From a bacterium (GTDB taxonomy: Archaea > Nanoarchaeota > Nanoarchaeia > Woesearchaeales > UBA10216): 31,564 nucleotides of DNA. Each line of letters starts with the position of its first letter. Position 1 is the stretch's first letter. The stretch lies in NCBI GenBank assembly GCA_024206195.1, contig JAAGZO010000396.1, positions 1 to 31,564 of the forward strand, in the 5' to 3' direction. The notes beneath the pieces were generated by a model, which worked only from the letters and a program-made list of their open reading frames with translations, was not told the origin of the DNA and ran no database searches. The translations under genes were made by a program, and so were the position numbers. Below are positions 1 through 31,564 of the stretch, in pieces.

Positions 1-86
1 ACTGCTTGGCCAACTCTTTTTGCTGCAGCTTCATCAAGCTCTTCCCCAACAAGAGCCCTTATGTCATATTCTCTAAAGAAACTCAT
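1..86 (-). CDS. Phosphomannomutase/phosphoglucomutase, N-terminal fragment (runs off window)
   Basis: Only the first 28 codons are in the window. They begin MSFFREYDIRALVGEELDE, which matches the amino-terminal signature (FREYDIRG-V) of the alpha-D-phosphohexomutase family (ManB/GlmM/PGM). These enzymes interconvert hexose 6- and 1-phosphates. The ATG at 86 overlaps the TGA of the upstream sugar nucleotidyltransferase (ATGA at 83-86), so the two are co-translated. Together they would supply a nucleotide sugar: the mutase makes hexose 1-phosphate and the transferase activates it. The active-site serine loop lies outside the window, so substrate cannot be assigned. The usual G of YDIRG is A here. 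Confidence 0.8.
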   Translation of the reverse strand, partial: MSFFREYDIRALVGEELDEAAAKRVGQA

Positions 87-922
87 GGTTCAATATCCTT
101 CCACTTCTTAATTGCTTCTTCATAATGAGGAAGTGTTCCTGTATTAAGCCATTGACCGCTGAATGGGAAACCAAAAAGCCTTCCTTCTTTTGCAAGTTTT
201 GGGAAGACGTCCTTTTCAAGCGATGCATTGCCAGGAGGAACATAGTTGATAACCTCTGGCTCCATTATGTAAAGACCGGAATTAATCAAATTCGAAGGAG
301 CATTCTCCTTCTTTGGCTTCTCAACAAACTCAAGTATCTTGTTTCCTTGTAGCCTTGCAACACCGTAAATACTTGGATCTTCAACTGTTGTTAGTGCGAT
401 TGTTGCCAGTGCTTTGTGTTTTTTGTGGAACTCATACATTTGTGCTAGATCAAGTTCTTTCAGTTCATCTGCATTGCATGCAATAAATGTGCTTGATAGC
501 ATGTGCTGCGCAAGTCTTAAAGGACCTCCTGTGCCCATTGGCTTGCTTTCTTCAACATAATTAACATTAACGCCAAAATTCTTACCATCGCCAATCTTTT
601 CCTTTATCTTGTCTGCTTTATAGCCAACAGATAAAACAACATTCTTAACACCGTATTTCTTGAAAAGATCAAACGCGTGTTCAAGAAGGGTTCTGTCATG
701 GACAAGCATAAGTGGCTTTGGAATCTCAAATGTTATTGGCTGAAGTCTTTCGCCTTTTCCGCCTGCTAAGACTAGTGCCACCTTTGGCATGTTGCTTCCT
801 AATGCCCTCATCAGAAGAAGTTCAATTGCATGAGAACGATTCTTTATTTCGTGCCCGTCAACTCTGCGATCAACCTCTTTTAGTATCCCATTATCTATTG
901 TTAGAGTAACTCTTTCTTTCAT
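83..922 (-). CDS. Sugar-1-phosphate nucleotidyltransferase with N-terminal ribbon-helix-helix domain
   Basis: The 279-residue product has two parts. Residues 1-45 look like a ribbon-helix-helix DNA-binding fold: a short strand (ERVTLTID), then two helices ending RSHAIELLLMRAL. From about residue 48 it is an NTP_transferase domain with the nucleotide-binding signature LAGGKGERLQPIT, then IPKPL, GTGGPLRLA, a CNADE metal-site segment where the family usually has GD, NSGLYI, and a closing W-NTGT. It resembles mannose-1-phosphate guanylyltransferase or glucose-1-phosphate thymidylyltransferase; the base and sugar cannot be told apart by eye. It overlaps the phosphohexomutase by 4 bases. A minus-strand TATA element at 947-956 lies about 30 bases before this ATG, so the mRNA is leaderless or nearly so. 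The RHH fusion is unusual and may bring DNA binding or dimerisation to a metabolic enzyme. Confidence 0.85.
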   Translation of the reverse strand: MKERVTLTIDNGILKEVDRRVDGHEIKNRSHAIELLLMRALGSNMPKVALVLAGGKGERLQPITFEIPKPLMLVHDRTLLEHAFDLFKKYGVKNVVLSVGYKADKIKEKIGDGKNFGVNVNYVEESKPMGTGGPLRLAQHMLSSTFIACNADELKELDLAQMYEFHKKHKALATIALTTVEDPSIYGVARLQGNKILEFVEKPKKENAPSNLINSGLYIMEPEVINYVPPGNASLEKDVFPKLAKEGRLFGFPFSGQWLNTGTLPHYEEAIKKWKDIEP

Positions 923-946
923 TTGATTGATTTCAAGTCCTGTTTA

Positions 947-956
947 CTATATAAAT
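947..956 (-). promoter_or_regulatory. Archaeal TATA box for the RHH-nucleotidyltransferase gene
   Basis: On the minus strand this reads ATTTATATAG, centred about 30 bases before the ATG at 922. That is the distance expected for a leaderless or near-leaderless archaeal transcript. Confidence 0.6.
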
Positions 957-991
957 ATTTCGCTTATGTTATGAAGTAGTATAATCGAAAA

Positions 992-1001
992 CTTTATATA
1001 C
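992..1001 (+). promoter_or_regulatory. Archaeal TATA box for the 34-residue acidic protein
   Basis: CTTTATATAC preceded by an A-rich BRE-like stretch (CGAAAA). Transcription would begin near 1023, leaving a leader of about 30 bases that contains the strong Shine-Dalgarno site at 1036-1044. Confidence 0.65.
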
Positions 1002-1035
1002 TTGCATCATACTCCATAAGATATCATCATACTAT

Positions 1036-1044
1036 GGAGGTGAT
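1036..1044 (+). promoter_or_regulatory. Strong Shine-Dalgarno site deciding the start at 1053
   Basis: GGAGGTGAT is a full-length match to the archaeal 16S 3' end and lies 8 bases before the ATG at 1053. It is the best ribosome-binding site in this part of the window and is the main reason to believe the very short reading frame that follows. Confidence 0.75.
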
Positions 1045-1052
1045 GACGCACC

Positions 1053-1157
1053 ATGGAACGGGAGGAGGACTTATATCTCAACCTGGATGACGATCTTGAA
1101 AACGACGAGATCTCACCAGAAGAAGAAGGCTTCATGAGAGGCTTTCTCGAAGATTAG
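1053..1157 (+). CDS. 34-residue highly acidic small protein
   Basis: A 34-residue frame beginning MEREEDLYLNLDDD and ending GFMRGFLED. About 16 of 34 residues are Asp or Glu. I do not recognise the family. It has no signal peptide or membrane segment; the C-terminal FMRGFLED could form a short amphipathic helix. Support comes from context: TATA box at 992-1001, near-perfect Shine-Dalgarno site at 1036-1044, and a stop codon that overlaps the convergent methylthiotransferase gene by 4 bases. Small acidic proteins can bind basic partners such as RNA polymerase, histones or ribosomal proteins, but no function can be assigned. Confidence 0.7.
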   Translation: MEREEDLYLNLDDDLENDEISPEEEGFMRGFLED

Positions 1158-2395
1158 TTGTCTTTCAGATAATTCGGCGTGACGTCTCTAACCTCCGCCC
1201 ACACCATGGATCCTGGTTCTATATTCTTTTTAATAACAATCTGCTTGTAAAACTCATTTCTTCCTGTAACACTTCCCTTTCTTATCTTTTCGTCTATTAA
1301 GAACTCACCTTTCCAGCCAATCCATCCCTTATTTTTTTCAAGGGCTATGCTTTTGAAAAGCTTTGCCAGTTGTCTGCTTCTTTTTTTCTTATATCTGCCG
1401 TTCATATCCTTCATTTTAGAAGCAGCTGTGCCTGGCCTTGGGAAGAACCTTGAGATATTAAGCAAATCAGGCTTTGTTTCGTTAATTAGCTTCAAGGAAT
1501 CCTCGAACTGCTTTTCTGTTTCAGATGGAAAACCGCAGATAATGTCTGTTGAGATTGTTATTCTTGGAATGGCTTTTCTTAGTTTTTTTATTATTTTTTT
1601 ATAATCATCAACAGTGTATCTTCTGTTCATCAGCTTTAGAATCTCGTTGTTGCCTGACTGAACAGGAATATGCATGAACTTGAACACCTTCTTGTGTTTT
1701 AACACCTTAATGAGTCTGTCAAGAATTGGCAATACATTGTTAGGGTTCATCATACCCAATCTAACAAAAAACTCTCCTTCAATTTTTACTATTTTTTCAA
1801 GGAGCTCTGCAAGGTTTGTCTTAGTGTCTTTTCCGTAAGCAGCACAATCCTGGCTTGTTATCCAGATCTCCTTGCATCCATTTCGCACTGCTTTTTTTAT
1901 TTCACTGAGAATCTTTTCTTCAGGATAAGAATGAAGCTCTTTTTTTGCAAGCTTAACAATGCAATAGCTGCAGTTTCCTGAACAGCCTTCTGAGATCTGC
2001 ACTATGTCTATTTTTGGATTTGTTCTTTTCTTTGGCAGACCAAGTTTCACTTCTTTTTTATTTCCTGTAAAACTCTGCCCCTTAATTGCTCTGGTTATAT
2101 CTTTCACATGGTAGGGTCCAACAAGGATTGCGTTTGGTGCAATTTTTTTCAATGCATCTTTCTGTACCTCTGCCATGCAGCCTGCAATCACAAGTTTCTT
2201 TTTTGCAAGCTTTTTCACTCTGTTAAGCACCTTGCTTTCTGTTCTCCCTTTTACAGTGCAGGTGTTCAGTATTATGATGTCTGCATTTTTTTCATTATCA
2301 ACTATTGTGTGCTTTGCTTTTGTAAGAAGACCTGCCATTATCTCAGAATTATTCGTGTTTGCACTGCAGCCGAAGGTTTCAATAAAGATTTTCAT
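1154..2395 (-). CDS. MtaB/CDKAL1-type tRNA (t6A37) methylthiotransferase, archaeal type
   Basis: 413 residues, full length for the MiaB/MtaB radical SAM family. The N-terminal UPF0004 domain has the three auxiliary-cluster cysteines C10 (ETFGCSANTNNSE), C46 (NTCTVKG) and C73 (AGCM). The radical SAM core has CSGNCSYC (C138, C142, C145), and the C-terminal stretch of about 60 residues is TRAM-like. Wording such as ETFGCSAN-SEIMAGLL and EIWITSQDCAAYGKD is typical of the archaeal/eukaryotic e-MtaB branch, which converts t6A37 to ms2t6A37 in ANN-reading tRNAs. It is the last gene of the MEP operon; its ATG overlaps the ispH stop by 4 bases (ATGA, 2392-2395). It shares a need for 4Fe-4S clusters with IspG and IspH. 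Being archaeal in type, it anchors the MEP genes in an archaeal chromosome. Confidence 0.9.
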   Translation of the reverse strand: MKIFIETFGCSANTNNSEIMAGLLTKAKHTIVDNEKNADIIILNTCTVKGRTESKVLNRVKKLAKKKLVIAGCMAEVQKDALKKIAPNAILVGPYHVKDITRAIKGQSFTGNKKEVKLGLPKKRTNPKIDIVQISEGCSGNCSYCIVKLAKKELHSYPEEKILSEIKKAVRNGCKEIWITSQDCAAYGKDTKTNLAELLEKIVKIEGEFFVRLGMMNPNNVLPILDRLIKVLKHKKVFKFMHIPVQSGNNEILKLMNRRYTVDDYKKIIKKLRKAIPRITISTDIICGFPSETEKQFEDSLKLINETKPDLLNISRFFPRPGTAASKMKDMNGRYKKKRSRQLAKLFKSIALEKNKGWIGWKGEFLIDEKIRKGSVTGRNEFYKQIVIKKNIEPGSMVWAEVRDVTPNYLKDN

Positions 2396-3219
2396 GGTAT
2401 TGATTTAAGCTTTTTTGCAACGTCTTTTATTACCCAGTCTGGTGTTGATGCGCCTGCTGTTACTGCAACAGATTCAATTCCAAAGAAATTGTCTTCATTA
2501 ATATCATCTGCAGATTCCACATGGAAGACTTTACAGAATGGCCTGCACACATCAGCAAGCTTCTGGGTGTTGTTGCTGTTTTTGCCGCCAACGACAACCA
2601 CTACTTCGTTTTTCTTTGCAATCTCAACAGCAGATTCCTGATTTTCCTTTGTTGCATTGCAGATTGTATCGCACACCTCAATTTCAGAAGCCTCTTTTTT
2701 GATATGGTCTGTTATTTCTTCCATTTCCTCTGGCTTGTGCGTTGTTTGCGATAAGAAGCACACTTTCTTGTTCTTTAGGTCTAGGGACATGCATTCTTCA
2801 AGGTTCTTTACAACAAATGCCTCCTTTTTTGCGTGTCCCATAATTCCGATCACTTCAGGATGGTTTTTGTCTCCAAGCAAGACTATTGTATATCCCTTTG
2901 CTGAGAAATCCTTGACAATACTATGCGCTCTTTTAACATAAGGGCATGTTGCGTCGATTATATTGATTCCTTTTTTCTTTATTTCGTTTTCTGTTTCAGG
3001 CGGAATGCCATGAGCTCTTATCACAACAGAGCCGTCTGTCACATCTTTCAGGTTATCTATAGGCTTAACACCTATTGACTCAAGCTTTTCTACAATCTGA
3101 GGATTATGAACTATTGGGCCAAGCGTGCAAACAGCGCTGCCATTTGATTTCATAGCCATGTCAACTGCTCTTTTCACACCAAAACAGAATCCAAGGTTTT
3201 TTGCAATTGATACTTTCAT
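2392..3219 (-). CDS. ispH: 4-hydroxy-3-methylbut-2-enyl diphosphate reductase (IspH/LytB)
   Basis: Last step of the MEP pathway: reductive dehydroxylation of HMBPP to a mixture of IPP and DMAPP by a 4Fe-4S enzyme using ferredoxin or flavodoxin electrons. The 275-residue protein keeps all key features: cluster cysteines C12 (LGFCFGVKRAV), C92 (DATCPYV) and C187 (DTICNAT), the proton-relay glutamate E122 in HPEVIG, the substrate histidines in VHNP, RAHG and NHPE, and the C-terminal TAGASTPDWVI. The register with E. coli IspH (C12, C96, C197, E126) is very close. The ATG overlaps the ispE stop (ATGA, 3216-3219). Because IspH makes both isomers, no IPP isomerase is strictly needed. Confidence 0.97.
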   Translation of the reverse strand: MKVSIAKNLGFCFGVKRAVDMAMKSNGSAVCTLGPIVHNPQIVEKLESIGVKPIDNLKDVTDGSVVIRAHGIPPETENEIKKKGINIIDATCPYVKRAHSIVKDFSAKGYTIVLLGDKNHPEVIGIMGHAKKEAFVVKNLEECMSLDLKNKKVCFLSQTTHKPEEMEEITDHIKKEASEIEVCDTICNATKENQESAVEIAKKNEVVVVVGGKNSNNTQKLADVCRPFCKVFHVESADDINEDNFFGIESVAVTAGASTPDWVIKDVAKKLKSIP

Positions 3220-4034
3220 AGGTTCACCGTGTCAAATGTTTTGTAATCTTTTAGCGCTTCAATGAGCTTTTCATGATCGCCCTCTACTATGCAGAATACA
3301 GCAGAGCCTGAGCCACTCATCACTGCGTTAAGCGCTCCATTCTGCATCATTATATCTTTTATCTTTTGTATTTCAGGATGTTGTTTAATCATCATTTCCT
3401 CGAAGTCATTGTGAAGATTTGCTGCAATAGCTTTCACATTTTCTTCTTCTAATGCCTTTATCATTTCATCTGTTGTTCTTTTTTCTGAACTTTGTTTAAA
3501 TGATTCATACGCGTTCTTTGTTGGAATGCTTATCTTAGGAACAGCAACAACGATTTTTACTCTTGGAGCATTAAGCTTTCTTATTTTATCGCCGCGTTCT
3601 GTTGCCAGACCAGTTCCTCCTGCAACACAAAAGCAGCAGTCACATCCAATCTCTGATGCAATCTTAATCATTTCATCTTTCTCAATGTTAAGGTTCCACA
3701 TTGTGTTGAGGCCTGTCAATACAGCAGCAGCATCTGCGCTACCACCTCCAAGGCCTGCTCCAACTGGAATTCTTTTTTCTATATCTATCTCAACGTTCTG
3801 ATCAATATTGTACTTTTCCTTGATTAGCATTGCTGCTTTTAGGGCAATATTCTTTTCAGCAGGTATCTCTTTGCAATTAACACTCATCTTATTTGCTTCT
3901 CTGATAAAAATATCATCAAAAACATTCAGTTGCTGCTTTATTGACTCAATATTATGATAACCGTCTTCTCGCTTTCCAAGTATGTTGAATGTAAGATTGA
4001 TCTTTGCAGGAGCACCAATTATTATCTCACTCAT
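3216..4034 (-). CDS. ispE: 4-diphosphocytidyl-2-C-methyl-D-erythritol kinase (IspE)
   Basis: GHMP-family kinase of 272 residues that phosphorylates CDP-ME at the 2-hydroxyl with ATP. It opens with APAKINLTFNI, containing the catalytic lysine K11, and has GYHNIE and the ATP loop PVGAGLGGGSADAAAVL (residues 90-106). The catalytic aspartate is D132 in EIGCDCCFC, where bacterial enzymes usually have GADVPFF; the cysteine-rich substitution is odd but the Asp is kept. The C-terminal GHMP motif MSGSGSAVF is present. The start at 4034 lies inside ispF, giving an 8-base overlap (4027-4034). Confidence 0.94.
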   Translation of the reverse strand: MSEIIIGAPAKINLTFNILGKREDGYHNIESIKQQLNVFDDIFIREANKMSVNCKEIPAEKNIALKAAMLIKEKYNIDQNVEIDIEKRIPVGAGLGGGSADAAAVLTGLNTMWNLNIEKDEMIKIASEIGCDCCFCVAGGTGLATERGDKIRKLNAPRVKIVVAVPKISIPTKNAYESFKQSSEKRTTDEMIKALEEENVKAIAANLHNDFEEMMIKQHPEIQKIKDIMMQNGALNAVMSGSGSAVFCIVEGDHEKLIEALKDYKTFDTVNL

Positions 4035-4500
4035 TGCTTAGCCCCACAATTGCAATTGCCTGAATGCCTTCTCCTCTGCCAAATGAGGTAAGGTCCTCTC
4101 CTGAAGTGAATGTGATGCCGATTGCATCATTTTCTAAATTCAGTATTTTAGAAAGGCTGTTCTTCATTGCGTCATGGAATGGTTCAAGCTTTGGTTTTCC
4201 TGCTTCAACCATGATTCCAATGTTGTTTATCTTGTATCCTTTTTTTGTGATCATATCAAGTGCAACCTTTATGTATTCTCTGCTGTCTGTTATTCCATTC
4301 TTGCACATATCATCTGAATATGTTCCAAGCGATCTTTCACCAACAGCCTGACTTAAAGCATTGAATAAAGCGTGAAGTATCACATCTGCATCAGAGTTTC
4401 CTTTTAATCCATCGCAGCCTTCAATTTCTGTTCCAGCTAGAATTAACTTTTTTCCTTTTTCGAATCTATGTGAATCTGTTCCAATACCAACTCTATGCAT
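4027..4500 (-). CDS. ispF: 2-C-methyl-D-erythritol 2,4-cyclodiphosphate synthase (IspF), divergent
   Basis: 157 residues using the ATG at 4500, which gives the family N-terminus MHRVGIGTDSHRF; a start 10 codons upstream would add an unrelated extension. It cyclises CDP-ME 2-phosphate to MEcPP with release of CMP. The metal ligands are in the E. coli register: D9 and H11 (TDSHRF) and H43 (SDADVILHALFNAL). The FGRGEG motif near the C-terminus is present. Two regions depart from bacterial enzymes: the DIGKLFPDTD loop is shortened to LGTYSDD, and the KATTTEKLGFTG segment reads TFTSGEDLTSFG. A GGTGAT Shine-Dalgarno site lies just before the start, and the gene overlaps ispD by 8 bases. Identity is secure from motifs and operon context; catalytic competence is less certain. 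Confidence 0.88.
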   Translation of the reverse strand: MHRVGIGTDSHRFEKGKKLILAGTEIEGCDGLKGNSDADVILHALFNALSQAVGERSLGTYSDDMCKNGITDSREYIKVALDMITKKGYKINNIGIMVEAGKPKLEPFHDAMKNSLSKILNLENDAIGITFTSGEDLTSFGRGEGIQAIAIVGLSNE

Positions 4501-5167
4501 TTTTATCACCAAGTATTTTTTCAGCAACAATCAGGTCATCAGGGGTTGTTATCTTGATGTTATCATAGCTCCCCTTTGTAATCCTTACCTTTTTTCCAAT
4601 TCTTTCTACAAGCGAGGCCTCGTCTGTTCCTATGAAGTTTTCTTCCTTTGCTTTTTCATGAGCCTCTTTGATTATCTCTGATTTGAATGTTTGCGGTGTC
4701 TGCATTAACCATAAGCTTGAACGATCAAGTGTTTCATCAACAAAATTATCAGTTACTTTCTTGATTGTGTCTTTTGCAGGAACAGCAACAACAGATGCTC
4801 CAAATTCAATTGCGTCATTTATTGAATTAGTGATGCATTCCTGGCTTACAAACGGCCTTGCACCGTCATGAACAAGGATTATGTCAGAGTCTGCTGAAAA
4901 AACGCCATTATAGCTTGACTGTTGCCTTGTTTCACCACCCAATATTATCTTCTTAACTTTGTCATGCTTTTTTGCTTCTTCTTCAAAGAGCTCTTTGTAT
5001 TGCTCGCTTATCACAACAATTATTTCATTAACTAACTCGTTGTCCTGGAATGCCTTAAAGGTGTGAAACATTGTTGTTTCCTTTCCAAGATTAAGGAACA
5101 TCTTGCTCTTTCCAGCACCCATTCTTTTTCCTTCGCCAGCAGCAACTATGACTGCAGTAACATTCAT
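4493..5167 (-). CDS. ispD: 2-C-methyl-D-erythritol 4-phosphate cytidylyltransferase (IspD)
   Basis: Couples MEP with CTP to give CDP-ME. The 224-residue protein has every block of the family: AAGEGKRMG (residues 9-17) with the CTP-binding lysine K22, GGETRQQSSYNG (77-88), VHDGARPFV (99-107), the AVPAKDTIK stretch, QTPQTF (156-161), TDEASLVE (181-188) and NIKITTPDDL (203-212). Length is normal. The ATG at 5167 overlaps the dxr stop by 4 bases. The HDGARP and TDEAS blocks separate it from the related sugar nucleotidyltransferase at 83-922. Confidence 0.96.
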   Translation of the reverse strand: MNVTAVIVAAGEGKRMGAGKSKMFLNLGKETTMFHTFKAFQDNELVNEIIVVISEQYKELFEEEAKKHDKVKKIILGGETRQQSSYNGVFSADSDIILVHDGARPFVSQECITNSINDAIEFGASVVAVPAKDTIKKVTDNFVDETLDRSSLWLMQTPQTFKSEIIKEAHEKAKEENFIGTDEASLVERIGKKVRITKGSYDNIKITTPDDLIVAEKILGDKNA

Positions 5168-6285
5168 TTTTCTGCCTCTTTTCTTGCCCAGGCATCTGCC
5201 TCGACAACATCATTCAGTTCAGGATTCTTAACCAGCTTATGAGCATCCATGACAGTTTTGATTGTTGCAGGGATGTCAAGATAGCTTATTTTTTTAGCCA
5301 GGAAATTCTTTACAGCTATTTCATTTGCAGCGTTCAAAACTGCAGGCATTGTGCCTCCGATTTTTCCTGCTTCATAAGCATAGTATATGCATGGAAATCT
5401 TTCCATGTCTGTTTTTTCAAATGTAAGGCTTTTTTCTGTTGGATCCAGGCGAGGGAACTCGCTAGGGGATCTATGAGGATATGTGAGTGCGAACTGAATC
5501 GGCACTCGCATATCCTGCATACCAAGATGTGCGATTATGCTGCTGTCAAAAAACTCAACCATAGAATGAACTATGCTTTGCGGATGAACAACTGTATCTA
5601 TTTTTTCATAATCCATGCCAAACAAATGATGGGCTTCAATCACTTCAAAGCCCTTGTTCATTAGTGTTGAGGAATCAATTGTTATTTTGCTGCCCATATT
5701 CCATGTTGGATGATTTAGAGCTTGCTCAACTGTTACGTTTTGCAGTTCTTCTTTTGTTTTGCTGCGGAAAGGACCGCCAGACGCAGTAAGAATTATTCTC
5801 TTTGCTTCCTTTGTGTTTTCCCCTCTCAGGCACTGGAAGATTGCAGAGTGCTCGCTGTCAACAGGGAGTATCTCTACATTATTCTTTTCTGCTGCATTCA
5901 TAACAATGTCACCAGCAGTTACAAGAGTTTCCTTGTTTGCAAGGCAGATTCGCTTTCCTGCTTTAATTGCCTCAAGTGTTGGTATTAATCCAACAGAACC
6001 AACAACAGATGTTACAACATAGTCTGCACTGTCCATTGAAGCTACCTTATTTAGCCCTTCAATGCCTGACAAGACACTTATTCCAGTTTTCTTCTCAAGC
6101 TCTTCTGCCTTTTGCTTGTCCATTACAGCAACAAGCTCTGGCTTGAATTCAGCTATCTGTTTTTCAAGCAGCTCTGTGTTGCTGTTTGCTGTTAGGCCTG
6201 ACACTTTGAATCCTAATCTTTTGATTACATCAAGTGTTTGTGTTCCTACTGATCCTGTAGACCCAAGTATTGATATGCTTTTCAT
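5164..6285 (-). CDS. dxr: 1-deoxy-D-xylulose 5-phosphate reductoisomerase (DXR/IspC)
   Basis: NADPH-dependent rearrangement and reduction of DXP to MEP, the first committed step and the fosmidomycin target. The ATG at 6285 gives MKSISILGSTGSVG, the family N-terminus with the dinucleotide-binding GSTGSVG at 8-14, and overlaps the dxs stop as ATGA. A longer frame beginning 16 codons earlier lies inside dxs and is rejected. The 373-residue protein carries ANKETLV (116-122), the metal-binding PVDSEHSA (141-148, D143 and E145), TASGGPF, HPTWNMG, IDSSTLMNKGFEVIEA with the third metal carboxylate, VHPQSIVHS (233-241) and MRVPIQFALTYP (259-270). All catalytic elements appear intact. A long inverted repeat lies in the coding sequence at 5476-5516. 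Confidence 0.97.
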   Translation of the reverse strand: MKSISILGSTGSVGTQTLDVIKRLGFKVSGLTANSNTELLEKQIAEFKPELVAVMDKQKAEELEKKTGISVLSGIEGLNKVASMDSADYVVTSVVGSVGLIPTLEAIKAGKRICLANKETLVTAGDIVMNAAEKNNVEILPVDSEHSAIFQCLRGENTKEAKRIILTASGGPFRSKTKEELQNVTVEQALNHPTWNMGSKITIDSSTLMNKGFEVIEAHHLFGMDYEKIDTVVHPQSIVHSMVEFFDSSIIAHLGMQDMRVPIQFALTYPHRSPSEFPRLDPTEKSLTFEKTDMERFPCIYYAYEAGKIGGTMPAVLNAANEIAVKNFLAKKISYLDIPATIKTVMDAHKLVKNPELNDVVEADAWARKEAEK

Positions 6286-8030
6286 TTTAACTCCATGCAG
6301 TTTTTGATTATATTCTCTTCTGTTAGTCCACATTGTTCTCTTTGTTCGCTGATTGAACCATGATCAACAAATGAGTCTGGCAATGCCATCACTTTTATAT
6401 CTGCTTTGATGCCTTTTGCAGATAACTCTTCAAGTATTGCGCTTCCAAAGCCCCCTTTTTTGCTGTTTTCCTCAATGATAACTGCTTTGCCTGATTGTTT
6501 TATCTTTTCAATAATATCATTGTCAATTGGTTTTGCAAATCTTGCGTTAATCATTGCAGCGCTTATTCCTTTCTCTTTGAGTTGTTTTGCTGCGTTTAAT
6601 GCAGGATACACCATTGAGCCAATAGCAACTATTGCGATATCATTTCCTTCAGCAAGGGCTTCTGATTTCCCAAGAGGAATGCTTGCTAAGCTTGAATCCA
6701 TATCAACACCAACAACAGAACCTCTTGGATATCTAATTGCAATTGGTCCGTTGTGTTCAACTGCAGTCTTAAGCATGTGCTGCAGTTCATTTTCATCCTT
6801 TGGAGCCATAACAATCATGTTAGGCATTGTTCTTAAGTATGATAAATCAAAAGTTCCATGGTGCGTAGGACCGTCTTCTCCTACAAGGCCTGCCCTGTCA
6901 AGACAGAATACAATAGGAAGGTTTTGCAGGCAGACATCATGAATCATCTGGTCATAGCCTCTCTGAAGAAATGTTGAGTAAATTGCAACAACAGGTTTTA
7001 GATTGCAGCTTGCAAGGCCTGCTGCAAATGTAACTGCATGCTGCTCTGCAATTGCAACATCAAAGAATCTTGAGGGAAACCTTTTTCCGAATTCACTTAA
7101 ACCAGTTCCGTCAGGCATTGCAGCTGTTATTCCGATTATTTTTTCATTTTCATCTGCAAGCTTTACAATGGTATCAGAGAAAACAGAGGTGTAGGTTTTC
7201 TTGCTCTTGCCATTCTTTTTTCCTGTTTCTATATCAAAAGAGCTTATTCCGTGGAATGCCTCCTTGTTATTCTCAGCATGAATGTATCCCTTTCCTTTTT
7301 TTGTTTTGACATGGATTAATGTAGGACCTTTTGCATCCTTTGTTTCATTGAGAACTGTGATTAATTCTTTTATGTTGTGTCCATCATAAGGCCCATAGTA
7401 AGAAAATCCAAGCTGGTTGAATATTGTTTTAATATTCCTTTTTTCGTGCGCTGTTTCAGACAGCTTGTTGAGATATTTTGAGAGTGCACCTATATTTGAT
7501 GAAATAGACATTTTGTTGTCATTTAAGATAACTGTCAGGTCTGTTCTAAGGTGTCCTGCATGGTTAATTGCTTCAAATGCCATTCCTCCTGTAAGTGCGC
7601 CATCACCAATAACTGCAACAACCCTTCTGTTTTCTTTTTTGAGGTCCCTTGCCTGCGCTATTCCTAAAGCAGCAGATATTGAAGTGCTTGAATGGCCTGT
7701 GTTAAATGAATCATGTTTGCTTTCATCTCTTTTTGGGAATCCTGCTATGCCATCTTTTTTTCTAATAGTTTCAAACCTGTTTTTTCTACCTGTTAAAATC
7801 TTGTGAGCATATGCCTGGTGTCCTACATCCCACACTATCCTGTCGTTTTCTTCAAGAGAGTAATGCAGAGCAAGTGTTAATTCTACAACACCTAAGCTTG
7901 GAGCAATATGGCCTCCGTTCTTAGAAATAACATCAATAATCAGTTCTCTGATTTCTTTTGCTGTAGCTGGAAGATCTTCTGGAGATATCTTTTTCAGGTC
8001 TTCTGGCGAGTCAATGTTTTCAAGGCTCAT
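6282..8030 (-). CDS. dxs: 1-deoxy-D-xylulose 5-phosphate synthase (DXS)
   Basis: TPP enzyme that condenses pyruvate with glyceraldehyde 3-phosphate, decarboxylating to DXP; it is usually the flux-controlling step. The protein has 582 residues, slightly short compared with about 620 in E. coli. Motifs in order: H41 in GGHIAPSLG, VWDVGHQAYAHKI, the TPP/Mg motif from GDG at 142-144 to NDN at 170-172, YGPYDGH (212-218), HVKTKKGKGY, catalytic glutamate E329 in AEQHAVTFAAG, and DRAGLVGEDGPTHHG (378-392). These are DXS signatures and not those of transketolase or pyruvate dehydrogenase E1. The three transketolase-like domains are complete. The ATG overlaps the ispG stop by 4 bases. Confidence 0.97.
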   Translation of the reverse strand: MSLENIDSPEDLKKISPEDLPATAKEIRELIIDVISKNGGHIAPSLGVVELTLALHYSLEENDRIVWDVGHQAYAHKILTGRKNRFETIRKKDGIAGFPKRDESKHDSFNTGHSSTSISAALGIAQARDLKKENRRVVAVIGDGALTGGMAFEAINHAGHLRTDLTVILNDNKMSISSNIGALSKYLNKLSETAHEKRNIKTIFNQLGFSYYGPYDGHNIKELITVLNETKDAKGPTLIHVKTKKGKGYIHAENNKEAFHGISSFDIETGKKNGKSKKTYTSVFSDTIVKLADENEKIIGITAAMPDGTGLSEFGKRFPSRFFDVAIAEQHAVTFAAGLASCNLKPVVAIYSTFLQRGYDQMIHDVCLQNLPIVFCLDRAGLVGEDGPTHHGTFDLSYLRTMPNMIVMAPKDENELQHMLKTAVEHNGPIAIRYPRGSVVGVDMDSSLASIPLGKSEALAEGNDIAIVAIGSMVYPALNAAKQLKEKGISAAMINARFAKPIDNDIIEKIKQSGKAVIIEENSKKGGFGSAILEELSAKGIKADIKVMALPDSFVDHGSISEQREQCGLTEENIIKNCMELK

Positions 8031-9070
8031 AATTTCTCTGCCTCCTTGAGGAGTTCTTCAACAGCATTCTCTTCTGTTACTTTTCTTAGAATTTCTCCTT
8101 TTTTGAAAAGCAAAGCATCTTTTTCACCAAAGGCAAGTCCAAGGTCTGCTTTCTTTGCTTCTCCAGGACCATTGACAGCGCAGCCCATTACAGCAATCTT
8201 AACTGGCTTTTTCAGGTTTGCAGTTGCTTTGTCAATCTTTTTTGCCATCTCTGCAAGGTTTACTTTTGTTCTGCCGCATGTTGGGCACGAGATTATCTCC
8301 CGGTTTTTTGTTCTTAGTCCCATTGCCTGCAGAATCTCATATGCAACCCTTACTTCATTAACAGGATTGTCTGTTAAAGAGACCCTTATTGTGTCACCAA
8401 TGCCCATGTTGAGTATTGATGCAATGCCTGCAGACGACTTGATTGTCCCTGAATGGCTAGGTCCAGACTCGGTAATGCCTATGTGAAGAGGATAGTCTGA
8501 TTTTTCTGAGAAAAGTTTGCATGCTTCAATGGTCATTGGAACATCAGATGCTTTCAGAGACACAATAAGATTATTGAAGCCCATTGATTCAAAGAATTTG
8601 ATTTGCTTTAGTGCAGACTCAACCATTGCTTTTGCTGTGAATCCATATTTTTCATGGAATTCCTTTTCAAGAGAACCTGAATTAACACCAATCCTTATTG
8701 GGATATTGTTTTCTTTGGCAGCTGCTATAATTTCTTTTAGTTTTTCTTCACTGCCAATATTGCCTGGGTTAATCCTAAGCTTATCTGCATATTTTGCAGA
8801 CTCTACTGCGATCTTGTGATTGAAATGAATGTCAGCAACAACTGGGATGTTTGCTTGTTTCTTTATTTCCTTAAAAGCATCTATAGAATCCATGTCAGGA
8901 ACAGCAACACGCACTATTTCGCAGCCCGCTTCTTCAAGCTCCTTTATCTGAGCTACAGTAGCCTTGACATCCTTAGTATCTGTCTTGCACATTGACTGGA
9001 CAACAATAGGGTTGTTGTCGCCAATTATTATGCTACCTACCTGTATCCCCCTCGTTTTTCTACGCTCCAT
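8027..9070 (-). CDS. ispG: 4-hydroxy-3-methylbut-2-en-1-yl diphosphate synthase (IspG/GcpE)
   Basis: 4Fe-4S enzyme that opens the MEcPP ring and reduces it to HMBPP. 347 residues, the compact bacterial form without the plant/Chlamydia insert. The TIM-barrel part shows VQSMCKTDT, VRVAVPD, VADIHFNH, LRINPGN, IRIGVNSGSLE and HIGITESGPSHSGTIKSS. The cluster-binding part has C262 and C265 (SCPTCGRT), C297 and E304 (GCAVNGPGE), equivalent to C270, C273, C305 and E312 of E. coli. It is the first gene of the operon. A minus-strand TATA box at 9098-9107 would start transcription about 6 bases before the ATG at 9070, so the operon mRNA appears nearly leaderless. Electron donor genes are not in the window. 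Confidence 0.97.
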   Translation of the reverse strand: MERRKTRGIQVGSIIIGDNNPIVVQSMCKTDTKDVKATVAQIKELEEAGCEIVRVAVPDMDSIDAFKEIKKQANIPVVADIHFNHKIAVESAKYADKLRINPGNIGSEEKLKEIIAAAKENNIPIRIGVNSGSLEKEFHEKYGFTAKAMVESALKQIKFFESMGFNNLIVSLKASDVPMTIEACKLFSEKSDYPLHIGITESGPSHSGTIKSSAGIASILNMGIGDTIRVSLTDNPVNEVRVAYEILQAMGLRTKNREIISCPTCGRTKVNLAEMAKKIDKATANLKKPVKIAVMGCAVNGPGEAKKADLGLAFGEKDALLFKKGEILRKVTEENAVEELLKEAEKL

Positions 9071-9097
9071 CTTGGTTTAATTCGGGGGTTCTTAGGG

Positions 9098-9107
9098 ATT
9101 TATAAAC
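9098..9107 (-). promoter_or_regulatory. Archaeal promoter of the MEP operon
   Basis: Minus-strand GTTTATAAAT with an A-rich BRE-like sequence (CAACAAA) just upstream, centred about 32 bases before the ispG ATG. It lies in a 98-base divergent region shared with the promoter of the gene at 9169. Every downstream junction overlaps, so this appears to be the main promoter for all eight genes. No bacterial -35/-10 pair is evident. Confidence 0.65.
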
Positions 9108-9138
9108 TTTGTTGGATTAGGCACTATAAACCGCAAAG

Positions 9139-9147
9139 TTTTTAAAC
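9139..9147 (+). promoter_or_regulatory. Archaeal TATA box for the HPF-like gene
   Basis: GTTTTTAAAC context with CGCAAA upstream, centred 26 bases before the ATG at 9169, which implies a leaderless transcript diverging from the MEP operon. Confidence 0.55.
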
Positions 9148-9168
9148 TATACATGCGCTTTATAAAGC

Positions 9169-9489
9169 ATGTCAATAGAGGAAGACAAGGTAGCGTTAGG
9201 AGGAAGTATAGAGCTGTCAGGGTTTAAAGAGATAGACGGTGGCTCGATGGTTGTTCTAAAGAAAATTGTTGGAAACTACGCAAAGAAATTTTCAGAGGTA
9301 TGCGGCAAATTTGAGCTTCTCAGTGTGAATATGAAGAAAGTGCATGAGAAGGAAAAGTCAGAGAAATACGAGATTCACGTAAAGGTAACTGATAATGGCA
9401 GTCAGTTCAACTCAGAGGTAACTGACATGAATCTTTTCTTTGCAGTAGACAAGGCTCTTAAGAAGGTCGAGAGCGAGATTTCTAAGTAG
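9169..9489 (+). CDS. Small HPF/S30EA-like or related alpha-beta protein
   Basis: 106 residues with predicted strand, helix, two strands, helix. The end (SEVTDMNLFFAVDKALKKVESEI) resembles the D-Y-AIDKAVDKLERQL ending of ribosome hibernation/S30EA family proteins, and the middle IHVKVTDNG would be a matching strand. If so it binds the small ribosomal subunit in stationary cells. It could instead belong to the related PHA-granule-regulator-like fold; the match is weak and by eye only. It has its own leaderless promoter and sits 43 bases before the SRP54 gene, which has a separate TATA box. Confidence 0.55.
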   Translation: MSIEEDKVALGGSIELSGFKEIDGGSMVVLKKIVGNYAKKFSEVCGKFELLSVNMKKVHEKEKSEKYEIHVKVTDNGSQFNSEVTDMNLFFAVDKALKKVESEISK

Positions 9490-9500
9490 CTTTACGTAAG

Positions 9501-9510
9501 TTTTATAAAA
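9501..9510 (+). promoter_or_regulatory. Archaeal TATA box for SRP54
   Basis: TTTTATAAAA centred 27 bases before the ATG at 9533, implying a leaderless transcript. Confidence 0.6.
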
Positions 9511-9532
9511 CCCCATTCTTCTCTTAGTTATT

Positions 9533-10891
9533 ATGGTACTTGACAAGCTTGGTGATTCCCTAAAAGGGACGCTGCAGAAGATAGCAAAGAGCGTTTTTGT
9601 AGATGAACGGCTAGTGAATGACCTTGTTAAGGATATACAAAGGGCTTTATTGAGCGCAGATGTCAATGTAAAGCTTGTTTTTGAATTGTCAAATAAGATC
9701 AAGGAGCGCGCTTTGAAAGAGGATCCTCCAGCAGGCATCACGAAAAAAGAGTACCTGATCAAGGTTGTGTATGAAGAACTGGTTATCTTCCTTGGAGAGG
9801 TTGAGAGGCCAATAGACACAAGCAAAAAGCCTTCTAAGATAATGCTTACTGGACTGTTTGGTTCAGGAAAGACAACAACCTCTGCAAAGCTTTCAAAATA
9901 CTTTGCAAAAAGAGGGATGAAAGTAGCAATGATCCAGCTGGATACATGGAGACCTGCTGCATTAGAACAGATGCAGCAGCTTGGAAAGAGCATAAATGTT
10001 CCTGTATTCGGTGAAGCAAAAGAAAAGGATCCTGTAAAGATATTCAAGAAATTCGAGTCAGAACTAACAAGATATGATGTTGTTATAATTGACACAGCAG
10101 GAAGAGACGCTCTATCTGAGGAACTGATCAAAGAGCTGAATGAGATCAACAAGGCAACAAAACCAACAGAAGCATTGCTTGTACTTTCTGCGGATATTGG
10201 ACAGGCAGCAGAGAAGCAAGCGATTGCATTCAATGAGACCTGTAATATTTCTGGAATCATAATCACAAAACTTGAGGGAACTGCAAAAGGCGGTGGATCG
10301 CTTATTGCATGCTCTGTCTCCGGAGCACCAGTCAAGTTCATTGGAGTAGGAGAAAAGGTTGATGATTTTGAAAAATTCAATCCAAAAGGATTTGTAGGTC
10401 GGTTACTTGGAATGGGCGACCTTGAAGGATTGCTTGAAAAAGCACAAGAGGCAATATCTGAAGAGGATGCACAGGACCTTGGAAAGAAATTCCTGAAAGG
10501 AGACTTCAATCTTCTTGATTTGTATGATCAGATGCAGGCAATGAAAAAAATGGGTCCACTAAGCAAGGTTGTTGAGATGATACCTGGTTTTTCACAGGTA
10601 AAGATGCCAAAGGACACTCTTAAGGTTCAGGAAGGAAAACTTGAGAAGTGGAAGTTTGCAATGGACAGCATGAGCAAGGAAGAGCTTGAGAATCCAGAGG
10701 ATATTTCTGGAACAAGAATTGACAGGATTTCAAAAGGCTCTGGAGTAAGTAATTCTGAGATAAGAGAGCTAGTGAAGCAATACAAACAGAGCAAGAAGAT
10801 GGTAAAGATGATGAAAGGCAACAACCCAAAACAGATGGAAAAGATGATGAAAAGAATGAGTCAAGGCGGCCAAGGCGCAAAGTTTAAGTAG
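9533..10891 (+). CDS. srp54: Signal recognition particle GTPase SRP54
   Basis: 452 residues, normal for archaeal SRP54. The N domain (about 1-100) includes the ALLSADVN motif. The G domain has the P-loop TGLFGSGKTTTSAKL (about 105-119), QLDTWRPAALEQ, DTAGRD, TKLEGTAKGGG, and the closing GVGEKVDDFEKFNPKGFVGRLLGMGDL. The methionine-rich M domain (about 300-452) includes MKKMGPLSKVVEMIPG and a basic, Met-rich tail; it binds signal peptides and 7S RNA helix 8. It directs ribosomes making membrane and secreted proteins to the translocon. Confidence 0.97.
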   Translation: MVLDKLGDSLKGTLQKIAKSVFVDERLVNDLVKDIQRALLSADVNVKLVFELSNKIKERALKEDPPAGITKKEYLIKVVYEELVIFLGEVERPIDTSKKPSKIMLTGLFGSGKTTTSAKLSKYFAKRGMKVAMIQLDTWRPAALEQMQQLGKSINVPVFGEAKEKDPVKIFKKFESELTRYDVVIIDTAGRDALSEELIKELNEINKATKPTEALLVLSADIGQAAEKQAIAFNETCNISGIIITKLEGTAKGGGSLIACSVSGAPVKFIGVGEKVDDFEKFNPKGFVGRLLGMGDLEGLLEKAQEAISEEDAQDLGKKFLKGDFNLLDLYDQMQAMKKMGPLSKVVEMIPGFSQVKMPKDTLKVQEGKLEKWKFAMDSMSKEELENPEDISGTRIDRISKGSGVSNSEIRELVKQYKQSKKMVKMMKGNNPKQMEKMMKRMSQGGQGAKFK

Positions 10892-10915
10892 TAACCCTTT
10901 TTCTTCATATTCGAT

Positions 10916-11000
10916 GCCGGGGTGGCACAATCTGGTACTGCGCAGCCCTGGAAAGGCTGTTCCCGTTAAGGGTTTCTGGGTTCAAATCCCAGCTCCGGCG
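10916..11000 (+). tRNA. tRNA-Ser (anticodon GGA)
   Basis: A 7-bp acceptor stem (GCCGGGG with CTCCGGC, one G-U), D-arm closed by GCA/TGC, anticodon stem CAGCC/GGCTG with loop CTGGAAA, a long class II variable arm with a CCC/GGG stem, and T-arm CTGGG-TTCAAAT-CCCAG. Discriminator G as expected for tRNA-Ser. CCA is not encoded. It closely resembles the tRNA-Ser(CGA) at 12062. Confidence 0.95.
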
Positions 11001-11050
11001 TTCATTCTTTCAAAAGCTTTAAAAACAAACTAAATTTTCTCAGTCGTGAT

Positions 11051-11143
11051 GCCTCGCTGGTGTAGTCCGGCCAATCATGCGGCCCTCTCGAGAATTATTT
11101 TCAGAGACAGGCCGCGACTCGGGTTCGAATCCCGAGCGAGGCA
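11051..11143 (+). tRNA. tRNA-Glu (anticodon CTC) with 18-nt intron
   Basis: Acceptor GCCTCGC with GCGAGGC, the archaeal Glu-type D-arm GTGTAGTCCGGCCAATCAT, anticodon stem GCGGCC/GGCCGC, T-arm CTCGG-GTTCGAAT-CCCGAG, discriminator A, no CCA. Removing the intron at 11091-11108 leaves a 75-nt tRNA with loop CTCTCGA and anticodon CTC at positions 34-36. Confidence 0.95.
11091..11108 (+). other. Canonical bulge-helix-bulge intron in tRNA-Glu (position 37/38)
   Basis: Folding gives a textbook hBHBh' motif: exon stem CGGCC/GGCCG, 3-nt bulge ACA, 4-bp helix CTCT/AGAG, 3-nt bulge CGA, inner helix GAA/TTC. Cutting between the second and third base of each bulge removes exactly 18 bases between positions 37 and 38. 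This is the substrate of archaeal tRNA-splicing endonuclease and an independent sign of an archaeal genome. Confidence 0.9.
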
Positions 11144-11146
11144 CTT

Positions 11147-11172
11147 ATTACAAATTCAAGAGAATTTGTAAT
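11147..11172 (+). repeat. Perfect 11-bp inverted repeat after tRNA-Glu
   Basis: ATTACAAATTC, a 4-base loop AAGA, then GAATTTGTAAT. It starts 4 bases after the tRNA 3' end and could define tRNA 3' processing or end the transcript. It is AT-rich, so pairing is moderate in strength. Confidence 0.6.
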
Positions 11173-11174
11173 TC

Positions 11175-11212
11175 CAAAAACTTGCTAACTAATAATTATT
11201 GGCAAGTTTTTG
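11175..11212 (+). terminator. Hairpin with T-tract between tRNA-Glu and the SAM hydrolase gene
   Basis: CAAAAACTTGC pairs with GCAAGTTTTTG across a 16-base AT-rich loop, followed by TTATTTTC. Orientation fits a terminator for the tRNA transcript, but the downstream ATG lies only 12 bases later, so it could also act in the leader of the SAM hydrolase mRNA. Confidence 0.5.
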
Positions 11213-11223
11213 TTATTTTCAAA

Positions 11224-12036
11224 ATGTCAAAACCATTTATCTCTATAACGAGTGATTTTGGTCTAACTAGTCAGGGCTGTGGTGTAATGAAAGGCACTGC
11301 ATTGAAGATCTGCCCTGAAGCAAATGTTGTTGACTTGACTCATGGCGTTGCACCGTTTGACATCAAAAATGGTGCTAGAGAGTTCGAAGCAATTTCTTAT
11401 CTTCCAGTCGGTTTTCATGTCTGCGTTGTTGACCCTGGTGTTGGAACTGACAGGAAACCAATCATTATAGAGACTGCACGCGGAGATTATCTTATTGGTC
11501 CTGATAATGGTGTTCTGATACCTGCTGCACAGGTTCTTGGTGGAATAATGAGAGCTTTTGAGATAAACAACACAAAGTATATGCAACACCCTGTTGCTCC
11601 TACTTTCCATGGAAGAGACATCTTTGTTCCTGCTGCTGCACACCTTGCAAATGGTGTGAAGGTTAATGAATTTGGAGACGAGATGATGAAGGATGAGCTT
11701 ATGGAGCCTCCTTACAAGGATGCAGAGGTAAAGAAAGGGAAGCTTGTTGGAGAAGTGCTGCATGTTAATCCACACAATCATAATGTTTACAGCAATATAA
11801 GACCGAAAACACTGATGGACAAGCTTGGCGTACAATTTGAAGATGAACTTGATGTGACAGTAGGCAAGAATAAATTGAAAGTACGATTTCTGGAGACATT
11901 TGGAATGGCAAAGAAGAAGGAAGCAATGCTTTTCTGGGATGATTACAACCATATAGCCATCTGCATTAACCAGGGCTTTTTTGCCAAGAAATACAAGATA
12001 AAGATCGGTGACAAGTTTTTAGTAGATAAAGTTTAA
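11224..12036 (+). CDS. SAM hydroxide adenosyltransferase (DUF62 family)
   Basis: 270 residues from the ATG at 11224 (MSKPFISITSDFGL), the family N-terminus; a longer in-frame extension runs back through the tRNA-Glu gene and is rejected. Motifs: SDFGL, VMKGTALKICPE, VVDLTHGVAPFDIKNGA, the hallmark VVDPGVGTDRKP, GPDNGVL, and a C-terminal NQGFFAKKY. The family hydrolyses SAM to adenosine and methionine and is related to SAM chlorinase/fluorinase; archaeal members are hydrolases, not halogenases. The usual D-YVG before MKG is replaced by SQGCGV. Its cellular role may be control of SAM level. Confidence 0.9.
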   Translation: MSKPFISITSDFGLTSQGCGVMKGTALKICPEANVVDLTHGVAPFDIKNGAREFEAISYLPVGFHVCVVDPGVGTDRKPIIIETARGDYLIGPDNGVLIPAAQVLGGIMRAFEINNTKYMQHPVAPTFHGRDIFVPAAAHLANGVKVNEFGDEMMKDELMEPPYKDAEVKKGKLVGEVLHVNPHNHNVYSNIRPKTLMDKLGVQFEDELDVTVGKNKLKVRFLETFGMAKKKEAMLFWDDYNHIAICINQGFFAKKYKIKIGDKFLVDKV

Positions 12037-12061
12037 ATAGACCTCTGTTTTCTTCAGTTCT

Positions 12062-12145
12062 GCCGGGGTGGCACAATCTGGCACTGCGGCAGCCTCGAAA
12101 GCTGCTTTCCGAAAGGATATCTGAGTTCAAATCTCAGCCCCGGCG
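12062..12145 (+). tRNA. tRNA-Ser (anticodon CGA)
   Basis: Acceptor GCCGGGG/CCCCGGC, D-arm GCA/TGC, anticodon stem GCAGC/GCTGC with loop CTCGAAA, long variable arm with TCC/GGA, T-arm CTGAG-TTCAAAT-CTCAG, discriminator G, no CCA. It starts 26 bases after the SAM hydrolase stop. Confidence 0.95.
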
Positions 12146-12169
12146 TATATTCTTCAATGCATGGTAAGG

Positions 12170-12179
12170 TTTTTATACT
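12170..12179 (+). promoter_or_regulatory. Archaeal TATA box for the permuted GTPase
   Basis: TTTTTATACT centred 26 bases before the ATG at 12200; leaderless spacing. Confidence 0.55.
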
Positions 12180-12199
12180 AAACTAACAGGCTTCTCTTT

Positions 12200-12943
12200 A
12201 TGATAGATCGTTATTTAGGGATTGCGAAGAAGGTTATTAGCCAAGCAGATATTATCCTGCTTATTCTAGATTCACGTATGATCCAGGAAACAAGGAATCC
12301 TGATATTGAATCCAAAGTAAAGGCCGCGGGAAAGCCATTAATCTATGTTATCACAAAATCAGATCTTGTAAGCAGGGATGCATTAAACAGGATAAATCTT
12401 AATCCGTCTGCATTTGTCTCTGCTAAGGATCATCATGGAACACTAAAACTTAGAAACAGAATTCTGATTGAAGGAAACAAGGTGTACAAGGATAAACCCT
12501 CTTTTTTGGTTGGAGTGCTTGGTTATCCTAATGTGGGCAAATCCTCTTTGATAAATGCACTGAAAGGAAGGAAATCAGCAAAGACCAGTTCAGAAAGCGG
12601 GTATACAAAAAAAGTGAAGAAGATTAAAGCTGATAAAAAGATAGTTTTCCTTGACACGCCCGGTGTTATACCTCACAAAGAAGCTGATAAGGTAAAACAC
12701 GCTTTGATTGGCGCTGTGGATTATAACAAGATGAAAGACCCTGATCTTGCTGTTATGGGGCTAATTGAGAAATATCCCGGAGTTATTGAAAAACATTATG
12801 GAATACCAAAATCTGAAGATTTTGAAGAATTAATAGAAAAAATTGCTGAAAAGAAGAATCTCATGGGAAAAGGCAAGGAACCGGATATTAAAAGAGCTTC
12901 AAGGATGATTCTAAAGGACTGGCAGACTGGGAAGATAAAATAA
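12200..12943 (+). CDS. Circularly permuted GTPase, YlqF/YawG family (ribosome assembly)
   Basis: 247 residues with the GTPase motifs in permuted order: G4 TKSD at 52-55, a G5-like SAKDHHG near 75, then the P-loop GYPNVGKSS near 107-115, and G3 DTPG near 152. This G4-G5-G1-G3 order defines the YlqF/RbgA, Nug1 and archaeal MJ1464-type GTPases that act in large-subunit assembly. The N-terminal half (SQADIILLILDSRMIQETRNP) matches the family, with the usual DARIP-like segment. The C-terminal basic helices would contact rRNA. Confidence 0.9.
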   Translation: MIDRYLGIAKKVISQADIILLILDSRMIQETRNPDIESKVKAAGKPLIYVITKSDLVSRDALNRINLNPSAFVSAKDHHGTLKLRNRILIEGNKVYKDKPSFLVGVLGYPNVGKSSLINALKGRKSAKTSSESGYTKKVKKIKADKKIVFLDTPGVIPHKEADKVKHALIGAVDYNKMKDPDLAVMGLIEKYPGVIEKHYGIPKSEDFEELIEKIAEKKNLMGKGKEPDIKRASRMILKDWQTGKIK

Positions 12944-13021
12944 ATTTTTGTTTAGCCATTGCGTATATTCTACCTACTAAAGGCTTAATAAGGCAGCGCC
13001 GCCTTTGTAATTTTTCCGAAA

Positions 13022-13031
13022 TATTCTTATA
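13022..13031 (+). promoter_or_regulatory. TATA box for the SdpI-family gene
   Basis: TATTCTTATA preceded by CCGAAA, centred about 27 bases before the ATG at 13054. The rest of the 110-base gap after the GTPase contains no other feature I can identify. Confidence 0.5.
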
Positions 13032-13053
13032 GTTCTTTTCTTTTTTATTATTT

Positions 13054-13683
13054 ATGAGCAAAAGCGATATAGTTGTAATTGCACTTGTTGTTGTTTCTTT
13101 TCTGATAAGCTTCTATTTTATGTCTCAAGTGCCTGAGGAGATGGCTTCTCACTGGAATGCAGCCGGAGAGGTGGATGGTTATACATCCAAGTTCTGGGGC
13201 TTGTTTTTAATGCCAATAATTGTTGTTGCTATTGCATTGCTTTTCCTCGCAATACCTAAGATAGATCCTCTGAAAGCAAACATAAAGAAGTTCAGCAGCT
13301 ATTACTACAGGTTTATTTACATGTTCTTGATTTTCATGATTGCAGTACAATTGCAAGGCTTATTGTGGAATGTCGGAGTAGAGATAAACACCAATATTTT
13401 CTTTTCAATTGGCATTGGTCTTTTGTTCTTCTATATTGGAATTATGCTGAAGCATATCAAGAGAAACTGGTTCATTGGAATAAGGACACCATGGACACTA
13501 AGCAGCGATAAGGTTTGGGACAAGACTCACAAAGAAGGCTCAAAATGGTTTAAGGTTGCAGGAATAATTGCATTTTTCGGAGCGCTATTTGAGGCTTATG
13601 CAATATACCTGATTATTGTTCCTATATTTGCTGCTGCAATATATACTGTTGTTTATTCTTATTTATTGTTTAAGAAGAAATAA
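13054..13683 (+). CDS. SdpI/DUF1648-family membrane protein
   Basis: 209 residues with about six hydrophobic segments. The N-terminal DUF1648 motif is seen in VPEEMASHWNAAGEVDG-Y-SKFWGLFLMP after the first membrane helix, and the SdpI part has WFIGIRTPWTLSSDKVW-KTH. In Bacillus, SdpI is an immunity protein and signal transducer against the toxin SdpC; most archaeal homologues are of unknown role. No toxin-like partner is adjacent, so immunity is not supported here. Confidence 0.85.
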   Translation: MSKSDIVVIALVVVSFLISFYFMSQVPEEMASHWNAAGEVDGYTSKFWGLFLMPIIVVAIALLFLAIPKIDPLKANIKKFSSYYYRFIYMFLIFMIAVQLQGLLWNVGVEINTNIFFSIGIGLLFFYIGIMLKHIKRNWFIGIRTPWTLSSDKVWDKTHKEGSKWFKVAGIIAFFGALFEAYAIYLIIVPIFAAAIYTVVYSYLLFKKK

Positions 13684-13712
13684 AAAGTGCCGGAGAGGGG
13701 ATTTGAGCCCCC

Positions 13713-13747
13713 GACAATCGTACACTGTCAGATAGTCTGACAACGTT
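13713..13747 (-). other. 35-base variable-loop region of the CAT tRNA, likely a second intron
   Basis: A class I tRNA should have about 5 bases here. The insert folds into a tight stem, TTGTCAGA-CTA-TCTGACAG (13725-13743), flanked by CGT/ACG pairing. A second intron near position 45/46 is the simplest reading; a genuine long variable arm on a CAT tRNA would be unprecedented to my knowledge. Exact splice sites cannot be fixed by eye. Confidence 0.5.
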
Positions 13748-13753
13748 CTACGT

Positions 13754-13803
13754 GCCTCCTGATTAAGCTTTAATCATTGGATGAATCCTCATCGCTCAAA
13801 TCA
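13754..13803 (-). other. Probable 50-nt intron in the CAT tRNA (position 37/38)
   Basis: Splicing after CTCATA and before A-CGTAG restores a 7-base loop. Around the junction CTC pairs with GAG, a 3-base bulge GCA precedes the exon stem, and intron TGATT pairs with AATCA; this is a relaxed bulge-helix-bulge, not a perfect one. Inside the intron GATGA-GGAT-TCATC and TGATTAA-AGC-TTAATCA can form further hairpins. Confidence 0.65.
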
Positions 13804-13868
13804 TATGAGCGTAGCGCTCTAACCAGGCTGAGCTACTCCGGCATAAAGTTAAGAGAAAAATTATTGTT

Positions 13869-14276
13869 TTATAAAGCTTTCCGTATGTTCTCTGCGTATT
13901 TGTCCATCTCGCCTTCTTCGTACTTGCTCTGAGGCCATAGCTTAAGGCCATCGTCCTTTAAGCGAGGCATGATATGGAAATGCGCATGTGGAACAAGCTG
14001 CCCTGCTGCTTCGTAGTTACTCATTCCAAGGCTGATTCCATCAGCCTGCACTGCTTTCATGACAGCAGCAGACACATTCTTCACTACGACAATCATGTCT
14101 TTCAGAAGTTCATCAGGGACATCCAAAAGTGTTTCATGGTGCTCTTTTGCTATCACCAAAGCATGCCCTTTGTTAACTGGGCCAATGTCTAAAAATGCAA
14201 GCACTTTTTCATCCTCAAAAATCTTGCTTGAAGGTATTTCTCCTTTAATTATCTTGCAGAATATGCAATCTGACAT
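13869..14276 (-). CDS. HIT-family nucleotide hydrolase (Hint-like)
   Basis: 135 residues. It has the N-terminal zinc-type CIFCKIIKGEIPS segment, FLDIGPVNKGHALVI, and the catalytic histidine triad HAHFHI in VPHAHFHIMPR. Such proteins hydrolyse adenosine phosphoramidates or dinucleoside polyphosphates. It follows the YfcE-type phosphodiesterase by 11 bases; its Shine-Dalgarno (GGGGGTGG) overlaps that gene's stop, so the two are one operon. Confidence 0.93.
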   Translation of the reverse strand: MSDCIFCKIIKGEIPSSKIFEDEKVLAFLDIGPVNKGHALVIAKEHHETLLDVPDELLKDMIVVVKNVSAAVMKAVQADGISLGMSNYEAAGQLVPHAHFHIMPRLKDDGLKLWPQSKYEEGEMDKYAENIRKAL

Positions 14277-14287
14277 GTTTCCACCCC

Positions 14288-14770
14288 CTAGAGTTCTATA
14301 AACTCTAAATTATCTGTTTCAACATCAAGGAATGCAATGTTGTTCTCTCCACCAAAATAATGCGCTCCTGGATTGATTATCCTTGTGTTTCCCTTTTTTT
14401 CATCTCGCTTTACATGAGTATGACCATGCAAAACATAATCAAATTTGCCTGATTCAATAAAGCTTTGAAGTTTTTTTTCGTCTTTTCCATGCAGTGCAAC
14501 AAGCTTCTTTCCTTTGTAGTCAAGTTCAAGCCATTCATCATAGTATTCTGCGCCAAGCTCTGCAATCTTTTCCATCATAAGATCATAATCCGCTCCATCA
14601 CAGTTGCCTTTTACAAACTTCATAGTAAGTCCAGAGAAGTACTGTATTGTTCTGGGAGCAACAACATCTCCAAGATGAATCACGAACTCTACATTCTTTT
14701 CCTTGAAGAGAGCTACTGCTTTCTGTACATTGACTACATTGTCATGTGTGTCTGAGATTATTCCTATCAT
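14288..14770 (-). CDS. YfcE/MJ0936-type metallophosphodiesterase
   Basis: 160 residues from the ATG at 14770 (MIGIISDTHDN). A start four codons upstream is possible, but the TATA box at 14791-14800 is centred 26 bases before 14770, which favours this leaderless start. Metal-binding motifs in order: SDTHDN, HLGDVV, KGNCD, ALHGK and LHGHTHV, with the ending NPGAHYFGGEN. The family hydrolyses phosphodiesters; cyclic nucleotides or nucleotide-derived signals are plausible substrates. Forms an operon with the HIT gene. Confidence 0.9.
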   Translation of the reverse strand: MIGIISDTHDNVVNVQKAVALFKEKNVEFVIHLGDVVAPRTIQYFSGLTMKFVKGNCDGADYDLMMEKIAELGAEYYDEWLELDYKGKKLVALHGKDEKKLQSFIESGKFDYVLHGHTHVKRDEKKGNTRIINPGAHYFGGENNIAFLDVETDNLEFIEL

Positions 14771-14790
14771 AGTGACCTCCATTGCTTTGA

Positions 14791-14800
14791 GATATAAAAA
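14791..14800 (-). promoter_or_regulatory. TATA box for the phosphodiesterase-HIT operon
   Basis: Minus-strand TTTTTATATC just after the stop of the upstream metallophosphoesterase, 26 bases before the chosen start at 14770. Confidence 0.6.
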
Positions 14801-14806
14801 TCTTTT

Positions 14807-15601
14807 CTACAGCCTATGCAGTTTAACCTTGCTTGGCTTTGTTGTATTGAATGAAATAACATTAAGGTTTGTCGCTTCCTCTTTTGTGAATGGATTGTGC
14901 TGGCTGCCTGGGTTTGCTATTGTGGTATTTCCTATTTTCTCGCAGAAAAAACCAGACATCTCTATTGACTCATGGATATGACCATGCAATGTTAGTGGTG
15001 GCTGTTCTTCTTCAATGAATTTTCGTACTGTTTTGCTTCCAACGTGAGTTCCATCATGTATTATGTCCAGCTTTGTGTTGAATGGCGGAGTATGTATTAC
15101 ATAAATTGTTTTCTTTGGATCTGTTTTTTTCTTAATCTCATTGAAGTCATCTTTTATGCTCGAGAAATCATCTCTCTTTATTGTCTGTATTCCCTCTACT
15201 TTTTCTTTCTTCAGATCCCCTTTTTCCCAATCTTTCAATCTGAATGGGGTAACAGGAACATATGGATAACCATAAATTTCAAAGTTTCTAAGTTTTTGCG
15301 CTTTGTTGCTGATTAGCTTGAAGATTCCTTCTTGCTCTGCTGCTTCAAGAATCTCAAAGTTAATTCTTAAATCATCATTTCCCATCATAAGATAAACATC
15401 CTTTCCAAACTCTGCAATCCTTGGGACAAGATACTCTATGAAGAACTTCTTTTGATATTCTATAATCTCGTTTATATCATGGAAACTCTTTGGAGCTATA
15501 TCTCCTCCTAAAATTATTGCATCCTTGTTCATAGCAAAGGAGAATAGTTTCTCATATAGCTCTCTGTTTCCGTGCAAATCCGCTGCATAGGCTATATCCA
15601 T
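14807..15601 (-). CDS. Metallophosphoesterase (Icc-like)
   Basis: 264 residues. Metal-site motifs: AADLHGNRELYE, ILGGDIAPK, MMGNDD, VIHTPPFNT and LHGHIHES, then NPGSQHN. This is a larger calcineurin-like phosphoesterase with an insert (about 95-170) before the HTPP motif. The start at 15601 lies inside the end of the CYTH-EamA gene (10-base overlap), so it is translated with the two transporters. The target phosphoester is unknown; the CYTH neighbour hints at nucleotide or polyphosphate metabolism. Confidence 0.88.
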   Translation of the reverse strand: MDIAYAADLHGNRELYEKLFSFAMNKDAIILGGDIAPKSFHDINEIIEYQKKFFIEYLVPRIAEFGKDVYLMMGNDDLRINFEILEAAEQEGIFKLISNKAQKLRNFEIYGYPYVPVTPFRLKDWEKGDLKKEKVEGIQTIKRDDFSSIKDDFNEIKKKTDPKKTIYVIHTPPFNTKLDIIHDGTHVGSKTVRKFIEEEQPPLTLHGHIHESIEMSGFFCEKIGNTTIANPGSQHNPFTKEEATNLNVISFNTTKPSKVKLHRL

Positions 15602-16983
15602 TGTTCAACCCTCTTAAGTACAAACTTAACTTTTTCCAGATTGAATAACATTAGCATTACTCCTGCAACTATAAATGTTCCACCAATAAGGTTCTTTGTA
15701 GCAGGCATTATACCTAAGAAAAGGAATGAATAAATAACAACAACAAAGGGATCAAGTGTTCTTATTGTGACAACCTGGGCTATCTTGAGGCGCTTGATTG
15801 CTTTGTAAAGAAACAAGGTTCCGAATATTGCTGAAAGGAAAACTGATAAAACCAGAATAGGAGCCTGTATTATTGGCAGAACTGTGAACTTTCCAGTTGC
15901 AAACACAGCTATTGTAAGGAAACCAAGGGTGAATAATGCTCGGAAAGAGGTAAGAACAATAGACTGCACGTTTTTCATGTATTTCTTTGCAATAAAAGCG
16001 TCAAGTGCAATAGCAAATGCTGAAATGATTGCTATTGTTGAGCCAATAACTGTGTATCCGCCTCCACCAAAGTTCATTATCAAGGCACCAAAAACAGCAA
16101 TAGAGACTCCTATTGCATCCAGCTTGCGAAGCCTCTCTTTGAGGAATAAAGCACCCAAAGCAATTGCAAATACTGTTGTTAATGTCAATAGGAATGCAGT
16201 TGGAGACGGCCCTATAAGCTTAATTGCGTATATCCAAAGTAGGATTGCTGCAGCATTAACAAAGCCGATTATTAGTCCAATCTTCCAGTTTGTCTTGAAT
16301 GTGTCATTAAACTTCATTTGCTTATGCGTAACTACAACAAGCACAGCTATCAAAGCAGCTGCGAGATACCAAAGGAACATAAGGCTTTCAGGGGTAGTAT
16401 ATTCAAGAAGATACTTGGAGGTTACATATGATGTTGAAACAAAGAACGCTGATAAAAAGGCATAGAGAACGCCTCGCCCTTTTTGTTCCCTTATGGCAGC
16501 ATTCTCATAAAGTTGCGGAACAGTCTTTTTGACCTTTTTCAGGCCAAGCAGCCTCATCAACCCATTGATGTTCTGCGGTTCGTCCTCCACTTCAAGAACC
16601 CATCCGACCTTGTCTATTTTCTCAACAACAAAGCTGTACTTGCCAAGCTGGTATACATAGCCAACCCTTGAATAAGAAAAGAGTTCCTTAAAGTTCCAGC
16701 GCTCCATAAGCTCGAATGCTGTTGCTTTCTTTACTTCTTTCCTGAAGCCTTTTAGTGTTTCCTTGATCTTGTTTTTCCAGGCTGCTGCCTGGTAGATGAT
16801 TGTTGCCTGGCCATCTTTTATCCTTACCTTGATAGCTTCCTCATTAATGTCCCAGGTGTCTGTCTTTGGAACAAAGATGTGATCTCTAAAGAAATAAGAC
16901 TCTTTTTCTTTAGCTCCTTTTAACAGGATTTTGTCCCTGAAAAGCCTATAGTTCTCTATCTTAGCTCTTGCTTCGGTTTTCAT
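15592..16983 (-). CDS. Fusion of a CYTH domain with an EamA/DMT-family transporter
   Basis: 463 residues from the ATG at 16983. Residues 1-150 look like a CYTH (adenylate cyclase IV/thiamine-triphosphatase) domain: an opening E-A-R-A-K-I in place of ExExK, IKVRIKDGQATIIYQ as the LRIR-type strand, then RVGYVYQLGKYSFVVEKI and a closing GWVLEVEDE. From about residue 165 there are ten hydrophobic segments with the two EamA repeats (FLSAFFVSTSYVTSKYLLE; second repeat near GGYTVIGSTIAIISAFAIAL). It overlaps its paralogue upstream by 23 bases and the phosphoesterase downstream by 10. CYTH domains bind triphosphates through acidic and basic residues, so substrate sensing or hydrolysis coupled to transport is possible. 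The middle Glu of the signature is Arg, so catalysis is doubtful. Confidence 0.82.
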   Translation of the reverse strand: MKTEARAKIENYRLFRDKILLKGAKEKESYFFRDHIFVPKTDTWDINEEAIKVRIKDGQATIIYQAAAWKNKIKETLKGFRKEVKKATAFELMERWNFKELFSYSRVGYVYQLGKYSFVVEKIDKVGWVLEVEDEPQNINGLMRLLGLKKVKKTVPQLYENAAIREQKGRGVLYAFLSAFFVSTSYVTSKYLLEYTTPESLMFLWYLAAALIAVLVVVTHKQMKFNDTFKTNWKIGLIIGFVNAAAILLWIYAIKLIGPSPTAFLLTLTTVFAIALGALFLKERLRKLDAIGVSIAVFGALIMNFGGGGYTVIGSTIAIISAFAIALDAFIAKKYMKNVQSIVLTSFRALFTLGFLTIAVFATGKFTVLPIIQAPILVLSVFLSAIFGTLFLYKAIKRLKIAQVVTIRTLDPFVVVIYSFLFLGIMPATKNLIGGTFIVAGVMLMLFNLEKVKFVLKRVEQWI

Positions 16984-17857
16984 AGTTTTTCCATCTGTGA
17001 TACATTGTTGCAAGTGCAACTCCAATTATGATTAGGATTCCGCCTGTCACTTCTTTTAAAGTAGGCAGAGTGCCGAAGAGTATTAGTGCGTAAACAACAA
17101 CAAAAAACGCATCAAAGGACCTTACAATAGCTGCCTTTGTCATGTCAATGTACTTTAGTGCATAGAAAAACAATAGATGTGCAATAACTGCACCTGAGAT
17201 AGGGCCTAAAGCGACAAGCCAGTACATGTTTGGCTCAATCGGAACATATTTTCCTGTTGCAAAGACATAGATTCCTACAAAGACTACTGTGAACAAGCAT
17301 CTGAAAGACAATAAGCCCATTGGATGCACTTTTTTAACATATCTTTTGGCAACATAGCTCTGGAAGGATGCTGCAAGTGATGATGCCGCTGCAAGGATTA
17401 CTCCTAATATCATCATTTTGCCAGTGCCAAATGTAAGTGTAAAGGTTCCTACAATTGCAATGAACATTCCTAGGATCTCAATCTTTGTCAAACGCTCTCT
17501 TAATAGAAGCATACCAAGGATTATTGTGAAAAGAATCTCAAATCGCGTTATGAAACCGACAAGAACAGGACCAATCATCTCAATTGCATTAAACCAAAAG
17601 ATTGCAGCAAAGGTATTTGCCAGTCCAATAAACAGACCAGGTTTCCAGTGTTTTCTTAAGGTTCCTATGTAGCTTTCTTTTGTTAAGAAGATGTGCATTA
17701 AGGATACAGCAATGAATGCTGAGAAAAACCAGAATATCACAAGTGTCTCTGGGGTTGTAGCAGAATTATTCAGAATATATTTTGTTATGACTGCAGAAAC
17801 AGGTAAGAAGACTGTGCAGAGGAATGCAAGGAGAAATCCTTTGGATAGTTTATTCAT
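16961..17857 (-). CDS. EamA/DMT-family transporter
   Basis: 298 residues from the ATG at 17857, with ten predicted membrane segments and the two EamA repeats (LAFLCTVFLPVSAVITKYIL at the start; LGVILAAASSLAASFQSYVA in the second half). The family exports or imports small metabolites. A TTG seven codons upstream (17878) sits 23 bases from a minus-strand TATA element near 17896-17905 and could be a leaderless start; I prefer the ATG. It is a clear paralogue of the transporter half of the next gene, suggesting tandem duplication followed by CYTH fusion. Confidence 0.88.
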   Translation of the reverse strand: MNKLSKGFLLAFLCTVFLPVSAVITKYILNNSATTPETLVIFWFFSAFIAVSLMHIFLTKESYIGTLRKHWKPGLFIGLANTFAAIFWFNAIEMIGPVLVGFITRFEILFTIILGMLLLRERLTKIEILGMFIAIVGTFTLTFGTGKMMILGVILAAASSLAASFQSYVAKRYVKKVHPMGLLSFRCLFTVVFVGIYVFATGKYVPIEPNMYWLVALGPISGAVIAHLLFFYALKYIDMTKAAIVRSFDAFFVVVYALILFGTLPTLKEVTGGILIIIGVALATMYHRWKNYENRSKS

Positions 17858-17932
17858 TTTGGCGCTCTTTTTCGTCAAGAAGATTTTTTCTGTGGTTTTT
17901 AAATGTTACTGTTCCTGCTTATTTTTGAAAAC

Positions 17933-17942
17933 TTTTTTATAT
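17933..17942 (+). promoter_or_regulatory. TATA box for the methyltransferase gene
   Basis: TTTTTTATAT after a GAAAA BRE-like stretch, centred about 30 bases before the ATG at 17968. Confidence 0.5.
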
Positions 17943-17967
17943 TTACCCAGATAATGTTGCACCATTG

Positions 17968-18720
17968 ATGAAGCAGCATAAGAATTACTATTCAAAACGG
18001 ACTTTTAACCTCATTTGCAAATTTTTTTTTATGGGAAAACAGTTCTGCAGGGAACGCGGCGCTTTTTACATTGTCAGGATATTCTTCATGCTAATTTTTG
18101 GTTACCCTTACTACAAGCTGTTTAAGTCTTCTAGAAGATTTATAGTTCAAGGGAGGCCTTACAAATATTTCTATGCTACATATCTTGTGACATGGATGAA
18201 TGAACGTGCTGTTGAAGTTCCTCTTTTTCTGGAGGCTATAAATCAATTCAGAGGTAAAAGAATACTTGAAGTTGGCAGGGTGCTTCCCCACTACGTTCGC
18301 CATAAACATGCTGTTCTAGACAAATATGAGAAAGGCCGAGGAATAATCAATCAGGATGTTGTTGATTTTAAACCCCCTGTAAAATATGACTTGATTATCT
18401 CTATTTCAACTTTAGAACATGTTGGCTGGGATGAATCTCCACGCGACAAAAAAAAGATTCTTCTGGCTCTTAAAACCCTTAGGAGATGCCTTGCGCCAGG
18501 CGGAAAAATTATGGTTTCCTTCCCTGTTGGGTATAATCCTGAGCTTGACAAGCTTGTTGAGGATAACAAATTTGGGTTTACAGAACAGTATTGCATGAAA
18601 AGAATGTCTGATGACAACCGCTGGACACAGGTCAAATGGGAGGATATCCGCAACCTGAAGTATGACTTGCCTTATGTAGCTGCAAATGGACTTGTAATAG
18701 GAATAATCAACGCAGAATAA
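17968..18720 (+). CDS. Class I SAM-dependent methyltransferase-like protein
   Basis: 250 residues. The N-terminal 85 residues are basic and aromatic with one hydrophobic stretch (IVRIFFMLIFGYPYY), perhaps membrane-associating. The catalytic part has ILEVGRVLPHY as motif I (E-G, though G-G is weak), DLIISISTLEHVGWDE as motif IV/post-IV, and LRRCLAPGGKIMVSFPVGY. This layout is common in methyltransferases near sugar or lipid biosynthesis, but the acceptor is unknown. A TTG lies one codon upstream of the chosen ATG. Confidence 0.75.
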   Translation: MKQHKNYYSKRTFNLICKFFFMGKQFCRERGAFYIVRIFFMLIFGYPYYKLFKSSRRFIVQGRPYKYFYATYLVTWMNERAVEVPLFLEAINQFRGKRILEVGRVLPHYVRHKHAVLDKYEKGRGIINQDVVDFKPPVKYDLIISISTLEHVGWDESPRDKKKILLALKTLRRCLAPGGKIMVSFPVGYNPELDKLVEDNKFGFTEQYCMKRMSDDNRWTQVKWEDIRNLKYDLPYVAANGLVIGIINAE

Positions 18721-18723
18721 TCA

Positions 18724-18797
18724 TGGACTGGCCGGGATTTGAACCCGGAGCCTCACCGCGGCCAGCGGCGCGTTATACCGGATTTAACTACCAGCCC
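18724..18797 (-). tRNA. tRNA-Ala (anticodon GGC)
   Basis: Acceptor GGGCTGG/CCAGTCC including the G3-U70 pair that is the universal alanine identity element, D-arm GTTA/TAAC, anticodon stem CGCCG/CGGTG with loop CTGGCCG, T-arm CCGGG-TTCAAAT-CCCGG, discriminator A, no CCA. Confidence 0.96.
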
Positions 18798-18863
18798 GGA
18801 TTAGTTTTTGGTGTATAGACTGGATTTATAAATGTATCTGAAGAACAAAGTTGAAGAAAAAAA

Positions 18864-19076
18864 CTATTTCCTTGCAATCTTTATGTCGCCTTCTTGGATT
18901 GTCTTTCGTCCGCTGTGCTTTGCAATCTCTGCTGCTTTCTCTGCAATCTTTTCAGCCCTTTCAGTTAGAATAGCTGCAAATGCGTTAATTGCTCCTGCAG
19001 AGACTCTTTTGGCACCAGCGTTTATCATTATCCTTGCAACAGTCGCCTTTGGTATAGTGCTTGTTTTTCTTGTCAT
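18864..19076 (-). CDS. Archaeal histone
   Basis: 70 residues with the complete histone fold: first helix IPKATVARIMINAG, loop GAKRVSAGAIN, long second helix AINAFAAILTERAEKIAEKAAEIAKHSG cut by the usual pattern, and the terminal GRKTIQEGDIKIA. It packages DNA as dimers and larger stacks. A minus-strand TATA element (GTATTTAAAAC near 19110-19122) precedes it with a leader of about 15 bases. Confidence 0.96.
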   Translation of the reverse strand: MTRKTSTIPKATVARIMINAGAKRVSAGAINAFAAILTERAEKIAEKAAEIAKHSGRKTIQEGDIKIARK

Positions 19077-19144
19077 AATTAACCCCTTTTAGTGATAGTA
19101 CATTCTGCTATTCTAGGTTTTAAATACTTTTTGTTTTTAGCAAA

Positions 19145-19154
19145 ATTTATATAC
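19145..19154 (+). promoter_or_regulatory. TATA box for GluRS
   Basis: ATTTATATAC preceded by GCAAA, centred 26 bases before the ATG at 19176; leaderless spacing that also fixes the start. Confidence 0.65.
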
Positions 19155-19175
19155 TGCCTTGGATTAAATTCATTC

Positions 19176-20849
19176 ATGGATTTGAAAGAAAAGATACTGA
19201 GGTTTGCTCTGCAGAATGCAGTGCAGTTCAATGGAAAAGCCAATCCTGGAGCAGTTATTGGCAAGCTGATTGCAGAAGATGATTCTCTAAAAAAAGACAT
19301 GAAGTTTGTTTCCAAGGAAGTACAGGCAGTTATGAAGGATGTAAACAAGATGCCTGTTGAAGAGCAGAAAAAGAAGCTTGAGGAGTTAGCTCCTGAGATG
19401 CTTGAGAAGAAGAAGGGGAAAAAGAGAGATCTTCCAGAGCTTGACAAAGCAGAGATGGGCAAGGTGGTAACAAGGATCCCGCCAGAACCTTCTAAATACA
19501 GCCATATTGGTCATGCTTTGAGTTTTATCATAAATTACATGTATGCAAAGAAGTACAAGGGAAAGTGCATTCTGAGATTTGAGGATACTAATCCTGCTGC
19601 AGTGTCAAAGGAATATGTTGATGCAATCAAAGAGGATGTAATAGGATATCTTGATATCAAGCCTAGCAAGATTATGTTTGCAAGTGATGACCTTGAAAAG
19701 ATGTATAAGCTTGCAGAGAAGCTAATCAAGGCTGGAAAAGCCTATGTTTGTTTCTGTGAAAGAGATAAGATGCGTGATTTGAGGCATAAAGGAGAATGTT
19801 GTGAATGCAGGAATGTTAAAGACTGCCTTGATGACTGGAAAAATATGCTTAAGGGAAAATACAAGGAAGGTGAGTGTGTTCTAAGATTAAAGGGAGATTT
19901 ACAATCAGAGAATCACGTTATGCGTGATCCAGTTATTTTCAGGATATGCACTGAAGAGCATTTTATGCACAAAAAGAAGTACCATGTATGGCCAATGTAT
20001 GATTTTGAGAATGCAGTTGAGGATGGTTTACATGGGGTAACGCATATCATGCGAAGCATAGAGTTCGGTGAGATGAGAGTAGAATTGCAAGAGTTCCTCA
20101 AGGATCTGCTTGGCATGGAAAAGCAGGTTGTTGTGCAGTATGGAAGATTCAATGTTGTTGGTGCAACAACACAGGGAAGAGAGATAAGAAAACTGATTGA
20201 GGATGGTGGATATCTTGGATGGGATGACCCAAGACTTGTAACTTTAAAGGCTTTGAAAAGAAGAGGTTTTGTAAAAGAGACCCTTTATGAGCTTGCTGTT
20301 CAGGTTGGGTTGTCAACAACACCAACTAATATTGATTGGAGCATAATCTCTGCTGCAAACAGGAAGATTCTTGATCCAACATGCAACAGACACTTCTTTA
20401 TTGATGATGCTGAGGAAATAACTATCAAAGGAGCTCCAACGCAGGATGTTGAGATTAAACTGCATCCAGAGCACCCTGAAAGGGGCACAAGGAAGTTCAA
20501 GACAGATGAGAAGTTCTACATCTCAAAAAGAGACATTGCAAAAATGAAGTCTGGAGAACTTGTAAGACTAATGGACTGCCTTAATTTCAAGAAAAACAAG
20601 GGTTATACTTTTGATTCAGTGGGATATGAGGACTACAAGGATAAGGGCAAGCTGATAATACACTGGCTTCCTAAAGAAACAGTAAAGGTTGAGATAATGA
20701 TGCCTGATGCAAAAATAAAGAAGGGTATTGCAGAGAGCAGTGTAAAGGATATGAAAGAGGGAGATATTGTGCAGTTTGTCAGGTTTGGTTTCTGCAGATT
20801 AGACAAGAAAGAAAAGGATAAGTTAACATTCTGGTTTGCACACGAATAG
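19176..20849 (+). CDS. gltX: Glutamyl-tRNA synthetase, archaeal type, with altered KMSKS loop
   Basis: 557 residues from the ATG at 19176 (MDLKEKILRF). A frame extending 28 codons upstream is rejected because the TATA box lies inside it. The archaeal/eukaryal GlxRS N-terminal helical domain occupies about 1-95. The catalytic core has HIGH at 110-113, LRFEDTNP, a cysteine-rich CFCERD...CCECRN insert as in archaeal GluRS, GWDDPRLVTLKALKRRG, and beta-barrel anticodon-binding domains after about 390. The place where KMSKS/LSKRK belongs (after FNVVG) reads TTQGRE (331-336), without the conserved lysine. Archaeal GluRS often also charges tRNA-Gln for later amidation. Confidence 0.92.
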   Translation: MDLKEKILRFALQNAVQFNGKANPGAVIGKLIAEDDSLKKDMKFVSKEVQAVMKDVNKMPVEEQKKKLEELAPEMLEKKKGKKRDLPELDKAEMGKVVTRIPPEPSKYSHIGHALSFIINYMYAKKYKGKCILRFEDTNPAAVSKEYVDAIKEDVIGYLDIKPSKIMFASDDLEKMYKLAEKLIKAGKAYVCFCERDKMRDLRHKGECCECRNVKDCLDDWKNMLKGKYKEGECVLRLKGDLQSENHVMRDPVIFRICTEEHFMHKKKYHVWPMYDFENAVEDGLHGVTHIMRSIEFGEMRVELQEFLKDLLGMEKQVVVQYGRFNVVGATTQGREIRKLIEDGGYLGWDDPRLVTLKALKRRGFVKETLYELAVQVGLSTTPTNIDWSIISAANRKILDPTCNRHFFIDDAEEITIKGAPTQDVEIKLHPEHPERGTRKFKTDEKFYISKRDIAKMKSGELVRLMDCLNFKKNKGYTFDSVGYEDYKDKGKLIIHWLPKETVKVEIMMPDAKIKKGIAESSVKDMKEGDIVQFVRFGFCRLDKKEKDKLTFWFAHE

Positions 20850-20851
20850 AA

Positions 20852-21148
20852 CTACTTCTTTTGAGATAGTAATTTGACAATCTCTTTTATTTTACCAACA
20901 TCTTTTTGCAGCTTTTGAATTTCAGCCATGTTTTTTGCAGTTATCTTAACACCGTCAATGTATTCCTCAACTTGTTTGACACGGCCTTTGAGAAACAGAA
21001 TCTTTTCCTTGCGCCTTCTTTTTTCAATTACATCAAGCCTTTTTTCAAGGGAGTCAACCTGTTCAGAGAAAAAAAGGGCATTTTTGTCTAGTTGCTTTGC
21101 TGCAGAATTCAAATGTTTTGCAAGATAAGCTGATTTGATGTTATCCAT
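20852..21148 (-). CDS. Coiled-coil protein of unknown function
   Basis: 98 residues from the ATG at 21148 (MDNIKSAYLAKHLN). Almost entirely helical: a heptad-rich region SLEKRLDVIEKRRRKEKI and a second helix KNMAEIQKLQKDVGKIKEIVK. No family recognised. Its ATG begins one base after the stop of the proline-rich protein gene, so the two are coupled and probably partners. The stop is only two bases from the stop of the convergent GluRS gene. Confidence 0.7.
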   Translation of the reverse strand: MDNIKSAYLAKHLNSAAKQLDKNALFFSEQVDSLEKRLDVIEKRRRKEKILFLKGRVKQVEEYIDGVKITAKNMAEIQKLQKDVGKIKEIVKLLSQKK

Positions 21149-21149
21149 C

Positions 21150-21908
21150 TCAGAACACCAAGAAACGTTTCTTTTTTGGCGGTGGCTCAAGCTTTTCTTC
21201 TGTTAGCTGGTCTTCTGGTAACGCAGGTATGCCTTGAAAGGAAGAGTCTATTGGCGGCTGAGCCATTCTTGGCATGTCTGGCGAACTAGGAAATCTTAGA
21301 GCTTGATTAGGTGGTGGTGGAGGCTGAATTTGTTGTTGTTGTATATGAGGCGGTTGAGGAGCAGGTGGTGCTTGAGGTGGAGGCATTGGTTTTGGTGGAG
21401 CTTGATGAATAGGTGGTGGTTGTGGCGGAGGCATTGGTGGTGCCTGAGGAGGAATAGGTTTTGGCGGTTCTTTATGTGGTAATGGTGGTGGAACCTGAGG
21501 CATAGGTGGCCTCTGAGGTTGTGCATTTGAGAGCGGCTTTAGGATAGGCTCTTCGTGAGGCTCTGGTTGTTTTGGAACCGGAGCAGCAATAACAATTGGC
21601 TGTCTTGCACTATTCTTTGTGTGCTTTACAATCTCTGGAAGGTGCTGTCTTTGCAGCTCAAGTATAAGAAGAATTCCTCTAGCAATCTCTTCGTTCTGAC
21701 TGATCATACGATCGATTTTCAGCGACAAATCAGTAGAAGACTCTGCTTTCAGGTCATTGCCTGCTGCTTTTAGAAGGTTTGTTAGTTGTATAATAGCATC
21801 TGTTAGCTGACTGTTATCAGAAGAAGGCGCAATATTCTTTAGTGCCTTGATATCTCTCCTTAATTGTTCCACTTCCGGATCAGACCCTAGACTATCGCCA
21901 GTTGGCAT
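21150..21908 (-). CDS. Proline-rich protein with N-terminal coiled coil
   Basis: 252 residues in three parts. Residues 1-100 are helical, with DPEVEQLRRDIKALK and LSLKIDRMISQNEEIARGIL. Residues about 110-215 are a low-complexity Pro/Gln/His region full of PPP, PPQAPP and PPMP steps. The tail is LEPPPKKKRFLVF, basic then hydrophobic. There is no signal peptide, so the protein is cytoplasmic or peripheral. A minus-strand TATA element near 21950-21962 and a GGGGTGTG ribosome site support the start at 21908. Scaffold or adaptor function is only a guess. Confidence 0.75.
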   Translation of the reverse strand: MPTGDSLGSDPEVEQLRRDIKALKNIAPSSDNSQLTDAIIQLTNLLKAAGNDLKAESSTDLSLKIDRMISQNEEIARGILLILELQRQHLPEIVKHTKNSARQPIVIAAPVPKQPEPHEEPILKPLSNAQPQRPPMPQVPPPLPHKEPPKPIPPQAPPMPPPQPPPIHQAPPKPMPPPQAPPAPQPPHIQQQQIQPPPPPNQALRFPSSPDMPRMAQPPIDSSFQGIPALPEDQLTEEKLEPPPKKKRFLVF

Positions 21909-21991
21909 ACTAATTACACACCCCTTTTTTATTAATCAGAAGTATAGGGCTTTAAATAGTTTTCGTTTTAAAATAAGAAGAAAAAAAGAAT

Positions 21992-23638
21992 TTAGTATTC
22001 AGGCATACCGCCCATTCCAGGCATTCCGCCTGGCATAGGTCCTGGAGCGCCGCCTTCTTTGCCGCCTGCTGCAATAACATCATCTATTCTTAGAATCATT
22101 ACTGCAACCTCGCTAGCAGAGCTGACTGCCTGTGTCTTAATTTTTAAAGGTTCAAGAACGCCGTTTTTCCAGGAATCAACAACCTTTCCTGTGAAAACAT
22201 TGATTCCAGCCCACTTGTTGCCTTTATCATGTGAAGCTTTAAGCTCTGTCATAAGGTCAATCGGGTCAATGCCTGCGTTCTCTGCAAGTGTCCTTGGGAT
22301 TATTTCCAAAGCCTCTGCAAAGGCATTAACAGCAAGCTGCTCTCTTCCTGACAAAGAGTCTGCGTATGTTCTAAGTCCTTTTGACAGCTCTATCTCAGGA
22401 GCACCTGCTCCGCCAACAACCTTTCCAGTTACTATCGCAGCAGAAACATCTCCAACAGCGTCTTCCATTGCACGCTTTACTTCATCAATAACATGTTCTG
22501 TTCCGCCTCTTATAAGGATTGTTACTGCTTTTGGATTCTTGCAGTTCTTGACATAGGTCATGTATTCATCGCCAACCTTCTTTTCCTCAACAGCACCTGC
22601 ATTTCCAAGGTCACTCTTGTTGAGCTCATCAAGGTTTGATATGATTTTAGCTCCTGTTGCTCTTGCAAGCTTTTCCATGTCAGTCTTTCCTACTCTTCTT
22701 ACTGCGTATACTCCTTGCTTTGAAAGGAAGTACTGTGCAACATCATCAATGCCTTTCTGGCAGAAAACAACAGTTGCTCCAGATGCTGTAATTTTGTCAA
22801 CCTTGTCTCTTAGGATCTTTTCTTCCATGTCAACAAAGGCCTGCATCTGTGAAGGATCTGTTATTGAAATCTTTGCATCAGTCTCTGTGCTCTTGACTTC
22901 AACTGCTGAATCTATCAAAGCAATCTTTGCATTTTCAATGCTCTTTGACATTCCTGAATGAACCTTTTCTTTGTCAAGGATTATTCCTTTGACAAGTTCA
23001 GAATCATCAACACTTCCGCCAACCTTTTTCTCAATTTTGATGTTGTCTCTGTCAATAAGTTTTTCAGTTCCAATAATATCCATTACACTCTTAACAGCTT
23101 CAACAGCAAGCTCAGAAAGCTTTTCCTTGGAATCCTCTGCACCCTTTCCAGTCATTGCTGTTCCAGCAATCTTATTTAGTGTTGCAGTGTCCTTTTCTGT
23201 TACAGGCTCTGAAATCTCATTTAGAATCTCTTGAGCCTTTTTCTCAGCCAGCCTGTAGCCACGAGCAAGAACAGTTGGATGGATTTCCTTTTCCAGAAGG
23301 TCTTCTGCCTGCTTTAGCAGTTCTCCTGCGATTACAACAGCCGTTGTTGTTCCATCTCCTACTTCATTCTCCTGTGTCTTAGCTACTTCAACAATCATCT
23401 TTGCAGCTGGGTGCTCTATGTTGATTTCCTCAAGAATTGTAACACCATCATTTGTAACTACAACATCGCCCATTGCATCAACAAGCATTTTGTCCATGCC
23501 CTTAGGTCCTAATGTAGTTCTAACTGTTTCTCCAACAGCCTTAGCTGCCATGATGTTAGAATTTTGTGCGTTTCTTCCAGTTGATCTCTGGCTGCCCTCT
23601 GGCAGAATAAATATTGGTTGTATTGGTTGCTGTGTCAT
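21992..23638 (-). CDS. thsA: Thermosome subunit (group II chaperonin)
   Basis: 548 residues from the ATG at 23638, which has GGGTGA six bases upstream; an in-frame GTG three codons earlier is less likely. ATPase motifs: [32 protein letters not shown], and GGAGAPEIE near 400. The helical-protrusion and apical segments are those of CCT/thermosome, and the tail is the Gly/Met-rich [12 protein letters not shown]. It folds proteins in an eight- or nine-membered double ring with built-in lid. The gene follows the DUF3467 gene by five bases. Confidence 0.97.
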
Positions 23639-23643
23639 TTTTT

Positions 23644-23991
23644 TCACCCGAAATAGTCTTGTTTTATTGTATCTGTTACTGGTTCTCCTTTCTTGACCTG
23701 CTTTGCTGCTTTTTTCAGCACCTCAGGCTTCTCAATCTTTCCAAACCTCTTTTCATACTTGCCTATATTGTTTTGCAGAACATTAACCAGCTCCTTTGCA
23801 AAGTGTGGGTCAAGCATCAAAACATTGTGCTTCACAACCATCCTTAAAGGCTGGTTATTCATATCAACCCTTGGTGTCATGCACTTAAAGTCCAGAACAA
23901 ACCTCAAAGGGCTGTGTGATACACTAACCTCTTCTGCAAAGAACTCAGTACCATTACTAGCATCCACTCTAATTTCTCTTGAATTTTCCAT
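23644..23991 (-). CDS. DUF3467 family protein
   Basis: 115 residues from the ATG at 23991, preceded by GGGGTGAGG. A longer frame upstream would run across the TATA element near 24034-24047. The core [14 protein letters not shown]...[14 protein letters not shown]...[10 protein letters not shown] matches DUF3467, a small widespread family in archaea and bacteria of unknown function. It is translated together with the thermosome, from a shared promoter, which may tie it to protein folding or stress. Confidence 0.85.
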
Positions 23992-24100
23992 TTGCCTCAC
24001 CCCTCCATTATGCAGAAATCGTATATAACCGGTTCTATATAAAGGTATCGATTTTGTTCGAGAAAACATTATATATTAGCATGCTTCTCTTATTGCTAAA

Positions 24101-24439
24101 ATGGACTATCACAACATTGGAACTTATGTGAAGGATGTGGTTTATGGCGAGCAAGGCGTTGGGAATAAGACCCGTCTTTTTTTGGCTACAGCTATAGCAA
24201 CTACTCTTCTTGTGGTTCCTCCTTTTATTGCTGATAAATTAGAAGATAAGGATGCTGAGACGACTCCTCAGTATCACCCAGAACAACAAGACTTTAGTAT
24301 TCAGCAGCCTATTGAACTTTGCGGGATTGTTTATCCTGTTTCTTCTGGCGGAGAGAGTTTTTCTACTCAGTCTTTGCCTGTTCGGATTGTTTCTTCTGGA
24401 ACAGAGCAAACAATTGACAATGTTGTAACTGATTTCTAG
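24101..24439 (+). CDS. Small protein with one membrane segment, unknown
   Basis: 112 residues. Residues 26-45 (LFLATAIATTLLVVPPFIA) form one membrane helix after a short polar N-terminus with positive charge, followed by a polar, Ser/Thr/Gln-rich tail with one cysteine. No family recognised. Tail likely outside the cell if the helix is a signal anchor. ACATTATATATTAGC about 27 bases before the ATG is a good TATA box, implying a leaderless mRNA. It shares a divergent promoter region with the DUF3467-thermosome operon. Confidence 0.65.
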   Translation: MDYHNIGTYVKDVVYGEQGVGNKTRLFLATAIATTLLVVPPFIADKLEDKDAETTPQYHPEQQDFSIQQPIELCGIVYPVSSGGESFSTQSLPVRIVSSGTEQTIDNVVTDF

Positions 24440-24499
24440 CTTTAGTTTGCAAAAGATTCTTATATCTTGGATTATCCTCTGCTGAGTGAGGTGATGTTA

Positions 24500-24844
24500 A
24501 TGAGATCTTATGTTTTAATCATGATGGGAGTTCTTCTCGTGTTCTTAATAAGTGGCTGTGCAGATAATACTGAGGAAATTAAACCTTGCACTCGAGAATA
24601 CATGCCTGTATGCGGTGTTGATGGAAATACATATTCCAATGATTGCATGGCAGGCGATGTTGAAATTGAATATCAAGGAGAATGTAAAGAAGTGTATGTA
24701 TGCACACCAGAAGAAAAGCAGGCACAGATGTGTACTATGGATTACAATCCTGTTTGCGGTGATGACGGAATAACATATGGCAATCCTTGCCAGGCATGCG
24801 CAATTCCTACTGTTGTGTCATGGACTCCTGGAACATGTTATTGA
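24500..24844 (+). CDS. Lipoprotein with two Kazal-type domains
   Basis: 114 residues from the ATG at 24500, which has GAGGTGAT four bases upstream; an ATG two codons earlier overlaps that ribosome site. The signal peptide ends in the lipobox LISGC, so the mature protein is lipid-anchored on the outer face. Two Kazal modules follow: [20 protein letters not shown] with a closing C, and [20 protein letters not shown] with CxxC and a closing C. Each has the VCG-DG-TY-N-C core of Kazal serine protease inhibitors. Likely role: protection against external proteases, or adhesion. Confidence 0.88.
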
Positions 24845-24853
24845 TTTTTTTTA

Positions 24854-25936
24854 TTAAAATTCGCTCAGCATCTTTTGTCGTCTGCCAGCTACTTTTATGA
24901 AAGGTTTTGCTCTGTAGAGCGTTGCTCCAAGCTTGTGGAGTTGCTCGTATTTTGTGATGTTGTGGCTGTTTAGGATCTTTTTTGCAGATACTGGGCCAAT
25001 GCCTGGCACTCTAATTAACTCTTCGTAGCTTGCATCGTTTATGTCTATTGGTGAATCAAATGTTGCTTTTGCTAGTGCTAATTTAGGGTCTTCGTTTGGA
25101 AGCATTCCTTCATCCATTATTGGATCTAGTTCTTTTAGCTTGTAATCATAGCAGCGCATAAGAAAATCAACATTGTAAAGATGATTCTGTCTTGTAAGTG
25201 GTTCTTCTTTTTCATTTTGCAAAGGGGTTCCTTTCACTGGCCTGAAAGAAGAATAGTAAAATCTTCTAAGCTTGAGTGTTTCATATTCCCATGTTGCCAT
25301 TTTAAGAACATCCTTGTCTGTTGAGAGTTTGTTTAGAATAATCTGCGTTGCATGTCCGCCTCCAAGGTTCATTCTTGAAATCCAGGACTGTCTTCTAAGA
25401 ATGTCTGTCTTGTATTCCTTGCAGGAGCTCAGCTCAGACATCACTTGTTTGTTTGGCGCTTCTATGTTTATGCTCATTCTTGAGGAAAGCTCAGAAGCCT
25501 GCTTGATTAAGTCATAAGACGTGCCTGGCAAAACCTTGAAATGAACAAATGCTCTGAACTTGTATTTGTACCTTACTAGTTTCACAGCTTCAATCATTCT
25601 TTCAGTTACCTTGTCTGGATCTCCTGCAACACCCGAGCTGATGAACAAGCCATTCACTGCAAGGTTTTTATGCAGATAGTTGAATAAAGAAGCAAGTTCT
25701 TTTGGCTCGTAGCGGGCTTTTTTCTTTTTGCAGCCAGCAGAGTTTCCGCAGTATTTGCAGTCAAAAGCGCAGGTATTGTCCATCAGTGTCTTGAATATCC
25801 TGCATTGCTTGTGATTTGCTTTTGCATGATAGATACCACCTAAACCCTTATTTACATTAACCTCACACATCTTTGGGCCGCAGCTATCATAACGTCCTGA
25901 ATCTCCGAGAATTCTTGACTTTTCAAATACGTTCAT
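24854..25936 (-). CDS. Radical SAM protein of the UDG-linked DNA modification/repair family
   Basis: 360 residues. The N-terminus KSRILGDSGRYDSCGPKMCE with two extra cysteines, the radical SAM motif CAFDCKYC, SSGVAGDPD and NIEAPNK, together with a C-terminal helix-hairpin-helix (INDASYEELIRVPGIGPVSA) match the putative DNA modification/repair radical SAM family (TIGR03916-like). In bacteria it is normally next to a uracil-DNA-glycosylase-like partner. No such partner is adjacent here. The HhH suggests nucleic-acid binding; the reaction is unknown. Confidence 0.85.
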   Translation of the reverse strand: MNVFEKSRILGDSGRYDSCGPKMCEVNVNKGLGGIYHAKANHKQCRIFKTLMDNTCAFDCKYCGNSAGCKKKKARYEPKELASLFNYLHKNLAVNGLFISSGVAGDPDKVTERMIEAVKLVRYKYKFRAFVHFKVLPGTSYDLIKQASELSSRMSINIEAPNKQVMSELSSCKEYKTDILRRQSWISRMNLGGGHATQIILNKLSTDKDVLKMATWEYETLKLRRFYYSSFRPVKGTPLQNEKEEPLTRQNHLYNVDFLMRCYDYKLKELDPIMDEGMLPNEDPKLALAKATFDSPIDINDASYEELIRVPGIGPVSAKKILNSHNITKYEQLHKLGATLYRAKPFIKVAGRRQKMLSEF

Positions 25937-25955
25937 AAAAATATAAAAGAAAAAG

Positions 25956-25971
25956 GAGGCTTATAAGCCTC
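25956..25971 (-). terminator. Perfect palindrome with minus-strand T-tract; also a candidate TATA box
   Basis: GAGGCTTATAAGCCTC is a perfect 16-base palindrome. On the minus strand it is followed by CTTTTTCTTTTATATTTTT, as a terminator for the membrane-protein gene ending at 26001 would be. The central TTATAA lies about 28 bases before the radical SAM ATG at 25936 and may be that gene's TATA box. Confidence 0.5.
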
Positions 25972-26000
25972 ACGCGAGCAGCTGTCCAGTGTCCAATGGT

Positions 26001-26498
26001 TTAAAATCTCTTTCCGATCAAAGCACCTATTGCAGCTATTCCTGCGCCGAGTAATGCGTTTATTACTGGAGCGATTACTATGCTGATATAGGAACCAAAC
26101 TTAATCCAGCCTTCAATTTGTTCTCTGCTTGCTGCTTGACCCTGTGCCTGCATTTGTTGCATTGCCTGTTGAACTGTAACATCAATAATAGCTGGAACAA
26201 AGTACATCATGAGGATTGCAACAATGCCTCCTATTAATCCAGCAATTACTCCTGTGATTGCTCCGCCCAATGCTGCAGTACCTACTCCACCTTTATGGTC
26301 CTTGACTGTGTGCCAGCCTATAAAGCCAAATACAGCAAAAATCAGAATCCATCCTGCGATTGGATTGAAAATAGAACTATATAATGAAAATGAAACCAAA
26401 GCAGTAATAAAACCTAAAACGCTCCATGCAATTAAAATAAGTGTTGGTATCTTAATTATTTTCCAGTAATTTGAAAAGCTTTTTCCAGCTAGCTCCAT
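26001..26498 (-). CDS. Four-helix membrane protein, unknown
   Basis: 165 residues from the ATG at 26498, preceded by GAGGTGG six bases away; the longer upstream frame has no start signal. Four hydrophobic segments: IPTLILIAWSVLGFITALV, IFNPIAGWILIFAVFGFIG, a glycine-rich AGLIGGIVAILMMYFVPAI, and the C-terminal IAPVINALLGAGIAAIGALIG. Between the third and fourth is a Gln/Met-rich amphipathic stretch (QQAMQQMQAQGQ). It resembles DUF-type small membrane proteins of archaea but I cannot name a family. Confidence 0.75.
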   Translation of the reverse strand: MELAGKSFSNYWKIIKIPTLILIAWSVLGFITALVSFSLYSSIFNPIAGWILIFAVFGFIGWHTVKDHKGGVGTAALGGAITGVIAGLIGGIVAILMMYFVPAIIDVTVQQAMQQMQAQGQAASREQIEGWIKFGSYISIVIAPVINALLGAGIAAIGALIGKRF

Positions 26499-26560
26499 AA
26501 TAACCACCTCATTGAACATTCTTTTAGAATTAGAGTTTATAAATATTGCTGAAAAACACA

Positions 26561-26581
26561 AAAAAGAGCAAAGCTCTTTTT
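26561..26581 (-). terminator. Hairpin with T-tract downstream of the 63-residue membrane protein
   Basis: AAAAAGAGC-AAA-GCTCTTTTT, a perfect 9-bp stem with a 3-base loop. On the minus strand it is followed by TTGTGTTTTTC. It lies between the 63-residue gene and the four-helix gene and would end the first transcript. Confidence 0.6.
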
Positions 26582-26587
26582 GTGTCC

Positions 26588-26608
26588 CAGAAATGCTTGG
26601 CATTTCTG
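26588..26608 (-). repeat. Second perfect hairpin next to the terminator
   Basis: CAGAAATGC-TTG-GCATTTCTG, a 9-bp stem with a 3-base loop, 6 bases from the terminator hairpin. The pair may form a tandem terminator or protect the 3' end of the small-gene mRNA. Confidence 0.6.
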
Positions 26609-26633
26609 TGGAAAGAAAAATAAAAAAGAAGAA

Positions 26634-26825
26634 TTACTTCTTTTTCTTGCTTCCTGGAACGCAGCAGTTACCATGCGGGTGTGTCAGCATTGCAAATCCT
26701 ACAACTAGGAAGATTACTGTCCATCCGTTAATCTGCCAAAAGTCCCATACTCCAAGATCCTTTAGTAGGAACAATACACCTACTAACAATATAACCAATG
26801 CTGTAAGTTTTTTACAGGCATCCAT
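26634..26825 (-). CDS. 63-residue two-helix membrane protein
   Basis: Two membrane segments (LTALVILLVGVLFLLKDLGVW and WTVIFLVVGFAMLTHP) and a basic Cys-containing tail, NCCVPGSKKKK. Start at 26825 is backed by GAGGTGAT five bases upstream. This hairpin layout with conserved DLGVWDFW in the turn recalls small DUF5668-like/LiaI-LiaF-TM-type domains of archaea, but that is a weak guess. Confidence 0.65.
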   Translation of the reverse strand: MDACKKLTALVILLVGVLFLLKDLGVWDFWQINGWTVIFLVVGFAMLTHPHGNCCVPGSKKKK

Positions 26826-26888
26826 TAAGCATCACCTCTTTTTAATAGACTGATTATGAGAATTCGAGTATTTAAGACTTTCGTTTTC

Positions 26889-27710
26889 TTAAGGGGTGCG
26901 CATATTCTTTTTTCTTGGAATAACCGGCTTTTTTTTCTTGTTTTTTGCTGCTTTCTTCTGCTTCTTTGGCTTTTGCTTTGTCTTAATAATAAGTAAAATG
27001 ACTACTAGTACAATAACAAATATTGCCATCTTTAGTGCTGGAGAGAGAGTCTCTTTTTCCGGCACTGCAACCTGTTTTTCCTTGAACGTGCCTGTAGTAC
27101 AGACCTGAAGCTTTCCATCAATATCCATCTCAGTGCCTTCTGCGATACATTCATTGTTGTGTGCGCATCCAGGCTGTTTAGTATTAGCACACTTTACAGG
27201 GTTAGAAGCACAACTGTCTGTTGTGCATGGATCATTATCATTGCAGTCTGCATCAGAGCTGCATGGGCACTTGCATACAGAGCAATCATTAGCATCTTTA
27301 GTGCAGCCATCAGCACATGTTGTGCATTCTGGTTCAGGTGCTGGTTCTGGCTCAGGCTTTGGAGCAGGTTCTTCTTCTTTTTCTACAACATGAGCTATTC
27401 CCTTGAAGCCCCAGTCAACAACATAGAAATCAAAATCACCTGGTTTTTCATAAGTATATGTGTATGTTTCGCCTGACTTAACAACAGGGCTTGTGAAGCG
27501 TGCATCCAGTTTTCTTGAATAAAGAACATGTACAAATTCGTTTGTATTCTTCCATGTTATTGAATCTCCAACAGTTATTGTAACTTCGCTAGGAGAAAAT
27601 CCATCCTCAACAATATTGATGTTAGTATCTGAAGCTATGCCTGCGGTGGATAGCCATGCAGCAAACATCAAAAGAACAGTTAATACGATTAAAATATGCT
27701 TTATTTTCAT
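26889..27710 (-). CDS. Membrane-anchored surface protein with cupredoxin-like and Cys-rich domains
   Basis: 273 residues: signal peptide (1-26), a cupredoxin-like beta domain (about 30-115, VEDGFSPSEVTITVGDSITWKN then FVHV, TYTYEKPGDFDFYVV), an acidic Pro/Glu linker (EPAPKPEPEPAPEPE), a cysteine-rich module (about 130-185, 14 cysteines, CNDNDPCTTDSC), a second small Cys pair, one membrane helix (about 226-243) and a Lys-rich cytoplasmic tail. The His of FVHV fits a copper ligand, but the Cys-x-x-x-His-x-x-x-Met loop is replaced by VVDWGFKGI, so it probably does not bind type 1 copper. GGAG seven bases before the ATG supports the start. Confidence 0.82.
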   Translation of the reverse strand: MKIKHILIVLTVLLMFAAWLSTAGIASDTNINIVEDGFSPSEVTITVGDSITWKNTNEFVHVLYSRKLDARFTSPVVKSGETYTYTYEKPGDFDFYVVDWGFKGIAHVVEKEEEPAPKPEPEPAPEPECTTCADGCTKDANDCSVCKCPCSSDADCNDNDPCTTDSCASNPVKCANTKQPGCAHNNECIAEGTEMDIDGKLQVCTTGTFKEKQVAVPEKETLSPALKMAIFVIVLVVILLIIKTKQKPKKQKKAAKNKKKKPVIPRKKNMRTP

Positions 27711-27756
27711 TTGGAGTCTCCTTTTTAGTCAACTAAGAAATAAATATTATATAAAC

Positions 27757-27903
27757 TTATCTCCTTTTGCTTTGCTGCCATAACCCTAGATTCATCAATT
27801 CATTAAATTCCTTGTCTGTCGGCATGCGTGGTTTATCGTAGTAGACTCTGCGGGTTATTATTGTGGCAGGTTTTTCAAGCCCAACTAATCTCTTGAAATT
27901 CAT
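27757..27903 (-). CDS. 48-residue basic small protein
   Basis: A 48-residue frame, MNFKRLVGLEKPATIITRRV at the start and LGLWQQSKRR at the end, in what would otherwise be a 245-base gap. It is basic and soluble, with a central YYDKPRMPTDKEFNEL. The minus-strand TATA at 27941-27950 gives a leader of about 17 bases containing GGGGGTGTGGAG. Family unknown. It lies downstream of the HAD gene and has its own promoter. Confidence 0.6.
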   Translation of the reverse strand: MNFKRLVGLEKPATIITRRVYYDKPRMPTDKEFNELMNLGLWQQSKRR

Positions 27904-27940
27904 ACTCCACACCCCCAATTAGCTATAAGGTACACATAGG

Positions 27941-27950
27941 TGTATATATA
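27941..27950 (-). promoter_or_regulatory. TATA box for the 48-residue protein
   Basis: Minus-strand AGTATATATACACC context, centred about 43 bases before the ATG at 27903, immediately after the HAD hydrolase stop codon. Confidence 0.55.
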
Positions 27951-27955
27951 CTTTT

Positions 27956-28630
27956 CTATGCTTTCTTAACTACTAGAAGAACATCTGATACATTTTTCAG
28001 GTCAAAGTCTGCTCCTGATTTCCTTATTTTCTTCACTGTGCCGTATCTTGCAAATGCTGTTTTCATTCCTACCTTCTTTGCTCCTGCAATATCTCTTTCA
28101 GGCCAGTCACCAACCATCAAGCATTCCTCTGGTTTAACCTTAAGCATTCTTATCGCTTTCTTGAACGGTTCTGCAGAAGGCTTTGTTTTCTTAGTGTCCT
28201 CAAAACATACCACAACATCAAAGAAGTCTGCGATATTCATCTCAACAAGGCGTATCCATGCATTAAGGCGAGGAGCATCCGAGACAATTGCAATCTTGTA
28301 TCCGCGCTGCTTGAGTTTAATCAATGTTGGAATAACCTTTGAGTATGGCTCAAGGAGTCCTGTTTGGACTTTTCTATAAGCGACAATGCCTGCTGACAAT
28401 ATTCTATAATCTACCTTGTTGTTTATTTTTGTCAGGAATTTCTGGAATATCTGTTGGTGCTCAATGCCAAACTCATCATAGAGCTCTGACATAATTTTTC
28501 TTGCTTTTTCCCTCTTAAGAGGAAGACCTGCAGAAATCATTGCACTGATTGCAGCATTGACACAAGTCTTCTTAATTTTCATGAAGTCAATCAATGTGTT
28601 GTCAAGATCAAATATTACAGCCTTAATCAT
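27956..28630 (-). CDS. HAD-superfamily hydrolase
   Basis: 224 residues. All four HAD motifs are present: FDLDNTLI (D8 and D10), IVSDAPR, K in TKKTKPSAEPF, and MVGDWPERDI. The cap is helical (subfamily I). Small phosphate-ester substrate unknown; phosphoglycolate phosphatase-like or nucleotidase activity are both possible. The minus-strand TATA (GTTTTATAAAC near 28651-28663) is 27 bases before the ATG, implying a leaderless mRNA. Confidence 0.93.
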   Translation of the reverse strand: MIKAVIFDLDNTLIDFMKIKKTCVNAAISAMISAGLPLKREKARKIMSELYDEFGIEHQQIFQKFLTKINNKVDYRILSAGIVAYRKVQTGLLEPYSKVIPTLIKLKQRGYKIAIVSDAPRLNAWIRLVEMNIADFFDVVVCFEDTKKTKPSAEPFKKAIRMLKVKPEECLMVGDWPERDIAGAKKVGMKTAFARYGTVKKIRKSGADFDLKNVSDVLLVVKKA

Positions 28631-28696
28631 AAAAGAGAAGAACAGCTACTTGTTTATAAAACTTTGCGAAGGAATCTTGGAAAAGTTACGGTGTTT

Positions 28697-29185
28697 TTAC
28701 ATGTACATTAATACTGGTTTGTTTTCTTGTGCTATTAGTTCAACAGCATGCTTTGCTAAGGTATCCAATTTGCCTATGGCGCTGCTGTCTAGGATATATC
28801 TTCCGTCACTACATGCCCTGCTCACTGCCCATGGATGAACATTAATACTTGTGGCAAAGCCGATGATAACTGTATCTGCATCTATGTTGCCTGAGGTTGC
28901 CAAGGTTATTTCATTCTTGTTTGGTTGGCTAAGGATTATGCTGCTTTCTGAATTGTATATGTGCAATTCTTTGCTGTTATCTTCACAATCAACTTGGTAG
29001 TTTACTTCTTTGCGAATACAGGAGTCTCCTGATTCATTAGTATATCTTTGACTGTGAACTGTGATTCCTTCTCGGCATTCACCTGCTAACTTTGAGAGCT
29101 TGGATTGTTTTGGTACAGGTTCTACACCTGATGGCAGTGACCTAAAATCAGGCAGCAGTCTCAAAATTCTGTTACAAATAGCCAT
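28697..29185 (-). CDS. Orphan protein, unknown function
   Basis: 162 residues, no family recognised, no signal peptide or membrane segment. The middle has an ordered beta-like pattern (ELHIYNSESSIILSQPN, EITLATSG, TVIIGFATS) with five cysteines. The start at 29185 has AAGGAGGT six bases upstream, and an upstream TATA-like AAAATATATAAAAG near 29245-29260 leaves a leader of about 40 bases. Confidence 0.6.
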   Translation of the reverse strand: MAICNRILRLLPDFRSLPSGVEPVPKQSKLSKLAGECREGITVHSQRYTNESGDSCIRKEVNYQVDCEDNSKELHIYNSESSIILSQPNKNEITLATSGNIDADTVIIGFATSINVHPWAVSRACSDGRYILDSSAIGKLDTLAKHAVELIAQENKPVLMYM

Positions 29186-29306
29186 TCTAAAACCTCCTTG
29201 AAAATTAAATAGAACCTCTTTTTAGTATACTCTATCCGGATTCTTTTATATATTTTGTGTCATTTAAACAAAATATTTAAATAGCACTCACAAATATTTT
29301 TCTAGT

Positions 29307-30923
29307 ATGGGGGAAAACAACAAAGAAGACACACTTTTCTGGGCAGATAAGGTTGCAGAGAAGGTAGTAAACAGGAAAAAGTTTCATTATCTTGACAAAA
29401 AAGTTCCTAAGATAGACACTTATACTATTAAGACTGCTGCATCATTATCAGGAGTTCTTCATATTGGTAGACTGAGTGATACTGTAAGGAATGCATCAAT
29501 ACAAAGAGCTTTGGATGACTTAGGAAAAAAAGCAAGGATTGTGTGGACAAGCGATGATATGGATCCTTTCAGAGCAGTTCCTGAGGGCATTCCGGCAAGC
29601 TATGAAAAATATCTTGGAATGCCTGTAACAGACATCCCTGATCCAGAGGGCTGCCATAAATCTTATGCAGAGCACTTCAGGGATCAGTACATGGGCATAA
29701 TTGACCAGTTCATTTTTTCAAAGATTGAGAAATATTCTGTAAGAGAGGAATACAAAAAAGGTTCTTTTAATCCATCAATAAAAAAGATAGTTGACAATCT
29801 TGATACTGTAAGAGAGATAGTAAACAAATACCGGACAAATCCGTTGGGAAAGAACTGGAGCCCATGGGCACCTGTTTGCGAGAATTGTGGAAAGCTTGCA
29901 ACAACCGCCATTACAGGATTTGAGGATGGAAGGTTCAATTATATTTGCAGGGATTACCTGTTCAGAAAAACTGTTGCAAAGGGCTGCGGGCATAGAGGAA
30001 CAAGCAATCCACTGAAAGACCCTGGAAAGTTATTGTACAGAGGCGAATGGGCTGCGCAGTGGGCCTTATGGAATGTAAGCTGCGAAGGAGCAGGAAAGGA
30101 ATACATTGTTCCAAATAGTGCGTTCTGGACAAATGCAGAGATTGCAGAAAAGGTTTTAGGAATACCAGCACCAGAATCATTTTTCTATGAACACCTGATG
30201 ATTGACGGTGTAAAGATGTCTGCTTCACTGGGCAATGTTGTTTACCCTCAGGACTGGCTAAAGGTTGCAACAGCGCAACAACTTATTTACTTTTATAATA
30301 AACGACTGATGAAAACCAGAAGTTTCTCGTGGAAGGATCTTCCGCAGCTGTATGATGAATATGATTATGCTGCAAGGGTTTACGCTGGTGATGAGAAAAT
30401 AGAAAATGAAAAAGAGGAGAGACATATAAAGAGGCTTTATGAGCTAGCAAACAAGAAGCGTGCAATACAAAAGCCAATAAATCTTGGGTTTAGTCATGCA
30501 GCATTCATTTCACAGGTATTTGAAAACAAGGATGATGTTATCAAGAGCTTAAAGAAAACAGGGCACTACCAGCCAGAGCTTGAAAAGGAAATCTTTGAAA
30601 GAATAGAAAAAGCAAGCAATTGGTTGAATAGTCACGCGCCTGATGAGGCAAAGTTCACACTACAGGAAAAGGTTGTTGCAAAGTTATCTGACAAACAGAA
30701 AAAGGCAATGAAGCTTGTTGCAGCATCACTAAAAGAAAAGAAGTGGACTGAAAAAACATTGTTTGAGGAATTCTACAACATATGCAAGAAAACAAGCCTT
30801 ACGCCAAGAGAGTTTTTCCAAGCAGGATATCTTGTTTTGCTTAACCGCGAAAAGGGACCTAAGCTGGCATCATTTGTTCTAGCTTTGGGTGAAAAGGCAA
30901 CAAAGCTCTTTGATCAGGTATAA
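29307..30923 (+). CDS. lysS: Lysyl-tRNA synthetase, class I
   Basis: 538 residues. Class I LysRS, restricted to most archaea and some bacteria. HIGH-type motif LHIGRLSD (H52), WTSDDMDPFR, a zinc-binding block with C191, C194, C214 and C227, WAAQWALWNV, and KMSAS at 303-307 in GVKMSASLGNV. The C-terminal helical cage follows. A TATA box (AATATTTAAATAG near 29272-29284) gives a leaderless start. It abuts the next gene with no gap (TAA then ATG). Confidence 0.96.
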   Translation: MGENNKEDTLFWADKVAEKVVNRKKFHYLDKKVPKIDTYTIKTAASLSGVLHIGRLSDTVRNASIQRALDDLGKKARIVWTSDDMDPFRAVPEGIPASYEKYLGMPVTDIPDPEGCHKSYAEHFRDQYMGIIDQFIFSKIEKYSVREEYKKGSFNPSIKKIVDNLDTVREIVNKYRTNPLGKNWSPWAPVCENCGKLATTAITGFEDGRFNYICRDYLFRKTVAKGCGHRGTSNPLKDPGKLLYRGEWAAQWALWNVSCEGAGKEYIVPNSAFWTNAEIAEKVLGIPAPESFFYEHLMIDGVKMSASLGNVVYPQDWLKVATAQQLIYFYNKRLMKTRSFSWKDLPQLYDEYDYAARVYAGDEKIENEKEERHIKRLYELANKKRAIQKPINLGFSHAAFISQVFENKDDVIKSLKKTGHYQPELEKEIFERIEKASNWLNSHAPDEAKFTLQEKVVAKLSDKQKKAMKLVAASLKEKKWTEKTLFEEFYNICKKTSLTPREFFQAGYLVLLNREKGPKLASFVLALGEKATKLFDQV

Positions 30924-31564
30924 ATGAAAGCAGCAGTTTTATTCTCAGGAGGAAAGGATAGTTGCATGGCGCTATACTGGGCACTAAAGAATGCAGAAGT
31001 AGCGTGCTTAGTTAACATGATTTCTGAAAAAAAGGATTCCTACATGTTTCATGTTCCAAATGTTGAATGGGTGAAGCTTCAGGCAAAAGCAGTTAACATT
31101 CCATTGTTGACAGGCAAAACAAAAGGGGAAAAAGAAACAGAGCTTGCTGATCTGAAAAAAACCCTTGAAAATGCAATGAAGAAACACAAGATAGAGGCAC
31201 TTGTTGCAGGAGCTTTAGCATCAAACTATCAGAGAGAACGAGTTGAGAAAATCTGCAAAGAGCTTGGCCTTGAAGTATTTGTTCCATACTGGGAAACCGA
31301 TCCTGAAACATACATGAAAGAAGTAATTGAGATTGGATTTGAGAGTGTTCTTACAGCAGTTGCTGCTGAAGGATTAACAATGGAGTTCCTTGGGAAAACA
31401 ATTGACAGTCAAATGCTCGATAGACTCATTGAAATAAAAAAGAAACTGCACATTAACATTAATGGCGAAGGCGGGGAATATGAAACCTTTGTTATCAATG
31501 GCCCGATGTTCAAAAAGAGAGTAATAATAACAGATGCAGAGATACACATGGAAAAGAGATTTTC
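30924..31564 (+). CDS. Dph6-type diphthine-ammonia ligase (3' end beyond window)
   Basis: The first 213 codons are present: MKAAVLFSGGKDSCMALYW, with the PP-loop SGGKDS, LVAGALASNYQRERVEKIC, LGLEVFVPYWETDPETYM, and the hallmark GEGGEYETFVINGP. This is the adenine-nucleotide alpha-hydrolase family that performs the last, amidating step of diphthamide formation on elongation factor 2. The ATG directly follows the LysRS stop codon, so the two are cotranscribed. Confidence 0.92.
   Translation, partial: MKAAVLFSGGKDSCMALYWALKNAEVACLVNMISEKKDSYMFHVPNVEWVKLQAKAVNIPLLTGKTKGEKETELADLKKTLENAMKKHKIEALVAGALASNYQRERVEKICKELGLEVFVPYWETDPETYMKEVIEIGFESVLTAVAAEGLTMEFLGKTIDSQMLDRLIEIKKKLHININGEGGEYETFVINGPMFKKRVIITDAEIHMEKRF

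Follow-up and report, generated by a model that had tools for sequence, protein, structure and literature searches.

The MEP route to IPP and DMAPP is already documented in archaea. According to the available part of PMC8204110, MEP genes are co-located and widespread across a clade of 52 Woesearchaeota genomes, with UbiA close by and, in some of the genomes, fatty-acid genes as well. The accessible portion of PMC8421398, which cites Castelle and Banfield 2018, restricts the MEP genes to Woesearchaeota subgroups F and J, describes ispD/F as mostly fused in subgroup J, places dxr and ispG closest to Firmicutes, and gives GGGP and DGGGP synthases as absent. Excerpts of PMC10936187 and PMC12892359 add MEP genes in additional DPANN; an excerpt of PMC11052028 describes archaea as almost without the MEP pathway, and the text obtained from PMC13001223 states that no operons were found for MEP genes. 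In the partial texts covered by our literature search, we found no paper on a MEP operon or on an IspE-IspH fusion. A previous, sequence-only reading of the DNA studied here had treated MEP genes as a rarity in archaea, which does not agree with their published spread in Woesearchaeota, as far as the excerpts of PMC8204110 and PMC8421398 go.

Layout of the probable operon and enzyme identity

We analyzed a 31,564-nt stretch of contig JAAGZO010000396.1, here called the window. Its open reading frames (ORFs) include seven MEP genes on the minus strand, spanning 2392-9070, in the order ispG, dxs, dxr, ispD, ispF, ispE, ispH. The sequence-only reading had proposed a complete row of MEP genes, and the positions, strand and order of that row were borne out, with each enzyme scoring above at least one curated NCBIfam cut-off. 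The features of the locus are listed below.

9099..9106, unstranded: TTTATAAA palindrome, 29-36 bases upstream of the start of ispG; candidate archaeal TATA box
8027..9070, minus strand: ispG (gcpE), 347 aa; opens the operon; NCBIfam NF001540 and TIGR00612 above cut-off; aligned to the solved IspG 3noy
6282..8030, minus strand: dxs, 582 aa; 4-base overlap with ispG; TIGR00204
5164..6285, minus strand: dxr; likely start 6285, ORF extending to 6333; 4-base overlap with dxs; TIGR00243
4493..5167, minus strand: ispD, 224 aa; separate from ispF; 4-base overlap with dxr; TIGR00453
4027..4500, minus strand: ispF; likely start 4500, ORF extending to 4530; 8-base overlap with ispD; TIGR00151
3216..4034, minus strand: ispE, 272 aa; 8-base overlap with ispF; TIGR00154
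2392..3219, minus strand: ispH (lytB), 275 aa; 4-base overlap with ispE; TIGR00216
1154..2395, minus strand: MiaB-like-B tRNA methylthiotransferase gene, 413 aa; 4-base overlap with ispH; TIGR01578

The dxr start was placed at 6285 by alignment to relatives and solved structures. When the likely starts are used, the successive overlaps from ispG to the methylthiotransferase gene are 4, 4, 4, 8, 8, 4 and 4 bases. The eight genes likely form one transcript, with the methylthiotransferase gene last, and their overlaps would provide translational coupling. The methylthiotransferase itself scores 450.9 bits with TIGR01578 (cut-off 314.7); we claim no functional link between this gene and the MEP pathway. 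The TTTATAAA palindrome occurs at 7 sites in the window, compared to 1.70 expected and a maximum of 5 among 100 shuffles, and further sites are found 24-31 bases upstream of SRP54 and 23-30 bases upstream of the HAD gene at 28630. The site upstream of ispG is possibly an archaeal-type promoter or TATA box.

The NCBIfam scores are 489.1 bits for IspG (NF001540; cut-off 345), 805.4 for DXS (cut-off 465.95), 504.7 for DXR (315.7), 242.1 for IspD (181.3), 156.4 for IspF (116.45), 241.2 for IspE (138.7) and 296.7 for IspH (187.85), and Pfam concurs on all seven enzymes. The motifs named in the sequence-only reading are conserved in alignments of all seven enzymes to solved structures. IspG retains CPTC and the cysteine of GCAVNGPGEA, IspH the cysteines of GFCFGV, DATCPYV and ICNAT, DXS the GDG motif and AEQH with Glu329, and DXR the PVDSEHSA motif; we take these conserved residues to have catalytic or cluster-binding roles. 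IspF carries TSGE where its best solved match has TNEK, and all 22 of the other archaeal IspF proteins aligned have TSGE, TSGD or TTGE at this site. The DXS of the window lacks a 34-column stretch found in most aligned archaeal DXS proteins. Judged by sequence, the seven gene products are relatives of all MEP enzymes and are predicted to have the corresponding activities.

The MEP genes adjoin one another amid archaeal genes. Most of the archaeal setting put forward in the sequence-only reading was recovered, namely SRP54, the thermosome, class I LysRS and a tRNA that may carry an intron (its match spans 155 bases), but the claimed histone was not seen in a Pfam scan that covered 31 of the 91 ORFs with at least 70 aa in the window. 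SRP54 of the window reaches up to 72% identity in a search that covered the phylum of genome G001 (see below). The GC content of the operon genes (0.375-0.405) lies near that of the other measured genes (0.362-0.429). In GC3, the genes dxs, ispE and ispF have low values (0.295-0.321), and the remaining operon genes fall within the range of their neighbors. The host is likely a DPANN archaeon of the Woesearchaeota group.

MEP loci in related archaea and in bacteria

Alignment of DXR led to locus L001 of a Nanoarchaeota archaeon, whose genome, G001, was taken as the center of a phylum sample. A contig scan with DXR gave one archaeal locus among at least 80 matches listed, and three protein searches each covered the best 120 of about 8000 scored candidates. 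In the phylum sample, dxr is present in 27 of 371 genomes, 26 of them above cut-off. All seven MEP genes occur in at least 11 of the 27 archaeal dxr loci, a lower bound since many loci end at contig ends; 12 loci contain three to six MEP genes and 4 contain dxr alone. The commonest order in the complete loci is dxs-ispG-dxr-ispDF-ispE-ispH. When we compared gene order across the fetched loci, the exact order of the window was found once more, in L128. Chance is excluded as the source of the arrangement by the recurrence of the seven-gene set in 11 of 27 loci together with the exact order in L128. IspD and IspF are fused in 21 of 23 archaeal IspD proteins, the window included in the count, and the two exceptions are the window and L128. 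IspE and IspH are fused in L122, L131 and L133. Protein clusters of archaeal-type ribosomal proteins, for which one representative each was annotated, are found at many dxr loci (S15 at 13/27, L10 at 9/27 and L1 at 9/27). The DXS of L128, which belongs to genome G230, is nearly identical to P0245 from a Candidatus Woesearchaeota archaeon.

Bacterial loci are sparser. Among 79 bacterial dxr loci listed, 45 have dxr alone and 34 have two MEP genes, mostly dxr and ispG; none has more than two within the flanks examined, which extended up to 10 kb per side, with 20 kb or more for 50 of the 79 loci. These flanks were queried with the proteins of the window, so divergent ispD, ispE and ispF genes could be missed.

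We built trees for IspG, DXS, DXR and IspH, and for SRP54 as a host marker. Archaeal proteins covering less than 70% of the window's protein were dropped, leaving 26 DXR, 15 IspG, 17 IspH and 14 DXS rows from the 27 loci. For DXR and DXS, which were quick trees, we included 37 of 79 bacterial loci plus 18 of 119 database homologues and 26 of 27 bacterial rows plus 23 of 119 homologues, respectively. The IspH tree holds all 28 bacterial rows and 24 of 119 homologues, and the IspG tree all 28 bacterial rows; the bacterial IspG, IspH and DXS sets derive from 30 genomes hand-picked from those of the 79 bacterial loci. In the DXR tree, a clade with a support of 97 unites 31 archaeal rows, including the window near its base, with 9 unnamed and 2 bacterial rows, and Clostridia are among its neighbors (support 82); one archaeal row, L113, falls outside. 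The corresponding DXS clade (support 97) comprises 22 archaeal rows, 9 unnamed rows and one Patescibacteria row. Archaeal IspG rows do not form one clade in the tree, but such a clade is not rejected (p-AU 0.29). Archaeal IspH rows form three groups, consisting of 12 rows, of 8 rows with 5 unnamed ones, and of the window with one unnamed protein; this last pair nests among Clostridia, Desulfobacterales and Syntrophales in a set of 16 rows (95/94). AU tests of fewer IspH origins gave p = 0.067 for all archaeal rows together and p = 0.37 for the window joined to the second group, and so firmly reject neither.

The SRP54 tree covers 19 of the 27 dxr genomes, without G230, and two long rows were removed from the careful tree. 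It places 17 of the 19 MEP rows in one 24-row clade, with G127 elsewhere. SRP54 of the window sits in an 11-row set (99/96), together with seven genomes that have neither dxr nor HMG-CoA reductase and three that have HMG-CoA reductase; a position beside the main MEP clade is not rejected (p-AU 0.486).

Use of IPP and DMAPP in dxr genomes

The sequence-only reading also had the pathway supplying precursors of ether lipids. This claim found no support among relatives, since the 27 dxr genomes contain no convincing GGGP synthase. The GGGP synthase profile PF01884 has matches in 25 of 371 genomes, 11 of them above cut-off and most covering part of the profile. Long matches occur in G352, G146 and G297, none of which carries dxr. 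Among the dxr genomes, G001 has a match of 25.1 bits, just above cut-off and confined to positions 117-214, and G204, G206, G247 and G314 have weaker matches below cut-off; all five are presumed to be other TIM barrels.

The cis-prenyltransferase PF01255, which we take to be the family making polyprenyl carriers, is present in 26 of the 27 dxr genomes, which makes this family the one likely consumer present in nearly all of them. The polyprenyl synthetase PF00348 was detected in 13 of the 27 and missed in 14. UbiA is found in 10, indicating that other prenyl products exist. G230 has both PF01255 and PF00348, and a UbiA match is absent. Across 318 genomes of the phylum, assumed for this split to be the first 318 of the 371, PF01255 occurs in 199, namely in 21 of 22 with dxr versus 178 of 296 without (p = 4e-4). 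This association could stem from differences in genome size or completeness. The sugar-carrier reading is weakened by the 14 of 27 genomes in which PF00348, the expected source of the cis-prenyltransferase primer, was missed, and by how common PF01255 is in genomes without dxr. A second cis-prenyltransferase copy shows no pattern by eye with respect to missing PF00348, being present in 5 of the 14 genomes that lack a PF00348 match and in 5 of the 13 that have one. HMG-CoA reductase was found in 21 of 371 phylum genomes and coincides with dxr in G090 only. We dropped the idea that the MEP and mevalonate routes exclude each other, as one shared genome is the expectation under independence (Fisher p = 1.0). 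On our analysis of these relatives, the product would more likely go to sugar-carrier lipids than to a classical archaeal membrane.

Origin of the probable operon and comparison with known clusters

With a probability of about 0.7, we read the locus as a MEP operon of a DPANN archaeon whose product would serve chiefly to make cis-polyprenyl sugar carriers. The seven MEP genes and the tRNA methylthiotransferase gene would be read as one transcript from an archaeal-type promoter, and the encoded enzymes would turn pyruvate and glyceraldehyde 3-phosphate into IPP and DMAPP. Going by relatives, cis-polyprenyl sugar carriers would take up most of the two products, roughly half of the genomes would make trans-prenyl compounds too, and GGGP synthase would not channel IPP and DMAPP into classical ether lipids. 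We infer that the MEP genes came from bacteria, in the case of dxr from the vicinity of Clostridia, and have since resided in archaea for a long time. Bacterial acquisition, as the sequence-only reading had it, stands insofar as enzymes of a bacterial kind lie in an archaeal setting, but its suggestion of a ready-made cluster finds no backing in the bacterial loci surveyed or in the three IspH groups, although AU tests do not firmly reject fewer groups (p = 0.067 and 0.37). As a tentative and on balance doubtful extension, the operon may be an archaeal invention, in which bacterial genes were gathered, overlapped and in some cases fused (ispD-ispF, ispE-ispH) within DPANN, then moved or survived outside the main clade, and now serve polyprenyl sugar carriers in hosts unable to make classical ether lipids of their own.

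It is unlikely that a single bacterium donated the cluster ready-made and that the cluster supplies precursors for ether lipids, either replacing or supplementing a host mevalonate route. A single archaeal origin is allowed for IspG (p-AU 0.29), DXS (0.576) and DXR (0.248), UbiA and polyprenyl synthetase are encoded in 10 and 13 of the 27 dxr genomes, and an unsampled donor is conceivable, for example in Patescibacteria, which contribute one row each to the DXR and DXS clades. Yet none of the 79 listed bacterial dxr loci has more than two MEP genes, allowing for divergent ispD, ispE or ispF that window-protein queries may miss; archaeal IspH is split into three groups; GGGP synthase is not convincingly present in any of the 27 genomes; and HMG-CoA reductase and dxr meet in one genome, as independence predicts. 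Somewhat short of even odds, but possible, is an old operon of the archaeal group that most lineages have since lost, the window retaining an older, unfused layout, as opposed to having gained it by late transfer between archaea. The window's DXR, which branches close to the root of the archaeal clade, and its SRP54, which falls outside the main MEP clade, fit such an age. However, with dxr in just 27 of 371 genomes many losses would be needed, and the SRP54 placement is not firm, given the AU result and the 19 of 27 dxr genomes in that tree. Mis-assembly where archaeal genes meet bacterial-type ones was considered too, as just one contig carries the window's DXR among the best 120 of about 8000 candidates. 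We regard such an artefact as very unlikely because separate assemblies show the same genes in archaeal settings, as at the loci with S15, L10 and L1, L128 shares the gene order and a thermosome gene, and the base composition of the operon is near that of its neighbors.

L128 is among the closest counterparts of the window. Both carry the seven genes in an identical order, with IspD and IspF unfused and a thermosome gene nearby, and their IspG proteins are sisters (100/97). They differ in that the IspH of L128 belongs to another tree group, and in that the thermosome gene lies directly downstream of the MEP genes in L128 but about 13 kb away on the opposite side in the window. Bacterial MEP genes, for example those of Clostridia, share all seven enzyme families with the window, whereas the 79 bacterial dxr loci listed hold one or two MEP genes within the flanks examined rather than seven. 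The published Woesearchaeota clusters (excerpts of PMC8204110 and PMC8421398) resemble the window in pathway, co-location and archaeal hosts, and their dxr and ispG are described as closest to Firmicutes. Unlike those clusters, as far as the excerpts describe them, the window has unfused IspD and IspF, which are fused in most of subgroup J, ispG ahead of dxs, an uninterrupted run with every junction overlapping, and, in our tree, an IspH outside the other archaeal groups. New in the window are the unfused ispD and ispF, an order seen otherwise in L128 only among the fetched loci, and a very tight cluster in which all genes overlap; the tree positions of its IspH, separate from two further archaeal groups, and of its host, beyond the main MEP clade, may also be new, though AU tests do not firmly reject other placements. 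Of the archaeal loci fetched, the window's holds the bacterial MEP route in its most compact form, at a size that should permit expression as one piece. The route itself was already known in archaea, and what this locus adds is a compact, unfused operon.

Fused IspE-IspH and a ferredoxin-like gene

In three of the archaeal dxr loci from related genomes, IspE and IspH share one open frame, and the fused protein is 540-544 aa long. A literature search for IspE-IspH fusions found no report of one. In locus L001, a gene located between ispG and dxr has a 220-aa product that resembles a 4Fe-4S ferredoxin; IspG and IspH could be the acceptors of its electrons.

L122, 6058-7692: IspE and IspH in a single open frame
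L131, 5588-7219: IspE and IspH in a single open frame
L133, 1553-3175: IspE and IspH in a single open frame
L001, 1120-1782: ferredoxin-like (4Fe-4S) protein gene

Solitary dxr, HMG-CoA reductase and cis-prenyltransferases

At three loci, dxr is the sole MEP gene within the archaeal sequence around it (10.9 kb in L111, 14.4 kb in L113 and 17.9 kb in L137); the tree places the L113 DXR outside the archaeal DXR clade. Only one of the 371 genomes sampled, G090, holds dxr together with HMG-CoA reductase, the latter matched within an open frame of 1036 aa. G090 is also among ten dxr genomes with two above-cut-off cis-prenyltransferase (PF01255) matches each (with G025, G115, G127, G134, G198, G204, G206, G280 and G340), one scoring 218-271 bits and the other 86-146 bits.

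DXS, a tRNA match and the site of the MEP cluster

The window's DXS (6282-8030) is missing, after residue 202, a 34-column stretch that most aligned archaeal DXS proteins possess. Elsewhere in the window, Rfam matches a tRNA where ARAGORN calls none; the length of the match is consistent with an intron.

13688-13842, minus strand: tRNA match, 155 bases

In nine archaeal loci (L112, L114, L118, L120, L121, L125, L126, L127 and L135), genes that cluster with ribosomal proteins L1 and L10 adjoin the MEP cluster, a site that differs from the window's.
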